Origin: Candidatus Saccharimonadota bacterium
Lineage (GTDB): Bacteria; Patescibacteriota; Saccharimonadia; Saccharimonadales; Saccharimonadaceae
Assembly (NCBI GenBank): GCA_009781895.1
Contig: WQUV01000001.1
Coordinates: 1 to 64,000 of the forward strand
Direction: 5' to 3'
Length of the DNA: 64,000 nt
Numbering within the stretch: position 1 is the first letter of the stretch; each line of letters opens with the position of its first letter. Shown piece after piece: positions 1 to 64,000 of the stretch. Both the position numbers and the translations under genes were made by a program. The notes beneath the pieces are model-generated. The model made no database searches and had not been told where the DNA came from. It was given only the letters and a program-made list of their open reading frames with translations.

Positions 1-219
1 TGTGCTGGTGGCTAGATTGAAGTTAGTACATCCACCAGCATTACTGAAAGTAAGAGAGACCGAGCCACCACCTACTCTAGCTGTGATGTCTGCTGATTGG
101 TCTGTGGCCTGGGTGGGGCGGAGAGTGTTGGTTAGGATGCCCGCGAACAAGAGGAAAGTTGCGGCCAGTAGAACAGCGCCCGTTGTTCGCTTAGTTATTC
201 TGACCACACTGCTCATCAT
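1..219 (-). CDS. Secreted protein, N-terminal part only
   Basis: The reverse strand is open from an ATG at 219 (or the adjacent ATG at 216) to the window edge, 73 codons, and the gene continues outside. The product has a basic start (RITKRTTG), a hydrophobic stretch at about residues 14-31 and a probable signal-peptidase region near RPTQATDQ, followed by an apparent beta-rich ectodomain (SADITARVGGGSVSLTFSN). AAAGAGG lies directly before the two ATGs, so the exact start is uncertain. A TGATATAAT box lies about 45 nt upstream. The style resembles the surface protein at 32183-32833. The function is unknown and the C-terminus cannot be judged. Confidence 0.7.
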   Translation of the reverse strand, partial: MMSSVVRITKRTTGAVLLAATFLLFAGILTNTLRPTQATDQSADITARVGGGSVSLTFSNAGGCTNFNLATST

Positions 220-313
220 CCTCTTTAATGCCTACCTATGGTTTAATATAGCAAGATACCATTATTATATCATGCTTTAGGTAAAACGAAACGCTGAAGC
301 TCCCATTAAACCC

Positions 314-350
314 AAGGAAAAAAGTAGAGACAAGCTCTACTCTTTTCCTT
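314..350 (-). terminator. Hairpin terminator after tRNA-Val
   Basis: The arms AAGGAAAAAAGTAGAG (314-329) and CTCTACTCTTTTCCTT (335-350) form a 16-bp stem with one G-U type mismatch directly downstream of the tRNA on the minus strand. The stem's own 3' arm on that strand is T-rich. Confidence 0.65.
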
Positions 351-426
351 GGTGGGTTGTGAGGGACTCGAACCCCCGACCCTCTCGGTGTAAACGAGAT
401 GCTCTAGCCAACTGAGCTAACAACCC
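350..426 (-). tRNA. tRNA-Val (TAC anticodon)
   Basis: The reverse strand folds as a full cloverleaf. The 7-bp acceptor is GGGTTGT/ACAACCC, the anticodon stem is TCTCG/CGAGA with loop TTTACAC (anticodon TAC), and the T-arm carries GGTTCGAGTCC. The CCA end is encoded (350-352). Confidence 0.97.
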
Positions 427-470
427 ATCGACACCATTATAGCACACTCAAACAAAAAAGTCGAGTTAGC

Positions 471-824
471 CTAGTATTCAGGCTCGACCTGTCCGTCGTT
501 CTCGCCAAGCTCCAATCGCTCTCGTCCATTCTCTCGCCAGTCGCCATCACCACCTTCGTCACTCGCACCCACAATCGGCACATCATAAACTTCAGCTAGT
601 GTATTCGCCAGAGCCGCGCCTAACCGCGCACCAGTAAAACTCCCTTTGTCTCGGTGAACCACAATCCCAGTTGGCGTCTCTTCATCTAGTACGTCCATGA
701 CAAAACTCATCAATTCATCCGACATTTGCCGTCCTAGCTCCCTAGTATGCAAAGCCTCATCCAGCCAAATCTTCGCTTCACCCTCCAGTGTGTCGATGTA
801 TAATACCACCTCTTTGACTCCCAT
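471..824 (-). CDS. tsaB: Short TsaB-like protein (t6A tRNA modification)
   Basis: TsaB is the ASKHA-fold partner of TsaD in making N6-threonylcarbamoyladenosine on tRNAs that read ANN codons. The family signature is clear at residues 52-87 (GIVVHRDKGSFTGARLGAAL, then VPIVGAS), matching the GPGSFTGLRxG motif. At 117 aa it is about half the usual length; the N-terminal beta-hairpin is kept but the C-terminal half is replaced by an acidic tail. It lies 18 nt behind ackA and is probably co-transcribed. The partner gene sua5 (tsaC) is at 42667. Whether the short form still dimerises with TsaD is not visible. Confidence 0.75.
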   Translation of the reverse strand: MGVKEVVLYIDTLEGEAKIWLDEALHTRELGRQMSDELMSFVMDVLDEETPTGIVVHRDKGSFTGARLGAALANTLAEVYDVPIVGASDEGGDGDWRENGRERLELGENDGQVEPEY

Positions 825-842
825 ATTTACTTAATTAACATT

Positions 843-2012
843 TTACATTAAGCCAGCTTGCAGTGCAATCTCGGTCGCCTCATTGGTCTTGACAATCAAG
901 ATTGGCTTGCCGCCTTCTGCCGCCACATCTGCCACCTGCTTGCCGTCCAAACCTAGAGCATTCTTGCCCTCGTCTGCCTCGAAACCAAGGAATGAAATAC
1001 CCTCGATAATCGCCGCCCGCATATCGGTCGCGCGCTCACCAATGGTCGCAGTAAATACTACCGCATCAATACCGCCAAGCACTGCCGCCATTCGCGCGAT
1101 ACCTTCAACAATCTTTTGCTTGTATAGCTCAAGCGCAAACTGCGCTTCTTTATCGCCATCCTCTGCCAGCTTCTGTACATTTCGCAGATCATCATCGCCC
1201 GCCACACCCTTCAGACCGCACTCCTTATTCAAATACTTCTCAAGCTCCAGAGGCTTCAAGCCCAACTCTCGCTGCAACACCAGAAGCGCCGACGGATCAA
1301 TAGACCCCGCTCGTGTCGCCATCATGATGCCATCAAGAGGCGTCACGCCCATAGAGTTACCCCAACTCTTGCCATCTTTAACTGCCGTAATACTTGCACC
1401 AGAGCCTATATGGCAAACTACCGCCCGCGATGGCAATAAGTCCTCGCTCTGCATCTTGCGCACTGCCGCCGAGACCGAAATACCATGATAACCAAATCGC
1501 TTCACGCCAAACTCATCTGCTGTCTTTCTCGGAATGGCGTAATATTCCTGAGTCTCTGGCTGCGTCCTATGAAATCGACTATCCGAGATCGCCACCATTC
1601 GCACATTCTCAAAAATCTCTCGCGCATCCTTTATCTCCGCCAAAGTTACCGGCACATGCAGTGGCGCGATATCCGCCACACCCTCGAGCTTTTTCATAAA
1701 CTCATCATCAACCAAGTGATTCTCCGCGAAATAGTCAGTCGGGCCAACCAATCTCACCGCAATCATTAGACTACTATCAATCTTCACACCATTATCTTCT
1801 AAGATTTCAGGCACCAAGCCAATCGCGTCGTTAATCTTCTTCATCTTTACGGAAGTCTTGTCTTTCGTGCCATTCTTCTCAACCGTACAAACGAACTCAC
1901 CCTCTTCTGGTTCAAAATGTAGGGTCAAAATCTCAACGCCATCTTCATAAAAAGCGTATTTACGACTCGAGCTTCCCGGGTTTAATACTAGAATTGAATT
2001 TTGTACTGCCAT
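843..2012 (-). CDS. ackA: Acetate kinase
   Basis: Converts acetyl phosphate and ADP to acetate and ATP in the cytoplasm. At 389 aa it has normal length. The N-terminal phosphate loop (LVLNPGSSSRKYA), the central GYHGISV and CHIGSGASITAV motifs, and NSMGVTPLDGIMMATRAGSIDP-type residues (S-M-G-x-T-P-L-x-G-x-M-M) mark the family. The ATG at 2012 lies inside the 3' end of the phosphoketolase gene (25-nt overlap), with AAGGA a few bases upstream, so translation is probably coupled. Pairing with phosphoketolase gives a bifid-type ATP-yielding branch with no need for phosphotransacetylase. Confidence 0.96.
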   Translation of the reverse strand: MAVQNSILVLNPGSSSRKYAFYEDGVEILTLHFEPEEGEFVCTVEKNGTKDKTSVKMKKINDAIGLVPEILEDNGVKIDSSLMIAVRLVGPTDYFAENHLVDDEFMKKLEGVADIAPLHVPVTLAEIKDAREIFENVRMVAISDSRFHRTQPETQEYYAIPRKTADEFGVKRFGYHGISVSAAVRKMQSEDLLPSRAVVCHIGSGASITAVKDGKSWGNSMGVTPLDGIMMATRAGSIDPSALLVLQRELGLKPLELEKYLNKECGLKGVAGDDDLRNVQKLAEDGDKEAQFALELYKQKIVEGIARMAAVLGGIDAVVFTATIGERATDMRAAIIEGISFLGFEADEGKNALGLDGKQVADVAAEGGKPILIVKTNEATEIALQAGLM

Positions 2013-4327
2013 TTACGATCCTTCTCACGGTCTTCTCCGTGTTTAACTGAGTATTCCGAAGCCTTCTCGAGCTCGCGAAGTAATTCACGCGCCGCCCCAG
2101 CCGCTGCTTCTCTCTCTAGTCTAGCAAAGGTAATCGCTACTTTCAATATATCTATCGCCAAGTCATACCGCGAAACTCGATTCATCATCAGCATGTCTAG
2201 CGGTGTACTGGTCGAACCCTTCTCCTCATATCCACGAATCAGCACTCGCCTTGGGTTCGTATAGTGCGCAAATGTATTCCATAATGTGTCTGTGTAACCA
2301 TGGAACGCCGCAATAATCGGGGTCTTCTGACCGAAGTAGCCATCAAATAGCGCTTGGCTAGCTGGATTCTCAACCGTACCAAACGCCCCGTGAGACAACG
2401 CCGCAATACCCACGAATCGCATCTTTAGATTAGGGAAGTATACCCGCATGATCTGCATCGCATACAGCATCTCACGACTCACAATATCACCACAGCCTGC
2501 ACAAATAATCTCTGGTTGTTCATTGCTTGCGAAATCAAAGACACTCAGCCCACCATTTCTTAGCTGAAACTCGGCATGATTACTATCAATCCAGCGTGGA
2601 TTCTCGTTCTTGTCATAAGTGATTAGATTGATCTTATTCTTCTGTCGTACGGCATCATTCATCGCCGCCACGCTCGCTACATCATCAATCGGGAAATAGC
2701 AGTTCGCCTTCTTGTTTGGCTTAACCAGCAAGCTCGAGATAAAGGTCGGATTTTGGTGACTGTACCCATTGTGATCCTGTCGCCAACCCACACTTGTCGA
2801 CAAGATATTGATCGCTGGGAATACGTTCGGTAGCAATTCAGGATTCGGCGCGACCTCATCCGATACTGAAGCATTCTCTTCTGTCGCCCCCATGATAAAC
2901 TTCATGTATTGATCTGCCTGGCTCTCAATAATCGACACAAACGCCTCGTAGCTCGTAAAGAAACTATGCCGTCCTGTTATCGAGTAACCCATCGCAAGAC
3001 TAAATAATGCATTCTCGCCCAGCAACTCAACCACACGACCATTCGGTGCCAAATCTAAGTCAGTCGGCAAGATCTCTCTTAGCCATGCCCGCCTCGTACT
3101 CTTAAAAATCGCATCTAGCTTATTACTATTCGTCTCATCCGGACTAAACAGTCGCACACTTTTCGCCTCAGCCTGATTCGCCGCGTACTCCGCCAGCCAT
3201 TCACCAATCTGCTTCGCATTCGAGAACTTCTCCTGTCCAATATGATGAACTTCATTGACATGAAACGAACTCGGCAGGTTAGTTGATTCGGCCGTCGAGG
3301 CTGCCTCCATCTCAGGAGGTGAAGTGGTCATAGCTGCTAGCTTCTTTCGGAGCTTATCGCATTTGGCAGCTGTAAACCTATATTGCTTCAGCCACTTCTC
3401 TAGTACTCGTAGGGCTTTCTCGTCTGTCTTAGCGTCATCAAACGGTACTTGGTGACTCTTTGCCGTACCCGCAACTGGTCGACCATCCAGGGTCTTAGGC
3501 ATACCCTCACCCTTCGATGTCCTCATAACGATAAAAGGCATACGCGCAAAGCCTTCTTTTTTACCTTGCCGATCCTTGTACCAGGTCTTCACGCACTTAT
3601 CTAGCACCTTACGAAACGCCTCGACATCATCGCCATCGACAAATAACGGCATGTAACCAAAGCCAGAAATCAAGTCATGCAACTCTTTGTCGCTAATCCT
3701 AGCATAAACCGACGGCTGTGAAATCTTATATCCATTCAAGTGTAGGATTGGTAGGACAATCCCATTCGTCCGCATATCCAGCATTTTATTCAGATTCATC
3801 GAAGATAGTAACGCACCTGTCTCCATTTCACCGTCACCAATTAGTACCGCGCAGAGTCGTTCTGGCGCATCTAGTGCCGCTCCATATGCTACACCCAAAG
3901 AGTATCCTAACTCACCACCTTCGAGTAATGTTCGTGGAGTCAGTGGATTCGTATGGCTCGGGTAGCCATGGGGCCACGAAAATTGCTTGCAGAGAGTACC
4001 GAGTGAAATCGGGTGTTTGCTATATTTGTCCAGCGTGCCATCCAGCCATAAATCCGCCTGCACTGCCGCAAAGCCATGCCCTACCCCCACCATCCAGCGG
4101 AAGTCCTTAATGCCTAGCTTCTCAGCAAACACCGGCTCAAAGTCACGCAAGTTCGCCCGTGCCGCCGCGATGCCATGGCAGGTCCCGACATGTCCTATCA
4201 GCCTTGGCTTTACATCGCTAAACTCTAATGGTCGGCTAAGGTCAAAATTATCTTGCAGATAAGTCTGCGCTACACTTAAATAGTCCGAAAAATCAATTTC
4301 TTGCTGAACCTCACCCACCGTTCTCAT
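1988..4327 (-). CDS. xfp: Phosphoketolase (xylulose 5-P / fructose 6-P)
   Basis: This thiamine-diphosphate enzyme splits xylulose 5-phosphate or fructose 6-phosphate, with phosphate, into acetyl phosphate and a shorter sugar phosphate. Family marks include GVGHGFAAVQADLWLDG, the ThDP/Mg motif LIGDGEMETGALLSSMN, HLNGYKISQPSVYARISD and SVGWRQDHNGYSHQNP. Length is about 779 aa. The frame is open further up to a TTG at 4354, but TATAAT ends 6 nt before the ATG at 4327, so I chose that ATG as a leaderless start; ATG 4333 lies too close to the -10 box. AckA follows with a 25-nt overlap and uses its product. Substrate preference cannot be read from the sequence. Confidence 0.95.
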   Translation of the reverse strand: MRTVGEVQQEIDFSDYLSVAQTYLQDNFDLSRPLEFSDVKPRLIGHVGTCHGIAAARANLRDFEPVFAEKLGIKDFRWMVGVGHGFAAVQADLWLDGTLDKYSKHPISLGTLCKQFSWPHGYPSHTNPLTPRTLLEGGELGYSLGVAYGAALDAPERLCAVLIGDGEMETGALLSSMNLNKMLDMRTNGIVLPILHLNGYKISQPSVYARISDKELHDLISGFGYMPLFVDGDDVEAFRKVLDKCVKTWYKDRQGKKEGFARMPFIVMRTSKGEGMPKTLDGRPVAGTAKSHQVPFDDAKTDEKALRVLEKWLKQYRFTAAKCDKLRKKLAAMTTSPPEMEAASTAESTNLPSSFHVNEVHHIGQEKFSNAKQIGEWLAEYAANQAEAKSVRLFSPDETNSNKLDAIFKSTRRAWLREILPTDLDLAPNGRVVELLGENALFSLAMGYSITGRHSFFTSYEAFVSIIESQADQYMKFIMGATEENASVSDEVAPNPELLPNVFPAINILSTSVGWRQDHNGYSHQNPTFISSLLVKPNKKANCYFPIDDVASVAAMNDAVRQKNKINLITYDKNENPRWIDSNHAEFQLRNGGLSVFDFASNEQPEIICAGCGDIVSREMLYAMQIMRVYFPNLKMRFVGIAALSHGAFGTVENPASQALFDGYFGQKTPIIAAFHGYTDTLWNTFAHYTNPRRVLIRGYEEKGSTSTPLDMLMMNRVSRYDLAIDILKVAITFARLEREAAAGAARELLRELEKASEYSVKHGEDREKDRKWQYKIQF

Positions 4328-4363
4328 ATTCATATTATATCTAATCCCCACCAATATTCAATG

Positions 4364-6886
4364 CTATATCCTCGTAAACCGTTTCTGTAGTTCAACCACA
4401 ATCAGCATCAGAATGAATGTCACGACTGAAACGCCAATCAACGCATATAGAGGCACTGGGAAAACACTGAGTGCGGTCGACAGCGGTGTCACAATCGCCA
4501 AGGTCTGGAAGGCAATCGCCGCAATCAAACCGATCACAAATGGTCGCGATTTTACCTTCCAGCGCGTCCAGATTGGTTCGGTCAGACTCCTCATACTAAT
4601 CGCTCGCGCCCACTGTACAACCACCAAAGTCTGGAAGGCTAGTGTCGCACCCACCACGTGGCTATAGCGCGCCGCAAAGAATATGTATACCCAAAGCGCC
4701 ATCGTCGCCATAAAGAGCGCTGCCACCACAATCCTCATTACCTGCCCACGTGAAAGTAGTGGCGCGTCAAACGGCTGTGGCTTCTCGCGCATCACGTCCT
4801 TCTCTGGCTTCTCAAGTCCTAGCGGAATCACCAGGCAGCTATCTGTCACAATGTTAATCCATAAGATCTGTAACGGCACCAACGGTATCGGGATACCCAT
4901 CAAAAGCGCGCCAAGAATCACCAAGACCTCACCCGCATTAGTCGACAATAGGTAGATCAGCATACGACGTATATTCGCCACAATAGCCCGACCCTCACGC
5001 ATCGCCTCAACAATATTCTTGAAGTTATTGTCCAGCAAGATCATATCACCAGCGTCTTTCACTACTGGCGTACTGTCACCCATCGCGATCCCAATATTCG
5101 CCTGGGCAAGCGCTGGTACGTCGTTCACTCCGTCACCCGTCATAGCAGTAATATTCGTCTTCTCTAAAATCTTCAGTAGTCGGAACTTCTGCTCTGGCGT
5201 CACTCGCGCAAAGACCGTGATCTCCTTACCACCAACGCGCGACACAGCCTGCTCTAGCTCTTCATCTTCCATCGCTTCTAGCCCGCGCGCATCCAGCACT
5301 TGCTCATAGTTGTCAGCTAGGCCCAGCTTTCGACCCACTGCAAATGCTGTCTCAACATGGTCGCCTGTAATCATACAAACTCGCACCCCTGCCGCTCGCG
5401 CCGTCTTTATAGCACCCTTACTCTCTTTACGAATCTGATCCGCTACCGCAATCAAACCCACCAACTTCAGTCTGCCGCCATCAACAGCACCTTTCAGTGT
5501 CTTTGATCTCGTAGATATCTTGCTTTCAGCAATCGCCAAAACACGATAACCTTGCCTTGCCCAAGTCAGTAATTGCTTCTCGACATCTTCCGTCTCGCGT
5601 GAGTTCAAATCCGCCAAAGCAATTAATCGCTCTGGCGCGCCCTTCACTACCAGACGAAAACTCGAGCCTTCATGCCACAAATTACCACTCATCGTCATCT
5701 TCTGTTCGAACGGGAATGACTCAGCTGGCTCGTTTTTTGGCATATCCCAGCCGCCCAGCTCCATCGAGCCTCTGAACGCCGAATCAAGCGGATCGGGGCT
5801 GTCAGTCAGCACTACCATGCTCATACTCTTATACAGGTTCACGAAGTTTCGATCATTCCTTAAACTCCATACGTCTTGCACCGTCAAGCGGTTCTCTGTC
5901 AGAGTCCCAGTCTTATCTGTGGCGATCGTCGTAATCGCACCAATCGTCTCAATCGCTCGCATATTTGTGACTAGCGCCTTCTTGCGAGCCATGCGCTGAA
6001 TGCCAACCGCCAGGATTACCGCAATCGCTACAGGCAGACCCTCTGGCACCGCGCTCACAGCCATCGCCAAGACAAAGTGAATCGCCTCAAGGAATGGCAC
6101 ACCCCGCCACATCTGTAGCGCCAAAACCAACGCGCTCATCACGCCAACCAAAATCGCAATCACCTTAATTAGATAATTGATCTTTGTCTGCACAGGGCTT
6201 AGGTGCTTCTTATTACCAGTCGCCAGCGCCGCAATCTGTCCGAACTGTGTATTATTCCCGATCGCCGTCACAATCGCCACCACATCACCGCCTACCACAA
6301 ACGAGCCCGAGAACAGCATGTTTACTTGATCATAGACCTCAAGATCACCATCCAGTTTCTTCGTCTTTTTATTTACGCGCTCGCTTTCACCAGTCAGGAT
6401 AGCCTCATCAACCAGTACACTTTTCTCCGAAACCACACGGCAATCCGCCGCCACTTTCTCGCCCTCTGTGAACCGCACGACATCGCCAACCACCAAGTCC
6501 GCAGCCGACACCCTCACCCAGTTCGCATCACGAAGCACGCTAATCTCATCAACATTCTGCTTACGCAGGTTGCGCACAATCCGCTCCGTCGAAAAACGCT
6601 GAACCCAATATATGATCGCACTAACCATAATAATCACACCGATAAAGAACGCCTCAACTAGCTCGCCTTTCCAGGTCGAGATTACAAGCGCCAGCATCAG
6701 AACACCCATAAAAACATCAATGAACGGCTCTAGAACCTTGCGCCACCACGGGTCGACCTTGATCTTTAGCTCGTTCTTGCCAAACTGCTCTTGGCGTTTT
6801 GCCGCCTCTGTCTCGTGGAGTCCTCGCGCCAAGTCGACATCAACTTCTCGCGCCACCTCCTCAACTGACTTATCATAAAAACGCAT
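4364..6886 (-). CDS. P-type cation-transporting ATPase (Ca2+-like, P2 class)
   Basis: An 840-aa membrane pump. It has an N-terminal cation-ATPase domain (KSVEEVAREVDVDLARGL), the actuator loop TGES (LTGESERVNKK), the phosphorylation site DKTGTLTEN, the nucleotide-domain KGAPE motif, and the hinge TGDGVNDVPAL. About ten membrane spans are predicted, with PEGLP in the M4 region and a C-terminal cation-ATPase domain. PEGLP and overall order point to P2A/P2B Ca2+ or related cation pumps, but the ion is not certain. The ATG at 6886 is preceded by TGATATAAT ending 6 nt upstream, a leaderless arrangement. A long hairpin separates it from dnaJ. Confidence 0.93.
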   Translation of the reverse strand: MRFYDKSVEEVAREVDVDLARGLHETEAAKRQEQFGKNELKIKVDPWWRKVLEPFIDVFMGVLMLALVISTWKGELVEAFFIGVIIMVSAIIYWVQRFSTERIVRNLRKQNVDEISVLRDANWVRVSAADLVVGDVVRFTEGEKVAADCRVVSEKSVLVDEAILTGESERVNKKTKKLDGDLEVYDQVNMLFSGSFVVGGDVVAIVTAIGNNTQFGQIAALATGNKKHLSPVQTKINYLIKVIAILVGVMSALVLALQMWRGVPFLEAIHFVLAMAVSAVPEGLPVAIAVILAVGIQRMARKKALVTNMRAIETIGAITTIATDKTGTLTENRLTVQDVWSLRNDRNFVNLYKSMSMVVLTDSPDPLDSAFRGSMELGGWDMPKNEPAESFPFEQKMTMSGNLWHEGSSFRLVVKGAPERLIALADLNSRETEDVEKQLLTWARQGYRVLAIAESKISTRSKTLKGAVDGGRLKLVGLIAVADQIRKESKGAIKTARAAGVRVCMITGDHVETAFAVGRKLGLADNYEQVLDARGLEAMEDEELEQAVSRVGGKEITVFARVTPEQKFRLLKILEKTNITAMTGDGVNDVPALAQANIGIAMGDSTPVVKDAGDMILLDNNFKNIVEAMREGRAIVANIRRMLIYLLSTNAGEVLVILGALLMGIPIPLVPLQILWINIVTDSCLVIPLGLEKPEKDVMREKPQPFDAPLLSRGQVMRIVVAALFMATMALWVYIFFAARYSHVVGATLAFQTLVVVQWARAISMRSLTEPIWTRWKVKSRPFVIGLIAAIAFQTLAIVTPLSTALSVFPVPLYALIGVSVVTFILMLIVVELQKRFTRI

Positions 6887-6913
6887 ATGATTATTATATC
6901 ACACAGCGACTCC

Positions 6914-6967
6914 GTAGATTCTAGTCACTTGGGTGCAATAAAGCTATACGCCAAATGACGAATCTAC
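6914..6967. terminator. Long hairpin between dnaJ and the P-type ATPase gene
   Basis: The arms GTAGATTCTAGTCACTTGG and CCAAATGACGAATCTAC pair over about 17 bp around an 18-nt loop. The right arm overlaps the dnaJ stop codon. There is no clear U-run on the minus strand, so it may be a weak terminator or an mRNA 3'-end stabiliser. Confidence 0.5.
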
Positions 6968-7848
6968 CTAAAGAAACCCTTCTTCTTAGCCATACTTTCT
7001 GCAAACTCTTGCAAGATCGCTTTCTGTTTCTTCGTTAGATTTGTCGGCGTCTTGACTTGCACCTGCACAATATGCGGACCGCGACGACCATCGCTGTATC
7101 GTGGATCCACCGCACCACGACCAGATAGCTTGAACTCCGCCCCACCTTGTGTGCCAGCCGGGATCTTCATCGTCACTTCGCCATCCACCGTCTCGACATC
7201 TACCTCACCGCCCAGGGTAGCAGTCACCATGGAAACCTCCACTCGACTAAGGATTATCGAGCCTTCGCGCGTCCATTTCGAGCTTGGCGCTACCCGTACC
7301 TGCACATACAGGTCGCCTTTGCCGCCACCATTCGCGCCATCACCACCCTTGCCAGCCAGGCGAATACTCATACCATCATCAATGCCAGCCGGGATCTTAA
7401 CTTTGATCTTTTTGCTGTCGCGCGCGCCAATCTCTCGCGTCGTGCCAAATACCGCATCCAGGAACTCAATTGTTACACTCGTCTGATAGTCTGCGCCTCG
7501 TCGCGCTCTATTTCTACCACCGCCAAAACCAAACATACTACCAAAGATATCGCCCAGATCACCGAAGTCACCAAAGTCGAAGTTGACATTCTGCCCACCT
7601 GGACCACGCGCCCCGTAACCACCAGGACCTTGACCAACACCTGCGTGACCAAACTGATCATAGCGCGACCGCTTCTCGCGGTCCTTCAGTACCTCATGTG
7701 CTTCGTTTACTTCCTTAAACTTTACATCATCGCCACCCGTCTTGTCTGGATGGCTAGCTACTGCCGCCTTACGAAAGGCTTTTTTGATTTCATCATCTGA
7801 CGCACCCTTCGCCACACCTAGCACTTCATAATAGTCTTTTTTCGCCAT
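6964..7848 (-). CDS. dnaJ: DnaJ/CbpA-type co-chaperone without zinc finger
   Basis: J-domain co-chaperone that stimulates DnaK. Residues 1-65 form the J domain with HPD at 33-35, followed by a G/F-rich linker (GQGPGGYGARGPGGQ, FGSMFGFGGG), then two C-terminal substrate-binding beta domains. The CxxCxGxG zinc repeats of type I DnaJ are absent, so this is a type II (CbpA-like) protein of 294 aa. The start is the ATG at 7848; an in-frame upstream codon would lie beyond the promoter. TGGTATAAT lies 9 nt before the ATG and a CIRCE-like repeat sits over the -35 region, predicting HrcA heat-shock control shared with dnaK at 60070. Confidence 0.93.
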   Translation of the reverse strand: MAKKDYYEVLGVAKGASDDEIKKAFRKAAVASHPDKTGGDDVKFKEVNEAHEVLKDREKRSRYDQFGHAGVGQGPGGYGARGPGGQNVNFDFGDFGDLGDIFGSMFGFGGGRNRARRGADYQTSVTIEFLDAVFGTTREIGARDSKKIKVKIPAGIDDGMSIRLAGKGGDGANGGGKGDLYVQVRVAPSSKWTREGSIILSRVEVSMVTATLGGEVDVETVDGEVTMKIPAGTQGGAEFKLSGRGAVDPRYSDGRRGPHIVQVQVKTPTNLTKKQKAILQEFAESMAKKKGFFR

Positions 7849-7869
7849 ACTCCGCTCATTATACCACAC

Positions 7870-7896
7870 TTGGCACACCGACTACAAGAGTGCTAT
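7870..7896. promoter_or_regulatory. CIRCE-like HrcA operator upstream of dnaJ
   Basis: The plus strand reads TTGGCACAC, nine bases, then GAGTGCTAT. The consensus is TTAGCACTC-N9-GAGTGCTAA; 15 of 18 arm positions match and the spacer is exactly 9 nt. It covers the region upstream of the dnaJ -10 box (7858-7863) and also lies upstream of the divergent gene at 7943. Confidence 0.78.
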
Positions 7897-7942
7897 ACCC
7901 TCCCGTGCAGATGTCCCTACTCACGTATGGTAGAATGTATAC

Positions 7943-8500
7943 ATGAATACTAAAATTATCGCCATCGTCGGCATGAGTGGCTCAGGCAAAAGCGAAGCTA
8001 TCCGCTTCATCAAAGAGCGTGGCGTGCCAGACATTTACTTTGGCGGCATGCTCTACCGCGAAATGGACAACCGCGGCGAAGAGAAAACTCCCGAGAATCA
8101 GCAAGTCTACCGACGCAAACTTCGCGATGAACTCGGCAACGACTTCATAGCTCAACTCGCCGCGCGCGACACCGAGAACCTCATCGCCGCTGGCCAGAAG
8201 CGCATCCTCTATGATGGCCTGTATACCTGGAGCGAATTCCGCTACCTTAAATCTCAATTTCCTGGAACCCTCACTGTCATTGCTATCGTTGCGCCCCGCA
8301 AACTCCGCTATGCACGATTGACTAAGCGCCCCGAGCGACCCTTCACTAAAGAACAAGCTTTCCAGCGCGACATATCCGAAATCGAAGAAATCGAAAAAGG
8401 CGGGCCCATTGCTATGGCCGACTACTATGTCCTAAATGATAGCACTCTCGAAAGCATGCATATCCAGCTCAAAAAGATCCTTACCGAGATCGATTTCTAG
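7943..8500 (+). CDS. UPF0200-type P-loop kinase (dephospho-CoA-kinase-like)
   Basis: A 185-aa nucleotide-kinase-fold protein. It has Walker A GMSGSGKSEA (residues 10-19), a GML.RE.......RG.E.TPEN region, LRDELGNDFIAQLA, DGLYTWSEFRYLK, IVAPRKLRYARL.KR, and a final MADYYVLND. This order matches the UPF0200 family, known mainly from archaea, rather than bacterial CoaE. The substrate is not established; a role as dephospho-CoA or nucleotide kinase is inference. TGGTAGAAT ends 6 nt before the ATG, so the mRNA is probably leaderless. The gene is divergent from dnaJ and convergent with ftsK. Confidence 0.75.
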   Translation: MNTKIIAIVGMSGSGKSEAIRFIKERGVPDIYFGGMLYREMDNRGEEKTPENQQVYRRKLRDELGNDFIAQLAARDTENLIAAGQKRILYDGLYTWSEFRYLKSQFPGTLTVIAIVAPRKLRYARLTKRPERPFTKEQAFQRDISEIEEIEKGGPIAMADYYVLNDSTLESMHIQLKKILTEIDF

Positions 8501-8526
8501 TCAGCTTCGCTTCTAATTACTAGACC

Positions 8527-10767
8527 CTATATCAGTTCTTCTATAGAAGTTACGGTCACTATTTTCCCACGACCAGACGGATCTGGCGCTACCGCTCCAC
8601 GCGCCTCTAGTTCATGTACTGCGCGCGCCGCTCGACCATGACCCATTCTTAAGAATGTTTGCAGCATCGAAGTCGAAACCTTATTCTTCTCAATAAACAA
8701 GTTGAGTGCCGCGATCGCATCTTCGCTAGGTGCGCCCGATGTTAGATCAGTCGATACGCTACCTTTGTCAGCTTCGCCAGTCGAAGCTCTCATTACTTCT
8801 TCGTTATAACGTGGCTCACCCTGTGATTTCAGGAACTTAACCACCGCATCGACTTCATTATCCGAAACAAAAGCACCCTGAATACGCACTGGTTTGCCCA
8901 TCATCTCAGTTGTTAACAGTAGCCCATCACCCTGTCCAAGCAACTTCTCTGCCCCCGAAGCGTCAATCATCACGCGACTATCGACTTGGTTCGATACAGC
9001 AAAGGCGATTCGTCCTGGTACATTCGCCTTAATCAAGCCTGTCACGACCTTCACTTCCGGCCTTTGAGTCGCTAGCACCAAATGGATACCTGCCGCACGC
9101 CCCTTCTGCGCCACGCGCACAATGTTTGTCTCCATATCTTTACCCGACTGCATCATAAGATCTGCCATCTCATCAATCAGGACTACAAGGTAAGGCATTG
9201 GTGTTGGGTCAAAGTTATCGTCGATTGGCCTTTCCTTCGTACCTGCTTTCTCTTGTTCTTCTATCTTCTTCTCTAGCCAAGTATTATAATCATCAATTTT
9301 CTTACTGCCGCTCTTACTCATCAAGCTATAACGCCGATCCATCTCTGTAGCCACCCACTTCAGTGCTGTCAAGGCGTCCTCTGTCTTAGTGATAATTGGT
9401 GTTTCAAGGTGCGGTATGTCACGATACTGACTCATCTCTACTTGTTTCGGGTCAACAATAATCATACGCAATCGATCTGGCGAGTTGCGATATAGCAAGC
9501 TAGTAATCAGAACATTGGAAGCCACCGACTTACCCGAACCAGTTGTACCAGCGATCAAAAGATGCGGCATCTTCGCCAGGTTCGCCGTCACCGCAGCGCC
9601 AGAAATGTTCTTACCAAGCGCAAAAGTCAACGCATCACCGCTCGCCTTCCATTCTGGACTGTCTAAGACGCTACGCAAGCCGACACTCGCCTGTCGCACG
9701 TTCGGCAACTCGATTCCCACCAAGCTAGTCCCTGCAATCGGCGCCTCAATACGGACTTTGTCTACTGCTAAGTTCAGCGAAAGCTCTCTGTCTAGCGCAA
9801 TAATTCGCGACAAGTTCACACCTGACGGTGGCCGCAACGTATAGCGCGTCACGCGCGGACCGACATCAGCTCCATCCATCTTCACGTCAATACCAAACTG
9901 TTCAAAGGTATTCTTAATAATCTGTGCGTTCTGCTGAATGTTACCCGCATCAGCTGGCGTCTGTTTTTTGTCCAGCAGCTCAAGTGATGGTAGTCGCCAA
10001 TTGGTCGGTGCTACTATCTTTGGTGTCACACTAGCCGTCGCTGCCGCGGCACCCGCCACAGCACCCGCACCGCCACGAACCGCCAGGTCTGTTTTCTTGT
10101 CCTTCTTACCGCCAAACCAGCCTTTCTTTTCTTCTGGCTTTGATTCTTCTTCTTTCGCTTCACCACTCAAGTCAACTCGACTTCCTGTCTTACCTACAGC
10201 CTCTTTCTTCTCTTTTTTGCCAGACAGCTTCTTCAGTAATGTGCTTGGCGACATCTTCAAGATAAACAGCTCTGTGATCAACATCGCAAGTATAAAACCA
10301 AATAACGCCACACCTGGACTAAACACTTGGCTACCCACTAGAGCATCATACACCCAGCCACCCAACAGTCCACCGCCATCACTTGGGAAAGCGCTGATCA
10401 TATGCGGGAGGATAGCACCCGCACAAGCCAGCCAAACCAACATCAAGAACGATCCAGCAAAAACACTCTTCGGAATCTTATTCTCGCTTGAGCGAAAGAC
10501 TAACACCGCGAGATACACAATCATTGGTGGCAGGAAGAAGTAGCCGATACCAATCAAGCGATAGCCGGCACTAAAAATCATTGCAAGTAACGCGCCACCT
10601 CGATTAAACCACGACAGAACCAAGAAAACCGACACCGCCAACATAATGATAGCTATGATCTGCGCCCAGAAGCCATACGGCATCTCGTGCTTTGGTGAGG
10701 TGTCTTCTGGCGCTGGTTTCCCTCTGCGCCCACCGCCTTTGCCTTTTTTGGCTGCTTTCTTACCCAT
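8527..10767 (-). CDS. ftsK: DNA translocase FtsK/SpoIIIE
   Basis: Septal DNA pump that clears and resolves chromosomes during division. Four to five membrane spans occupy about residues 30-190, then a short charged Lys/Glu linker, an alpha/beta motor domain with Walker A GTTGSGKS, Walker B LVVLIDEMADL and ATQRPEVKVVTG, and a C-terminal gamma winged helix (STSMLQTFLRMGHGRAARAV) that would read KOPS-type DNA sites. Length is about 746 aa. A GTG two codons upstream is in frame, but TATAAT abuts it, so ATG 10767 (6 nt after the -10 box) is preferred. Confidence 0.94.
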   Translation of the reverse strand: MGKKAAKKGKGGGRRGKPAPEDTSPKHEMPYGFWAQIIAIIMLAVSVFLVLSWFNRGGALLAMIFSAGYRLIGIGYFFLPPMIVYLAVLVFRSSENKIPKSVFAGSFLMLVWLACAGAILPHMISAFPSDGGGLLGGWVYDALVGSQVFSPGVALFGFILAMLITELFILKMSPSTLLKKLSGKKEKKEAVGKTGSRVDLSGEAKEEESKPEEKKGWFGGKKDKKTDLAVRGGAGAVAGAAAATASVTPKIVAPTNWRLPSLELLDKKQTPADAGNIQQNAQIIKNTFEQFGIDVKMDGADVGPRVTRYTLRPPSGVNLSRIIALDRELSLNLAVDKVRIEAPIAGTSLVGIELPNVRQASVGLRSVLDSPEWKASGDALTFALGKNISGAAVTANLAKMPHLLIAGTTGSGKSVASNVLITSLLYRNSPDRLRMIIVDPKQVEMSQYRDIPHLETPIITKTEDALTALKWVATEMDRRYSLMSKSGSKKIDDYNTWLEKKIEEQEKAGTKERPIDDNFDPTPMPYLVVLIDEMADLMMQSGKDMETNIVRVAQKGRAAGIHLVLATQRPEVKVVTGLIKANVPGRIAFAVSNQVDSRVMIDASGAEKLLGQGDGLLLTTEMMGKPVRIQGAFVSDNEVDAVVKFLKSQGEPRYNEEVMRASTGEADKGSVSTDLTSGAPSEDAIAALNLFIEKNKVSTSMLQTFLRMGHGRAARAVHELEARGAVAPDPSGRGKIVTVTSIEELI

Positions 10768-10812
10768 GCTCACATTATATCATATCAACCTCGCTGGTGT
10801 AGAGGCGTACTC

Positions 10813-10934
10813 ATAACTTTTTCCATTTGGATGAAGAGCGCGGAAAATCCGAGGCCTCGAGGGAGGCGTACCGAGTGTACGTCGAGTGAGAGACGTAGGA
10901 TTTGACAAAGCTATTCGCCGAATGGGAAAGTTAT
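10813..10934. repeat. Compact inverted-repeat element between lysS and ftsK
   Basis: The outer arms ATAACTTTTTCCATTTGG (10813-10830) and CCGAATGGGAAAGTTAT (10918-10934) are inverted and pair over about 16 bp. The right arm runs through the lysS stop codon. A second nested stem is AAATCC/GGATTT (10845-10850, 10898-10903), and inside it are hairpins GCGTAC/GTACGT and ACGTC/GACGT. The whole lysS-ftsK gap folds as one cruciform. It could be a MITE-like mobile repeat, a structured 3' UTR or an RNA gene; no second copy is in the window. Confidence 0.5.
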
Positions 10935-12427
10935 CGCATAGGGGGGAAGAGTGAGCCTTCGCGGGCCGACACACCCTCGAGCAACCAAAACAGTCGCTCC
11001 GAATGTCCGTATCCGCAAGTCGGCGGCATACCGTACTCCAACATCTCGACGAAGTCTAGATCCAGCATCATCGCTTCGTCGTCGCCCGCGTCTCTTAACG
11101 CCTGCTGCTCATTGAATCGCTCTAGTTGATCTATTGGATCATTTAGCTCTGAGTAAGCCTTGCATGCTTCCGTACCATCAAGCATCAAGTTGAACTGCTC
11201 AGATAGTCGCGGATCCTTCTCGCTCCTCTTTGCTAGCGGCTGCAAGAATACTGGAATATCAATCAAAAACGCTGGTCCGACAATCTCGGTTCGCACCGTC
11301 TTCCAGAGCTTATCAATCCCGCGGCCAATGCTGTCCGACTCTTCTAGCTTGACGCCATGTTCCTTCATTTTCGCCTTCACTTCATCCAAAGTCGTATCGA
11401 ACACGTCAATACCAAATCGTTCTTGGATCGTCCCAACAAAACTAATCCGCGGGTAGCTCTCGCCATCCTTGCCCAAATCGATCGTTCGACCATTCTCGAG
11501 TTCAAATACTCGTTTGCCCCAAGTCTTATCCGCCACAAAACGCACCATTTCTTCCGTAAACTGCATGCCACGCTCCCAGTCCCAGTACGCCGCATACCAC
11601 TCCATCGCCACATGCTCTGGTAGATGTTCGTCACTCATGCCTTCGTTGCGGAACCTAGCGCCAATACTATAAACTCGCTCATAACCACCACCAATCAACC
11701 GCTTCAACGGCAATTCGTGAGAAATTCGTAAATAGAAATCTTGGTCCAAAGCCTCCATATGCGTCACAAACGGATTTGCATCTGCGCCACCAGTCGTCTT
11801 CTCGAGGACTGGCAAATCCATCTCGACAAAGCCATTCGCATTCAAGAATTCACGAACCGCAGTCCAGAAATTACTCTTCCGCACAAATCGTTCGCGCACA
11901 TCCAGGTTTACATTCAGGTCAACATAACGACGACGATACCGCTCTTCTTTGTTCGTAAAACCATCACGACCTGGAAGCGGTCGTAAAGTCTTCGTAAGTA
12001 GCTTCACATTCTCCGCCATCACTGAAATCTCACCCGTCTTCGTTTTACCAACCAACCCCGAGATCTCAACAAAGTCACCCGTGTCTAGCAATCCGATCTG
12101 AGCGAGCAATAGGGTCTGGGTCGGTCCAGAGGCAGTCAAGGCTGCCCCTACCTCGGGCCCGAGCTCAGACGCGTTGTTTGCCCAGAATACTTGCACCTCA
12201 CCCGAATAATCTCGCAACTTCAAGAACGCCATCTTGCCAAACGACCGAATCGCCATAATCCGACCCGCCACCACAACTTTTTTGCCTTCTAGCTTGTCAA
12301 AGTCCGTAGTCACCAAAGCAATATCCGTATCGCGCTCAGTATGCGCCGGGTATGTCTCCACGCCTAGCTTCTTTAATTCTTCTAGCTTTCGTAGTCGTTC
12401 GTTCCTAAAATCCTCTAATGTCGCCAT
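10931..12427 (-). CDS. lysS: Lysyl-tRNA synthetase, class II
   Basis: Charges tRNA-Lys. At 498 aa it has an N-terminal OB-fold anticodon-binding domain (KKVVVAGRIMAIRSFGKMAFLKLRD) and a class II catalytic domain: motif 1 near NANGFVEMDLPVLEKTTGGA, motif 2 RFRNEGMSDEHLPEH, and motif 3 near GYGHSERLFWLLEG ending SLFPPMR. Motif 3 is somewhat divergent (G-Y-G-H-S-E-R rather than G-x-G-x-G-x-D-R) but keeps the arginine. AAGGAAGGAC precedes the ATG, a normal ribosome site. secA lies 51 nt upstream on the same strand. Confidence 0.94.
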   Translation of the reverse strand: MATLEDFRNERLRKLEELKKLGVETYPAHTERDTDIALVTTDFDKLEGKKVVVAGRIMAIRSFGKMAFLKLRDYSGEVQVFWANNASELGPEVGAALTASGPTQTLLLAQIGLLDTGDFVEISGLVGKTKTGEISVMAENVKLLTKTLRPLPGRDGFTNKEERYRRRYVDLNVNLDVRERFVRKSNFWTAVREFLNANGFVEMDLPVLEKTTGGADANPFVTHMEALDQDFYLRISHELPLKRLIGGGYERVYSIGARFRNEGMSDEHLPEHVAMEWYAAYWDWERGMQFTEEMVRFVADKTWGKRVFELENGRTIDLGKDGESYPRISFVGTIQERFGIDVFDTTLDEVKAKMKEHGVKLEESDSIGRGIDKLWKTVRTEIVGPAFLIDIPVFLQPLAKRSEKDPRLSEQFNLMLDGTEACKAYSELNDPIDQLERFNEQQALRDAGDDEAMMLDLDFVEMLEYGMPPTCGYGHSERLFWLLEGVSAREGSLFPPMR

Positions 12428-12478
12428 TATCTCGTCCTTCCTTTTACCACTCCACCCTCTTTGTTAATCGCCTCTCGA

Positions 12479-15166
12479 TTATTTCTTCTTGCCTTTTTTC
12501 TTACCCGAAGTCTTTTTTTGTTTGTTTTTGCTGCTTTTCTTCTTGCTGCCCGATTTGGCTGCCACTTTTGCACCCGAGGTTGCCTTTTTGTCGTTCTTTT
12601 TCTTTACCTTATCAAAGTCATCTGAGTCCATCTTCTTAGCGCTACTGATCTCATGGACGCCCTTTTCGTTGCCTGTCGCCATTCGTGTTAGCTCAGACTG
12701 ATATTCATTCTCGCTCACTGGCGCATCGTTGACTTCCGCCGAAAGAACCAGCTTAATTACCGTCTCGCGCAACGTCCTCTCCAGATCCTCAAATAGCTTC
12801 TGGCTCTCGGAACGATATTCCACAAGTGGGTCTCTTTGTCCGACACTTCGCCAATGAATGCCCTCTCGCAGGTGCTGCATGTTCTCCAAGTGCTGCATCC
12901 AAAGCGCATCGAGTAGGCTCAAGTATACTTCGCGCTCAATCCGTCGCAGCAGGTCTGGTGTAACCTTCTCTTCTTGTGCGTCATAAAGCGCCTTAATATA
13001 ATCGTGCGCTGCCTTGCGTCGCACTGCTTCTTTCTTGATCTTGCCAATTCGCGCGATCTCTTCGTCATCTGCACCAAAGAAAATCGACTTAAATGTCTCT
13101 TTGTACTTCTTGTTGTAGCGAGCTGGCACTAACGTCAACTCATTCGCCGCTCCACGCATCAATTTCTCGATATCCTTGCGTAAGTCCGCGCCCTCAAGAA
13201 TCTGTCGGCGCATCGCGTAGGTTTTATTACGATGCCTAGCGATCACGTTGTCATACTGAACGACATTCTTACGGCTGTCAAAGTGGAAGCCTTCGACTCG
13301 CTTTTGCGCACCCTCTAAGCTCTTAGAAATCATCTTTGCCTGGATTGGCATATCATCCGAAACACCAAGTCTAGACAACATCATACCGAGTCGCTCGCCC
13401 TGGAAGATTCGCATCAGATCATCTTCTGTCGAAACAAAAAATTGTGTTGTGCCTTTGTCTCCCTGTCGTCCACCGCGACCACGAAGCTGGTTATCGATTC
13501 GACGACTCTCGTGTCGCTCCGAGCCAATCACCACTAAGCCACCCATGTCTGCCACGCCATCACCCAACTTAATGTCAGTACCACGACCCGCCATATTTGT
13601 CGCGAGAGTAATCGCGCCCTTCTGTCCAGCTCGCGCGATAATCTCTGCCTCGCGTTCATTGTTTTTCGCATTCAGCAACTCAAATGGCAAGCCCGCCTTA
13701 TCAAGTCGATTCGCTAGAAGCTCGTTCTTCACAATCGATGCCGAACCAATCAAAACTGGGCGACCTGCTTCATGGTATTTTTTCACCTCTTCTGCAATCG
13801 CATTCATCTTTGCGTTCTCAGTACGATAAATCAAGTCATCTAAGTCAACACGCGCCAGTGGTTTATTTGGCGGAATCTGCACCACACCTAAGCCGTAAAT
13901 CTGCTGGAACTCTTCTGCCTCGGTAAACGCCGTACCTGTCGTACCAGATAGTTTGTCATATAAGCGGAAGAAGTTTTGAAACGAAATCGTCGCGAGCGTC
14001 ATTGACTCCTGCTGAACTGGCACACCTTCTTTTGCCTCAATCGCCTGATGTAGTCCCTCCGAATATCGTCGACCATGCATCAGTCGCCCCGTATGCTCAT
14101 CAACAATAACCACTTCACCGTCATTTGTCACAACATAATCTTTGTCTCGCTTGAAAAGCTTCTCGGCTCGAAGTGACTGATCCGTGTGATAGATCGCTCG
14201 TACATTATCTGCCGAGTAGAGTTCTCGTAGTCCAAGTGATCGCTCAATCTTCTCAATGCCGCTATCTGTCAAAGTTACGCTGCGCCGCTTCTCGTCCAGA
14301 ACGAAGTCTTCTTCGCCAATCGTCTTGATCACCTTCGCAAACTCATAGTAGGCCGCTGGGTTCTCTGCCGCTGGCGCTGAGATAATCAAAGGTGTTCGCG
14401 CTTCGTCAATCAAGATACTGTCCGCCTCGTCCACAATCGCGAAGTTCAACTTACGCTGACGCAGCATTCGCGCGTCCTTCACCATGTTATCGCGCAAATA
14501 ATCGAAGCCTAGCTCGTTATTGGTCGAATAGGTAATATCAGCTTCGTAAGCCTCGCGACGAGTCGCTGGCCTTAATCGCTTCATATACGGATCGGTGAAG
14601 TTCTCGTTATCATAGTCGCCGTCCCAGATAAAGCTCTCGTCCTGGATAATTACGCCTGTGCTCATGCCCAAGAAATGATAGAGTTCACCCATCCAGCCCG
14701 CCTGATGCTTAACCAGGTAGTCATTCACCGTCACAAGATGTGCGCCCTTACCTGTCAGTGCGTTCAGGTATAGCGGCAAAGTCACCACTAGGGTCTTACC
14801 CTCACCAGTCTTCATTTCGGCAATATTGCCGTCATGTAAGACCATACCGCCCAATAACTGCACATCAAAGTGTCGCATGCCGAGTACGCGACGCGAAGAT
14901 TCGCGCACTAAAGCGAAAGCCTCTGGCAAAATCGCGTTAAAATCGCCCTTTTTCTTCTCCAGCTTCTCTCTCAGGATCTCTGTTTGCTCTTGCAGCTCCT
15001 TCTTAGACATCGCTTCATACGTAGACTCTAGCCCGTTAATCTGGCTAACGACTTTCAAATACTGCTTGACGATCTTCTTCTGCGCGTCACCAAAAATCTG
15101 CTCCAGGAATTTCGCCATCGCGCCGCGATCGGCCAGCTTGTCGCTCGGTTTCTTCTCTTTACCCAT
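12479..15166 (-). CDS. secA: Preprotein translocase ATPase SecA
   Basis: Motor that pushes unfolded proteins through SecYEG. At 895 aa it has the DEAD-like domain (EMKTGEGKTLV Walker A, IVDEADSILIDEARTPLIISA), the preprotein cross-linking domain, NBD2 with TNMAGRGTDIKL and GGRQGDKGTTQFF, and a helical scaffold. The usual C-terminal zinc/SecB-binding tail is missing and replaced by a lysine/serine-rich tail of about 40 residues. A TGGTAGGAT box lies 9 nt before the ATG. The many signal-peptide proteins in the window depend on it. Confidence 0.96.
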   Translation of the reverse strand: MGKEKKPSDKLADRGAMAKFLEQIFGDAQKKIVKQYLKVVSQINGLESTYEAMSKKELQEQTEILREKLEKKKGDFNAILPEAFALVRESSRRVLGMRHFDVQLLGGMVLHDGNIAEMKTGEGKTLVVTLPLYLNALTGKGAHLVTVNDYLVKHQAGWMGELYHFLGMSTGVIIQDESFIWDGDYDNENFTDPYMKRLRPATRREAYEADITYSTNNELGFDYLRDNMVKDARMLRQRKLNFAIVDEADSILIDEARTPLIISAPAAENPAAYYEFAKVIKTIGEEDFVLDEKRRSVTLTDSGIEKIERSLGLRELYSADNVRAIYHTDQSLRAEKLFKRDKDYVVTNDGEVVIVDEHTGRLMHGRRYSEGLHQAIEAKEGVPVQQESMTLATISFQNFFRLYDKLSGTTGTAFTEAEEFQQIYGLGVVQIPPNKPLARVDLDDLIYRTENAKMNAIAEEVKKYHEAGRPVLIGSASIVKNELLANRLDKAGLPFELLNAKNNEREAEIIARAGQKGAITLATNMAGRGTDIKLGDGVADMGGLVVIGSERHESRRIDNQLRGRGGRQGDKGTTQFFVSTEDDLMRIFQGERLGMMLSRLGVSDDMPIQAKMISKSLEGAQKRVEGFHFDSRKNVVQYDNVIARHRNKTYAMRRQILEGADLRKDIEKLMRGAANELTLVPARYNKKYKETFKSIFFGADDEEIARIGKIKKEAVRRKAAHDYIKALYDAQEEKVTPDLLRRIEREVYLSLLDALWMQHLENMQHLREGIHWRSVGQRDPLVEYRSESQKLFEDLERTLRETVIKLVLSAEVNDAPVSENEYQSELTRMATGNEKGVHEISSAKKMDSDDFDKVKKKNDKKATSGAKVAAKSGSKKKSSKNKQKKTSGKKKGKKK

Positions 15167-15232
15167 ATATCCTATATCCTACCACACCCCGTGTTAATTG
15201 CCAAGTAGTAAACCCGCGCTACGACACTATTG

Positions 15233-15261
15233 TTGACATAGCAAAATGCTTATGCTAAAAT
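15233..15261 (+). promoter_or_regulatory. Promoter of the DUF4430 gene
   Basis: TTGACA (15233-15238), a 17-nt spacer ending in TGC, then TAAAAT (15256-15261). A leader of about 20 nt with AAAAGGAGAG precedes the ATG at 15290. Confidence 0.8.
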
Positions 15262-15289
15262 TATAAGTAATTAGCAAAAGGAGAGCCAA

Positions 15290-15724
15290 ATGGCCAAGAA
15301 ACTTAGCGCAAAAGAGCGCACCAGCATGGAAACCAAGCAGAACCTAGTCACTACCTGCATAGCATGTATAGTGTTGCTTTGTGTTCTGATCACCGGTATG
15401 ATCGTTGTGATCGTACGGGCACAAAACGAGGCAAATGGCCAGATCGCATGGCAATCAGCATTTGCTCGCCACTTCGGCGGCGATGGTGAAACCGCCCTTG
15501 ATATCCTAACTCGTGACTATAACGTTGGTGTCGATGAGCTTTACGGCTTCGGTCCAGTTGTATCCGTCATCGAAGGCACAGCTGCTGCTGAAGGCTTCGA
15601 GTGGGGCGTCTGGGTCAACGGCGACCGCATCACTGATCGCCCAGCCAGCCAGATTAACACCCGAAACGGCGATAAGATCGTATGGCAACTAGTTGCAGTC
15701 GACAACGGCGACAGTAACAACTAA
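15290..15724 (+). CDS. Membrane-anchored DUF4430-like protein
   Basis: A 144-aa protein with a single membrane span (about residues 20-44) and an outside domain. The C-terminal part, GFEWGVWVNGDRITDRPASQ followed by NTRNGDKIVWQL, has the pattern of DUF4430 (transcobalamin-like C-terminal domain: W-x-x-x-V-N-G ... G-D-x-I-x-W). The fold in other proteins binds ligands or extends surface proteins; no ligand can be named here. A strong promoter, AAAGGAGAG ribosome site and strong terminator make it a single-gene unit that is probably well expressed. Confidence 0.7.
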   Translation: MAKKLSAKERTSMETKQNLVTTCIACIVLLCVLITGMIVVIVRAQNEANGQIAWQSAFARHFGGDGETALDILTRDYNVGVDELYGFGPVVSVIEGTAAAEGFEWGVWVNGDRITDRPASQINTRNGDKIVWQLVAVDNGDSNN

Positions 15725-15741
15725 CCGTCTTAGACTTACCT

Positions 15742-15778
15742 AGAACCAGGAGACAAAAATCTCCTGGTTCTTATTTTT
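15742..15778 (+). terminator. Intrinsic terminator of the DUF4430 gene
   Basis: A perfect 12-bp stem AGAACCAGGAGA/TCTCCTGGTTCT with a CAAAAA loop, followed by TATTTTTAT. Confidence 0.93.
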
Positions 15779-15859
15779 ATATTCTTCCCATATTTTGCAA
15801 TATTCAGATGATATTTAGACGCCACAGCCCGCCGAATCGCCGAGAATTACGAGATGGGT

Positions 15860-16573
15860 TTATTTAACTACCTTGAGCTTCTTAAGAGCCTCTTTGGCGG
15901 CTTGTCTTTCAGCCTCTTGCTTGCTCGACGCTTCACCCGTCCCGATGCGCTTACCATCTACTGAAACTGCAACACGGAACCACTTATCATGATCTGGGCC
16001 ACTCTCATCTAGCATGCGATACTTTGGCTGCTGACCACACTCGCCCTGCGCCCATTCTTGCAGATGCGACTTCGCATCATACCAGCTCCCCTGCTCCATA
16101 ATCTTCTCGTATTGCGGAACGATATTCCGACTAATGAAATCCCTTGCTGGCTCATAGCCACCATCCACATAGATCGCCGCGATCACCGCCTCAAAAGCAT
16201 CAGCGATAAACACCTTCATCGCTCGAGGGCCATTGTTCAGACGCTCGCCCTTGCTGATTCGTATATAATCAGCAAAGCCCAACTTCCGTCCTGCCTCCGC
16301 AATCGAATCTGTCTTCACGAGCGCTGCTCGCACTGCCGTCAACTTACCTTCGGCATCAGGAGTATTCTTAAATAAATAGTCAGTAATCACCATCTCTAGC
16401 ACCGCATCTCCCAGAAACTCCAGTCGTTCGTTATGCCGATGTGTACTCGCCCGATGCTCGTTTACATAGCTGCGATGCGTCATCGCAGTCACCAATAAGT
16501 CCACATCCTTGAACTCATAGCCGACGTTCTTCGCCGCAAACTCTTGGTAGCGTTTTTCTATATTTTTGTCCAT
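15860..16573 (-). CDS. rnc: Ribonuclease III
   Basis: Cuts double-stranded RNA, including rRNA precursors. At 237 aa, the catalytic signature NERLEFLGDAVLEMVITDYL is at about residues 44-63 with a second acidic cluster near VFIADAFEAVIAAIYVDGG. A C-terminal dsRNA-binding domain (DAKSHLQEWAQ ... SSKQEAERQAAKEALKKL) follows. AAAGAGG lies 3-4 nt before the ATG. It is the last gene of rpmF-nusB-NUDIX-rnc. In many bacteria rpmF and rnc flank plsX/fab genes; none are here, fitting loss of fatty-acid synthesis. Confidence 0.96.
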   Translation of the reverse strand: MDKNIEKRYQEFAAKNVGYEFKDVDLLVTAMTHRSYVNEHRASTHRHNERLEFLGDAVLEMVITDYLFKNTPDAEGKLTAVRAALVKTDSIAEAGRKLGFADYIRISKGERLNNGPRAMKVFIADAFEAVIAAIYVDGGYEPARDFISRNIVPQYEKIMEQGSWYDAKSHLQEWAQGECGQQPKYRMLDESGPDHDKWFRVAVSVDGKRIGTGEASSKQEAERQAAKEALKKLKVVK

Positions 16574-16586
16574 TTTACCTCTTTAT

Positions 16587-17063
16587 TTACTTGCTTCTCA
16601 TTTTCTCTAGAGCCTCCTCTACTAGAGTTCTCACATCATCGTATTCCACCATTTCTAAGGCATCTTTTGCATCGAACCAGTGGATACCGTTCATCCATTC
16701 TTCTTTCTGTACGTCCTCACCACCCAATGCTTCCATCAGATATACCTGTGTCGTCATTAAGACTAGCGCATCCTCCCGCTGAAACTTAAAGTCCACCTGA
16801 CCCATATAGTCCAGAACTTTAACATTCTTCAATCCAGTCTCTTCGCCAATCTCGCGAATCGCTGTCTCGCGAGCATCCTCGCCATCTTCAATATGTCCCT
16901 TTGGAATCGTCCAACGGTTCTTTGCGTCCTGAATTAATAGGACCTGTACGCCAACATCATGCCCCCTCCGGCAAATCACTGCTCCCGCGGTCGGCTCCCT
17001 CACCACTCGACTTATCGTCGTCCTTTTCGGGGTCACCTCCCTCTTTGGTGTCGCTTCCTTCAT
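16587..17063 (-). CDS. NUDIX hydrolase
   Basis: Hydrolyses a nucleoside diphosphate linked to another moiety; the substrate is unknown. The Nudix box is complete: GHIEDGEDARETAIREIGEETG, i.e. G-x5-E-x7-R-E-x2-E-E-x-G (22 positions; key residues only quoted). The ATG at 17063 has a perfect GGAGG 4 nt upstream, giving 158 aa. This places the first 107 nt inside the 3' end of nusB in another frame. The first 20 residues (MKEATPKREVTPKRTTISRV) are basic and low in complexity, the mirror of the acidic NusB tail. A GTG start further in would shorten the overlap. Confidence 0.88.
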   Translation of the reverse strand: MKEATPKREVTPKRTTISRVVREPTAGAVICRRGHDVGVQVLLIQDAKNRWTIPKGHIEDGEDARETAIREIGEETGLKNVKVLDYMGQVDFKFQREDALVLMTTQVYLMEALGGEDVQKEEWMNGIHWFDAKDALEMVEYDDVRTLVEEALEKMRSK

Positions 17064-17499
17064 TTTCCTCCATAATATACTTGCGCCAGACCGCACCCAG
17101 CACGCCGTTAATAAACTTGCTGCTGTTGTCGCCACCGAATGTCTTGGCTAGTTCTACTGCTTCGTTAATCGCAACTTTCGCTGGCACTTGATCCTTGCGC
17201 CACAATACCTCAAAGGTTGCTAGCTGTAAGATCGCTCGGTCAATCGCCGAGAGTTCTTTAATCGGTCGCTCTGGAGCTAGAGGCGTCAAAATCTTGTCGA
17301 TTTCCTCCATGTGTTGCTCCACGCCCTCTACTAATTCTCGGATAAACGGTCGATCCTTGACATTAGTATTATATGGGACGAGATTCTTCATCATGATTCC
17401 GTCCATTGTTGCAAGCGGGTCTTTAGCCTGCGACCGCACATCATACTCATAAATAGTCTGGATGGCGATTATTCTTCCAAGGTGCCGATTACTACCCAC
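16957..17499 (-). CDS. nusB: Transcription antitermination factor NusB
   Basis: RNA-binding antitermination factor for rRNA operons. The all-helical NusB fold is recognisable from RIIAIQTIYEYDVR at the start through FIRELVEGVEQHMEEIDKIL, LSAIDRAILQLATFEVLWR and VAINEAVELAKTFGGDNSSKFINGVLGAV. The start is a GTG at 17499 with AGGGG 6-7 nt upstream. After the domain (about residue 143) comes an extra acidic tail of about 37 residues rich in D, E, G and S, which is unusual for NusB and exists because the reading frame runs through the start of the NUDIX gene. Confidence 0.93.
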   Translation of the reverse strand: MGSNRHLGRIIAIQTIYEYDVRSQAKDPLATMDGIMMKNLVPYNTNVKDRPFIRELVEGVEQHMEEIDKILTPLAPERPIKELSAIDRAILQLATFEVLWRKDQVPAKVAINEAVELAKTFGGDNSSKFINGVLGAVWRKYIMEENEGSDTKEGGDPEKDDDKSSGEGADRGSSDLPEGA

Positions 17500-17508
17500 C
17501 GTATACCC

Positions 17509-17700
17509 CTATTTCGTCTTCTTTGCTGGTGTCTTGCAGCCCTTCTTTGGCACTGCAACTTTAAGATTTGGCGTCTGCTTGCTTGTCTGGAACGCCTTAA
17601 CTGGTGACTTAGAATTCACCTTCTTCGCAAGGTCTAGCCGAATATGGCTCCTACGAAGACCCGTCTTTCGAGGGCTACTCTGCTTTTTTGGCTCTGGCAT
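17509..17700 (-). CDS. rpmF: 50S ribosomal protein bL32
   Basis: A 63-aa basic protein starting MPEPKKQSSPRKTGLRRSHI, matching the N-terminal pattern of bL32 (M-x-x-P-K-x-x-x-S-x-x-R-x-x-x-R-R-x-H). The C-terminal zinc-finger cysteines of many L32 proteins are missing (one Cys only), so it is a C-minus form. AAAGGAGC lies 5 nt before the ATG at 17700; an in-frame codon at 17730 lies beyond the promoter. First gene of the rpmF-nusB-NUDIX-rnc operon. Confidence 0.85.
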   Translation of the reverse strand: MPEPKKQSSPRKTGLRRSHIRLDLAKKVNSKSPVKAFQTSKQTPNLKVAVPKKGCKTPAKKTK

Positions 17701-17725
17701 ATAATGCTCCTTTACACTTACAACT

Positions 17726-17754
17726 ATCATACCCTAATTACTCATCTTTTGCAA
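17726..17754 (-). promoter_or_regulatory. Promoter of the rpmF operon
   Basis: On the minus strand TTGCAA (17749-17754), exactly 17 nt, then TATGAT (17726-17731). Confidence 0.75.
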
Positions 17755-18058
17755 GCAGTTCGTATTATTTCACCACCACTGCAACACAAATAGGCAGCCT
17801 CTACACTATAAGCACTAACAACACAGTGAAAGGAAGCCACCTATAGCTTATTCTGCCAACCATCACATAATGAAGGAGATATTACTTTAATCTTAGCTCC
17901 ACCTGTTCAGGCAGATTATCATCTACCCAAACGAACAAATCTACGGTATGATGCTTGTATAATTGGCGTATCTTTACCTCTCCTTATTTGTGTTACAACT
18001 TCAGGATAGCATATGCGCCTTTGACATACCCGCCTGATCCGTAACTGGGAAGTTCATC
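17755..18058. other. Non-coding stretch with an inverted-repeat pair
   Basis: No convincing gene is seen here. AACACAAATAGG (17783-17794) and CCTTATTTGTGTT (17992-18004) form an inverted pair about 220 bp apart, with one extra base in the right arm. The stretch sits beside a gene of atypical composition (18115), so it may be a decayed mobile element, but there is no target-site duplication or transposase. Confidence 0.35.
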
Positions 18059-18087
18059 TTGATTTTTTGCAATGACCATGCTATAAT
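18059..18087 (+). promoter_or_regulatory. Promoter of the 18115 gene
   Basis: TTGATT (18059-18064), 17-nt spacer ending TGC, TATAAT (18082-18087). The ATG at 18088 touches the -10 box and so cannot be the start. Confidence 0.75.
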
Positions 18088-18114
18088 ATGTGCACAGAGA
18101 TTAGCAGGAATTAT

Positions 18115-19146
18115 ATGTTCAAAAAAGATACGCAATCATCTTTCGTAGAGCGATGGCGCATAGCAGAGGAAGGCAACTACTTCGTATATCATGCCTTACT
18201 TTATGGCATACATGAAATGCCCAGACGACTAAAAAAGAAGATAGAAAAAGGTGCAACCTATGATAAATATATGTATGTATACAATGATGGAATCACCGGC
18301 TTATGGTTGCATTTCGAACAGACAGAAAAAGGAGTAGCGCTATTTGAGAAGTGGTTGGCGGAAGTACTCCCAGCAGCTGGTGGCTATGCTGAGGTGGCAA
18401 TGCAGAGAAGTAATCGTGAGGCAAGCTCTATATCTGCCTACGTGATAGTGTCCGACGAAAACGGCTTGAAAAAAGTAGAAGTGACTCCGAAGAACCATGA
18501 GGAAATGGTAAGAGTTAAGGATGCTTTCTTGGCACGACAGGAGGATGAAAAATATTGGCGATTAAAGCGAAAAGCACGCTGGAGTAATTTTGGGTGGTAT
18601 AGTTTCCAGCAAAATAAATTCCTATATGAAGCAACTGAGCGCGTAACAAAGAAAGCGGTGCTTGCAGCAATCAGCACTATAAGTGATAACGACGAGATAC
18701 TATATGACGATGCAATAATCGGAATCCTGAATCCATTCTATGACGACATGGCGGACGAGGACGACGAAACAGTTAAAACAAAAATGAAAAAATTAACTCA
18801 ACCACAACAGAATGTTTATTGGCTAACTATTGAGGCAGGTGTGATTCTTTCTGATGGGATTGAGCTACTAAACCACCCGCACCATGTAAAGGCGGCAGCC
18901 AAACAGCTAGGGCTGAAGCATACAGCAAGCGTGCTGAATAAGTATATTATATGGCTAAAAACATACGGTGTAAAAAATGGTGCTGAGTTTTATTCTGATA
19001 AATTTGCAGACAAAAATGACGAGATCATAGAGAAAGAAACCTACTTCACAGAAGAGTTCGCCAAAGCATTGTCGAAAGATGAAACTACAGCTGTAGTCCG
19101 CAAGTATATACGCGATCATGTGGATGACTTTGTCCAGCCAAAATGA
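18115..19146 (+). CDS. Uncharacterised protein, atypical composition
   Basis: A 343-aa soluble protein that I do not recognise. The start ATG 18115 has AGGA 6 nt upstream and lies a sensible distance from the promoter. The first half is aromatic-rich ([40 protein letters not shown]). The second half contains [18 protein letters not shown] and [20 protein letters not shown], faintly like the helical DMP19/DUF4375 family; this is a weak resemblance only. Codon use is A/T-rich (AAA, ATA, AGA, GAA) unlike the C-ending codons of the neighbours, which suggests recent acquisition or weak codon selection. Confidence 0.65.
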
Positions 19147-19218
19147 AAATAGCCTGCCTTCGATCACGTAACGTGGTCACGGGCTCTGTCACACATCTCA
19201 AAGCATACCCCCCACCCC

Positions 19219-19247
19219 TTGCAAATCCCAGTATGATATGCTACAAT
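19219..19247 (+). promoter_or_regulatory. Promoter of rpsL-rpsG
   Basis: TTGCAA (19219-19224), 17-nt spacer ending TGC, TACAAT (19242-19247). A leader of about 75 nt follows. Confidence 0.75.
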
Positions 19248-19301
19248 GACAGGGAGTTTCATATCAACGTCACGCGGGCTTGCTACCCATGCGACACCAA
19301 C

Positions 19302-19317
19302 GCCCATTCGAATGGGC
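19302..19317 (+). promoter_or_regulatory. Leader hairpin just before the rpsL ribosome site
   Basis: The perfect palindrome GCCCATTCGAATGGGC forms a 6-bp stem with a TCGA loop; AGAAAGG and the rpsL ATG follow within 12 nt. The position is right for translational feedback by S7 or S12, but this is inference. Confidence 0.5.
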
Positions 19318-19328
19318 AGAAAGGTTTA

Positions 19329-19742
19329 ATGCCAACAATTAATCAATTGGTGCGTAAGCCACGCAAAAAAGCGACTATTAAATCTAAGTCACCAGCTTTG
19401 CATAAGGTTTACAATTCACTAAAAACCCGATACTACCAGAAGGAAGCCCCGCTCCGTCGCGGTGTCTGTATCAAGGTTACAACCAAAACCCCAAAGAAGC
19501 CCAACTCAGCGCTCCGTAAGGTCGCTCGTGTTCGCCTCACTAACGGCGAAGAAGTCTGGGCATACATTGGCGGCGAAGGTCACAACCTCCAGGAACACGC
19601 CGTAGTACTAGTGCGCGGTGGTCGCGTACCAGACCTTCCAGGTGTTCGTTACCACATCGTCCGCGGTGCGCTCGACCTTCAGGGTGTCGCTAACCGCAAG
19701 CAAGGCCGCAGCAAGTACGGCACAAAGAAAGCGAGCAAATAA
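19329..19742 (+). CDS. rpsL: 30S ribosomal protein uS12
   Basis: Decoding-centre protein, 137 aa. The start is [54 protein letters not shown] and [20 protein letters not shown]-type motifs are diagnostic. The frame is open upstream to 19143, but AAAGG sits 4 nt before ATG 19329 and matches the family start. It overlaps rpsG by one base (TAATG). fusA and tuf, usual partners in the str operon, do not follow; a terminator closes the pair. Confidence 0.98.
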
Positions 19743-20218
19743 TGCCACGTAAGACTACATCATCACTACAGCGCAAAGTTTCACCAGATCGCAAATACCA
19801 ACACATCCTTATACAGCGACTTATTAACAAGTCTATCCTGGATGGCAAGAAGCTAGTCGCCGAACGCGCAGTTTACTACGCTATCGAAGCAGCAGCGAAG
19901 AAACTCAAGCACGACAAGCCAGTCGAGATGTTCGAGCAAGTTATCGCAAACGTTTCACCAAACTTCGAGGTCAAGTCTCGCCGTGTTGGTGGCGCGAACT
20001 TCCAGATTCCATTCCCTATCTCTGGCCACCGTCAGCTCCACTTTGCTATGAGCTGGCTAGTCCAGTCAGCACGCGCTAGGAGTGGCATGCCATACCGCGA
20101 ACGCCTCGCCCTTGAAATGGTCGACGCCTATAACCAAACTGGTAACGCCTTCAAAAAGAAAGAAGACACTCACCGCATGGCCGAAGCTAACCGCGCTTTC
20201 GCGCACTTCGCCCGCTAA
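19742..20218 (+). CDS. rpsG: 30S ribosomal protein uS7
   Basis: 16S rRNA head-assembly protein of 158 aa. Family marks: QRLINKSILDGKKLVAERAV near the start, VEMFEQVIANVSPNFEVKSR, RRVGGANFQIPFPISGHRQL and the C-terminal helix with KKKEDTHRMAEANRAFAHFA. Its ATG shares a base with the rpsL stop, so translation is coupled. Confidence 0.98.
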   Translation: MPRKTTSSLQRKVSPDRKYQHILIQRLINKSILDGKKLVAERAVYYAIEAAAKKLKHDKPVEMFEQVIANVSPNFEVKSRRVGGANFQIPFPISGHRQLHFAMSWLVQSARARSGMPYRERLALEMVDAYNQTGNAFKKKEDTHRMAEANRAFAHFAR

Positions 20219-20234
20219 ACAAACAGCAAAACTC

Positions 20235-20270
20235 GAAAATGCCCAGTTGCCAAACCGCTGGGCATTTTCC
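20235..20270 (+). terminator. Terminator of rpsL-rpsG
   Basis: Perfect 12-bp stem GAAAATGCCCAG/CTGGGCATTTTC with an 11-nt loop; the 3' arm supplies TTTTC. Confidence 0.88.
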
Positions 20271-20458
20271 GTATTCTGAAGTAGCGCAACTTCAAAACCC
20301 CTGTTATTTAGCTAGTTGCGCAACTTCGCGACCTCGCTAGTAGCTACATAATCTGCACCTAAACCCATAATAGATAAGCGACTCAGCAAACAGCACTAAG
20401 GCAGTATAGAAAGAAAAACAAGCCAAGCTGCACTTGACTTATTAAGCATATTATTATA

Positions 20459-20533
20459 TGGCTGGGGAGAAGGGATTCGAACCCCTGAATGCTGGGACCA
20501 GAACCCAGTGCCTTACCGCTTGGCGACTCCCCA
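20459..20533 (-). tRNA. tRNA-Gln (CTG anticodon)
   Basis: The reverse strand begins with U1 (acceptor TGGGGAG/CTCCCCA), as is common for bacterial tRNA-Gln. The anticodon stem is CTGGG/CCCAG with loop TTCTGGT (anticodon CTG), the T-arm carries GGTTCGAATCC, and CCA is encoded. On the minus strand TTGCGT-N17-TATAAT lies just upstream (about 20545-20575). Confidence 0.93.
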
Positions 20534-20653
20534 AGACCCCCTGATTATACCTGATTTTACCTCAAAACGCAATATCTCCCGCCCTGCTGACTGGAGCAAA
20601 ACGCCCCAAGCTAGTTGCGTTTTTGCCTGCTTCATGCTATGATAAAATCAGTG

Positions 20654-20677
20654 ATAGCACAGGTAAGCCTGTGCTAT
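20654..20677 (+). promoter_or_regulatory. Hairpin in the pgi leader
   Basis: A perfect 10-bp stem ATAGCACAGG/CCTGTGCTAT with TAAG loop lies just after a TGATAAAAT box and about 46 nt before the pgi start. There is no U-run, so it is probably a 5' mRNA stabiliser or regulatory hairpin rather than a terminator. Confidence 0.6.
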
Positions 20678-20723
20678 TCGCACTATTAAAAATCTCTTAC
20701 ATCAGAAAGGATGTGATTGTCTT

Positions 20724-22301
20724 ATGACAAACATGAGTTTCACCAATCTCTCAGACACCGCAATACACCAGGCATTACTCCGACATGCGAGAACTGCGAA
20801 CACTCATAGTGGCTTCCATCTCGGCAGCCTACTTACCGGAGACCGTGTCCGAGGGTCCGAAATCCCAATCGGAGGCGGTATGCGGCTCAATTACGCGGCT
20901 AATTATTTCAATACAGAAACCCTGCAGCTCCTGCAAGAGTTAGCTCGCGCACAGCAAGTCGTCTCAAAATTCGTCAACCTCACGAACGGAGCAATCATGA
21001 ATACCGGCGAAAACCGCACGGTTCTTCATCATCGGACCCGTAACCGACAGCATGTAGATAACTTCTACCAGCAGCAACTACAGCGCATTGACAAGTTCGT
21101 TGCGAAAGTCCATTCCCAGGAAATAGTTGGCTCCACCAATCAAGCCTTCGAGGAGGTAGTACAAATAGGCATCGGTGGTAGTCACCTAGGGCCAGAAACC
21201 CTATATCTCGCCCTGTCCGACTGGGCAGTTGGAGCAAAGTCACCACGCCACATGGAAGCAAAGTTCATAGCTAACGTCGACCCCGATGATGCGGCTAGCG
21301 TAATTACGTCTTGTAATCTCGCCAGAACTTTGTTCGCTGTCGTCTCAAAATCCGGCACTACCGACGAAACCAGTGCTAACGAGAAGATCGTTCGTGCAGC
21401 GCTCGAAGCTGCCGGACTTGACCCCGCCAAACACATCGTCGCAGTAACCAGCGAAACCAGCCCCATGGCAAAGTCATCCGACTATTTAGATAGCTTCTAC
21501 ATTGATGACTCTATCGGCGGCCGCTTTAGCTCAACTTCTGCTGTAGGCGGATTGCTACTCTCCCTTTGTTTCGGCACAGAAGTGTTCGAAAGGCTCTTGG
21601 ACGGAGCACACGAAGCAGATCAGCTCGCGATGAGAGACTGCATAACTGGCAATGCCGCTCTAATGAAAGCATTGCTGGATGTTTTTAGCTGTAGTTATTT
21701 AAGCTACAATACATTGGCAGTACTACCTTACAACAAAGCCCTCAGAAGGTTCCCCGCTCACCTCCAACAACTAATCATGGAATCTAATGGCAAGTCAGTC
21801 AATCGATATGGTGAAGTAATTCATTACCCGACCTCGCCCGTAGTTCTTGGCGAAGAGGGCACAAACTACCAGCACTCATTCGGGCAATACATCCACCAAG
21901 GAACCAGTAAGATCTTCGTAGACTTCATTGCCTTCGCCAAAAGCCAGCTGGGTGACGACCTCGAGGTTAACGGATCAACCAACCAAGAAAGGTTGCTAGG
22001 CAACCTAATCGCACAGATAGTCGCTATGGCAAAAGGAAGTGAAAACACCGTCGACCCAAACCAGCACTTCCCTGGCGGCATACCATCCAGCCTCATCTAC
22101 GGTGAGCAGCTTAACCCCGAGGCTCTTGGTGCACTCCTCGCTTTCTATGAGAATGCCACCACGTTCACTGGGTTTATTTTAAACCTCAACTCTTATGATC
22201 AGCCAGGCGTAGAGCTCGGTAAGATCCTCACCAAATCAATCCTCAACAACACATCTGAGGACCCAGCAATACTGGCGCTACGCGAACTCTTTGATTTTTA
22301 G
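20724..22301 (+). CDS. pgi: Glucose-6-phosphate isomerase
   Basis: Interconverts glucose 6-phosphate and fructose 6-phosphate and thereby feeds phosphoketolase. At 525 aa it keeps the family motifs: NTGENRTVLHHRTRN, IGIGGSHLGPETLYLAL, the sugar-phosphate loop SKSGTTDETSANEK, GGRFSSTSAVGGLLLS, the catalytic glutamate region MESNGKS, and QHSFGQYIHQGTSKIFVDF. AAAGGA lies about 12 nt before the ATG, rather far. It stands alone between two tRNAs with its own hairpin leader and terminator. Confidence 0.95.
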   Translation: MTNMSFTNLSDTAIHQALLRHARTANTHSGFHLGSLLTGDRVRGSEIPIGGGMRLNYAANYFNTETLQLLQELARAQQVVSKFVNLTNGAIMNTGENRTVLHHRTRNRQHVDNFYQQQLQRIDKFVAKVHSQEIVGSTNQAFEEVVQIGIGGSHLGPETLYLALSDWAVGAKSPRHMEAKFIANVDPDDAASVITSCNLARTLFAVVSKSGTTDETSANEKIVRAALEAAGLDPAKHIVAVTSETSPMAKSSDYLDSFYIDDSIGGRFSSTSAVGGLLLSLCFGTEVFERLLDGAHEADQLAMRDCITGNAALMKALLDVFSCSYLSYNTLAVLPYNKALRRFPAHLQQLIMESNGKSVNRYGEVIHYPTSPVVLGEEGTNYQHSFGQYIHQGTSKIFVDFIAFAKSQLGDDLEVNGSTNQERLLGNLIAQIVAMAKGSENTVDPNQHFPGGIPSSLIYGEQLNPEALGALLAFYENATTFTGFILNLNSYDQPGVELGKILTKSILNNTSEDPAILALRELFDF

Positions 22302-22324
22302 AGTCTGATGGCAGAGGCCTCACG

Positions 22325-22355
22325 AAAATCCCCCAAAATCATCAGGGGGATTTCC
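22325..22355 (+). terminator. Terminator of pgi
   Basis: Stem AAATCCCCC/GGGGGATTT with a 10-nt loop, 25 nt after the pgi stop. Confidence 0.85.
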
Positions 22356-22383
22356 GCTTCACATAATACAATCCGCTCCTCTA

Positions 22384-22407
22384 GAAAGAAACCCCGCCGA
22401 GGCGGGA
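22384..22407 (-). terminator. Terminator of tRNA-Ser
   Basis: On the minus strand CCCGCC-TC-GGCGGG is followed by GTTTCTTTC, directly downstream of the tRNA. Confidence 0.8.
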
Positions 22408-22423
22408 TACAATCACATAATCT

Positions 22424-22509
22424 TGGCGGAAGGAGAGGGATTCGAACCCTCGAAGCTTTCGCTTGCCGGTTTTCAAGACCGGTGTACTAAACCACTATAC
22501 GATCCTTCC
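22424..22509 (-). tRNA. tRNA-Ser (TGA anticodon)
   Basis: The reverse strand gives acceptor GGAAGGA/TCCTTCC, anticodon stem CCGGT/ACCGG with loop CTTGAAA (anticodon TGA), a long variable arm (AAGCGAAAGCTT) typical of type II tRNAs, T-arm GGTTCGAATCC and an encoded CCA. Confidence 0.96.
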
Positions 22510-22534
22510 ACTTACTATTATATCATAAAACCCC

Positions 22535-22563
22535 TTGAATTACACCTTAAAGTATGGTAAAAT
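22535..22563 (+). promoter_or_regulatory. Promoter of rpsO (leaderless)
   Basis: TTGAAT (22535-22540), 17-nt spacer ending TGG, TAAAAT (22558-22563), 6 nt, then the ATG at 22570. There is no room for a ribosome-binding site. Confidence 0.75.
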
Positions 22564-22569
22564 GGTCTT

Positions 22570-22836
22570 ATGATTACGAAAGAAAAGAAAGCTGATGCGA
22601 TCCGCCAGCTAGCCCGCGACAAAGCCGACGTCGGCTCACCAGAGGTACAGGTGTCGATTTTGACAGCACGCATCAAGGAGCTTACCGAGCACACCAAGCA
22701 GAACAAACACGACTACATGGCTAAGCGTGGTCTCATACAGATGGTCGGCCAACGCAAGAAACTCCTCAAATACCTAGAAAAGACCAACTTCGAGGCTTAC
22801 AAGACTACTATCGCGGCTCTCGGCTTGCGTAAATAA
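22570..22836 (+). CDS. rpsO: 30S ribosomal protein uS15
   Basis: An 88-aa primary 16S rRNA-binding protein. [20 protein letters not shown] and [20 protein letters not shown] are the family signature. The -10 box leaves only 6 nt before the ATG, so even this highly translated mRNA seems to be leaderless, which excludes the S15 leader feedback known in E. coli. pnp does not follow; a terminator does. Confidence 0.97.
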
Positions 22837-22845
22837 GACTCCTCT

Positions 22846-22878
22846 GTCGCTTCGACTATTTCGGAGCGACATTTTTCT
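22846..22878 (+). terminator. Terminator of rpsO
   Basis: Stem GTCGCTTCGA/TCGGAGCGAC (one G-U) with a 5-nt loop, followed by ATTTTTCTT. Confidence 0.92.
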
Positions 22879-23047
22879 TGCGTTCTCGCCTCCGCTTATG
22901 TTATTATAGTGTTGTGAAGCTATACTTCGGTCACTGGTTTCATGCAATTGCATTGTTTGCGTGATCTAAGTCATTGACGCGCAAATGGCGAGGTCAAAAT
23001 GCGACCTCAAAAATGACTCCAAATCAATTAAGAATAGGAGTAATTTT

Positions 23048-23293
23048 ATGCCAAACAATACAAAAAACGAACAAGTCGAGGTGATGGCACTGTTCACCTA
23101 CGGCAACAACCCGTGCGAGCCACTGCGCTTCAAGCGAGTTGATGGTCGGGAGATCAAAATCAACAGTGTGGAATCAACCCAGGTTAAGTTCTCGGGTGAC
23201 GCCACGATTCACAAGTTCGTTGTGAATTCGACAAAAGGCCGTCACACCTTGCTATTTAACTCTGCTGACCTTCGTTGGTCGCTAGCTGGGTAA
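23048..23293 (+). CDS. Small conserved-looking protein, unknown function
   Basis: An 81-aa protein with AGGAG 8 nt before ATG 23048. It has no signal peptide or membrane span. The middle alternates charged and hydrophobic residues (VEVMALFTYGNNPCEPLRFK, VDGREIKINSVESTQVKF), suggesting a small all-beta fold. A TGTTATTAT box near 22900 leaves a leader of about 130 nt containing the hairpin GAGGTC/GACCTC and the palindrome ATGCAATTGCAT. I cannot assign a family. It stands alone and ends in a strong terminator. Confidence 0.7.
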   Translation: MPNNTKNEQVEVMALFTYGNNPCEPLRFKRVDGREIKINSVESTQVKFSGDATIHKFVVNSTKGRHTLLFNSADLRWSLAG

Positions 23294-23298
23294 AGTCA

Positions 23299-23335
23299 AA
23301 GCCCCGCCATTTTACGTTAACGTATGGCGGGGCTT
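23299..23335. terminator. Bidirectional terminator
   Basis: Stem AAGCCCCGCCAT/ATGGCGGGGCTT, 12 bp, lies between the convergent genes at 23048 and 23345. Confidence 0.9.
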
Positions 23336-23344
23336 GGCTCTAAA

Positions 23345-24064
23345 CTAGTCAGCAAGAGCTGATTCGATAGCTTCGCGTAGTCGCTCTGGATTACCTGCTA
23401 CTTCTCGCGGCAATCGCTCTCCGTTCAAGAATATAGTCGGCGTCTCATCCACGCCCTGCAAGCGCCCCAACGCCTGCCCAAACCTTATCCTGACATCAAA
23501 CTGCATGCTATTCCTATAGTCATCATGCCATCTGTCGATATCTGGTACACCTGCCAGTTCCGCCAGTCGTCGAAACTCCTCCGCTCGGTGCGCCGAGCCT
23601 AAGCCACCCCAGGTCGCCTGGTTTGCAAACACCATCTCTAGCATCTCCCAGAACCTATCCTGCTGGCCTGCCGCTTCAACCGCTATAGCTGCCGCTCGTG
23701 AATTCGGCATAGTCGAAAGCACGAAATGTCGGAATACTATCCCAATTTCATCACCAAAGTCTTCGTATAACTCTCGCATCACTGGCGCCAACGCCGCACA
23801 GCCCGGACACTGCATATCTGCATACTCCACCAGAATCACTCGCGCGTTCGGATTGCCACGCACATGGTCCACCACGCCAGGCTGCCCCACTTCGTTCGCT
23901 ACCGTCTCAGAAATCACTCGTCCTGCATTACTCGTCATGCCGCTAACTTGTTCCGCCAAATCCGTAAAGTTAATAGTATTCGCCGCCCTCCAGTTAATCG
24001 CCCAGATCACACCGCCGACCAATACCGCGCCAATAACAATTGTACCAATCAATTTTCTAATCAT
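23345..24064 (-). CDS. DsbA-family thiol-disulfide oxidoreductase
   Basis: An extracytoplasmic thioredoxin-fold protein of 239 aa. One N-terminal membrane anchor (about residues 4-25) is followed by a DSBA-like domain with the active site MQCPGCAAL (C-P-G-C), an inserted helical region and a cis-proline segment (VDETPTIFLNGE). It probably forms or reshuffles disulfides in secreted proteins. ATG 24064 is chosen because TGGTATAAT ends 6 nt upstream; the longer ORF start lies before the promoter. It is divergent from 24115. The lamin-tail protein at 55747 has paired cysteines that could be substrates (inference). Confidence 0.88.
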   Translation of the reverse strand: MIRKLIGTIVIGAVLVGGVIWAINWRAANTINFTDLAEQVSGMTSNAGRVISETVANEVGQPGVVDHVRGNPNARVILVEYADMQCPGCAALAPVMRELYEDFGDEIGIVFRHFVLSTMPNSRAAAIAVEAAGQQDRFWEMLEMVFANQATWGGLGSAHRAEEFRRLAELAGVPDIDRWHDDYRNSMQFDVRIRFGQALGRLQGVDETPTIFLNGERLPREVAGNPERLREAIESALAD

Positions 24065-24114
24065 AGAATTATTATACCACACTCTAATGTGGGCCACTGT
24101 GGTATAATCATGGT

Positions 24115-25203
24115 ATGACCAAGGGAAAACAGCGAAGCAAAAAGCCCGCTAAAAGAAAGGCAAAAAAGCCATGCAAGTTGAAGTTATGGTTCTTAGCCAG
24201 ACTCGAGAAACATCGCGCCAACCGTCCCATCTCCCAGAACCCTAGCCCTCATAGAAGCTTCCGTCGCACTAGCCGTCACGCTCTTCGCGCTGATCGCTTC
24301 GATAAACCCACCGAATATTTCTCTACTCTCGTCCAAACTTTCCGCATGATTCTCTCACGCAAGACCCTTTTCTTCGGTGTAGTCATCGCCCTAATGATCG
24401 CCAACATCCTCTCTACTGGATTGGTAGGCGAAGATCGCTACAACACTATCGCCGACCTATTTGACGACGAAACTATCGCTGGTGGTTTCGGCGCCTTTGG
24501 CCGCGCTGTTGGTACAGTTGTCACCACCGTCACGCAGGGCGGTCTAAACCCGACACCAACCGTTGAGCAACGCCTCATGACTGTCTTCTCGGGCACCCTC
24601 ACCTTTATGGCTACCATTTACGCCGCTCGTCAACTTCTCGCTGGCAATAAACCTACCCTCCGCAGCACTCTCTACAACTGCTTCCAGCCGCTCGTCCCCT
24701 GCCTCCTTGTGCTGCTCGTAATTGTCGTCCAGATCATTCCCGTAATTATCGTCTACATCACCACATCTGCCGCTCTCCAGACTGGGTTCCTCCTTAATCC
24801 GTTCCACGCCCTACTGTTCTTCGGCTTCACCGCGCTAATGCTTCTGTTGTCCTATCAACTCGCTCTACCAACTATCATCGCCTTAATTGGCGTCACCGCG
24901 CCTGGCATGTACCCTCTGCAATCCATCGCTAATGCCTCAGACCTTATCCGCGGTAAGCGCTTTAGTCTAGTACTCTATATTTTCATCGGCCTTTTCGTCT
25001 TTGCTCTTCTCTGGCTAATCACCTTCGTTCCTATCGTCATGTTTGACCAGTGGCTAGCCAGTGTCTGGAACTTCTGGCATGCCATTCCGCTCGCGCCACT
25101 CGTCTGGCAATTCCTTACCTTCTCACTCATCATGTTCCTCTCAGCCTACATCTACATATACTATAGGAGATTAATCGATGAGTTCCGCCCTCGACCATTC
25201 TAA
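24115..25203 (+). CDS. Multi-span membrane protein, unknown function
   Basis: A 362-aa protein with a very basic N-terminal 70 residues (KGKQRSKKPAKRKAKKPCKL) and about six membrane segments between residues 80 and 350, including AALQTGFLLNPFHALLFFGF. The layout resembles DUF975/YciC-like inner-membrane proteins but I would not name it. TGGTATAAT ends 6 nt before the ATG (leaderless). ligA starts inside its last 26 nt, so the two are co-transcribed and probably coupled. Confidence 0.72.
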   Translation: MTKGKQRSKKPAKRKAKKPCKLKLWFLARLEKHRANRPISQNPSPHRSFRRTSRHALRADRFDKPTEYFSTLVQTFRMILSRKTLFFGVVIALMIANILSTGLVGEDRYNTIADLFDDETIAGGFGAFGRAVGTVVTTVTQGGLNPTPTVEQRLMTVFSGTLTFMATIYAARQLLAGNKPTLRSTLYNCFQPLVPCLLVLLVIVVQIIPVIIVYITTSAALQTGFLLNPFHALLFFGFTALMLLLSYQLALPTIIALIGVTAPGMYPLQSIANASDLIRGKRFSLVLYIFIGLFVFALLWLITFVPIVMFDQWLASVWNFWHAIPLAPLVWQFLTFSLIMFLSAYIYIYYRRLIDEFRPRPF

Positions 25204-27205
25204 AGCTCCTGTCGATATTCAACAACGCGTAGCCGAATTGCGAAGCGAAATCAACAACTACCGCAAGAATTACCACGAGCTAGACAAATCCACCATGAGC
25301 GAAGCCGCTGCCGACGCCCTAAAACACGAACTCGCAAAACTCGAAGAGCAATACCCTGAACTCATAACCTCAGACAGCCCCACTCAGAAAGTCGCAGGTC
25401 ATGCCTCGAGTCTATTTCAGAAAGTCAATCATAGCTACCCCATGCTCTCACTCGCCGACGTTTTTGACGAAACCGAACTTAAATCCTGGTACGACAAAGC
25501 CATAACCGCGGGAGCCGAAGGATTCTTCACTGACATCAAGATGGACGGCCTCGCCTGCTCCCTAATCTACGAAAACTGTCAACTCGTGCAAGCTGTCACT
25601 CGTGGCGACGGCAAAGTCGGTGAAGACGTCACCGCGAACGTCATGACTATCAAAAACATTCCCCACAAATTAGACACCACGAAACTACCTGGTATTCTTT
25701 GGCCGAGTCGCACTGAAATCCGTGGTGAGATTGTTATTCTTAAAAGTAACTTCCAGCAACTAAATGACGACAGGGAAAAGTCCGGCGAGCCTCTCTATGC
25801 TAACCCGCGCAATCTCGCGGCTGGCACCATCCGTCAACTCGACTCCAGCATTGTCGCTAGCCGACCGCTTAACTTCATAGCATATGATATCATTGAGCCC
25901 GAACTCAACACCCTAGACAAAACCTACAACACCCTCCGCAACTTCGGCTTTCAGACATCTGGTTCCGAATCCGTCTGTGTAGACTTCGCAAGCCTCATTA
26001 CGCAGCTCCAAGCTCTCGAATATAATCGCGACAAACAACCCTTCAATATCGATGGGGCAGTCGTCAAAGTTAATAGCAAAAGAGTCTTCACTAATATGGG
26101 TATTGCTGGCAAAGCTCCTCGCGCTGCCGCAGCCTTCAAGTTCGCCGCCGAGGAAAACGTCAGTGTCATACAAGATATCCTTCTCCAGATTGGCCGCACA
26201 GGCGTCGTTACGCCCGTCGCCTTCTTTAAGCCTGTCAACATCGCAGGCAGTATGGTTTCTCACGCTAGCCTATACAATGCCGATGAAATCGAAAAACAAG
26301 ACATCCGCATCGGCGACACTGTCGTCGTCTACAAAGCTGGCGATATTATTCCGAAAGTCAAGAATGTCATCATCAATCTCCGCCCCAAAGATACCAAAGA
26401 ATTCAACTTTGAGCAAGAGCTGAGACGCGCCTTCCCAAATGACGTATTTCGTCGTGACGGTGTCGCCTGGCGGCTCGAAGGTGGCAGCAAGGCCACGCTT
26501 ACCCGCGCCCTCTCCTATTACGCTAGCCGTGATGCCATGAACATCCTCGAGCTCGGACGTCAGGTAGCTCTCGACCTAGTCGAATCTGGTCTTGTCAAAA
26601 GCCTCCCCGACCTATATAAGCTCAAGGTAGAAGATATCGCTCCGCTCTCAGGCTATGGTCAAGTCAGCGCTGAAAAGCTAGTCGTCAGCATCCAGCAGAG
26701 CAAGACGGCTCCGCTCGATAAATTCATCGCTGCTATCGGCATTCCTGGTATTGGCGTCAAAACTGCCCGCGATCTTGCCGCCCACTTTGGCTCAATCAGC
26801 AACCTTAAGACCGCCAGCCTCGAAGACCTCCTTTCTATCGACGGCGTCGGCAAAATCGTCGCCGAGAACATCATTCTCTACTTCGAAGATCCCGACAACC
26901 TTACTATGCTCGAGCAGTTCGATATCCTCGGGCTGCATCCCGAACCAATCAAAGTCGGCACCAAGCTCGCCGGGCTCACCTTCGTCCTTACTGGCAGCTT
27001 TATCCAAGCTCGCGACCAGCTAGCCGAGCGCATCATTCAAGCGGGCGGCAAAGTCGCTGGCAGTGTCTCTAGTAATACTTCATTCCTTGTCGCTGGTACT
27101 GGCGGCGGCAGTAAACGCAGCAAAGCCGAGAAGCTAGCCATCCCCGTTATTTCCGAGGACGACCTACTCCAAAAGCTCCAACCTGATCTTAGCGCAAGCC
27201 AATAG
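25178..27205 (+). CDS. ligA: NAD-dependent DNA ligase lacking the zinc-finger cysteines
   Basis: Seals nicks during replication and repair. At 675 aa it has the Ia NAD-binding region, adenylation motif KMDG (K121), TRGDGKVGEDVT, EIRGEIVI, the OB domain (IDGAVVKVNS, IGRTGVVTPVAFF), helix-hairpin-helix repeats and a C-terminal BRCT domain (LAGLTFVLTGSF). The region that should hold the Cys4 zinc finger (about residues 405-450) has no cysteine; the whole protein has three, at 128, 134 and 267. It starts inside the previous gene and its end overlaps trpS by 17 nt (convergent). Confidence 0.95.
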   Translation: MSSALDHSKAPVDIQQRVAELRSEINNYRKNYHELDKSTMSEAAADALKHELAKLEEQYPELITSDSPTQKVAGHASSLFQKVNHSYPMLSLADVFDETELKSWYDKAITAGAEGFFTDIKMDGLACSLIYENCQLVQAVTRGDGKVGEDVTANVMTIKNIPHKLDTTKLPGILWPSRTEIRGEIVILKSNFQQLNDDREKSGEPLYANPRNLAAGTIRQLDSSIVASRPLNFIAYDIIEPELNTLDKTYNTLRNFGFQTSGSESVCVDFASLITQLQALEYNRDKQPFNIDGAVVKVNSKRVFTNMGIAGKAPRAAAAFKFAAEENVSVIQDILLQIGRTGVVTPVAFFKPVNIAGSMVSHASLYNADEIEKQDIRIGDTVVVYKAGDIIPKVKNVIINLRPKDTKEFNFEQELRRAFPNDVFRRDGVAWRLEGGSKATLTRALSYYASRDAMNILELGRQVALDLVESGLVKSLPDLYKLKVEDIAPLSGYGQVSAEKLVVSIQQSKTAPLDKFIAAIGIPGIGVKTARDLAAHFGSISNLKTASLEDLLSIDGVGKIVAENIILYFEDPDNLTMLEQFDILGLHPEPIKVGTKLAGLTFVLTGSFIQARDQLAERIIQAGGKVAGSVSSNTSFLVAGTGGGSKRSKAEKLAIPVISEDDLLQKLQPDLSASQ

Positions 27206-28223
27206 CTTCTTGTGCCTCTAGTAGCTTCGCGCTAGCAACATTATTTGCCTGCTTCTCCCCCCGCTCAAACGCAGCCAGGATATCCGCATCAGAAACTTCC
27301 GCTACCTTCGCTTGGAAGTCTACCAAGAAGACCTCCACCGCCTCTGCCACCTTGCGCTTAAAGTCGCCGTAGTTTGTCTCACCAGCATAGCGCGCCGCCA
27401 CGCTCTCTAAATTGTCACCAGTCACCAATGCCAAAATTTGCAATAGGTTTGAAACCCCTGGCTGATTAAACATGTCAAACTGCACCTTACCTACACTATC
27501 TGTCGCTGCCGACATGATCTTCTTCGCCGCAATCTTAGGCTCATCTGATAACATAATCTTGCTATTCTCTGCGGCTGAGCTTTTGCTCATCTTCTTTTCT
27601 GGGTTCTGTAGGTCACGGATCCGAATCCCGTCAGCTTTCTTACCCTCTGGTGCTAACCCTTTCATAAAAGCTGCTTGTTCTGCCGTCGTCGCTGGTAGAG
27701 TAAAAACTTCGCCATACTTATTATTAAATCGCTCACCAAGATTACGTGTTAACTCCAGGTGCTGGAACTGATCCTCGCCCACTGGCACATACTTAGCACC
27801 ATACAACAAAATATCCGCCGCCATCAATACTGGGTAGTTGAAAATCCCCACATTCGCACTATCACGACCGTCAGATTTCTCCTTAAACTGTGTCATACGA
27901 TTCATCTCGCCCATGGTAGCAACCGTATCGAGAATCCAGCAAAGCTCTGAGTGCGCTGGAATATAGCTCTGGCGATATATAATGATATTGTCATTTTTCA
28001 AGTCCAATCCAGCCGCCGCATAATACCGCAAGCTCTTCAAAGTATTCGCCCGAAGATCACCCTCAACATCAGCGATGATCGTATGTAAGTCTGGCACAAA
28101 TACATTAACTTTATGTGTACCTTTATATTGCTCAGAAAGTCGCGCCATCGGCAGCAATGCCCCCAGCAAGTTTCCTAGCGTCAACTCACCATTCACCCGT
28201 ATCCCAGTTAAGATAGTTTCCAT
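27189..28223 (-). CDS. trpS: Tryptophanyl-tRNA synthetase
   Basis: Class I synthetase of 344 aa. It has the HIGH-like region TGIRVNGELTLGNLLGAL, the Trp-pocket/ATP region (MAADILLYGAKYVPVGEDQ), and KMSKSSA. The ATG at 28223 is preceded by TGGTATACT 9 nt upstream; the longer ORF start lies before the promoter. The terminator hairpin at 28241-28276 separates it from the RNA candidate upstream. There is no T-box that I can support. Confidence 0.95.
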   Translation of the reverse strand: METILTGIRVNGELTLGNLLGALLPMARLSEQYKGTHKVNVFVPDLHTIIADVEGDLRANTLKSLRYYAAAGLDLKNDNIIIYRQSYIPAHSELCWILDTVATMGEMNRMTQFKEKSDGRDSANVGIFNYPVLMAADILLYGAKYVPVGEDQFQHLELTRNLGERFNNKYGEVFTLPATTAEQAAFMKGLAPEGKKADGIRIRDLQNPEKKMSKSSAAENSKIMLSDEPKIAAKKIMSAATDSVGKVQFDMFNQPGVSNLLQILALVTGDNLESVAARYAGETNYGDFKRKVAEAVEVFLVDFQAKVAEVSDADILAAFERGEKQANNVASAKLLEAQEAIGLR

Positions 28224-28240
28224 ATTGTATATAGTATACC

Positions 28241-28276
28241 AAAAATTGCCCGAAACCACGCTTTTAGGCAATTTTT
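28241..28276. terminator. Bidirectional terminator upstream of trpS
   Basis: AAAAATTGCC (28241-28250) and GGCAATTTTT (28267-28276) form a 10-bp stem, with A/T runs giving U-tracts on either strand. It ends the transcription unit that begins at about 28406. Confidence 0.85.
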
Positions 28277-28315
28277 ACAGCCCCTTTCTTTTTTAAAAGA
28301 AAAAGGTCGCAGAAT

Positions 28316-28406
28316 GTTGATACGCGCCCACCCGGCGCGTTTTTGTTTGTTTTCGTTATTCGTTATGTTCTCATCGGGCGCTAAAAGCGCGCCAATGCGT
28401 ATCAAC
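28316..28406 (-). ncRNA. Candidate structured small RNA
   Basis: On the minus strand a promoter (TTGATT 28437-28442, 17-nt spacer, TATTAT 28414-28419) would start RNA at about 28406, exactly at the first base of GTTGATACGC. That 10-mer pairs with GCGTATCAAC at the other end (28316-28325), closing a 91-nt domain. Inside are hairpins GGCGC/GCGCC and CGCGCC/GGCGCG joined by an A-rich linker of about 37 nt with no ORF. GGCGCG of the first hairpin can also pair with CGCGCC of the second, so two folds compete. T-rich sequence and the terminator at 28241-28276 follow. It matches no RNA family I know. Confidence 0.6.
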
Positions 28407-28413
28407 TACCCAC

Positions 28414-28442
28414 ATAATAGCATAAGAGTTTTGCGCAATCAA
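28414..28442 (-). promoter_or_regulatory. Promoter of the candidate small RNA
   Basis: TTGATT, 17 nt, TATTAT with an extended TGC, all on the minus strand. Confidence 0.7.
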
Positions 28443-28445
28443 GCG

Positions 28446-30881
28446 TTAACTTTGATTTAAGTATTCTTTTGCTACTTCTGGAGTAATCACAACCGTTTGC
28501 CCCGAACTTGCGTCACCCATCAAAACCGCTTTCGCCACCGCATTTTCCACTACACGCTGCACCACTCGCCTCATCGGTCGCGCACCCATCGCTGGATCAT
28601 AACCTTCTTCGACTAGCAGTTCTTTCGCTTCATCTACAACCTCAACCGTAATCTTCTGCACCGCCAAGGTCTTATTTACGCCCTTAATAATCAAATCTAA
28701 TATTCTGAATAGCTGCTCTTTCGAGAGTGGCTGGAACTCCACAATTTCATCCCAGCGGTTCACAAACTCTGGCCTAAACTCACCCAGATCTTTCGCGTTC
28801 GACGTTGCGATCATGATTGTGTCACGAAAGTTCACCTCTCGACCGCGAGTATCACGCAATACTCCTTCGTCCAACACCTGAAGCAACGCTGTCAAGACCA
28901 GTGGGTGCGCCTTCTCGATTTCATCTAGTAGCACCACTGAAAAAGGCTTCTTCATCACGCCTGCCGTCAATGAATCTGGATTATCTGCACCATCCGCCGT
29001 AAGATCCACTACCGAATACGCCCCGACAAACTGGTTCATGTCAACCCGCACCAAATTCGTTTCATCGCCGTAATAAGTCGCTGCCAATGACTTCGCGAGC
29101 TCAGTCTTACCTACACCAGTCGGCCCCATGAACATAAAGGTTCCTACTGGCCGCTTAGTCGACCGTACACCTGCTCGCGCTCGACGTAACGCGTCCGACA
29201 CCGCCCTTACCGCTTTCTCTTGTCCGACCATACGTTCCGCCAAATGCTGCTCAAGATTCAAGAGCTTCTCGCGATCCTCGCCGTCCGTTGCTACAGCCAC
29301 ACTCACACCTAGCATCTTCTCTACCGCACGCTCCACATCCTGCTCGCGCACTAAACCATTCTCAGCAAAGTTGCTCGACGCCTCAAGCAACGATACTGCC
29401 TTACCTGGCATCGCGCGATCATATATGTATCGGTCAGCCAGGTTCACCGCCTTCTTTAGCGCCAAGAAAGTATAAAATACTCCCAGTACTCGTTCTTTCT
29501 GGCTCGCCGCATCCTCCAGCGCTGCCATCGTCTCCGCCGTATCTGCTGGCGCAATATTTAATCGGTTCAACGCTTGCACTAAAGCTGGATTCTGTTGCGA
29601 TATTGAAAGCAACTTCTGTTCATTAATCGTCAAGATCAAACGTAATCCGCCACCCTCTAGCACTGGAAGAAGCAGGTTCGCGATGTTTACGCTCCCCGTC
29701 CCTTCCTCAAAAAACAGCTGCGCATCGTCCAAGCAGAGAATTATATTCTTCGCCGCAGCCGCCTCATGTAGAACGCGTGACATCAGCCCCTCAATCTCAC
29801 CTCGATTTGGCGCACCCGCAATCAATGCTGACGAATCTAAGAGGAAAACCTGTCGAAACTTCAGATGCTTCGCTATGTCGCTGTCTGCGTCCAGTAATCG
29901 CTCCGCAAAGTCATGTACTACGCTCGTCTTGCCTGCGCCATCTGGACCTACGATCGCCACATTCTGTCGTCCACCTTGCGAGAATGTTCGAATAATCTGA
30001 TTTGTTATTTCTTGTCGGCTCGGCAAAAGCAGACTCATCGTTCGCCCACCCTTCACCGCAATCTCTTCCGAGATATTTCTCGAAAACCTATTCAAAGTCG
30101 GCGTCCAGCCAAACGACCAGTCACGCGCTATACCACCAGTCCGAATTTTCCTCTGAGCACCTAGTCGCTTCTTTATCTGCGTGTCGCTCCATGCTAGTCC
30201 TGACTCTAGATCTGCAAAGTCAAGCTTACGCTCTGCTAGTAGTCGTTCGTAATTTGGCGTGTTTTTGACAATCGCAAGTAGGAGCTCGCCCCCCGAAACT
30301 GACGCATGACCATCTCGTCCCGCAAACTCCTTTGCTGTCGCAATTGCCGCTCCAGGCGCCGCCGTCTGTAAAGCCTGCAAGAACGTCGCATCCAGCAAGA
30401 ATCGTCTAAGCAAGAACTTGCCACTCTCGCTATCACCAATCGCCACCAGCATCTGCTGCACTGTCGGCTGTGCTGGCAGTACCATGAATATATTAAAAAT
30501 CGCGTCTTCTTTCCATACTTTCTTCCAGTAAGAATGCATTATCACCCAGCCGACCAGAATAAAAATCGGCATCAAGAAATAGCTTGCTATCGCTAGGCCC
30601 GCCGCCACAATACTAAATGCTAAACTCAGCAGCCCAACGATGATCAACGCGCTTCGAAGTATCACCCCCGCCAATCGCGAAGTAATCGAGCTCGCAAAAT
30701 CCTCCATCATCTTCTCGAAGCCAGTCTTATTACTGCCATAATCACTCTGCTTGAATGGTTTAAAGAACGTCGCGAGAAGTGACCCAATACTAAAGAAGTC
30801 CCAAACCCCTCTGACAGAGTTCCCTACTGCTACCATGAAGCGGTTAAGCCCCCGCCCATACCAAAAGCTGATAATGCTCAT
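28446..30881 (-). CDS. Membrane-anchored Clp-type double AAA+ ATPase
   Basis: An 811-aa relative of ClpB/ClpC. Residues 1-70 are amphipathic, and about 73-118 contain two hydrophobic spans, unlike soluble ClpB/C. A Clp-N-like helical region follows (GGELLLAIVKNTPNYERLLA). AAA1 has Walker A GPDGAGKT (312-319) but a degenerate Walker B (LCLDDAQ). AAA2 has GPTGVGKT (586-593), VVLLDEIEKAHP and sensor-2 GARPMRR. The ClpB middle coiled coil is absent, so it is closer to ClpC. It may unfold membrane or envelope proteins; whether it docks to ClpP is not visible. TGGTATAAT ends 6 nt before the ATG. Confidence 0.85.
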   Translation of the reverse strand: MSIISFWYGRGLNRFMVAVGNSVRGVWDFFSIGSLLATFFKPFKQSDYGSNKTGFEKMMEDFASSITSRLAGVILRSALIIVGLLSLAFSIVAAGLAIASYFLMPIFILVGWVIMHSYWKKVWKEDAIFNIFMVLPAQPTVQQMLVAIGDSESGKFLLRRFLLDATFLQALQTAAPGAAIATAKEFAGRDGHASVSGGELLLAIVKNTPNYERLLAERKLDFADLESGLAWSDTQIKKRLGAQRKIRTGGIARDWSFGWTPTLNRFSRNISEEIAVKGGRTMSLLLPSRQEITNQIIRTFSQGGRQNVAIVGPDGAGKTSVVHDFAERLLDADSDIAKHLKFRQVFLLDSSALIAGAPNRGEIEGLMSRVLHEAAAAKNIILCLDDAQLFFEEGTGSVNIANLLLPVLEGGGLRLILTINEQKLLSISQQNPALVQALNRLNIAPADTAETMAALEDAASQKERVLGVFYTFLALKKAVNLADRYIYDRAMPGKAVSLLEASSNFAENGLVREQDVERAVEKMLGVSVAVATDGEDREKLLNLEQHLAERMVGQEKAVRAVSDALRRARAGVRSTKRPVGTFMFMGPTGVGKTELAKSLAATYYGDETNLVRVDMNQFVGAYSVVDLTADGADNPDSLTAGVMKKPFSVVLLDEIEKAHPLVLTALLQVLDEGVLRDTRGREVNFRDTIMIATSNAKDLGEFRPEFVNRWDEIVEFQPLSKEQLFRILDLIIKGVNKTLAVQKITVEVVDEAKELLVEEGYDPAMGARPMRRVVQRVVENAVAKAVLMGDASSGQTVVITPEVAKEYLNQS

Positions 30882-30949
30882 GCATATATTATACCACAGG
30901 CTAGAGAGCTATCTTGCAAGCCCTCTTCTCTGTGCTATACTGTATGTAT

Positions 30950-31023
30950 GGCGCGTGGGCGGGGCAGTTACGCAGCGGTCTGCAAAACCGTGTAGATGGG
31001 TGCAACTCCCATACGCGCCTCCA
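30950..31023 (+). tRNA. tRNA-Cys (GCA anticodon)
   Basis: Acceptor GGCGCGT/ACGCGCC, anticodon stem GCGGT/ACCGT (last pair G-U) with loop CTGCAAA (GCA), T-arm GGTGCAACTCC and an encoded CCA. TGCTATACT lies just upstream. The T-loop begins TGCAA rather than TTCGA, a departure seen in some tRNA-Cys genes. Confidence 0.94.
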
Positions 31024-31037
31024 ATCTAATCAAGAAA

Positions 31038-31062
31038 TCCCGCTTTCGCGGGACTTCTCTCT
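31038..31062 (+). terminator. Terminator after tRNA-Cys
   Basis: Stem TCCCGC/GCGGGA with TTTC loop, followed by CTTCTCTCTT. Confidence 0.8.
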
Positions 31063-31098
31063 TATCCACACACTCTGCATCCAAGTAAAGTAAAAGCC

Positions 31099-32016
31099 CT
31101 AGAAGCGACGGGCATTTTTGAGCTCCGAGCTCTTCCTGATTCTCATCACTAGGAATACCACCAAAGCAGCCAAGATCACCAAGATCAAAACAAAGAGGAA
31201 TAGCGGCATGATAATCACAACTCGCTCAATTGTTCGAGTTTCTAGCAACTGCCCTTCAATCGCCTCAAGTACTACCTCGTATCGCACCCGGAAGATACCT
31301 AGGTGTGGTGAACCCTCCCAGCCCGACTCGATTGTTCGTGTTGTCTCTGGCATCACTACGTGGTTACGCTCTTCGCTATGCACTTCTCGACCTGATAGAG
31401 ACGATACTGTCATTGTAGTCTTTGCGAAGAAGTCGATATTACCATTGTTTCGTACGTTAGCTCGCGCAGATAGTGGCCTCTGGAACTGTAATCGATCAAC
31501 TCGTGTCGAGATCAAATCCGCATCTATTCGCGCTCCCACTGGGTTAAAAGCAAACATTCGGTAGCCAAGTCGATACTCCATCGCCAAGCCATCACCATCA
31601 TCACCCATAAATGACACTGTAATACCCGCGTGCTGCGAGCCACCAGGCAAACCTGTAGCTGGCACATTAATCGAATAATTCACTCGTGTCTGTGCTCCAG
31701 GCGCTAGCGTTGTCTCTTCCGCTGTCGCGGTAATCCACTGTCGCATCGTTGTGCTTGTAGCAACAGTACAGCCCTCAAAAGTAAAGTTATAGGCTTCGTT
31801 CACGCACAGATCGGTCGTCCGCACCGTAATATCTAGAGTTGTATCGCCTGTATTGTAAACTGTAAAGCTTCCAGTTTGCGTCGAGCCTGCCTGCAAAAGA
31901 GCATGCTCCGAGCTACCCGGGCTCATAGTCATCTGTGATCTTGCAGATACTGGTCCTGCCAGAATTATTGTAGCAATTAGGGCGAGAGCCGTCGCTAAGA
32001 TACCCAACTTTTTCAT
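31099..32016 (-). CDS. Secreted, C-terminally anchored surface protein
   Basis: A 305-aa protein with a signal peptide (cleavage near PVSARSQ), two beta-sandwich-like regions (GSFTVYNTGDTTLDITVRTT, PLSARANVRNNGNIDFFAKT) and a C-terminal membrane span (LFLFVLILVILAALVVFLVM) ending in a basic tail. The architecture recalls DUF916 proteins that accompany WxL surface proteins in Gram-positives, and the upstream neighbour looks WxL-like. GGAGGAAG lies 4-6 nt before ATG 32016. Function inferred: cell-surface scaffold or anchor. Confidence 0.75.
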   Translation of the reverse strand: MKKLGILATALALIATIILAGPVSARSQMTMSPGSSEHALLQAGSTQTGSFTVYNTGDTTLDITVRTTDLCVNEAYNFTFEGCTVATSTTMRQWITATAEETTLAPGAQTRVNYSINVPATGLPGGSQHAGITVSFMGDDGDGLAMEYRLGYRMFAFNPVGARIDADLISTRVDRLQFQRPLSARANVRNNGNIDFFAKTTMTVSSLSGREVHSEERNHVVMPETTRTIESGWEGSPHLGIFRVRYEVVLEAIEGQLLETRTIERVVIIMPLFLFVLILVILAALVVFLVMRIRKSSELKNARRF

Positions 32017-32113
32017 TTTTCTTCCTCCATTTACTACAATTTTAACCCACCAACCTGAAATTAGCAAGAGCTTCTTACGGATATGGCTTGTGCATATAAG
32101 CAGGGTACAAGTC

Positions 32114-32141
32114 GAATCCCCCTACTTTTCAAGGGGGATTC
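32114..32141. terminator. Terminator between the two surface-protein genes
   Basis: Stem GAATCCCCCT/AGGGGGATTC with an 8-nt loop, 42 nt after the 32183 gene on the minus strand. Some read-through to 31099 may occur. Confidence 0.85.
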
Positions 32142-32182
32142 TTCTTGTATACCTTTACATCTTCTTTTAGGTATCTATCCTA

Positions 32183-32833
32183 TTACTGGGTTGTAGCGGT
32201 GTATGTGATCCAAGCACCGTATGTACCAGATGGAGTTGTTGTACCAGCCTGTGCACCGAAGGTTACAGTTGTAGTAGCTGTACCAGCTGCGTTGTTAGCA
32301 GCGATGATGAAGTCAGTTGTTGGCACGTTTGCGAAGCCGTTAGCAGCCCAACCAGCTAGGCGGAAGCCCCAAAGACCAGCTGTTGGTGCTGAAGCTGCGA
32401 AAGCTGCAGGGGTTGCAACAGTAGCCTGGTTAGAAGCAGCTGCTAGGTTAGCTGCTGTTAGAGTTGCAGCGTTAGCTGTGTCGACACCGCTAAAGCCTGA
32501 AGCACCTGCGAATACATCTGGACCAGTTGCTGTTCGTAGGTTTAGGGTAGCCGCGCCAGAACGCATTGCTAGCTGCCAGCCGCTCGCTGCGCTTGTAGAA
32601 ACAGTAACAGCGTGGTTACCGGTTCGTACTGTACCAGCTGAGATATCAGCACCGCTGAAGTTTAGACCAATAGCTGTGTTGTCTAGCTCAGTGATTGTGA
32701 TGCTCTCTGCAACGGCTACAGTAACTGTTGCGCTGCTGCTGTCAGTGTCAGCATAGCTTACCAACGGCATCATTGCTACACCTAGACCGGCTACAAGACC
32801 AACGCCCAAGATTGCTTTTGTTTTCGTTGTCAT
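32183..32833 (-). CDS. Abundant WxL-like surface protein
   Basis: A 216-aa protein with a signal peptide (cleavage near SYADTDS) and an all-beta, Ala/Thr-rich mature part (ATVTVAVAESITITELD, GNHAVTVSTSAASGWQLAMR) ending SGTYGAWITYTATTQ, close to the GxYxxxLTYT ending of WxL domains. Codons are strongly biased to GCT, GCA, GTT and AAC, unlike most neighbours, and the promoter is near-consensus; both suggest very high expression. It has AAAAGGAGAAACT before the ATG. I infer a major cell-surface or S-layer-like component. Confidence 0.75.
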   Translation of the reverse strand: MTTKTKAILGVGLVAGLGVAMMPLVSYADTDSSSATVTVAVAESITITELDNTAIGLNFSGADISAGTVRTGNHAVTVSTSAASGWQLAMRSGAATLNLRTATGPDVFAGASGFSGVDTANAATLTAANLAAASNQATVATPAAFAASAPTAGLWGFRLAGWAANGFANVPTTDFIIAANNAAGTATTTVTFGAQAGTTTPSGTYGAWITYTATTQ

Positions 32834-32868
32834 AGTTTCTCCTTTTTATTTTTTGTTATGACAACCTC

Positions 32869-32897
32869 AGTTTAACATGAGCATTTTTGAATGTCAA
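32869..32897 (-). promoter_or_regulatory. Strong promoter of the abundant surface protein
   Basis: On the minus strand TTGACA (32892-32897), exactly 17 nt, TAAACT (32869-32874), with an extended TGT. Confidence 0.85.
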
Positions 32898-32977
32898 TAC
32901 TTTTCTGAATATTCATTTAAGATTTCATATGTAGTTCTCCACACCCAATAGCCCATAACTCTTTATAGCTTTGAAGC

Positions 32978-33832
32978 CTACTTACCTAGCACAACCTGAT
33001 TAGCCTTAAACCAGCCATCGAGCGACCCGCCATCGAGCCACTCCGACTGCGCCACCACCACACGCATCTTGCCACCCTTCCTCACATACTCCAGGATTGG
33101 ATCGGTAATCATGTATTCTTGCTCAAGCGGTGAAAAGTCGTTTCGATCCACGTAGTCCGCAATCATTTTTAATAGCTCCAGATTAAATATACATCGATTA
33201 GTGTTAGCCAGTAGCGAGGTTGCATCCTCTAGCGCTGGCTTCTCAACCAGCCCAATCATATAGTCACCCTCAACCTCAACCATCCCGAAGCTCGGCATCT
33301 CTTCTTTCCGCCGTAAACCTGGCATCGTCGCCGACTCGCCATCGCGTACTCCCGCCACCAGATTCACCATCTCATAAGTCTTGCCGCCATCCCAAAAGAA
33401 ATCGTCGCCGTTTGCAAAAGCCACACCTTCATCCTCCGCCAAATCTGCCCCAAACTGCTCCATGAATAGCGCTACCGGGATCGCCGTGCCATAGCGGGCA
33501 TTCGGATCCTGCACAATATAATGAAACCGCACATCTTCGGGTGCGGTTTGTAGTTTCGCTAACTTCTCGGTAGCCTTACGATCTTTCAGAAACTCCTCCA
33601 GTACCATATTCCGACCATAATATGTCTCAATCTGTGTCGGGCAGTCGCCAGCTGACTTATTGATCACGAAATAAATATCTTTAATTCCCGCCTGGATGCA
33701 TTCACTAACTGCATAATCCACCAGTGGTCGATCACCAATCGGCAGCATTGACTTCTCAATTGCCTTCGTCATCGGCAAGCGCCGCGTACCATAGCCAGCT
33801 ACAGGAATAATCGCCTTTGTCACACGAGCCAT
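32978..33832 (-). CDS. galU: UTP-glucose-1-phosphate uridylyltransferase
   Basis: Makes UDP-glucose for glycans. At 284 aa it starts with the nucleotide-binding motif [20 protein letters not shown], then [45 protein letters not shown] and a C-terminal [20 protein letters not shown] segment. GGGAGA precedes the ATG, and TATAAT lies about 30 nt upstream. The GT4 gene upstream may use its product. Confidence 0.95.
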
Positions 33833-33890
33833 AATATAATCTCCCTTATTTGTAGGGTCATTATACTGGTTTTAGTCAATATGTCAAGAT

Positions 33891-35069
33891 TTAGCGGGCC
33901 AACTCACGCCACAATCTAGCGTGTTCGTCCAGCATCCTCCTAAGAGAGAAGTGCTCTCGCACTCTCTTTACACAATCCTCGCGCTGAAGTTGATCAACTT
34001 CATTCATCGCGAGCACAATCTCTCCCGCCGTATCGGCAAACAATCCGCTCACTCCATCTTCAATAATCTCTGGTAATGCCCCGCTCCGGCTTGCGATCAC
34101 TGGCGTACCAACCGCTAGCGCTTCAATCGCTGTCATTCCAAACGGCTCCTCAAACTGCGACGGCATCACTAGCGCCTTAGCGTTCGCTATCAACTCTTGC
34201 AACTCCTCACCTCGCTTAAACCCCACATACTCAATATTATCGCTCAAATGCGGTTTTAGTCGACGCTCAAAATAATCATCACCATATCTCTTCCCCGCAA
34301 TCACCAACCTAACACCCGCCTTTTTAGCAGCAACGACTGCCAAATGCACTCCTTTGGGTTCTATTATTCTGCCAACATATATCATGTAAGAGTCTTGCGA
34401 ATCGGTTTCCGCTGATGCACTGCAGGGTGAAGTCTCCTGTGGAGACAGAGGGCTGCAAGCCCTGTTTGGTGCAGAAGTGGGAACTGATTTACAGGAGACT
34501 CCATGATATATATTCGCCACAAAATTAGTCCCCCTCGGCGCCGTCCTCTGCTGCGCTATTGACATACTAACAAATTTATGGTGTTTATAACGCGGGAAAA
34601 CACTCTTATACTTTATCAGGAAATTATATGGGTCATGATGGGTGAAAACTACAGGCACACAACATAAATCCGCAAATATCAAGGCTTGGTCTTCTTCGTT
34701 AGTATATATATGCACCACATCAAACTCACCCGCATTCGCCCGTCGAAAGGCTTCAGCGATCACCTCGCCTTGCAACTGCCGACTCATCGCGACAAATAAA
34801 GACGGATGCTTCTTCAGTAGAGTCAAATACCCATACCCACGCCCAGCAAGCTCTCGCTCAAACCCCGATCTGTCTGCCGTCACGCTCTTCGCCCGACACT
34901 TTACGGGCAGAGGCGAGAATAAAGTCAGCTCTACATCATCAAACGATGCGTTTGCAAACTCCCGCGCCAACTCACCTGGCGAAAATATCACCTTATCACG
35001 AAGTTCGTCCCCCATAAAAATATGAGGAACGACAAAAGCCACCCTTACAGGTGACTGTCTTTTATTCAT
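33891..35069 (-). CDS. Glycosyltransferase family 4
   Basis: Transfers a sugar from a nucleotide donor, probably to a surface glycan or lipid. It is a GT-B fold protein of about 392 aa with an N-terminal acceptor half (VAFVVPHIFMGDELRDKV) and a C-terminal donor half: IYVGRIIEPKGVHLAVVAAK, MPSQFEEPFGMTAIEALAVG (E-x7-E) and GTPVIASRSGALPEIIEDG. The frame also has an ATG at 35105, but ATG 35069 overlaps the stop of the small upstream ORF as GATGAATAA, a coupling arrangement I prefer. Donor and acceptor are unknown. Confidence 0.88.
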   Translation of the reverse strand: MNKRQSPVRVAFVVPHIFMGDELRDKVIFSPGELAREFANASFDDVELTLFSPLPVKCRAKSVTADRSGFERELAGRGYGYLTLLKKHPSLFVAMSRQLQGEVIAEAFRRANAGEFDVVHIYTNEEDQALIFADLCCVPVVFTHHDPYNFLIKYKSVFPRYKHHKFVSMSIAQQRTAPRGTNFVANIYHGVSCKSVPTSAPNRACSPLSPQETSPCSASAETDSQDSYMIYVGRIIEPKGVHLAVVAAKKAGVRLVIAGKRYGDDYFERRLKPHLSDNIEYVGFKRGEELQELIANAKALVMPSQFEEPFGMTAIEALAVGTPVIASRSGALPEIIEDGVSGLFADTAGEIVLAMNEVDQLQREDCVKRVREHFSLRRMLDEHARLWRELAR

Positions 35070-35208
35070 CTCGCGAATCGTCTCGCGGCTCAGTCGTACT
35101 GTCATCTAGGAAGCTTAAATCCAAATCGCCATTCATGTCCAAGTCCTCACCATAGTAGCCATCCGTATCAACCGTAACATTTACTTCATCTGCAATCACT
35201 ACTTTCAT
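35062..35208 (-). CDS. Very acidic 48-aa peptide upstream of GT4
   Basis: ATG 35208 has AAAAGGAGAAGAG just upstream, one of the better ribosome sites in the window. The peptide (start MKVVIADEVNVTVDTDGYYG, then EDLDMNGDLDLSFLDD and a tail ending RDDSRDE) contains about 17 Asp/Glu. It has no membrane span or signal. The stop codon overlaps the preferred GT4 start by a few bases, so it may act as a coupling leader or a real small protein. No family recognised. Confidence 0.6.
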   Translation of the reverse strand: MKVVIADEVNVTVDTDGYYGEDLDMNGDLDLSFLDDSTTEPRDDSRDE

Positions 35209-35228
35209 CTCTTCTCCTTTTCTATATT

Positions 35229-35648
35229 TTAGTCACCTGCAAAGAAAAAATCAAGCCAGCTAGACCAGTTCGCGGAAATACTTCTATCCTCACTCACCCT
35301 AACCTCACTGGTCGGCGCCTCTAGTTCCACTTCGACCCGCTCCGGCAAAATGATCATCGTCTCACCTGGCAGTCGCCGCCCTTGCCCTTTCAGCACCAGC
35401 TCATGAAACTCTTCTGTCTGAAAAAACAGATGGTCGGCCTCCAGCTTCGCTCGCTCAACCTGTAGGGCCACCTGCTCCAGCCTCAACTCCTCCATGCGGC
35501 GCCCCAGATCCTGCGCCCGCGCAAAATTCGACAATGTCGATCCAACCAGCCCCAAGAAAATCGCCACGAATACACCAATCCCAACATAAAAAGCTCCTCG
35601 ACTCTGCGCCATTCGCTTCCAGAAGTAAGCCCACTTTTTCTGCCACAT
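35229..35648 (-). CDS. FtsB/DivIC-like septum protein
   Basis: A 139-aa bitopic protein with a short cytoplasmic basic start, one membrane span (about residues 21-43), a coiled coil (LGRRMEELRLEQVALQVERA) and the segment LVLKGQGRRLPGETMIILPE, which resembles the 'ARExLGxxxPGExVxxLP' region of DivIC/FtsB proteins. It probably links FtsQ/DivIB and FtsL in the divisome (inference). TGGTAGAAT ends 5 nt before the ATG, so the mRNA is near-leaderless. Confidence 0.75.
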   Translation of the reverse strand: MWQKKWAYFWKRMAQSRGAFYVGIGVFVAIFLGLVGSTLSNFARAQDLGRRMEELRLEQVALQVERAKLEADHLFFQTEEFHELVLKGQGRRLPGETMIILPERVEVELEAPTSEVRVSEDRSISANWSSWLDFFFAGD

Positions 35649-35732
35649 GCTTTATTCTACCATAAAAACCTGCCCCTCTGATATAATCAGGTTAAGTGGA
35701 CCGAATCTTAAAACTTAAAGGAGGTGAGATGA

Positions 35733-36461
35733 TTGAAATCTCGCATTATCGTAGGTGCGGCCATCACAGCCCTAACGGCAGCTGCTCTCGCAGCCAGCTG
35801 GCTATGGTCGCCTAGAGTATTAGTGGCGTTAGCAATCTCAATCGTCACACTGATTTACGCCGAGATATCCTCTTGGAGCAACAAACAAGACAAACAAAAA
35901 GACGACCGCGTCTCACGCATTATCGCCGCAATAGCTGTCGGCGCTTTAGGTCTATCCACCATCGTTGCGGGAGGTATCACGCTCGGGTTCTTAGCTCTCT
36001 CCGACATAGGGATCGTAGTCGGCATCTTCGCCGTCGCCTATACAACAGATACGTCGGCAATATTAACCGGTAAGATTCTCCGCAACAACCGCACCATCGG
36101 CAAACGAGAAAAGCCACTCCTAGGATTTGCCCCCAGCAAAACCCTAGCTGGCTTCATTGGCGCCATTATTGGCGGGCTAACAGTCACACACCTAATGGTA
36201 TCAATCGATTTGTGGCCGCCACAACAGCCACAAATCCTACTTGCACCATTTGTCGTCATTACAGGCGACCTGCTCGGATCTGGCTTTAAGCGCATATTTC
36301 ACGTCAAAGACAGTGGTGAGGTCTTAGCCGAAAAACGCGAGACTCTATTCTCTCGTACTCTCGGATTGCTCTGGCGCGGAATGTTGCCGCACGGTGGCTT
36401 TCTCGACCGCTTTGGCTCCGTCTTGCTATTGTCGCTATTCCTCCTTTATGTTTACCTCTAG
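35733..36461 (+). CDS. cdsA: Phosphatidate cytidylyltransferase
   Basis: Makes CDP-diacylglycerol from phosphatidate and CTP. A 242-aa protein with 6-7 membrane spans and the family signature near the end: APSKTLAGFIGAIIGG, then GDLLGSGFKRIFHVKDSGEV and LPHGGFLDRFGSVLL (compare the usual S-x-K-R-x2-x-K-D-x5-P-G-H-G-G-x2-D-R-x-D-S). The D of the final D-R-x-D is G here. The start is a TTG at 35733 with AAAGGAGG 10 nt upstream; no ATG exists in frame. A TGATATAAT promoter and a leader of about 40 nt precede it. Confidence 0.88.
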   Translation: MKSRIIVGAAITALTAAALAASWLWSPRVLVALAISIVTLIYAEISSWSNKQDKQKDDRVSRIIAAIAVGALGLSTIVAGGITLGFLALSDIGIVVGIFAVAYTTDTSAILTGKILRNNRTIGKREKPLLGFAPSKTLAGFIGAIIGGLTVTHLMVSIDLWPPQQPQILLAPFVVITGDLLGSGFKRIFHVKDSGEVLAEKRETLFSRTLGLLWRGMLPHGGFLDRFGSVLLLSLFLLYVYL

Positions 36462-36485
36462 GACGCTTATTCTAGCGTCCTTTTG
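36461..36485 (+). terminator. Terminator of cdsA
   Basis: Stem GGACGCT/AGCGTCC with TATTCT loop, then TTTTG, directly after the stop. Confidence 0.88.
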
Positions 36486-36521
36486 CCATTCTCGTATCCC
36501 TCAAGATGCTATAATTATGTT

Positions 36522-36932
36522 ATGAAAAACGAAACCATAGAAAAACTAATCGCCAAGCAAAAGTTCGCCTACATCGCCTCCGTTGATCAAGACGGCTACC
36601 CAAACATGAAAGCCATGCTCGCACCCCGCAGGCGCGAAGGGCTTAAGGAGTTCTACTTCACCACTAACACCTCGTCACAACGCGTCGCCCAGTACCGCAA
36701 AGACCCCAAAGCCGCCATCTACTTCTGCGACCAGCGCTTTTACCGCGGCATTATGTTAAAGGGCAAAATGGAGGTCATCGAAGATGCCACGACCAAGAAA
36801 TCCATCTGGCAAGTCGGCGATCGCATCTACTACCCCAAGGGCGTCACCGACCCAGACTATTGTGTGCTCAAGTTCACTACCGACCAGGGCCGCTGGTATT
36901 CTGGCTTCAAAACTGACGACTTCACGCCTTAA
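36522..36932 (+). CDS. Pyridoxamine-phosphate-oxidase-like FMN protein
   Basis: A 136-aa split-barrel flavin protein. FAYIASVDQDGYPNMKAMLA, EFYFTTNTSSQRVAQYRKDP and KAAIYFCDQRFYRGIMLKGK match the general-stress/pyridoxamine oxidase-like family; the substrate is unknown. ATG 36522 is chosen because TGCTATAAT ends 6 nt upstream. It overlaps the convergent TfoX gene by 11 nt. Confidence 0.88.
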   Translation: MKNETIEKLIAKQKFAYIASVDQDGYPNMKAMLAPRRREGLKEFYFTTNTSSQRVAQYRKDPKAAIYFCDQRFYRGIMLKGKMEVIEDATTKKSIWQVGDRIYYPKGVTDPDYCVLKFTTDQGRWYSGFKTDDFTP

Positions 36933-37257
36933 GCTTTTTCACTCTAAGCTTCTTCGGCTTCGGCATCGGTGTCGCCTCCTCTAAGATCGCAATCACCTCT
37001 CGCGTCAGATCTCGATTCTCAATATCTAAAATATATCGCTCTGTAGCGCCATCATACGGGACTCCACGCTCCGCCCTCTCCATTAGCAGCTCCAAATCTG
37101 GGATCATCTTAATATACACCACATCATCACACACCAACACTATCGGCTTCTCGTTCACATAGATGCAATACTCGCCAAACATCTTCCGCATCCTAAGCAT
37201 GCCCAGACCCTCCAGCTGCTCCATCACAAACTCCGCGAACTCGATACTCGACGCCAT
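36922..37257 (-). CDS. TfoX/Sxy N-terminal domain protein
   Basis: A 111-aa stand-alone TfoX-N domain: RMRKMFGEYCIYVNEKPIVL, VCDDVVYIKM, then a region with GVPYDGATERYILDIEN. In gamma-proteobacteria TfoX/Sxy controls competence; single-domain versions occur widely and their role is unclear. The tail is basic (PKPKKLRVKKLKA). TGATATACT ends 6 nt before the ATG (leaderless). Confidence 0.85.
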   Translation of the reverse strand: MASSIEFAEFVMEQLEGLGMLRMRKMFGEYCIYVNEKPIVLVCDDVVYIKMIPDLELLMERAERGVPYDGATERYILDIENRDLTREVIAILEEATPMPKPKKLRVKKLKA

Positions 37258-37284
37258 GACTCTAGTATATCACGGGTGCAAGTC

Positions 37285-37313
37285 TTGACATATAAGCGTT
37301 AGTATGATATAAT
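37285..37313 (+). promoter_or_regulatory. Promoter of the 37389 gene
   Basis: TTGACA (37285-37290), 17 nt, TATAAT (37308-37313). The flanks share AGTCTTG and AGTATGATATAA with the promoters at 58337 and 62113. Confidence 0.85.
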
Positions 37314-37388
37314 GTGGCGGGTATTTCTCTATCTATATACGTCTCAACCCGAACCTTTAAATAAATTAGAATGAAGGAGCGTGACTAA

Positions 37389-37955
37389 ATGTTCATATTT
37401 AGTTCTCTGTTCGGCTACCGCGCCCACCCAAAGTGCCTGAACCGCCACAAACCTACTGCCGGATTCCATCCAATTGTAGTGTTTGACTTCGGTCTCGAGG
37501 ACAACGAGAGCAGCACTAATGCAGAATTAGCTAAGTTCATCTTGGACCTCCCAGATCTCGCTAAACGCAAGATCTACGCGCAGACCATCACTTACAATCT
37601 GCTGGCAAAAAGCGGCAAAATCCCAACGCATAACCTGCACGAGCTGCCGTCTAAAGGCGCCAGATCTCTCGGCCAAGCCGACAGTGACGGCAATCCTGGC
37701 GATAGCTACCAGAACTGGGAAGTCGCCAGCGGGCTAATATCCGGAGCAGATACAGTAGTCGTCATCGCCCAGAAATACCATGCAGGACGAGTTGAATGGC
37801 AAGGTCAGCTTTTTGGATTTCATCCGCTATTACCACCCGGGCTCCCCTCCACCTTCTCGCGTCGCGACCCTCAGTTCTGGGTCAGAAATCTATTTTTCTG
37901 GCTAATACGCGAAATCCCAGGACGCATAGTCCTACGCGCCAAAAGAAAATTCTAA
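37389..37955 (+). CDS. Uncharacterised protein (weak DUF218-like trace)
   Basis: A 188-aa protein with AAGGAG 9 nt before the ATG and a leader of about 69 nt. It contains HPIVVFDFGLEDNESSTNAE, WEVASGLISGADTVVVIAQK, YHAGRVEW and an amphipathic end FWVRNLFFWLIREIPGRI. The order beta-strand, 'YHxxR', final R-E helix is faintly like YdcF/SanA (DUF218), but key residues cannot be confirmed. The promoter belongs to the strong leadered class. Function unknown. Confidence 0.65.
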   Translation: MFIFSSLFGYRAHPKCLNRHKPTAGFHPIVVFDFGLEDNESSTNAELAKFILDLPDLAKRKIYAQTITYNLLAKSGKIPTHNLHELPSKGARSLGQADSDGNPGDSYQNWEVASGLISGADTVVVIAQKYHAGRVEWQGQLFGFHPLLPPGLPSTFSRRDPQFWVRNLFFWLIREIPGRIVLRAKRKF

Positions 37956-38018
37956 TTCAAAGCCAGCAGTCCGTCTGTTGGCTATTTTCATACCTCAGTC
38001 CTATGATATTATATACAT

Positions 38019-38843
38019 ATGCATGATAGTGTAAACACAGACACCGAACATCACACCGCAGCCATTATCGGCGCTGGCGTCTATGGCACCGCTCTCGGCA
38101 ACGTCATGATCAGCAAAGGTCACACTGTCCGTTATTACGACAAATTCAATGAACAATTCAACCAATTCCCGCTCTCCGAAGTCCTAGCTGACGTTGACGT
38201 CATTGTCCTCTCCATACCAAGCCAAGCCGTCCCAGACTTCCTCGACGAGTTCCCTCGCGAGTTCTGTCATCTACCTTTCATCTCCGCCACCAAAGGCATT
38301 CTCGACCCTGCCGTCTTCGACGTCTTCGTCAACTTCTCCGTCCTCTCCGGCCCTGGTTTCGCCGAAAAAATCGAACAAAAAATACCCACCACCCTCACCT
38401 CCACCAGCCTACTAGCTAGCGACCTACTAGCCACCGACTGGATGACTATCGAATTCACTACTGACACTCGCGGTATTATGACTTGCGGCACGCTAGGAGG
38501 TATCTACCCTATCGGCGCAGGGCTGCAGCACCTTCAGCCTGACACACCCGAATTCGACTCATATATCCGCCTGGCCCTCAAGGAAATGAAGCAGGCCATT
38601 CAAATACTCGGCGGACATCCCGACACCGCCGACTTCGCTTGCGGTATAGGCGACCTAGTTCTCAAATGCGGTTCTAGCCTAAGCCGTAACTTCCAGTTCG
38701 GCCTCTGTCTCGCCCGCGACCCCGAATGTTGGCCCCAAGTCACCACCGAAGGTCTTAATGCTCTCCTTGCTCTGCCTCCCGAGCTCAAAGAACTCCCGCT
38801 GATCCATGCTATACTCCAAAAAATCAAAGCTCACGAACCCTAG
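38019..38843 (+). CDS. gpsA: GpsA-like glycerol-3-phosphate dehydrogenase lacking the usual catalytic lysine
   Basis: The 274-aa protein has a Rossmann N-terminus (AIIGAGVYGTALGNVM), FISATKGILDP (K92), SGPGFAEKI and the C-terminal CGIGDLVLKCGSSLSRNFQF motif, so it belongs to the NAD(P)-dependent glycerol-3-phosphate dehydrogenases. The family's conserved 'A-x-K-N' (catalytic Lys, substrate Asn) is replaced by T-L-G-G (G160, G161), and the protein is about 55 residues short. It may be inactive, altered in reaction, or use another residue. TGATATTAT ends 6 nt before the ATG (leaderless). Confidence 0.85.
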   Translation: MHDSVNTDTEHHTAAIIGAGVYGTALGNVMISKGHTVRYYDKFNEQFNQFPLSEVLADVDVIVLSIPSQAVPDFLDEFPREFCHLPFISATKGILDPAVFDVFVNFSVLSGPGFAEKIEQKIPTTLTSTSLLASDLLATDWMTIEFTTDTRGIMTCGTLGGIYPIGAGLQHLQPDTPEFDSYIRLALKEMKQAIQILGGHPDTADFACGIGDLVLKCGSSLSRNFQFGLCLARDPECWPQVTTEGLNALLALPPELKELPLIHAILQKIKAHEP

Positions 38844-38889
38844 TTATATCTAATATGATATAATACAGGTACAAAATTAAGGAGAGTGT

Positions 38890-39309
38890 ATGGCTAATGT
38901 AAAAGGTCCTAATCTACCAAACGTAGATGTCAAAATAACTTGGCAGGCTGGTGTAGCGCTAGCAGTTATCGCTGTCGCCGCAGTCGGCGGTCTAATGTAC
39001 GGCATCCCGCGCTACCGTGTCTGGGCAGCCGAAATGAGCGGCCGCGCCGAACTAGCGCAAGCTGAGTTCAATAAGCAAATCATCACCGTCGAAGCCGAGG
39101 CTAACCTCGAGGCCGAACGCCTCAACGCCGAAGCCGAAGTCATCCGCGCTCAAGGCGCCGCTGACGCCATGTATGCCGTCCAGGATGCCTTAACCGAAAC
39201 CTACATCCACTACCTCTGGGTCCGTAACATCGCAAACAATCCGAACGTCATCTACGTCCCAACCGAGGCTGGCCTACCTATCCTCGAAGCTGGTCGTCGT
39301 CAAGACTAA
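38890..39309 (+). CDS. Single-span protein with a prohibitin-like coiled coil, no SPFH domain
   Basis: A 139-aa protein with a membrane span at about residues 20-42, an Ala/Glu-rich helix (QIITVEAEANLEAERLNAEA, then EVIRAQGAADAMYAVQDAL) and an ending YIHYLWVRNIANNPNVIYVP followed by TEAGLPILE. This is the C-terminal half of stomatin/prohibitin-type proteins without the SPFH domain; similar short proteins occur in phages and CPR bacteria. AAGGAGAG lies 6 nt before the ATG. It probably oligomerises at the membrane. Confidence 0.72.
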   Translation: MANVKGPNLPNVDVKITWQAGVALAVIAVAAVGGLMYGIPRYRVWAAEMSGRAELAQAEFNKQIITVEAEANLEAERLNAEAEVIRAQGAADAMYAVQDALTETYIHYLWVRNIANNPNVIYVPTEAGLPILEAGRRQD

Positions 39310-39318
39310 GCCTCGCGG

Positions 39319-40212
39319 CTAGCACTTCGTGAGCTGGTACTTCTCCGCAGGTACCAGCTCTATTATCTCTATCTCTGATATCCAAAACTTATTCAAAAAC
39401 CGCCCTGCCGCCGAAAATCCAGAGGTCTCGGCGAACTTCGTCACACCATTAGATAACACCAATGATGTTCGCCCATCTGTCCAGTGCCCAAAAGCATGCG
39501 GCTGCCACATCTTGTACTTCGGCCCAATAAACCCACGATTCATCATAATCGGCCTAAGCACCCTAGGTACCAACCCGCCATGATTATGCCCACTCAAGAT
39601 CAGGTCTAGTTTCTTCAGAATTGGCGCTTCTTTCCACGAAATCAACCTGCCTCGCGTCAGCCAGCCATTTGGCGAATGCGAAATCAACACATTAAACCTA
39701 TCCGCCTCCAGTGCTTTTGCCGGCACCGTCTCTAGCACTTTCCGAAACTCCGCCTGAGACTCCCTTGCCACACCAGAATACCACTCCTTTGGCATATTTA
39801 CCGCACCGAAAGTCAGCCAGTTTTCTGGCGAAAATGTCTCGAAGGTCTCATTCAGTAGCGCGCAGTTCTTAATCTTATCCACTGCCGCGTAAAAGTCTAG
39901 GTTCTCGCCATACCCCTTTCGACTCCGCGCCAAAATGCCACAGCCGCCCAACTCGTGATTTCCTAGGCCAATCACCACTGTCGCGATCTTAGATAGGCTC
40001 TCTATCCAGCCCACCAAGCCCGCCACATCGCAGTCTGTCCTGTCCAGAGTATCACCCGCTAAGCAAATATAGTTCGGTGCTTCTTTCTCGGCCCGCTTCA
40101 ACATCCCCGCAAAAACCTCGTGGTTATTGTGAACATCTGACATCACCAAGATCTTCGCTGGTCTAGCCACCTTTGGGCTAGCCAGCCTAAAATGATTAAC
40201 TCTAACTCTCAT
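39319..40212 (-). CDS. Calcineurin-like metallophosphoesterase
   Basis: A 297-aa two-metal phosphoesterase with all five motifs: VMSDVHNNHE, CLAGDTLDRTD, GLGNHELGG, VLISHSPNG and LSGHNHGG. The fold is close to membrane-associated YkuE-type phosphodiesterases, but no signal or span is seen. The substrate is unknown. A TGATATAAT box lies 18 nt before the ATG and overlaps the divergent promoter of the rubredoxin-hydrogenase genes in a near-palindrome (40231-40247). Confidence 0.9.
   Translation of the reverse strand: MRVRVNHFRLASPKVARPAKILVMSDVHNNHEVFAGMLKRAEKEAPNYICLAGDTLDRTDCDVAGLVGWIESLSKIATVVIGLGNHELGGCGILARSRKGYGENLDFYAAVDKIKNCALLNETFETFSPENWLTFGAVNMPKEWYSGVARESQAEFRKVLETVPAKALEADRFNVLISHSPNGWLTRGRLISWKEAPILKKLDLILSGHNHGGLVPRVLRPIMMNRGFIGPKYKMWQPHAFGHWTDGRTSLVLSNGVTKFAETSGFSAAGRFLNKFWISEIEIIELVPAEKYQLTKC
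39331..39360. terminator. Terminator of the 38890 gene inside the phosphoesterase coding end
   Basis: A perfect 10-bp stem GAGCTGGTAC/GTACCAGCTC with a 10-nt loop, then TATTATCTC, lies within the last codons of the convergent phosphoesterase gene. Confidence 0.7.
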
Positions 40213-40230
40213 AAATGATTTGCTCTACCC

Positions 40231-40247
40231 ATTATATCATATATAAT
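40231..40247. promoter_or_regulatory. Divergent promoters of the phosphoesterase and hydrogenase genes
   Basis: The minus-strand TATAAT (40231-40236, preceded by TGA) and the plus-strand TATAAT (40242-40247) lie in one near-palindromic AT block, so the two transcription starts may interfere. Confidence 0.6.
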
Positions 40248-40271
40248 ATTAGTAATTACTAAGGAGGAATT

Positions 40272-40400
40272 ATGAGATACATCTGCACAGTTTGTGGCTA
40301 TATTCACGAAGGCGAGCTCCCAGCCGACTTCGTCTGCCCGCCATGCGGCCTCGGCGCTGACGTCATGGAAGAAATCAAAGAAGATGAAGTCTCCTCATAG
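40272..40400 (+). CDS. Rubredoxin-like peptide ahead of the hydrogenase
   Basis: A 42-aa peptide with AAGGAGG 5 nt before the ATG. It starts MRYICTVCGYIHEGELPADF and continues with VCPPCGLG: two C-x2-C knuckles that would bind one iron as in rubredoxin, followed by an acidic tail. It is shorter than standard rubredoxin (about 52 aa) because the middle loop is short. The hydrogenase ATG lies inside its last 17 nt, so the two are co-translated; it may be the electron partner (inference). Confidence 0.8.
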   Translation: MRYICTVCGYIHEGELPADFVCPPCGLGADVMEEIKEDEVSS

Positions 40401-41424
40401 AAACCAAACTTCTGAAGTCCTAAAGCAAATCAACGACCCCGGCAAAACCGTAATTGTCATCACCTCCCCAGCTGTGCGAGTCGGCATTGGTGATACCTTC
40501 GGTTTCGCGCCAGGCGAATTCCTCGAAGGCAAGATGATCGCAGCGCTCAAAGGGCTCGGTTTCAGCCAAGTCTTCGATACTACTTTTGGCGCTGATCTCA
40601 CATCTATGGAAGAAGCCACCGAACTACGTAACCGAGTTAAAGACGGCGGCAAGCTTCCGATGTTTACTAGCTGTTGCCCCGCCTGGGTCATGTACGCCAA
40701 CCATCGCCATCCTGAACTAAAAGATAACATCTCCACCTGCAAAAGCCCCATAGGCATGATATCGTCATACCTAAAGCATATATACACCAAAGAGCATAAT
40801 CTCAATCCAAACGACCTCATCATTGCTGCCCTCACTCCCTGCACAATCAAGAAAATGGAGATCGTCGACACTGATTGCGACTTCGTTATCACTACCAGTG
40901 AACTTGCCGACCTTATCAAGGATAAATCTATCGATTTCCGCGGTCTAGTCGATATGCCATATGATGCGTTAGCGGGTTCATCCTCAGGCACCATCTTTGG
41001 CACTTCTGGTGGCGTCATGCTCTCCGCACTTCGTGTCTACTATCATCTAGAAACCGGCAATGACTTACCAGACGACCTAGTCTCTATAACGAAAGAAGAC
41101 CATTATACTACATATAGCATAACCATCGATAGTCAAGTCATCAAATGCGCTGTCGTCAGCGGCCTCCCGAATCTCGAGAAACTACTCCCCGCCAAAGACG
41201 AGTTCATCTTCGTCGAGGTCATGAACTGCCTCGGCGGCTGCGTCAACGGTCCTGGTCAACCCACCCATTCCGACCAAGACTCAGCTAGGGTCATAGCCCA
41301 CCGCCAAGCTAGTCTCACAAGCAGTGATCGCGACAATTCCGCACCCATACGCTACCCCTACCAGAACCCCGCCATCACCGCAGCCTACAGTCATGACATC
41401 TCGCCCCTCCTACATAAACACTAA
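40384..41424 (+). CDS. [FeFe]-hydrogenase, catalytic H-cluster domain only
   Basis: Makes or uses H2. The 346-aa protein contains just the H-cluster domain, with no N-terminal Fe-S (F-cluster) domains, like algal-type HydA. L1 is TSCCPAW (C97, C98), L2 is TPCTIKKME (C153, normally MPC), and L3 is VMNCLGGCVNGPGQP (C282, C286), so all four cluster cysteines are present. Spacing places E77, E80, R84 and S117 where clostridial CpI has its proton path, and K156 and M280 also match. The frame is open upstream, but ATG 40384 overlaps the rubredoxin-like gene. No hydEFG maturation genes lie in the window. Confidence 0.9.
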   Translation: MKSPHRNQTSEVLKQINDPGKTVIVITSPAVRVGIGDTFGFAPGEFLEGKMIAALKGLGFSQVFDTTFGADLTSMEEATELRNRVKDGGKLPMFTSCCPAWVMYANHRHPELKDNISTCKSPIGMISSYLKHIYTKEHNLNPNDLIIAALTPCTIKKMEIVDTDCDFVITTSELADLIKDKSIDFRGLVDMPYDALAGSSSGTIFGTSGGVMLSALRVYYHLETGNDLPDDLVSITKEDHYTTYSITIDSQVIKCAVVSGLPNLEKLLPAKDEFIFVEVMNCLGGCVNGPGQPTHSDQDSARVIAHRQASLTSSDRDNSAPIRYPYQNPAITAAYSHDISPLLHKH

Positions 41425-41477
41425 ATACTACCTCAATTATTCCGCCGCACTCTTCGGAGCCAGCTAAGTCCTTGTAT

Positions 41478-42311
41478 TTAGCTCTTTAGTCTTTTTGCGA
41501 TTCTCCCAAATGATAGCGACACTATGAACCCTACACAAAACAAGCCTATCCCCACAAGTGTCCTGCTGTTAGCCCCAAAAGATACGAATCCCCCATACGT
41601 CGTATTAAGTACGTTCGGAATGATCGACAAGAAGAAGCCAAACAATACAGCAAATGTAGTCGTATAGTCTTTACGAAACAAGAAGCTCATCAACTTTGAC
41701 AACAAAAAGCCACCGATGACAGCCCCTACTACAGTCGGTACGTAATGCCCAATCGTCACATTTCTAAGCGACGTAAACTCCAGCCAGTGCCCATATAAAC
41801 CGAACGTAGAGAGAAAAGAAGCCGCCTCAATACCAGGTACTATCGTTGCGGTTATTGCCATCAATCCAAAGATAAATGAGCCGATGACACCCAGCCCCCC
41901 AATAGGCGGTACGGATATACCAAGCGTAAATACCAAAAAGCACACTACAAAAGTCGCGGCTATGATGATGTAATGCTTTCTTTTTACATCGCCGTTCTTC
42001 TTTACTTCGCCGTACACCAGAGGAATTGCACCCAGTAAAAGCCCCAGAAACGTCAACCGTGTTTGATATTCATAGGTCGCAAGCAGAAAAGATATGATTC
42101 TACTGAACATAACAACGCCAACCAGCATCCCGATCAATATAGGCAGCAAAAATCGTGCCTTCTTTTTGAAATCTTTGTTTATCGTAGCAAGACTATCAAT
42201 AACCTTACGATAAAGCCCCAAAGCAACCATCAAGATAGCGCCGCTGAGACCAGGAGATACACCACCCATTCCGACCACGAAGCCTTTTATGAGTAGTTTG
42301 AATCTCTCCAT
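41478..42311 (-). CDS. DUF368 membrane protein (undecaprenyl-phosphate translocase family)
   Basis: A 277-aa polytopic protein (about 8 spans). The N-terminal KGFVVGMGGVSPGLSGAILM and the internal TATIVPGIEAASFLSTFGLY form the two inverted G-x-S/V-P-G motifs of DUF368. Members (PopT) return undecaprenyl phosphate to the cytoplasmic side for cell-wall synthesis. TGATATGCT ends 6 nt before the ATG. It fits with the MltG/CHAP wall genes elsewhere in the window. Confidence 0.88.
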   Translation of the reverse strand: MERFKLLIKGFVVGMGGVSPGLSGAILMVALGLYRKVIDSLATINKDFKKKARFLLPILIGMLVGVVMFSRIISFLLATYEYQTRLTFLGLLLGAIPLVYGEVKKNGDVKRKHYIIIAATFVVCFLVFTLGISVPPIGGLGVIGSFIFGLMAITATIVPGIEAASFLSTFGLYGHWLEFTSLRNVTIGHYVPTVVGAVIGGFLLSKLMSFLFRKDYTTTFAVLFGFFLSIIPNVLNTTYGGFVSFGANSRTLVGIGLFCVGFIVSLSFGRIAKRLKS

Positions 42312-42443
42312 ATTAATAGCATATCACGCACTCCTCATTAATATGACATCTTATAGATCAGTAAAAACCAAATCAGAAAAACACCCCAACATGGAGTGTC
42401 TAGCCACATTACGACCTATCGTCTTTAGCAATAATTCTCAATT

Positions 42444-42528
42444 TGGTGCGCGAGACTGGACTTGAACCAGCACGTCTTGCGACATATGCTCCTAAGGCAT
42501 ACGTGTATACCAATTTCACCACTCGCGC
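42444..42528 (-). tRNA. tRNA-Leu (TAG anticodon)
   Basis: Acceptor GCGCGAG/CTCGCGC, anticodon stem TATGC/GCATA with loop CTTAGGA (TAG), a long variable arm (TGTCGCAAGACG), T-arm GGTTCAAGTCC and an encoded CCA. TTGTGT-N17-TATAAT lies upstream on the minus strand (about 42537-42565). Confidence 0.96.
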
Positions 42529-42666
42529 CTACACCCATTATACTACAGTTACCCCCAAGACACAAGATCCAGCTATAGCAGACGCCGCAACCACTGAGGA
42601 AGATGGTAAATGTTATTCTGAGTCGCACCTATTGCACAATCACGTATTTCATGTCATATTAGTATA

Positions 42667-43659
42667 ATGAAAAACCCAACACTAACCGTCGAGGACCTCC
42701 AAAAAGCAGGCGCTTTACTCCGCGCGGGCGAGGTCGTCGCCTTTCCTACCGAAACCGTATATGGCTTGGGTGCGAACGCCTTAGATGAAATTGCTTGCGC
42801 AAAAATCTTCGCGCTCAAAGGTCGACCAGCCGATAATCCTCTTATTATTCACATCGCCAGTCTCGATATGCTTGATGAGCTAACTGAAATCACTCCAATG
42901 GCGCGTAAACTCGCCAAAGCCTTCTGGCCTGGCCCACTAACCATGGTCCTACCGAAAAAACCAGGTATTCCCGATATCGTCAGTGCTGGTCTTTACACTG
43001 TCGGTATCCGTTTCCCCTCACACCCCACCGCGCAAGAACTCATCAGGTCAGCGGGGCAGCCAATCGCCGCTCCTTCTGCTAATCTCTCCGGTCGCCCCAG
43101 CCCAACAACCGCCAAGCATGTCGCCGAGGACTTCATCGACCAACTTCTCATACTCGACAGCGGCCCAGTCGAAATTGGCCTAGAATCCACCGTCATTGAT
43201 GTCTCGGGCGAACATCCTATACTCCTCCGCCCAGGCTTTATCACCATAAACCAGCTTGAAAAAATCCTCGACCAAAAAGTCAGGCTCGCGAACCTCGAAG
43301 ACGCCAGACGCCCCGCTGCTCCAGGCATGAAGTATCGGCACTACGCACCAAAGGGCGATCTCCGCCTCGTCACCACTCGTGATCAAGCTCTAAAGCAACA
43401 CCAAGAACTAAGAGACCAGCATAAAACCGAGCCCCTCTGCATACTCACAGAACATCCAGATCAATCTTGGCCTGACCACCTCGAAGTTTTTCTCATTGCA
43501 AAACACGGCGACCTCGAAACCTACGCCCGCAATATGTTCGCCGCCCTCCGCTACGCTGATAGTAGCGGCTATCAATCCATCATCATGGAAGCCGTCCCAG
43601 CCGAAGGTCTCGGTCTCGCCATCATGAACCGATTAGAAAAAGCCGCCAAGAAAGCCTAA
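42667..43659 (+). CDS. sua5: L-threonylcarbamoyladenylate synthase (Sua5 type)
   Basis: First step of t6A tRNA modification: threonine, bicarbonate and ATP to threonylcarbamoyl-AMP. The YrdC domain (GEVVAFPTETVYGLGANA, KGRPADNPLIIHI, FWPGPLTMVLPK, VGIRFPSHPTAQELI) is followed by a C-terminal Sua5 domain (PGMKYRHYAPKGDLRLV), giving 330 aa. CATATT ends 6 nt before the ATG, so it may be leaderless. It works with the TsaB-like protein at 471. Confidence 0.95.
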   Translation: MKNPTLTVEDLQKAGALLRAGEVVAFPTETVYGLGANALDEIACAKIFALKGRPADNPLIIHIASLDMLDELTEITPMARKLAKAFWPGPLTMVLPKKPGIPDIVSAGLYTVGIRFPSHPTAQELIRSAGQPIAAPSANLSGRPSPTTAKHVAEDFIDQLLILDSGPVEIGLESTVIDVSGEHPILLRPGFITINQLEKILDQKVRLANLEDARRPAAPGMKYRHYAPKGDLRLVTTRDQALKQHQELRDQHKTEPLCILTEHPDQSWPDHLEVFLIAKHGDLETYARNMFAALRYADSSGYQSIIMEAVPAEGLGLAIMNRLEKAAKKA

Positions 43660-43666
43660 TGGCTAC

Positions 43667-44161
43667 TTAGACGCAGTTCAAATCATAGAGCTCACACACC
43701 TCACGCGTCAAAGGTCGCCAAGCATCGAAGCTCATGTTATCAACCAATTCGCCACTCGCTACTCGACGCACCAAGCTCTCCATCATGCCTCCTGTGGCAA
43801 GATCCAAAACCACTACATCGCTCCTCCGCACCACGATAGCACGGCACTCCCACCTAGCAATATTGTCCTCTGGATTCCAACAGGCATAACCTTGACCCTG
43901 AATATCCACAGCCTGATTTCCTTCACCCTCAAACACGCCCCCAACAATGCTGGCCGAGTACATCAAGTCATCACCTAGACTGATAGTCTGCCCTGGGTCA
44001 CCGACAATCTCAGGGCTAATCTCTCCTACTTCACTACTGTCATCCCGCTCCTGCTCTGTCTCAGGCGGACGACTAGCGTGTCGTGTAAGTATCGCCACAC
44101 CTAAGATACCACCACCAATCAAAATAACCATAACAGCCATGAGTCGTAATAATCTAGACAT
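43667..44161 (-). CDS. Membrane-anchored protein, unknown function
   Basis: A 164-aa protein with one N-terminal span (about residues 6-25) and an outside acidic domain with three cysteines in the second half (YACWNPED, RWECRAIVV, VCELYDLNC). No family recognised. Its ATG overlaps the end of the rubredoxin-FMN gene by 8 nt, so it is the fourth gene of the Fur-boxed operon and may have a redox-linked role (inference). Confidence 0.65.
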   Translation of the reverse strand: MSRLLRLMAVMVILIGGGILGVAILTRHASRPPETEQERDDSSEVGEISPEIVGDPGQTISLGDDLMYSASIVGGVFEGEGNQAVDIQGQGYACWNPEDNIARWECRAIVVRRSDVVVLDLATGGMMESLVRRVASGELVDNMSFDAWRPLTREVCELYDLNCV

Positions 44162-45452
44162 GTTTAATATTTGTAAACTCCATTATATCTCGATCCACTG
44201 TCGCCAAATCATCGACTCTAAGCTCGCTGAGTTTCCGTACGCCCATAGCACCCATCATCATCTGGATCTCACTATTCGAAACAGCTAAGTAATTCTCCAC
44301 CTTTTTACTATCCGCAATGTCGGCATTCGCCGCAAGCGCTGTCAAGATACTAGTCGACACTGCCACCGCATCCGCACCCATCGCTATAGCTTTCACAAAA
44401 TCAGACGACACTCTTAGTCCCCCAGTAATCACCAAGTTCATAGCTAGACCATTGTCATCCAAGAACTTCCGCGCCCGATATAGCGCATAGATCGTCGGCA
44501 CACCCGCCGCATCTTTCCAGATCTTTGGCGCTGCACCCGTACCACCACCGCGTCCGTCAATCGTTACGAAGTCTGGCGCCGCGATCTTTACCCATTCTAA
44601 ATCTTCCTCAATTCGGTTTGCCGCAAGCTTCACGCCGATTGGTCGACCACCTGATTTCTCACGTAGTTCATCAACCAACTTTTTTAAATCTTCTGGGGTT
44701 TCAATTTCCGAAAAGGCTGGCGGCGAAATAATGTCTTCGCCTTCCTTGCGTCCGCGCATCTTCGCGATCTCAGCCGTTACTTTATGTCCTGGCAAATGAC
44801 CGCCAAGACCTGGTTTCGCCGATTGACCAATTTTAATCTCAATTGCGCCAACACGTTGGAGGTTCTCGTCGTTCACTGAATATTTATGCGGCACATATTC
44901 AAATATACATCGCGCATTCGCCTCAAGTTCAGCATCATAAAGACCACCCTCACCCGACCCAATTGCCGCACCCGCTGCATCAGCACCAGTCGCTATCGCC
45001 ACCTTCTGCTCGCCAGTCAATGCGCCATAGCTCATATGCGACACCATGATCGGCGTGCCGAGCACTAGCGGTCGTTTCGCATTTCGCCCAATCGTTACTT
45101 CCGTATTCGCTTCGTCCGTACCGTCAATTGGCTTCTTCGCAAGTTGCGCGCCTAAAAGCACAATATCATTCCAGTCCGCAATCTTCAGTTTCGTACCAGC
45201 CGGCTCAACTACTATCTCGCCCGACGCAGCAATTTGCTGGATATAAGCCATGCTGCCATCTACCGGTATAGCTAGATCAGGACTTGTTGAGTCAGACGCG
45301 CTAGTCTCAGCCACAACTTCTTCAGCTGGCTCAAATAAACCTTTCGGCGCCGTACAAACAGGGCAAGCATAATTATCCGCCAAGTCCGCGAATGTTATAC
45401 CCTCTTTATCTTCGTCATACAGCCAGCCACACATTGTGCATTTATGAATCAT
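44154..45452 (-). CDS. Rubredoxin-glutamate-synthase-domain FMN protein
   Basis: A 432-aa fusion. Residues 1-42 are a rubredoxin domain (CTMCGWLYDE, YACPVCTAPKG). The rest is the FMN-binding TIM barrel of glutamate synthase: HMSYGALTGEQKVAIATGAD, IGSGEGGLYDAE, KIGQSAKPGLGGHLPG, IDGRGGGTGAAPKIWKD and ITGGLRVSSDFVKAIAMGAD. There is no glutaminase domain, so it is not a full GOGAT; similar fusions occur in anaerobes and the true substrate is unclear. AAAAGGA precedes the ATG. It lies behind rubrerythrin in the Fur-regulated operon. Confidence 0.9.
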   Translation of the reverse strand: MIHKCTMCGWLYDEDKEGITFADLADNYACPVCTAPKGLFEPAEEVVAETSASDSTSPDLAIPVDGSMAYIQQIAASGEIVVEPAGTKLKIADWNDIVLLGAQLAKKPIDGTDEANTEVTIGRNAKRPLVLGTPIMVSHMSYGALTGEQKVAIATGADAAGAAIGSGEGGLYDAELEANARCIFEYVPHKYSVNDENLQRVGAIEIKIGQSAKPGLGGHLPGHKVTAEIAKMRGRKEGEDIISPPAFSEIETPEDLKKLVDELREKSGGRPIGVKLAANRIEEDLEWVKIAAPDFVTIDGRGGGTGAAPKIWKDAAGVPTIYALYRARKFLDDNGLAMNLVITGGLRVSSDFVKAIAMGADAVAVSTSILTALAANADIADSKKVENYLAVSNSEIQMMMGAMGVRKLSELRVDDLATVDRDIMEFTNIKHV

Positions 45453-45475
45453 TCTATTCCTTTTAATTATGCTTT

Positions 45476-45503
45476 GTCCTTGGGTAGAATCCCACCCAAG
45501 GAC
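45476..45503 (-). terminator. Hairpin between rubrerythrin and the rubredoxin-FMN gene
   Basis: Perfect 10-bp stem GTCCTTGGGT/ACCCAAGGAC with an 8-nt loop. No U-run follows on the minus strand, so it is more likely a partial terminator or processing site that lets rubrerythrin mRNA exceed the next gene. Confidence 0.55.
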
Positions 45504-45527
45504 TTCTTGCTTTGTTTAGTTTATTTA

Positions 45528-46064
45528 TTAAAACTTATCGCTCTTGATCTCGAACTCATCTTGCTCTTTACCGCAAACTGGGCATTTTGCTGGAGCGTCA
45601 GTCCCATTCTGAGTAAAGCCACAGTTCAAGCATCGCCAGTCGACCGCTTCGTCTTTCTTGAAAATCTTACCGTCATCTAGCGCCTTCTTTAGCTCCAGAT
45701 ATCGCTCTTCGTGCAACTTCTCAATCTCGCCAACTTTCTCTAGTTTAAACGCAATCTCCGTAAAGCCCTCTTCTTTCGCCATCTCGGCAAAAGTCTTATA
45801 CATATCAGTCCACTCATAGTGCTCACCCTCAGCCGCTGCCTGCAAATTATCCGATGTGCCGTGAGTACCATGGAAGTACTCGAACCACATCTTCGCATGT
45901 GCCATCTCGTTACGAGCCGTCTCTTCAAAGAAGTTGGCAATCGCGTCGTAGCCGTCCGCGCGCGCCCTCTCCGCAAAGAACGTATACTTGTTCCGCGCCT
46001 GGCTCTCTCCAGCGAATGCCGCCATCAAGTTTGCTTCTGTTTTGCTGCCTTTTAATTCTGGCAT
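45528..46064 (-). CDS. rbr: Rubrerythrin
   Basis: Diiron peroxidase that reduces H2O2 in anaerobes. At 178 aa, the four-helix domain has E-x6-Y/E-x2-H patterns ([55 protein letters not shown]), and the C-terminal rubredoxin domain has [10 protein letters not shown] and CPVCGKEQ. Its ATG lies inside the fur gene with AAAGGAGG 3 nt upstream, so the pair is tightly coupled. Confidence 0.96.
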
Positions 46065-46453
46065 ATTCCTCCTTTATTACTATTACAGGATTCACAACGA
46101 CCCATAGCTACCAGCTGGATTTCGCTAATCGCAAAACCCGAGCTCTCACAAAACGCTCGTTTTAGCGCCCTGGTCACTCGCGCGCTCTCGACGTCACTCA
46201 CCCCGCCACACTTCTCGCAAACGAGATGATAGTGTTCGCTAATAGTAGCGTCGAAGCGATCAGCCTGGTTCGGCACTGAAATCCGCAGAATCTCATCATT
46301 CGCGACTAGTCTATCTAAGTTTCTATAGACTGTCCCGAGACTAACATTCGGCATTTCTCGTCGCACCGACTCATAGACCATCGCTGCAGTCGGGTGGTCA
46401 TATCGACCCATCACATTTGCTTTGATTGTCTCACTCTGCTTTGAGTTCCGCAT
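46052..46453 (-). CDS. Fur-family repressor (PerR-like by context)
   Basis: A 133-aa metal-dependent repressor with a winged helix ([30 protein letters not shown]) and a dimerisation domain with [11 protein letters not shown] and a later C-x2-C (GRCESCN), a structural zinc site. Family members sense iron, zinc or peroxide; the rubrerythrin partner favours peroxide or iron sensing. A 19-bp inverted repeat lies directly upstream, so autoregulation is likely. Confidence 0.9.
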
Positions 46454-46474
46454 CCTGCTTTCCTTTTACTATAT

Positions 46475-46493
46475 AGTAATGATTCTCATTACT
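46475..46493. promoter_or_regulatory. Fur/PerR box
   Basis: AGTAATGATTCTCATTACT is a perfect 8-3-8 inverted repeat, close to the Fur consensus (GATAATGAT...ATCATTATC). It lies 22 nt upstream of the fur start and overlaps the likely promoter. Confidence 0.85.
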
Positions 46494-46508
46494 GATTCTA
46501 GTATATAT

Positions 46509-46901
46509 CTACTGGCAGTCCATGTCAAGTGCTTTCTCGAGTTTTAATAGATCTTTCTTCATCGTTAAACCAAAGGCGTATCCACCCATACCACCACCCG
46601 AGGCCAATACTCGATGGCAAGGAATCACAATCGCGAACTTATTACGTCCACACGCTGTGCCAACCGCGCGCACCGCATTCGGCTTACCGACTCGTTCCGC
46701 TAGGTTCTTATAGCTCGCTGTTTCACCATATGGAATCTCCGCTATCGCCTGCCAGACCGATCTCTGGAAATCTGTGCCTTTCTGCGCCAACGCCGTCGCC
46801 ATCAGTCCTGACGAGAACTCCTTCCGCTCCCCCTCCAAGAACTCTAGAACCTCTGCCTGTGCCACCTCAGGTACATATTCAACATATCCTCTGATGTTCA
46901 T
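46509..46901 (-). CDS. ogt: Methylated-DNA-protein cysteine methyltransferase
   Basis: Suicide repair of O6-methylguanine. The 130-aa protein has the DNA-binding helix region (FQRSVWQAIAEIPYGETASY, KNLAERVGKPNAVRAVGTAC) and the active site IPCHRV. The N-terminal domain of Ada/Ogt is mostly lost. ATG 46901 is chosen since TGATATAAT ends 7 nt upstream; the longer frame start lies before the promoter. Confidence 0.94.
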   Translation of the reverse strand: MNIRGYVEYVPEVAQAEVLEFLEGERKEFSSGLMATALAQKGTDFQRSVWQAIAEIPYGETASYKNLAERVGKPNAVRAVGTACGRNKFAIVIPCHRVLASGGGMGGYAFGLTMKKDLLKLEKALDMDCQ

Positions 46902-46914
46902 ATTTAGTATTATA

Positions 46915-47520
46915 TCACCATAGCGGTGTGCCAAAAAGCACATGGCATACAGTAAATATAATTAACGCTAAGCCCGCCGACACAAACAATACGCATCGCG
47001 ACAGCTTATTTAAGCCTTTCTCCGCTAGCGGGAAAACCAAGAACATAAACATCGTGGCCGCAATACCAAACAATAGAGCATTCTGTAGTGACACCAGTCC
47101 ATGTAGGTTAAACGGCTTATCTAGGTAGCACCAGAACGGATTCTGCCCAAACCACCAAATCGCCACTCGCCCCACAAAGTATTCCGCCACCACGCAAACA
47201 GCCGTCAGCACCAAAAAAGCCAGCGGTAGATTCTTCGTCACTTTCTTTGGCAAGCTTTGCCACAGCACCACCATCACTACAACTGCTATGCCATATACTG
47301 GATACGGCTCAAGTGGTTGGTAGCCAATCCCGAAGCTCGTTCCTTCATTACCAATAATCCTTAGCCACAACTGCACCGCCATCTCTAGCCAATGCCCCGC
47401 GAAACTCGCCACTACAAAGTACAGCGACAATCGCGCCAGATTATCTTGCCACGGTCGCTTCTCGGATTTCTCGATCCCTCCTCTCCCTGCCACTCTCTTG
47501 GACGGAGTAAGTTTCTTCAT
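46915..47520 (-). CDS. CmpB-type (PF06541-like) membrane protein
   Basis: A 201-aa protein with five spans. VCVVAEYFVGRVAIWWFGQN followed by FWCYLDKPFNLHGLVSLQNA matches the 'E-x-x-x-G ... W-x-Y ... F-N-x-x-G' pattern of the putative ABC-transporter type IV/CmpB family. No ATPase partner is adjacent and the transported substrate is unknown. TGGTATAAT ends 6 nt before the ATG (leaderless). Confidence 0.72.
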   Translation of the reverse strand: MKKLTPSKRVAGRGGIEKSEKRPWQDNLARLSLYFVVASFAGHWLEMAVQLWLRIIGNEGTSFGIGYQPLEPYPVYGIAVVVMVVLWQSLPKKVTKNLPLAFLVLTAVCVVAEYFVGRVAIWWFGQNPFWCYLDKPFNLHGLVSLQNALLFGIAATMFMFLVFPLAEKGLNKLSRCVLFVSAGLALIIFTVCHVLFGTPLW

Positions 47521-47556
47521 ATCAATATTATACCATAAGCAGTATATACACCCATT

Positions 47557-47988
47557 CTAAGCGTGGTGATAACTTTGACCATTCGCTATAGTCTGCGCTC
47601 GATAAATCTGCTCCACCAAAACTAACCGCACCAGCTGATGCGGAAAGACTAACTTCGACAAGCTCCACACGTAATCTGCTCGCGCTTTCACGCCTTCACC
47701 CACACCAAACGACCCACCAATCACAAACACTACACTCTGTTGTTGCAGCCTGAAGTTGATCAACTTCGCTATCTCCGGGCTAGTCAGATTCTCACCTCGC
47801 TCATTGAGCAGGATAACGAACTCGCCGCCCTTAATCGACCGTAAGATTGCCTTTTCTTCACCCGCCTTATCACCGTCCGCCAACACCACCCACTCTATAT
47901 TAAACGGCTTGCGCAGTCGCTTCTCATACTCCCTAATCCCCTCAGCCACAAACTTTTCTTGCTTGCGTCCTACCGTAATTATCCGCAT
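47557..47988 (-). CDS. rlmH: 23S rRNA pseudouridine-1915 N3-methyltransferase RlmH
   Basis: A 143-aa SPOUT methyltransferase. MRIITVGRKQ start, EFVILLNERGENLTSPEIAK, the SAM-binding knot VFVIGGSFGVGEGVKARADY and the C-terminal LVLVEQIYRAQTIANGQSYH are diagnostic (usual end 'G-x-x-Y-H'). ATG 47988 follows the obg stop by a few bases (TAGTATG), so translation is coupled. Confidence 0.95.
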   Translation of the reverse strand: MRIITVGRKQEKFVAEGIREYEKRLRKPFNIEWVVLADGDKAGEEKAILRSIKGGEFVILLNERGENLTSPEIAKLINFRLQQQSVVFVIGGSFGVGEGVKARADYVWSLSKLVFPHQLVRLVLVEQIYRAQTIANGQSYHHA

Positions 47989-47989
47989 A

Positions 47990-49300
47990 CTACCACTCTC
48001 TTGGCGGTTCTTGCATCGGGAACTCTCGCTCCGCAATCTTCACGATACTATCTGGCTCCGCACCGACACGCCTCAGCGCTGTCATAACACCTAGCTTCTT
48101 CATAATATCACGTAAACGATTCACCGAATCGTAATTCTCTAGATCAGTCTTCATCGCAAACTTCTCAATCTCCACGCCCGTAACTACAAACATTCCGCCC
48201 TTCTTCTCGACAGTAAACCCTTTTAGTCGTTTATGCTCTGGTAATGTAATAGTTACTATGGCTTCAGGGTCATGAGTTTCTGTGGCAGCCAAGGCTGCTT
48301 CTGCCTCAGAGGCTATCGATTCTGAGACCTTCTGCGCTAATGCTCGGAGCACTTCTTTCAGCCCCATATGCGCCTGTGAAGAAATCGCAAAGATCGGCGA
48401 GTTAGTCGTTGTCTTCAATGCATCCGTCTGCATGCCCAGCAATTCTTTATCGAAACCTTCTGTCTTCGTCAGCGCTACCACCTCAGGCCGCTCTAGCAAA
48501 CTAGCGTCAAACTTGCCCAATTCCGCCCGGATTGTCTTGTATCGCTCCACCACGTCGTCCGAATATGCATCAATCAAATGCAAGATTACTTTCGTCCGTT
48601 TCACGTGCCTTAAGAACGCCGTACCGAGACCCTTGCCATCGCCCGCACCCTCAATCAAGCCTGGAATATCGGCGATCAGAATATCTCGCTCATCAATCGT
48701 CGCGACACCAAGGTTCGGCACCAAAGTCGTAAACTCATAGTCCGCGACCTCTGGTTTTGCATTCGACACTACCGCTAAGAACGACGACTTGCCTGCATTA
48801 GGAAAGCCCACCAACCCGACGTCCGCCAGCAATCTCAGCTCTAATTGCGCTTCAAAGATATCACCTTTCAGTCCTAGCTCTGCCGTTCGCGGTGTCTGTC
48901 GCACGCTCGACTTGAAGTGTGCGTTGCCAAATCCGCCATCACCACCACGCGCCACCACCGCTTCCTCGCCATCGTGAGTCAAATCCGCCAGAACCTCATC
49001 TGTATCCATACGTCGCACAATCGTCCCAATCGGCACCTTAACAAAAAAATCTTTACCCGACTTGCCTGCTGCCTGTCGCTTCGCGCCTCTCGCGCCATCA
49101 CCCGCCTTTAATTCTGGGTTATATCTCAGCGAAAGTAAAGTGTTTTCGTCCTTCGACGCCTGGAAAATAACATCACCGCCCCGTCCGCCATTACCGCCAT
49201 CTGGGCCACCCTTGTCGACATAGATCTCCTTGCGAAAACTGACGGCACCATCACCGCCCCGCCCCGCCTGTACAAAAACTTTCGCCGTATCTATAAACAT
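47990..49300 (-). CDS. obg: GTPase Obg
   Basis: Ribosome-assembly GTPase of 436 aa. The Gly-rich Obg domain (VFVQAGRGGDGAVSFRKEIY, GGNGGRGGDVIF) is followed by the G domain: GFPNAGKS, a DIPGLIEGAGDGKGLGTAFL switch, TKTE and SSQAHMGLK. A C-terminal OCT domain ends near LGVMTALRRVGAEPDSIVKI. TGGTATAAT ends 6 nt before the ATG (leaderless). Confidence 0.96.
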   Translation of the reverse strand: MFIDTAKVFVQAGRGGDGAVSFRKEIYVDKGGPDGGNGGRGGDVIFQASKDENTLLSLRYNPELKAGDGARGAKRQAAGKSGKDFFVKVPIGTIVRRMDTDEVLADLTHDGEEAVVARGGDGGFGNAHFKSSVRQTPRTAELGLKGDIFEAQLELRLLADVGLVGFPNAGKSSFLAVVSNAKPEVADYEFTTLVPNLGVATIDERDILIADIPGLIEGAGDGKGLGTAFLRHVKRTKVILHLIDAYSDDVVERYKTIRAELGKFDASLLERPEVVALTKTEGFDKELLGMQTDALKTTTNSPIFAISSQAHMGLKEVLRALAQKVSESIASEAEAALAATETHDPEAIVTITLPEHKRLKGFTVEKKGGMFVVTGVEIEKFAMKTDLENYDSVNRLRDIMKKLGVMTALRRVGAEPDSIVKIAEREFPMQEPPREW

Positions 49301-49370
49301 ATGTATATTATACCACGAAAATCACCCCGCCACAAGCGTCTTCAGTGCCCTAGGCTAAATATAGAGAAGC

Positions 49371-50516
49371 TTAATAAATAAAATGGAAAGTCGGAGTCCT
49401 GCCAGCCGCTCGGTCTCGTGTGCCATCTGCCAAGTCCATTGGTAGAGTACGGAAAGTAACTCGGTTCCAAGCACCAGCAAAGTTCATTTCACTCACCACA
49501 ATCCTATCCGCATAGACTCGCTCGACAATCGCCACGTGCCCCCAGCGTCCGCCATAGTTGTGCATAATCGCGCCAACTGCTGGCTGTGTGCCTGTCGCAA
49601 AGCCAGCGGCTTGCGCACGTCGCAACCATGTTGCCGCATTACCCCAGCCACTCATCACTGGCAGCCCCAGCTCTCGTCGTCGATTGTAAGCATAGTATGT
49701 ACAGTGACCACGCGCATAACCACCACCTCGTCCTGCCGTAATACCTGGCGTGAACACGTTCTGAGTTGGCGGCCTAAAGCCTGGTCGCATATTTTCTGGC
49801 AGGATGCCATTCGGGATGAAGATCCTTTCTTCAACCGCCACCTCACGATTGTCCAGCTCGTTATAAGCAATAATCTCTGCCGCATTCGCTCTAAAACGCT
49901 CCGCCACCGCAACGATCGTATCCCCAGCCGCCCAAGCATAGATCACACCATCAATCGCTGGCAACAAGACGTCTTGACCCGCCGATACCTGCGCATTAGC
50001 CGTCAGATTATTTGCCCAGCGGAAAGTCTGCTGTGTAATGCCGCGATCCGCCGACAATGATGCCACCGTTTCACCTTCGAGTACGCGGTGCACATCGACA
50101 CCTCGCGACGCCACAATAATCGTAATCGGTCGATCCAATATACCGCCCGTCGCGAACAAAGCCGCCAGTGACTCCGCCGCTTCCGCCGCGTTCCCCATAG
50201 AAGCCAGTCTCGCCGACTGCGCCGACTGCGCCACTACTTTCGTTTCCAGAACATCAATGAAACTCACATTAAAACTCGTGCCGTCTGCTCCAAACCAGTA
50301 TTGTGCCGACCGGTCTTGGGCTTGCTGACCGCGTGACCCCACCACCAGTAACGCGCCAATCGCCACTATCGCAAAGCTATATTTCAGGAACAGCCGCCAC
50401 ATCTTACCTCTCTTTGTCCGAGGATTCAGAATCGCCTTCCGCTTCTTCTCTACTTTTTCAACCAAGCCGACCTTATCCATCGGATCTTGCGAGTTTTTGC
50501 TTACCAGTTTTGACAT
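49371..50516 (-). CDS. LysM-CHAP cell-wall hydrolase
   Basis: A 381-aa enzyme. After a basic cytoplasmic start and one span (about residues 46-63) come two LysM-like repeats (HRVLEGETVASLSADRGITQ, YAWAAGDTIVAVAERFRANA) and a C-terminal CHAP domain with the cysteine in GHCTYYAYNRR and histidine in WGHVAIVERVY. It likely cleaves peptide bonds in peptidoglycan. Its ATG overlaps mltG by 16 nt; the two form a wall-remodelling pair. Confidence 0.9.
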   Translation of the reverse strand: MSKLVSKNSQDPMDKVGLVEKVEKKRKAILNPRTKRGKMWRLFLKYSFAIVAIGALLVVGSRGQQAQDRSAQYWFGADGTSFNVSFIDVLETKVVAQSAQSARLASMGNAAEAAESLAALFATGGILDRPITIIVASRGVDVHRVLEGETVASLSADRGITQQTFRWANNLTANAQVSAGQDVLLPAIDGVIYAWAAGDTIVAVAERFRANAAEIIAYNELDNREVAVEERIFIPNGILPENMRPGFRPPTQNVFTPGITAGRGGGYARGHCTYYAYNRRRELGLPVMSGWGNAATWLRRAQAAGFATGTQPAVGAIMHNYGGRWGHVAIVERVYADRIVVSEMNFAGAWNRVTFRTLPMDLADGTRDRAAGRTPTFHFIY

Positions 50517-51469
50517 CTTACCCTACAGTGCTCCCTGATATTCCTCTGATGCTCAGGTAGTGTTCGCGCGAAATACTTTCGCCCGCTATCACCAGTCAAG
50601 AAGTAGAAGTCTCGCCCCAAACTCTGCGGAGCTGGGTTCGCCGTAATTCTTAGTGCTGCCAAACTCGGGCTATTAATCGGTGTTGGCGGCAAGCCTCGCC
50701 CACACTCATAGCTACGAGTATTCCACGGCGAGCATAGTTGCAATATCGCATGATTTGGCGAGCCATCTTCGTGCTGTGTCGCCACGCCCATCAAGTTAGC
50801 TGCGTAAAGCGACGAGATATCTGCCCCGAGCGCCCAGTTATGTCGCAGTCTATTATGAAACACTGCCGCCACCCGCGCCGCATCTGGATCGCGAACATCT
50901 ACTTCGCCCTCAACAATACTTGCCAAGATCAACCCCTCATAGAACGAAAGGTTGTGTTCCGCAAACGCCGCTACCAGCCCCTCACGCTGCACCGCTCGTT
51001 CTAGCTCCAACGCCATTCGATTCACGATGTTCTGCACGCTAGTATTCGCAAAAAAGTTTATCGTCTCCGGAAACAAGAACCCTTCAATACTCACCATACT
51101 GTCATTAATTAAGTCACGCGCACCAATAATATGCTCCGTCGTGACTCGTGGTCCCAAAGTCGTCGGTCGCCCCAAACGTGCCATTACGTCATAGTTCGCT
51201 CGAAACGCCGCGTCAATCTCCGCCGCCTCAAACCCGCGCTCCATTAGCATTCGTCGATGTGCAAACATCGAGCGCCCAGGCAAGAATGTTATCTGGATCT
51301 CTTCGGCCACCATATTCTCGATTCGCTCATTCTCCGCAATCCGCTCCTGCCGCGCATTCCAACGGCTTCGGACAAATAATCCGCCCAAGACCACCGCTGC
51401 CATCACTGCAATAAGTAGCAGTACCAACATAATTTTCAATGATTTTTGCATTGTGGATAACGCTTTCAT
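50501..51469 (-). CDS. mltG: Endolytic transglycosylase MltG
   Basis: Cuts nascent glycan strands and so sets their length. The 322-aa membrane-anchored protein (span at about residues 11-32) has SIEGFLFPETINFF, ILASIVEGEVD (catalytic Glu), VFHNRLRHNWALGADISSLY, and SPWNTRSYECGRGLPPTPIN with an inserted Cys, ending in YFARTLPEHQRNIREH. The ATG directly follows the ruvX stop (TAGATG). Confidence 0.92.
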   Translation of the reverse strand: MKALSTMQKSLKIMLVLLLIAVMAAVVLGGLFVRSRWNARQERIAENERIENMVAEEIQITFLPGRSMFAHRRMLMERGFEAAEIDAAFRANYDVMARLGRPTTLGPRVTTEHIIGARDLINDSMVSIEGFLFPETINFFANTSVQNIVNRMALELERAVQREGLVAAFAEHNLSFYEGLILASIVEGEVDVRDPDAARVAAVFHNRLRHNWALGADISSLYAANLMGVATQHEDGSPNHAILQLCSPWNTRSYECGRGLPPTPINSPSLAALRITANPAPQSLGRDFYFLTGDSGRKYFARTLPEHQRNIREHCRVRCQNW

Positions 51470-51910
51470 CTATAATCTCTCCTCTGCCCAACCCTCTAAA
51501 ATAATACAAGCTGCTTCAACATCAATCGTCCCATCAGCTCGCGCCTGCCTTAGTGCCACCGCATCTAGTCCGCGCTCCTTCAAACGATCAATTGCAAGCA
51601 TCGTCGTAGCACTCTCACCATAGAAGTTGATTCTCACCGTCTCTGGCACTAGCTCCTTTAGCTCCAGCGTAAACTCTTTAACTCGCTCGCTCTGGGCCGT
51701 AAACTCGCCGCTCTGGCTGGTCGGCATCCCAACTACAACCATCGTATCGCCCATCTCATCGGAAGTCGACGCAGCATCACTTATCATCTTCACTAGTTCA
51801 GGCAGCTCCTCTCTCATGAAAGCACGCTCTGCTTTTACTATTTTCGTCCCTGGGTCAACGCTGGCCACCCCAATACGGCGCTCGCCAACATCTAAGCCAA
51901 AGATCGCCAT
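51470..51910 (-). CDS. ruvX: RuvX/YqgF-type Holliday-junction resolvase-like protein
   Basis: A 146-aa RNase H-fold protein. IFGLDVGERRIGVASVDPGT gives the first acidic motif, VVVGMPTSQSGEFTAQSERV is the family's second motif, and the C-terminal VDVEAACIILEGW holds the last acidic residues. Roles in 16S rRNA 5' processing or recombination are known for the family. It lies between the membrane protein gene and mltG with gaps of 2 and 0 nt. Confidence 0.9.
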   Translation of the reverse strand: MAIFGLDVGERRIGVASVDPGTKIVKAERAFMREELPELVKMISDAASTSDEMGDTMVVVGMPTSQSGEFTAQSERVKEFTLELKELVPETVRINFYGESATTMLAIDRLKERGLDAVALRQARADGTIDVEAACIILEGWAEERL

Positions 51911-51912
51911 GA

Positions 51913-53640
51913 CTAGTCGTCTGCCCTAATATTAATTTCGATCCTCGACTGATCGCGCGGCAATCGCCGCACCCAGAATGGTGTCAAATTAATACTTACC
52001 CGCTGTACGCCTGGAAATCCTGACACCTCTCTTTGCGCATCGCCAACCGCCATCTGGACAATCGCCGCTCGCACTTCATCCTCTGGGATCTCATCACCTA
52101 CTCGCGCAATCGTCTTCATGCTCGCTGTCATCTCGCGCACCTGGCCAGGGGTCGGTACACAGTCCTCAGCATCTGGCTCGCAGGTCGTACCACCAGTCTG
52201 CTGTGTTATCTCAATTCGCTCCAGGAATAATCGCCCATCTGTAAAGCTACCGATATCATATACTGTCTGCTCGCCTGCTGTCTGCTCCGCTAGCTGCATC
52301 GCAAACCGCTCCATATCTGTACGCGACGTGGTCATAATCCGAAAAGTCTGCGTCCGTCGCACCGTCGCCCTGCCACCATTACCGACCGGCTCGCCCACTC
52401 GAGGCGTCACTTCGACCGCACCACTCTCGTGTCTGAACGTCAAGCTAAACGCATAACGATCATCCTCTAGTGAAGCAATTAGTCGCGATCGACCCTCTTC
52501 TACGCTCGTACCATCCATCTGCGCCAACGCGTTTCGAACATCTTCTTCTGACACAATACGGATAATTTGTCTAGTGCCGCCCGAAATACCGTTCGAAGTC
52601 ACTCGAGTCTGATAGCTCTCTCGATCAGTCGACAATATCATAGACTGTCCACTCGCCAAGTTGAACTCGTCGCCAATCTCAGCCGCCGTCACCACCACAG
52701 TAGTCGTACCCCAGTTGTTTTCGTTACCACAAGGCGCACCCGGTAATGTCACTGCCGCACCCAAGCGATACCGACGACCGTTCGCTTCAAAGAAGTTATC
52801 TGTTGTCAACTGCGAAGCTGGGCCACAATGACGAATTGTGATCTGTCCACTCGCCCTGGTGCCCTCTTCGCGCTCACCCGTCGCCTCAAATTCCTCAACC
52901 TGTTCCGCTTCTAGATTTCGCTCCTGCAAGGCAAATAGCCCACCTGGCACATCATTGTTGTTCAACTGGAACCGCACATCACGCCGCACATCGATATTAT
53001 CCATTTGGGTCGTGATGTTCACCACAGCCTGAGGTCGCACCGCAATCACCATCACCGCTACGCCAATAGCCATCGCTCCAACTCCAAACGCTCCAATAAT
53101 CAACGCTTTCTGCCAGACTTTGTCTACTTTCGACGTAAGTGCGTTAAACTTTCGCTTTTTATTAGCCTGGTCGGCTTCAGATGCGATCCCGTCCGTGTCT
53201 TTATCTTTAGACGTGATCTCCTCGCCTGATTCCATATCTATCTCTTTAGCTGGAGATTTTGGCAAGATATCATCCTGACCGTCACCGTCCAAGTCACCCG
53301 CAATCGTCAACGGCTCACCCGATCTCAGCTCTTCTACCACTATCTGCCCCTCAGCGACACTCACCTCAGGAATTGTTGGCTTAGTTTCCAGATTCGGCGC
53401 TAGCGCCACACCAGCTACACCAGCTAAGTTCTTCATCGCTGGATTATCACTGATGACCACAGTCACCTTCCCAGAGTTTTTAGCTGCTTTTTTTAGTAGC
53501 TTCAGATTCATCGCAGAGCGCAACGCCCCTAGATTCTTCGGCGCGACCACTGCCACGACCTTTTCTTTTGCCGCCATTACGCGACCGATGATCCCCGCAA
53601 TGTCTTCGTCCACCTCTATATGAATAATTTCTTTGCCCAT
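51913..53640 (-). CDS. Large bitopic envelope protein, unknown function
   Basis: A 575-aa protein. The cytoplasmic N-terminal 180 residues contain an alpha/beta unit (VVAVVAPKNLGALRSAMNLK, KVTVVISDNPAMKNLAGVAG) and two Ca-loop-like acidic repeats (DLDGDGQDD, DKDTDG). A span at about residues 188-209 is followed by a beta-rich outside part (VNITTQMDNIDVRRDVRFQL, GTRASGQITIRHCG). The pattern recalls CPR proteins annotated as baseplate-J-like, but I cannot confirm this. It is first in the operon with ruvX, mltG and the CHAP hydrolase, suggesting a wall or division role. TGGTATAAT ends 8 nt before the ATG. Confidence 0.75.
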   Translation of the reverse strand: MGKEIIHIEVDEDIAGIIGRVMAAKEKVVAVVAPKNLGALRSAMNLKLLKKAAKNSGKVTVVISDNPAMKNLAGVAGVALAPNLETKPTIPEVSVAEGQIVVEELRSGEPLTIAGDLDGDGQDDILPKSPAKEIDMESGEEITSKDKDTDGIASEADQANKKRKFNALTSKVDKVWQKALIIGAFGVGAMAIGVAVMVIAVRPQAVVNITTQMDNIDVRRDVRFQLNNNDVPGGLFALQERNLEAEQVEEFEATGEREEGTRASGQITIRHCGPASQLTTDNFFEANGRRYRLGAAVTLPGAPCGNENNWGTTTVVVTAAEIGDEFNLASGQSMILSTDRESYQTRVTSNGISGGTRQIIRIVSEEDVRNALAQMDGTSVEEGRSRLIASLEDDRYAFSLTFRHESGAVEVTPRVGEPVGNGGRATVRRTQTFRIMTTSRTDMERFAMQLAEQTAGEQTVYDIGSFTDGRLFLERIEITQQTGGTTCEPDAEDCVPTPGQVREMTASMKTIARVGDEIPEDEVRAAIVQMAVGDAQREVSGFPGVQRVSINLTPFWVRRLPRDQSRIEINIRADD

Positions 53641-53816
53641 TTACATCCATTATACCATATCTCTACCAGCATCCTTGCTTATACACACGATTTCCACAGG
53701 GCTATACCACATTTTTACATATTTTGCACAACAATATCTTGATTTTGCAACTTGACAATCTACAGAGGTAGCGACGTGAAATATGCCAGAAATTAACATA
53801 AAAGGTATCAAAAGTA
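53641..53816. other. AT-rich intergenic stretch
   Basis: No ORF, RNA fold or repeat that I can support lies between the back-to-back promoters. It contains only scattered TTTTGCA runs. Confidence 0.5.
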
Positions 53817-53845
53817 TTGACTTTTAGCTTATGGTATGCTATAAT
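53817..53845 (+). promoter_or_regulatory. Strong promoter of the 53991 gene
   Basis: TTGACT (53817-53822), 17-nt spacer ending TGC, TATAAT (53840-53845). Confidence 0.88.
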
Positions 53846-53851
53846 GCTTAT

Positions 53852-53990
53852 AAGGTCGTCCGCGGACACTGCCTAACAAGGCTAAAAGTCGCGGATCACC
53901 GCGAACATTAGCATTTGTGAAGCATGTTATACACGGCCAAGCGCAATCAAAGCCTGCCTCGGGCAGAGCACTCAAAAGGAGGTTTTCATT
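53852..53990 (+). promoter_or_regulatory. Structured leader with a motif shared with the 55607 leader
   Basis: A 140-nt leader. It contains the palindrome GTCCGCGGAC, hairpin GCCT/AGGC and hairpin CGCGG/CCGCG followed by AACATTAGCATTTGTGAAG. The last part matches the leader at 55608-55715 (CGCGGA/TCCGCG then AACCTTAACTTGTGAAG). The ribosome site is AAAAGGAGG. Confidence 0.55.
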
Positions 53991-54491
53991 ATGATGAGAA
54001 CTGTAAAAAAGAGCTTAGCCGTGCTCGGAACGGCAATGTTTGCGTTTATCGCAATGATAGCATTCAACCCTATGACGGCACTCGCCTCTGGCGGGTTAGT
54101 TGGTGGTACAGAAACCACCACAACCGAAACCACCACCGTAGTAGCCAGTACGGCATGGCCCTGGTTCTCCTGGGTACCGTTGCTAGTATTGGGGTTCGTA
54201 CTAATCGCCCTCGCCATAATTCTTTTCCACGCAAGTGGAAAGAAAAAGGAAAGGGAAAAAGACGCAGCGGCCGAAGCCCGCATGATGCAGTTTGGCAACA
54301 ATGTAGCAAAGATTATCGACCCAACATATGAGGTTGATAACTCGGGGCACATGTTCCAAAAAGGAGCGGTGCATCGCCAAGTAAACCCTAACGGTACCAT
54401 CACCTTCGGCGCGCCAAGCAACGTTGCTATGGCGCCCGTAGCTACACCATCAACTGGCCCTGGCAGAACCTACTCTGTTACAATGCACTAA
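53991..54491 (+). CDS. Bitopic membrane protein with the C-terminal tag GRTYSVTMH
   Basis: A 166-aa protein. An N-terminal signal sequence (cleavage near TALASGG) is followed by a short Thr-rich stretch (GGTETTTTETTTVVAS), a membrane span (WVPLLVLGFVLIALAIILF) and a basic then polar cytoplasmic tail (ASGKKKEREKDAAAEARMMQ) ending GRTYSVTMH. The next gene ends with the same nine residues although the proteins are otherwise unrelated. Strong promoter and AAAAGGAGG suggest good expression. No family recognised. Confidence 0.75.
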   Translation: MMRTVKKSLAVLGTAMFAFIAMIAFNPMTALASGGLVGGTETTTTETTTVVASTAWPWFSWVPLLVLGFVLIALAIILFHASGKKKEREKDAAAEARMMQFGNNVAKIIDPTYEVDNSGHMFQKGAVHRQVNPNGTITFGAPSNVAMAPVATPSTGPGRTYSVTMH

Positions 54492-54510
54492 ACACTTCAC
54501 AAGCAAAACC

Positions 54511-54543
54511 AAAAACCCCCAAGGCTTCAGCCGAGGGGGTTTG
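54511..54543 (+). terminator. Terminator of the 53991 gene
   Basis: Stem AAACCCCC/GGGGGTTT with a 14-nt loop. Confidence 0.88.
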
Positions 54544-54569
54544 ACCTGTCTCGAAAAGTCATAATCACC

Positions 54570-54598
54570 TTGCAAAATGTACTGATCTATGATATAAT
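54570..54598 (+). promoter_or_regulatory. Promoter of the 54689 gene
   Basis: TTGCAA (54570-54575), 17 nt, TATAAT (54593-54598). The leader of about 85 nt carries a closing stem AAGGTT/AACCTT and an inner GCGC-bounded hairpin. Confidence 0.8.
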
Positions 54599-54688
54599 AC
54601 AAGTATAAGGTTCGCAAACCGCCATAGCGCTGGTCTGCGCAGCCGTGGAATTTAACCTTGCGAATTAATTCGAAATGGAGGTATAAAG

Positions 54689-55066
54689 ATGAGATTTATT
54701 CTATCTGCAATCGGCTCACTGCTCCTCATAGCACTCGTCATCATAGTTATCGTCCTCTTCTTCCCGCTAATCGTCTGGACGTTCGCCCTAACGCTTGGGT
54801 TCATGCTGGCGTGGCTAACTATAACACTACTTATTGCTACCATAGCCACCGCAGTTGATAGTGGGCGACAGATCTTCAGCGGCAACAGTGGAGCTATCCC
54901 TAGCGTCGCCCCCGCTGTCCACTTCGGCAATGCGCCAGCCGCGCAAATTACTGCCACACCTCAACAGCCAGCTTCCCCTGCGATTCAAGCCACCATCATA
55001 ACAACACCAGCAGCACCTCAAATGGTCTCTGGTGGTGGCAGAACCTACTCTGTTACAATGCACTAG
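54689..55066 (+). CDS. Hairpin membrane protein with the C-terminal tag GRTYSVTMH
   Basis: A 125-aa protein. The first 57 residues form two closely spaced spans (LLLIALVIIVIVLFFPLIVW, LGFMLAWLTITLLIATIATA). A Pro/Ala/Thr-rich tail (APAVHFGNAPAAQITATPQQ) ends GRTYSVTMH. The last 30 nt of the coding region are identical to those of the 53991 gene. With an even number of spans the tail would be cytoplasmic. GGAGG lies 9 nt before the ATG. No family recognised. Confidence 0.75.
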   Translation: MRFILSAIGSLLLIALVIIVIVLFFPLIVWTFALTLGFMLAWLTITLLIATIATAVDSGRQIFSGNSGAIPSVAPAVHFGNAPAAQITATPQQPASPAIQATIITTPAAPQMVSGGGRTYSVTMH

Positions 55067-55104
55067 TCAGATGCTGGCCCTTGTTGTTCAGTTCGCATGT
55101 AGAT

Positions 55105-55137
55105 AGCCCCCGCAACCAATATTTAGGTTCGGGGGCT
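55105..55137. terminator. Terminator between convergent genes
   Basis: Stem AGCCCCCG/CGGGGGCT, extended by AACC/GGTT inside, serves 54689 and probably 55161. Confidence 0.85.
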
Positions 55138-55160
55138 AATACACGTGAAGTCTTTTAGGC

Positions 55161-55607
55161 TTACGCCTTCTTTGTAGAGCCAGCTGCCGTCTTTGCGAAC
55201 ACAAAGAATATCTTGTCGATTGTGCCTGTGCGAAAATTCACACCAGAGACGCTTTCCAGCTTCTTCTTTGTAAATTCGCATACGGGGGCGAACGCGGGCT
55301 TCGCCTTGCAGCCAGTAGGTAGCAATGTTACCTTTTCCCAGTCGCTATCGTCTTCGATTCCGTCCAGGATATTGGCTATAACTGCCGGGATATCGCCTTC
55401 AGCAGCGGCCTTCAGGCGACCTTCTGTGTCTGCAGGGTAGTGTTCCAGGTCTGCACCCTTAACGCGAAGAAGCACAACAACATCAGTGATGTTGTTACGA
55501 TTTCTGGCCAACGCGTCTCCAAAAGCCTCGTTGAAGATAGCTTCTTTCTGGGTGTCATTGAGCAATCCTGCCCCTGTCGCAAATACGCTGTCGAATGTAG
55601 TTGACAT
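55161..55607 (-). CDS. Small soluble protein, unknown function, strongly expressed
   Basis: A 148-aa protein with no signal peptide or span. It has STTFDSVFATGAGLLNDTQK, FNEAFGDALARNRNNITDVV, EKVTLLPTGCKAKPAFAPVC, and a Lys/Thr tail. Codons favour GTT, GCC, CTT and AAG, and the promoter is consensus, suggesting high expression. It has a 107-nt structured leader and AAAAGGAGG 8 nt before the ATG. I recognise no family. Confidence 0.7.
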   Translation of the reverse strand: MSTTFDSVFATGAGLLNDTQKEAIFNEAFGDALARNRNNITDVVVLLRVKGADLEHYPADTEGRLKAAAEGDIPAVIANILDGIEDDSDWEKVTLLPTGCKAKPAFAPVCEFTKKKLESVSGVNFRTGTIDKIFFVFAKTAAGSTKKA

Positions 55608-55715
55608 AGTTATTTCCTCCTTTTATTAGAGGTATTTACACGCAAACTTCACAAGTTAAGGTTCGCGGAGAGATTCCGCGTTTACCTACCTGTGGTAGTT
55701 GCGAAACCTCTTCAC
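55608..55715 (-). promoter_or_regulatory. Structured leader of the 55607 gene
   Basis: On the minus strand: hairpin CTACC/GGTAG, hairpin CGCGGA/TCCGCG, then AACCTTAACTTGTGAAG, which can itself form AACTT/AAGTT. An outer stem AGGTTTCGC/GCGAACCT competes with the second hairpin. It shares a core with the 53852-53990 leader. Confidence 0.55.
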
Positions 55716-55721
55716 ATGTTC

Positions 55722-55750
55722 ATTATATCACACTAGTGGTTAAATGTCAA
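55722..55750 (-). promoter_or_regulatory. Consensus promoter of the 55607 gene
   Basis: On the minus strand TTGACA (55745-55750), 17 nt ending TGA, TATAAT (55722-55727): a full consensus match. Confidence 0.92.
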
Positions 55751-56907
55751 TACTTTTTGATCTTTTTAGCATAAAGCTCAAGCACCTTCTCCCCTATAGG
55801 TGTTTTCGCCAATTTCTCACGAGATACCCAACAGATACCAGCCCCTACAACCAAGACTGCCAGCACTACCGCCAAGGCTACTCTCCACCCCTGTAAGTAT
55901 CCATATTCATCTCTGAAGATCACGTCCATCGCATCTATAATCGTCTCGCCTATATTCGCCACTGCTGTGCCCACAGCACTAGCACTACTGCCACCAGTAC
56001 TACCTGCATCTGGAATGCCAAAATCCACTGAAGTCTGTTCACGGATCCGTCTACACCTATTCGTCTCTGGATTTCGTTCATACCCCTCCGCACACGGCTT
56101 CACCTCTGGCTCAGTCGGAATATTCCGACACCTATTCGTCTCTGGGTTGCGATACCTCCCTGGCCCACAGTCCGCCAGCCCACTCTCTCCACCCGAACTA
56201 TCCCCATCCAACCCATGCTCAACTGGCGGCAACACCTCAGGTATGACCGACCCCAGTTCCGGGACAGTAGAGGCTGTTCCTGTCTCGGAATTAGGATCCG
56301 TCCCACCCGTCGTATTACTGCTCGTCTGAAACTCTGGCGCCGTCCTATTATCTGCACTTGGAGTCGGTGTCGCCGTTACCCATTCGCCATTCACTAAAGC
56401 CCACGATCGCCCGATCCGGCTATTCGGCAGGTCCACCCTATCTACAACTGCCGCGCTCGACCAACCTTCGCCCTCTCCGCCAGTAGTAATATGCGCCTCG
56501 CTTACTCCATATGCCTCCCACACAGCATCACCACCGACCAGCTCAAACACCCTGTCAATAGTCGGAGATTTTGCAAGCTGCAACCCTAAACTCTCCAAGC
56601 TATATGCCTGATATTCGCCTGGTAAAATCACCACATTGCCAAATCTCACCTCTAATACCCTGTTGCTAAATCTCGTCCGCGCCACACACCCCACCAAGCT
56701 CACTGGTCCTGCTGTCGGGTTATGGAATTCCACAAATTGCTCCGACTGATCATCGCGAAAATTCGTAAATATCTCTGTGATCTCTACTTCGCCGCAATTA
56801 CCAACCTCGGTTGCTCTCGCCCACGCTCCTCCCAGCACAACTACCGCCACCACCATTAGTAACACAAATCCCGCCCCAAGACCTCTCTTCACTAGAATAT
56901 TTTTCAT
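55747..56907 (-). CDS. Lamin-tail-domain surface protein with Cys-rich repeats
   Basis: A 386-aa secreted protein. A signal peptide (to about residue 32) is followed by a lamin-tail (LTD) beta-sandwich (VEITEIFTNFRDDQSEQFVE, FHNPTAGPVSLVGC), a Ser/Thr/Gly linker, two repeats (CGPGRYRNPETNRCRNI and CAEGYERNPETNRCRRI), and a C-terminal membrane span (WRVALAVVLAVLVVGAGICW) with a basic tail. The repeats look like small disulfide modules. TGCTAGGAT ends 6 nt before the ATG with TTGCAG 17 nt upstream. Probable surface adhesion or scaffold role. Confidence 0.82.
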   Translation of the reverse strand: MKNILVKRGLGAGFVLLMVVAVVVLGGAWARATEVGNCGEVEITEIFTNFRDDQSEQFVEFHNPTAGPVSLVGCVARTRFSNRVLEVRFGNVVILPGEYQAYSLESLGLQLAKSPTIDRVFELVGGDAVWEAYGVSEAHITTGGEGEGWSSAAVVDRVDLPNSRIGRSWALVNGEWVTATPTPSADNRTAPEFQTSSNTTGGTDPNSETGTASTVPELGSVIPEVLPPVEHGLDGDSSGGESGLADCGPGRYRNPETNRCRNIPTEPEVKPCAEGYERNPETNRCRRIREQTSVDFGIPDAGSTGGSSASAVGTAVANIGETIIDAMDVIFRDEYGYLQGWRVALAVVLAVLVVGAGICWVSREKLAKTPIGEKVLELYAKKIKKY

Positions 56908-57122
56908 GCTCCAATCCTAGCATGCCAGAAAAATCTCTGCAAGCATAAGGACAAACGCTTATGTTTACTATTTACCTCTGTCAAACCTCAAAACCGAAAA
57001 ACGTCGAAAAACACACAATCTAAGCCAGAATCAGCCTGAATATGGTGCATGTCTTGACTATTATAGTCATGTGTTGCTATCTACGTATCATAAACCACCC
57101 TAAGCTCCCGACCAATTACCAA

Positions 57123-58292
57123 CTATTTCACGAACAGCTTTACATCATCTGGCAGATACGACTTCTCATGATGAAACCCAGCCGTCCATTCTTGCCCCTT
57201 GCCAAACCCCAGATCCTTCATCAGTTTCGTCGGCGCATTCTTCAGATGTATCGGCACTGGCGAGTTTGGTGTCCGTGCCGCCACCTGCTGTGCCACACCC
57301 CAAGCATCATAGCTCTCTCGGTTTTTCGGTGCTTTCGCCAGAGCATAAGCGCAGTGCGACAAGATAATCCCGCCCTCAGGCATCCCTACTCGCTCCACCG
57401 CCATAAAGGTCGACGTCGCAAAGTTCAGCGCCGAATTATTCGCGAGCCCTATATCTTCAGAGGCAAAAATCACCATTCGCCGCGCAATAAACTTCGGGTC
57501 CTCACCCGCTTGCACCATTCGCGCCAGATAATATAGCGCTGCATCGACGTCCGATCCACGCAGAGACTTGATAAACGCCGAGATTATGTCATAATGCATA
57601 TCGCCTTTTTTATCATAACCCGCCACAATCTTCTGTGCCGCTCGTTTTATCTCCTCTATCCCAATCTTTTCTGCTCCAAGCGACAGCGCTAACTCCAGAT
57701 TTCCGAGCGCCGATCTCGCATCACCCGCCGAGAGTTCTGCTAAATAATCCAAAGCTTCCTTCTTAACCCGCTTTCCGACCTTAAGCTCCTTTACCGCACG
57801 TTGTAAAATCGTAAGTATTGACTCTTTGTCTAAATGTTTTAGTATCACGACTCGCGACCGAGATATCAGGGGCGCAATCACCTCAAAAGATGGGTTCTCC
57901 GTCGTTGCGCCAATCAATATTATCAAACCACTTTCTACATGTGGCAAGAATGCATCCTGCTGTGCCTTGTTAAAACGATGGATTTCATCAACGAATAATA
58001 GCGTCCTCTGCCCCAGATTCCAGCCTACACGCGCGTTTTCAACCACAACCATCACGTCCTTCTTGCCAGCAGTAGCAGCAGATAGCTCTACGAACTCCAC
58101 GCCCAGTTCCGCCGCCAAAATCCGCGCCAAAGTCGTCTTTCCTGTTCCTGGCGGTCCCCAAAAGATCAAATTAGCAGGGACTTTAGACGCCACAATTTGC
58201 GTCAAAATCTTCCCCTCACCAATCAATTCATCCTGCCCCACCACATCCGCCAGTGTTCGAGGTCGCATTTTTTCCGCCAATGGGATATTCAT
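57123..58292 (-). CDS. rarA: Replication-associated recombination protein RarA (MgsA)
   Basis: AAA+ ATPase acting at stalled replication forks. The 389-aa protein starts MNIPLAEKMRPRTLADVVGQ, with Walker A GPPGTGKTTLA, Walker B LLFVDEIHRFNKAQQDAFLP, sensor 1 GATTENPSFEV and a C-terminal clamp-loader-like domain ending GAGFHHEKSY-type (WTAGFHHEKSYLPDDVK). ATG 58292 is chosen because TATAAT ends 6 nt upstream. Confidence 0.95.
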   Translation of the reverse strand: MNIPLAEKMRPRTLADVVGQDELIGEGKILTQIVASKVPANLIFWGPPGTGKTTLARILAAELGVEFVELSAATAGKKDVMVVVENARVGWNLGQRTLLFVDEIHRFNKAQQDAFLPHVESGLIILIGATTENPSFEVIAPLISRSRVVILKHLDKESILTILQRAVKELKVGKRVKKEALDYLAELSAGDARSALGNLELALSLGAEKIGIEEIKRAAQKIVAGYDKKGDMHYDIISAFIKSLRGSDVDAALYYLARMVQAGEDPKFIARRMVIFASEDIGLANNSALNFATSTFMAVERVGMPEGGIILSHCAYALAKAPKNRESYDAWGVAQQVAARTPNSPVPIHLKNAPTKLMKDLGFGKGQEWTAGFHHEKSYLPDDVKLFVK

Positions 58293-58336
58293 ACCCATAT
58301 TATATCCTATCTTCCCCACTATCCAATCTAATAGTC

Positions 58337-58365
58337 TTGCTTTTTTACCATAAGTATGATATAAT
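58337..58365 (+). promoter_or_regulatory. Promoter of the 58467 gene
   Basis: TTGCTT (58337-58342), 17 nt, TATAAT (58360-58365), with the shared spacer end ATAAGTATGA. Confidence 0.85.
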
Positions 58366-58466
58366 AATAGAAGTATGGCGTAATATCATAAAGCGCCGCG
58401 TAATCTTAACTTAAACAAGTTAGCGCAAGCTAGCTAATCCTAAATCCCAAAGGAGGCATATGAAAC

Positions 58467-59423
58467 ATGTCCAATTCCAGCTCAAGTCAATCCCGCTACA
58501 ACCAGAACCAGTTCGTTACATTCTTAAACAGGTCCGACTGCAAAATAGTCGGCACTCGTGGTAGCACCAACTATGACCAGCTCTGTCAAGCTGTCAGGCT
58601 CAACAAAGAACTTCTCCCTGGCAACTTATCCGTTAGCGATAAGATACTGGGGTCAGTATACGACGCTTGCGCCGAGTATGCTAAGCAGTACGACATACAC
58701 TTCAAAATCCCCAGAGAAGTATTCATCGCTGGAGCTATGTCAGACGCCCAATGGCGCCTTGACAAGCTACGCGAGATGTCTAAGAACTGGTTCCGAAAAG
58801 ACAGTCTGCCCGAATTCTTCATGTCTTTGAACAACAAGAAAGACGAAGGCGGCGAACACCCCGCGCACATCTACACCCTACCTGCAGACCACTACTCAAC
58901 CATCAAAGCCGACGGAGCAATTTCCTATCGCAAAGGAACTTCAATCCGTCTCAACATCGCCGACTGTCCTTCTATCTTTATGATAGAAAGCACGGGCGAC
59001 AAAACCACAGCTATTTCCGCCTGGCATTTAGGCTACGCCCCGGTTGGGCACGGTATGGGAGAATCTTTCATCAACCATGCCATGTCCTCTAAGAGTGACA
59101 AGCACATCTTTCTCACCCCTGGTATCAAGGACATTCGGATCTACGGCGACGCCGCTGCCAACTTTAGCCCGCCCGATCGCGCATTCTGGCAGTTCGCTGC
59201 CAAAAACGATGGCGGTTCAATCGACGTTTGGCTCGCCGCCTATGTCCGTAGTCTCGCAGAACGAGTAGGCGCCGAAATCATCAATCCTGGCGATACTGAA
59301 GACACCGCTTCATCCAACTACCTCTATTCTCACCGCACCGCCAACGATGCACTAAAAGCCAATCCCATCGACCCACTTGCCAAAGTCAATGGCCGAAACG
59401 GCTATATCATTGCCTGGCAATAA
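58467..59423 (+). CDS. Divergent YfiH/laccase-domain protein
   Basis: A 318-aa protein. The centre reads IKADGAISYRKGTSIRLNIA, DCPSIFMIES, then AISAWHLGYAPVGHGMGESF: the 'A-D-C-P' cysteine and a following 'x-H-x-G-x' histidine match the Zn/Cu site of YfiH (Cu-oxidase_4, LACC1-like purine nucleoside enzymes). ITGPGI-like IFLTPGIKDIRIYGDAAANF would be the third motif. The first 130 residues are an unfamiliar helical extension. Leader of about 95 nt; AAAGGAGG precedes an upstream out-of-frame ATG, with ATG 58467 a few codons on. Confidence 0.6.
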   Translation: MSNSSSSQSRYNQNQFVTFLNRSDCKIVGTRGSTNYDQLCQAVRLNKELLPGNLSVSDKILGSVYDACAEYAKQYDIHFKIPREVFIAGAMSDAQWRLDKLREMSKNWFRKDSLPEFFMSLNNKKDEGGEHPAHIYTLPADHYSTIKADGAISYRKGTSIRLNIADCPSIFMIESTGDKTTAISAWHLGYAPVGHGMGESFINHAMSSKSDKHIFLTPGIKDIRIYGDAAANFSPPDRAFWQFAAKNDGGSIDVWLAAYVRSLAERVGAEIINPGDTEDTASSNYLYSHRTANDALKANPIDPLAKVNGRNGYIIAWQ

Positions 59424-59448
59424 GTTAACTTGTATTTAAGTAATTTCC

Positions 59449-59475
59449 AAAGCCGCACGCTTCCTGTGCGGCTTT
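59449..59475. terminator. Terminator between convergent genes
   Basis: Perfect 10-bp stem AAAGCCGCAC/GTGCGGCTTT with a 7-nt loop. Confidence 0.9.
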
Positions 59476-59492
59476 AGTCTTGTCTCTAAAAC

Positions 59493-60050
59493 CTACATCT
59501 TCACATAGATATCAATCTGCGCACCAGCAAATATCTTGGAGTACGTATTCTCTAGCCCCACCACCACCGCATCCGGGATCGGCTCCTCTTTGCTGTGCGA
59601 AATCACCAATCGCCCTCCATCCATCAGCAGATCAGGAAGCGTCTCAACCAGCTCCCATTGCGGATCTGTATATGGCGCATCAGAAAAAATCAGATCGTAC
59701 CGCAAGTTCCTGCAAGCATCCATCCGCTCAGTCGGCGGACATCGCCCACGGATCGGCGGCACCTTAAACATCCGCGCCCTACTCTTCACATCTAGCTTAG
59801 CCGCGTTCTCTTGTATTATCACTCGCGCTCTCGCCTCATTCTCCACGAAATCCGCTGTCAACGCGCCTCGACTCAGCGCCTCGAATCCTAGCGCTCCTGA
59901 CCCCGCAAAACAATCCAGCACATGCAACTCACTTACATCAAATAACGCGTTAAATATCGCGCCTCTTTCGCGCTCACCCATCACATGCGCCACCTCGGGC
60001 AAAGGGGTCCCCAGTCGGAACCCCTTAAACTCACCCGCGATAATCCGCAC
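59493..60050 (-). CDS. rsmD: 16S rRNA guanine-966 N2-methyltransferase RsmD-like
   Basis: A SAM-dependent methyltransferase of about 185 aa. VRIIAGEFKGFRLGTP is the usual RsmD start, followed by RERGAIFNALFDV, LDCFAGSGALGFEALSRGA and a catalytic loop DAPY where the family normally has DPPY. GTG 60050 fits the family start; a TTG further up (60083, inside dnaK) is an alternative. No strong ribosome site is visible, so coupling to dnaK translation is likely. Confidence 0.85.
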   Translation of the reverse strand: MRIIAGEFKGFRLGTPLPEVAHVMGERERGAIFNALFDVSELHVLDCFAGSGALGFEALSRGALTADFVENEARARVIIQENAAKLDVKSRARMFKVPPIRGRCPPTERMDACRNLRYDLIFSDAPYTDPQWELVETLPDLLMDGGRLVISHSKEEPIPDAVVVGLENTYSKIFAGAQIDIYVKM

Positions 60051-60069
60051 GGTTTTCGTCGCTTGCCGC

Positions 60070-61971
60070 TTATTTTTCGCCAACAACTTCACCTTCAACT
60101 GCATCTTCATCTTCGGCCTTTTTCTCATCACCCGCATCCGAATCAGCTTCACCTGCCTCACCCGAACCGCCAGCTTCCTTATAAAGCTTCTCGCCAATTG
60201 GCATGATTCGATCATTCAGATCTTTCATTGCCTGCTCTAGCTCATCCTTGTCTTCCGAGGCAATCTTCGCCTTTGCGTCCTCGACCGCTTTCTTAATATT
60301 CTCTTTATCCTCGTCAGAGATCTTATCCTTGAACTCATCTGGTAGCTTCTCCGCTCGATAAACCGCATTCTCTAGCTGATTTCGCGCATCTACCACTTCG
60401 CGCTTACGCTTGTCTTCCTCTGCGTGCGCCTCAGCCTCAGCTCGCGCCTTCTCGACGTCTTCCTTGCTCATATTGCCCGAGTTCTGAATTGTAATCGACT
60501 GCTCTTTGCCTGTACCCTTATCTTTCGCGATCACATTCAAGATACCGTTCGCGTCAAGGTTAAATGTCACTTCAATCTGTGGCACGCCACGTGGCGCTGG
60601 CGCAATTCCGTCCAAGATAAAAGTACCAAGCGACTTGTTATCACGCGCAAACTCTCGTTCACCCTGCAAGACATGTAGCTCCACCTGTGGCTGACTATCA
60701 CTAAATGTCGAAAATGTCTGCGATTTCGAAGTCGGAATCGTGCTGTTTCGATCAATCATCGGTGTTCTCACACCACCCGCCGTCTCAATACCTAGCGTCA
60801 ATGGTGTCACATCAAGAAGCAGAATATCCTTCACATCACCCTGCAAGACACCGCCCTGGATCGCCGCACCCACTGCCACAACCTCATCTGGATTCACACC
60901 CTGCATTGGCTCTTTGCCAAAAATCTTCTTCACTCGCTCCACCACTGCTGGCATTCGAGTCATACCACCGACCAAAACCACCTGCTCGATGTCCGCTGCC
61001 TTCAATTTTGCGTCTTTCAGCGCCTTTTCAACCGGTATAGCTAGACGATCTAATAGGTCTTTTGTCAACTCTTCGAGCTTCGCCCGAGTCAAAGTATGTT
61101 CAAAGTGCTTCGGGCCATCAGCATCCGCCGTGATAAACGGCAAGTTAATATCTACCGAAATCGCGCTGGACAACTCCTTCTTCGCCTTCTCCGCTTCATC
61201 TTTGATCCGCTGCATCGCTGCCGCATCATTCTTCAGATCAATACCGCTCTCCGACTTAAATGTATCAATCAAATAATTCACGATTACATTATCGAAGTCT
61301 TCACCACCGAGGTGAGTATCACCATTAGTCGACTTAACTTCAAATACTCCGTCACCCAACTCAAGAATCGAAACATCAAAAGTACCACCACCGAGGTCAA
61401 ATACCGCAATCTGCTCGTCCTTTTTGCTATCGAGTCCATACGCCAATGCCGCCGCTGTCGGCTCGTTGATGATTCGCTTCACCTCTAGGCCCGCGATCTT
61501 ACCCGCATCCTTGGTTGCCTGTCGCTGCTGATCGTTGAAGTATGCTGGTACGGTGATAATCGCCTCTGTGACCTTCTCGCCCAAGAACGCCTCGGCATCA
61601 GCCTTAATCTTGCCAAGGATCATCGCCGAGACCTCTTCTGTCGTGTATTCTTTGCCGTCCATCTTTACCGCAACGCTATCACCTTTTTTGACGATTTCGT
61701 ACGGCATGATCTTCAGGTCATCCTGCACATCCTTATCTGTGAACTTCCGTCCGATAAGCCGCTTCACGCTATAAATCGTATTCTTCGGATTCGTCACGCG
61801 CTGTCGCTGCGCCACCTTGCCAACCAGTCGCTCGCCCTTCTTAGTCTGAGCCACTACCGAAGGAGTCGTCCGATCGCCCTCCGCATTCGTAATCACCTCT
61901 GGCTTACCCGCCACCATATAGGCAAACGCCGAGTTAGTCGTACCGAGGTCAATACCAATAATCTTACCCAT
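60070..61971 (-). CDS. dnaK: Chaperone DnaK (Hsp70)
   Basis: ATP-dependent chaperone of 633 aa. [14 protein letters not shown], the phosphate-2 motif [32 protein letters not shown], the substrate domain ([20 protein letters not shown]) and a helical lid are intact. The tail is acidic ([20 protein letters not shown]) rather than EEVD. AAGGAGC precedes the ATG. grpE does not adjoin; dnaJ is 53 kb away. A degenerate CIRCE overlaps the promoter. Confidence 0.98.
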
Positions 61972-61995
61972 TTTATCTTGCTCCTTATTTAATTC

Positions 61996-62001
61996 ATTAT
62001 A
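61996..62001 (-). promoter_or_regulatory. dnaK promoter -10 box
   Basis: TGTGATATAAT on the minus strand; leader of about 18 nt with AAGGAGC. A second TGATATACT box lies about 45 nt further upstream. Confidence 0.7.
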
Positions 62002-62012
62002 TCACAGTGCTT

Positions 62013-62039
62013 TTAGCACTCACTGTATTACACTGCCAG
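62013..62039. promoter_or_regulatory. Degenerate CIRCE at dnaK
   Basis: TTAGCACTC (a perfect half-site, 62013-62021), nine bases, then CACTGCCAG (5 of 9 matches). A second half-site, TCAGCACTC, lies further upstream (about 62050-62058). The perfect half covers the -35 region of the dnaK promoter. Confidence 0.6.
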
Positions 62040-62112
62040 TATATCATACTCAGCACTCATGTCAAGCGTTTGCTAAAATTTTACATCAAGCCTCCAGCAT
62101 CATCCTTAAGTC

Positions 62113-62141
62113 TTGATCTTTTAACATAAGTATGATATAAC
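62113..62141 (+). promoter_or_regulatory. Promoter of the 62193 gene
   Basis: TTGATC (62113-62118), 17 nt, TATAAC (62136-62141); the spacer shares ACATAAGTATGA with the 58337 promoter. Confidence 0.82.
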
Positions 62142-62192
62142 ATGGAGGGTAATATGTAGTACTAATTAAATCTCTAAGGAGGCACTACTATT

Positions 62193-62699
62193 ATGGACCT
62201 TGCAACTCAAGGAACTGAAATCCAGGCAATCACCATATCAACCGAACTAAAACCGCCTGCCGACAGCAACGGTAGCTCCAAGGAAGTAATCCTCTGTATC
62301 ACCTTCAGCAACACGAGTGGCGAACGCTTCGACTCTATCGCTCTCCACGTCGTCCTACCGCCTCAACTCACACTTATCAGCAAGTCCACCCGCCTCTTCA
62401 ACCGCACCAATCCCGACGGCATGCCTCACCTCGATGGCATAACCGAAGACTTCGCAGCCCTCGGTGGTTACGACCCACTCGATGACCAAGATCGTGGCCA
62501 AGGCAAAGTCCTATTCTGTATGCGAGTCAATGGTGATGACTTGGTCAACGGCGTAAACACACTTAATGTCACTGCTCAAATCGCTGGATACCGAGATGAC
62601 ACAATCGTCACCGACGCATTTAAATCCACCACGCTCGTCCATGTCATCCAATCCAAAGGCCTCTTATCTGCCGAGTATCACATCAACTTCAGCTCCTAA
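62193..62699 (+). CDS. DUF11-like beta-sandwich protein without signal peptide
   Basis: A 168-aa protein. VILCITFSNTSGERFDSIAL, HVVLPPQLTLISKSTRLFNR and GVNTLNVTAQIAGYRD follow the 'N-x-S-x-x-x-a-x-n-V-x-V-x-D-x-L-P' pattern of DUF11/isopeptide-type repeats usually found outside cells. Here no signal peptide or span is visible, so the protein is cytoplasmic or exported by another route. AAGGAGG lies about 12 nt before the ATG and the promoter is strong. Function unknown. Confidence 0.65.
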   Translation: MDLATQGTEIQAITISTELKPPADSNGSSKEVILCITFSNTSGERFDSIALHVVLPPQLTLISKSTRLFNRTNPDGMPHLDGITEDFAALGGYDPLDDQDRGQGKVLFCMRVNGDDLVNGVNTLNVTAQIAGYRDDTIVTDAFKSTTLVHVIQSKGLLSAEYHINFSS

Positions 62700-62707
62700 G
62701 ACTCCCT

Positions 62708-62742
62708 AAGGCCACTCCAATTAAACGAGATGGCCTTTCTTA
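62708..62742 (+). terminator. Terminator of the 62193 gene
   Basis: Stem AAGGCCA/TGGCCTT with a 16-nt loop, then TCTTAA. Confidence 0.8.
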
Positions 62743-62825
62743 AACCTCATTACTTAAACCATACTCACCATCAGCGCTCCTCAATAACGCTTGTGTAATC
62801 CATAAGAATAATATATAATTTATGC

Positions 62826-63458
62826 ATGGGCCATTATAAAGTTCCTCAAGATGTTGAGGCGGAGGATAAGCTTCTTGGGCCTTTTTCTTTCCGTCAGTTC
62901 TTGTTTCTCATTGTAGCAGCCGCTCTCTTAGCTGCTGCTTTCGGTCTCTGGCGTGTAGGCCATATCGTTCAGCTCTTCGCTATCATTCCTGTCCCGCCAG
63001 CTCTGGTCTTAATTATCCTCGCTCTTCCGCTCCGTAAAGAACAAACCATGACACAGTACCTCGGCTCGGTTCTCCGCTTCCACCTCCAGCCGAAAGAACG
63101 CGTTTGGCAAGCCGATGGTATCCAGCACGATATCGTCATTGAAGCCCCGAAGTCCGCTGACCCACGCAGCCGTATTCGCAACATCGACCGTGGCGAGGCC
63201 GGCAAACGCCTTAGCTTCTTGGCCAATATCGTTGACTCCGAGGGTCGCGCTGTGAAAGAAAGCAACCTCAGTGACAACATCCTCATGGAAAGCGAAACTG
63301 CTCCCGATATGTTCGATAATTACTCCTTTGCGCTCGACTTTGATAAAACTGTCCAGCGTGGTAATATAAACTTAGATATGCAAAATGACGGAGGGATTAT
63401 GACAGCTTCACAGCCAACTAATACAAACGGGGGGACAAATGCAACCCCAGGCCAATAA
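62826..63458 (+). CDS. PrgI-family membrane protein (type IV secretion)
   Basis: A 210-aa protein. VPQDVEAEDKLLGPFSFRQF is the typical PrgI start, followed by two spans (about residues 28-70) and LPLRKEQTMTQYLGSVLRFH. PrgI/TcpC-like proteins are the VirB3-like inner-membrane part of Gram-positive type IV secretion or conjugation. The C-terminal 130 residues are an extra cytoplasmic region. TATAAT ends 6 nt before the ATG. A VirB4-like gene overlaps its end by 20 nt. Confidence 0.85.
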   Translation: MGHYKVPQDVEAEDKLLGPFSFRQFLFLIVAAALLAAAFGLWRVGHIVQLFAIIPVPPALVLIILALPLRKEQTMTQYLGSVLRFHLQPKERVWQADGIQHDIVIEAPKSADPRSRIRNIDRGEAGKRLSFLANIVDSEGRAVKESNLSDNILMESETAPDMFDNYSFALDFDKTVQRGNINLDMQNDGGIMTASQPTNTNGGTNATPGQ

Positions 63459-64000
63459 TGCACCAGCTGGCGCTCCACCGAGCGTCCCACAGAATACTGG
63501 CTCCGTACCACCACCAACTGCTGCCGCAGTTTCCGCCAGCGCTGCTCGCGCCGCTGCTCCAAATGCCCAACAAATCGCCGCTCAGCAAAGTGCTGGTGGC
63601 GTCCCCATGGGTCACCCCACTGGTGCCAATGTCACTACTACTAATGTCCCAATCAAAGCACCACGCGCAAATACCGCTCAAAAATCACTTTTGATCTCCG
63701 AAATCCGCGACGGTCTCGTCATCATGAAAGACGGTACATTCCGCGCCGTAATCGCCGCGCAAAGCATCAACTTCGACCTCATGAGCCCAAACGAGCAAGA
63801 CAGCGTCGAGTACGCCTATCAGAGCTTCTTAAACTCGCTTTCTTTCGACATTCAGATTTCTATCCGCAGCCAAAAGATCGACATCGGCCCCTACCTCGAA
63901 AAACTCGCTAAGATACGTCGCGAACAAGACAATATGCTTCTAAACGTCCTAATGGACGACTATATGATATTCATTGACGCTCTCGCCAAGGAAGCCAACA
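63439..64000 (+). CDS. VirB4/TraC-like ATPase, N-terminal part only
   Basis: The frame starting at ATG 63439 is open to the window edge (187 codons). After a Pro/Ala/Gln-rich stretch (NAPAGAPPSVPQNTGSVPPP) comes SLLISEIRDGLVIMKDGTFR, then AVIAAQSINFDLMSPNEQDS and SFDIQISIRSQKIDIGPYLE, the N-terminal domain of VirB4/TraC ATPases that power type IV systems. The Walker motifs lie outside the window. GGGGGGA precedes the ATG, overlapping prgI. Confidence 0.82.
   Translation, partial: MQPQANNAPAGAPPSVPQNTGSVPPPTAAAVSASAARAAAPNAQQIAAQQSAGGVPMGHPTGANVTTTNVPIKAPRANTAQKSLLISEIRDGLVIMKDGTFRAVIAAQSINFDLMSPNEQDSVEYAYQSFLNSLSFDIQISIRSQKIDIGPYLEKLAKIRREQDNMLLNVLMDDYMIFIDALAKEAN

Follow-up and report, generated by a model that had tools for sequence, protein, structure and literature searches.

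Gene 1 and gene 2, two neighboring genes of a Saccharibacteria genome that encode unrelated membrane proteins, end in the same nine codons, and this shared ending is probably a recent, lineage-specific copy made locally from one gene to the other. The window (the whole 64,000-nucleotide stretch of DNA that was analyzed) also contains a third gene, gene 3, next to this pair (Table 1). The identical tract, TGGCAGAACCTACTCTGTTACAATGCACTA (30 nt, 100% identity), is in frame in both genes, where it encodes GRTYSVTMH and the "TA" of the stop codon; the stop codons themselves differ at the last base (TAA in gene 1, TAG in gene 2). Its two copies, both read from one MAG assembly, are spaced 575 bp apart. 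An earlier sequence-only reading of this DNA had described the nine common final codons, as well as a base-for-base match of the last 30 nt that includes two bases of the stop, and both descriptions are borne out by the ORFs and the repeat search. It also held the two proteins to be unrelated. This is the case outside of the tract, as alignments of the flanks (50 or 100 nt upstream, 60 nt downstream) score no better than those of dinucleotide shuffles, and paralogy of genes 1 and 2 was rejected on the same grounds.

Table 1. Positions of the features discussed, numbered within the window.
Feature	Position	Strand	Remarks
381-aa protein	49371-50516	-	LysM/CHAP-like features (domain guess by eye)
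575-aa protein	51913-53640	-	flanks the cassette
Gene 1 promoter	53799-53846	+	AAAAGTATTGAC...TATAATG
Gene 1 leader (start codon included)	53846-53993	+	folding z -3.52; conserved in four species
Gene 1	53991-54491	+	166 aa; ORF, orthologues in three sister species
Tract copy 1	54461-54490	+	3' end of gene 1; repeat search
Probable terminator after gene 1 (GC-rich hairpin)	54513-54542		predicted stem; terminator-like site listed on - strand
Gene 2 leader	54599-54691	+	shorter; folds no better than shuffles (z 0.05)
Gene 2	54689-55066	+	125 aa; ORF, orthologues in three sister species
Tract copy 2	55036-55065	+	3' end of gene 2; repeat search
Probable terminator between genes 2 and 3 (GC-rich inverted repeat)	55104-55138		repeat and stem prediction
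Gene 3	55161-55607	-	148 aa; third member of an apparently genus-specific cassette
Gene 3 leader	55605-55721	-	alternative pairings predicted, arrangement kept in four species; z -3.98
Gene 3 promoter	55721-55768	-	AAAAGTATTGAC...TATAATG

The identity forms a sharp island between unrelated flanks, with synonymous sites included. Ungapped extension widens the tract to 37 nt at 92% identity. Given the peptide, agreement at all nine codons would occur with a probability of ~6e-5 if codons were chosen independently according to local codon usage, and the expected count of a 30-nt match in shuffled sequence is 0. The 64-kb window has no second exact repeat of at least 20 nt, direct or inverted, and among its 64 non-overlapping ORFs there is no other pair with more than four consecutive residues in common within the last 15 residues. 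The agreement at every codon, the sharp boundaries, and the lack of a second repeat of this kind in the window indicate that it is evidently copied DNA, and not the product of convergence.

The ending was then looked for outside the window. Exact and degenerate searches of the genome for (G)RTYSVTMH returned two places only, genes 1 and 2. The same two genes were the only ones recovered when up to three mismatches were permitted in an RTYSVTMH-type ending followed by a stop, or when a loose pattern (G-R-T-x-S-[VIM], three further residues, stop) was applied to the same genome. Of 294 further genomes from the family, 0 have the ending, and it was not found in viral contigs. The genome-wide comparison of C-termini consisted of these pattern searches, and the pairwise comparison covered the ORFs of the window. 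The 381-aa protein encoded at 49371-50516 ends in AGRTPTFHFIY, which bears a faint likeness to GRTYSVTMH and is probably no more than the final strand of the domain.

Three other genomes of the genus (G001, G002, and G003), the nearest relatives compared, keep the gene order 1-2-3 beside the conserved 575-aa gene. Although the pair is thus found at the corresponding site, GRTYSVTMH ends neither gene in any of the three. Genes 1 and 2 end in GRKTVTTTYHE and GITVRIVK in G001, in NNNGGSPWY and ILAQINK in G002, and in TRTIIIRRNNG and INVDNYEE in G003, respectively. Within each of these species, similarity between the tail of gene 1 and that of gene 2 is not evident, and neither of the two G001 tails is found again elsewhere in the G001 genome. 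The pair is found in all of the sisters with other endings, so genes 1 and 2 are ancestral in the genus, and the simplest reading is that the tract came about on the branch that led to this genome.

These data fit a local copy. The sequence-only reading had listed gene conversion among its possibilities, and had preferred a local duplication should no other protein in any related genome carry the ending; wobble-base identity within unrelated flanks, the adjacency of the genes, and absence from the sister orthologues all speak for such ectopic copying, as does the lack of any further copy in the genome or in the 294 family genomes. Approximately 30-37 nt would have been copied from the 3' end of one gene onto that of its neighbor, through either ectopic gene conversion of a short tract or template switching during replication, across the 575 bp. 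The copied tract would have brought an in-frame stop codon with it, so that the recipient gained the last nine residues of the donor. Gene 1 is weakly favored as the donor, because gene 1 of G001 ends in GRKTVTTTYHE, although the resemblance of that tail to the nonapeptide has an uncorrected p of 0.04 and was one of six comparisons made. Gene conversion usually depends on homology that is already there. The present case resembles known short-tract ectopic conversion and template-switch copying in its short, sharply bounded identity (synonymous sites included), in the proximity of the genes, and in its confinement to one lineage, but differs from usual conversion in that genes 1 and 2 have no detectable homology outside of the tract. 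A literature search for short-tract conversion involving bacterial genes without common descent gave nothing directly comparable. The copy may simply be tolerated, both tails being fast-evolving and flexible; alternatively, it may have been kept since the tip is useful. Its position, in frame and exactly at both ends, and its being the sole repeat argue against a copy made purely by chance and hint that selection kept it, as a random copy would rarely land in this way.

The product of gene 1 probably starts with a signal peptide and has a single transmembrane helix, after which come KKKEREKD and a long flexible tail (its structure model is of low confidence). Gene 2 encodes two transmembrane helices and a flexible tail. 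Both tails consist of a low-complexity linker and a short tip, and both are predicted to be cytoplasmic from hydrophobicity and charge. It is conceivable, though on balance unlikely, that the tip is a docking motif, i.e., a strand-like terminal peptide bound by one cytoplasmic partner, perhaps the product of gene 3, and that the copy was retained or selected as such; the sequence-only reading had also listed a docking motif for one partner. The in-frame and exactly terminal placement would suit this proposal, as would the predicted location of the tails, the strand propensity of the tip (higher than that of the preceding linker in most of the four species), and the fact that the cassette genes are always found together. 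On the other hand, orthologues do not conserve the tip: it differs in all three sisters, within which the tails of genes 1 and 2 are not evidently alike. A parallel is the C-terminal pentapeptide NWETF of chemoreceptors, which tethers CheR/CheB from the end of an unstructured linker (PMC7390727). Genes 1 and 2 would share with it the layout of a membrane protein, an unstructured cytoplasmic linker, and a terminal peptide. Unlike NWETF, GRTYSVTMH is not conserved among orthologues, and the two sequences are unrelated, which makes this an analogy and not a case of membership. Docking is compatible with an origin by copying, and a functional copied tip, in which a motif spread by conversion has put two unrelated membrane proteins of the cassette under one cytoplasmic partner, is likewise a tentative prospect at best.

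Three further explanations for the shared ending are much less probable than a local copy. The tract could act as RNA or DNA, e.g., as a 3'-end hairpin or a protein-binding site, and not as a peptide, which would account for the identity at synonymous sites and for the 7-bp hairpin (GGCAGA/UCUGUU) predicted in both copies. This is very unlikely, as the 3' end of gene 1 shows no unusual folding (z -1.24), the terminator contributes to the z of -2.71 at the gene 2 3' end, the tract is not conserved in the sisters, and it is in frame at both genes. Slightly more improbable is that the direct repeats are recombination sites and gene 2 an insertable or deletable unit. The repeats have exactly such a geometry, and a crossover between the two copies would remove gene 2 while the gene 1 protein stayed intact. 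However, gene 2 occupies the same place in four of four species, three of which are free of the repeats, and therefore did not arrive with them; nor did the five cassette and flanking genes scanned give a recombinase match. Endings common to many unrelated proteins in many genomes are known from PEP-CTERM, LPXTG, and ssrA tags. The sequence-only reading had likewise raised a C-terminal sorting or protease signal, and its presence on two unrelated membrane proteins would suit a general sorting, secretion, or protease signal used by many proteins. Unlike those tags, GRTYSVTMH is limited to two genes of one genome, and without a third protein in the genome, the 294 family genomes, or the viral contigs, that suggestion has to be regarded as extremely improbable.

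The three-gene cassette that carries the tract appears to be confined to a single Saccharibacteria genus. Profiles made from the orthologues of genes 2 and 3 in the four species match this genus only among 121 family genomes, and the gene 1 profile matches the genus with two marginal matches besides. The cassette proteins of the sisters are 17-32% identical to the copies in the window, which indicates very fast evolution. No cassette protein has a match above curated cut-offs (where given) in Pfam, NCBIfam, or PHROGs. At a mean pLDDT of 76, the gene 3 product is predicted to be small and soluble, with an alpha/beta fold, for which a search of the PDB gave no match at E <=0.001. The flanking 575-aa protein is conserved in 39 of 41 relatives searched; its single, weak Pfam similarity is to Baseplate_J, below the cut-off (E 0.0012).

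Upstream of these proteins, the leaders of genes 1 and 3 are, by folding and by comparison of the four species, conserved structured RNAs. In the window, these two leaders fold far better than shuffled sequence (z -3.52 and -3.98, respectively), unlike the gene 2 leader (z 0.05). Both have a common core hairpin followed by GRACnTTAR-TTGTGA, and the core of the gene 1 leader is conserved across the four species. Each of the four genomes of the genus has this motif exactly two times, ahead of genes 1 and 3. In 57 other genomes it has three matches, no more than a reversed-pattern control, and these lie in unrelated contexts where the surroundings of the leader are absent. The DNA of gene 3 between the -35 region and the start codon has a mean column identity of 78% across four species, whereas the gene 3 proteins of the sisters are only 22-32% identical to that of the window. 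In all four species, the gene 3 leader has GGAGG as its ribosome-binding site, with ACCTC upstream of it and GAGGT near the 5' end. ACCTC can pair with either GAGGT or GGAGG; the two pairings are mutually exclusive and would leave the ribosome-binding site free or hidden. The gene 3 leader thus looks like the arrangement of a translational riboswitch or a similar control element, and one that is undescribed. Rfam gave only sub-threshold matches in the region, and when both leader types were aligned with MAFFT, RNAalifold failed to retrieve the structure, probably as a result of indels that put the hairpins out of register. Genes 1 and 3 also have strong promoters that are nearly identical to each other (AAAAGTATTGAC...TATAATG) and are kept in the sisters, which suggests high joint expression.

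The named records of three members of the genus are MAGs. Two carry the sample label Th196, under which PMC7024585 lists the humus-feeding termite Termes hospes. The third, Hm464_bin166, was deposited as Nomurabacteria, yet groups in this genus. JAISHF010000004.1 is titled Candidatus Nomurabacteria and groups with Saccharibacteria records of the same genus; its Nomurabacteria label is probably wrong. The genus has members from termite guts.

If the shared ending is only a copy, it offers a clean, small example of unrelated neighboring genes exchanging their ends; if the tip is functional, a docking motif would have been gained in a single step. Of more lasting interest than the tract is the cassette, given its fast-evolving proteins and conserved leaders, that of gene 3 being switch-like. 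These features point to a system that is under tight regulation and includes two membrane proteins, in a lineage of reduced genomes.
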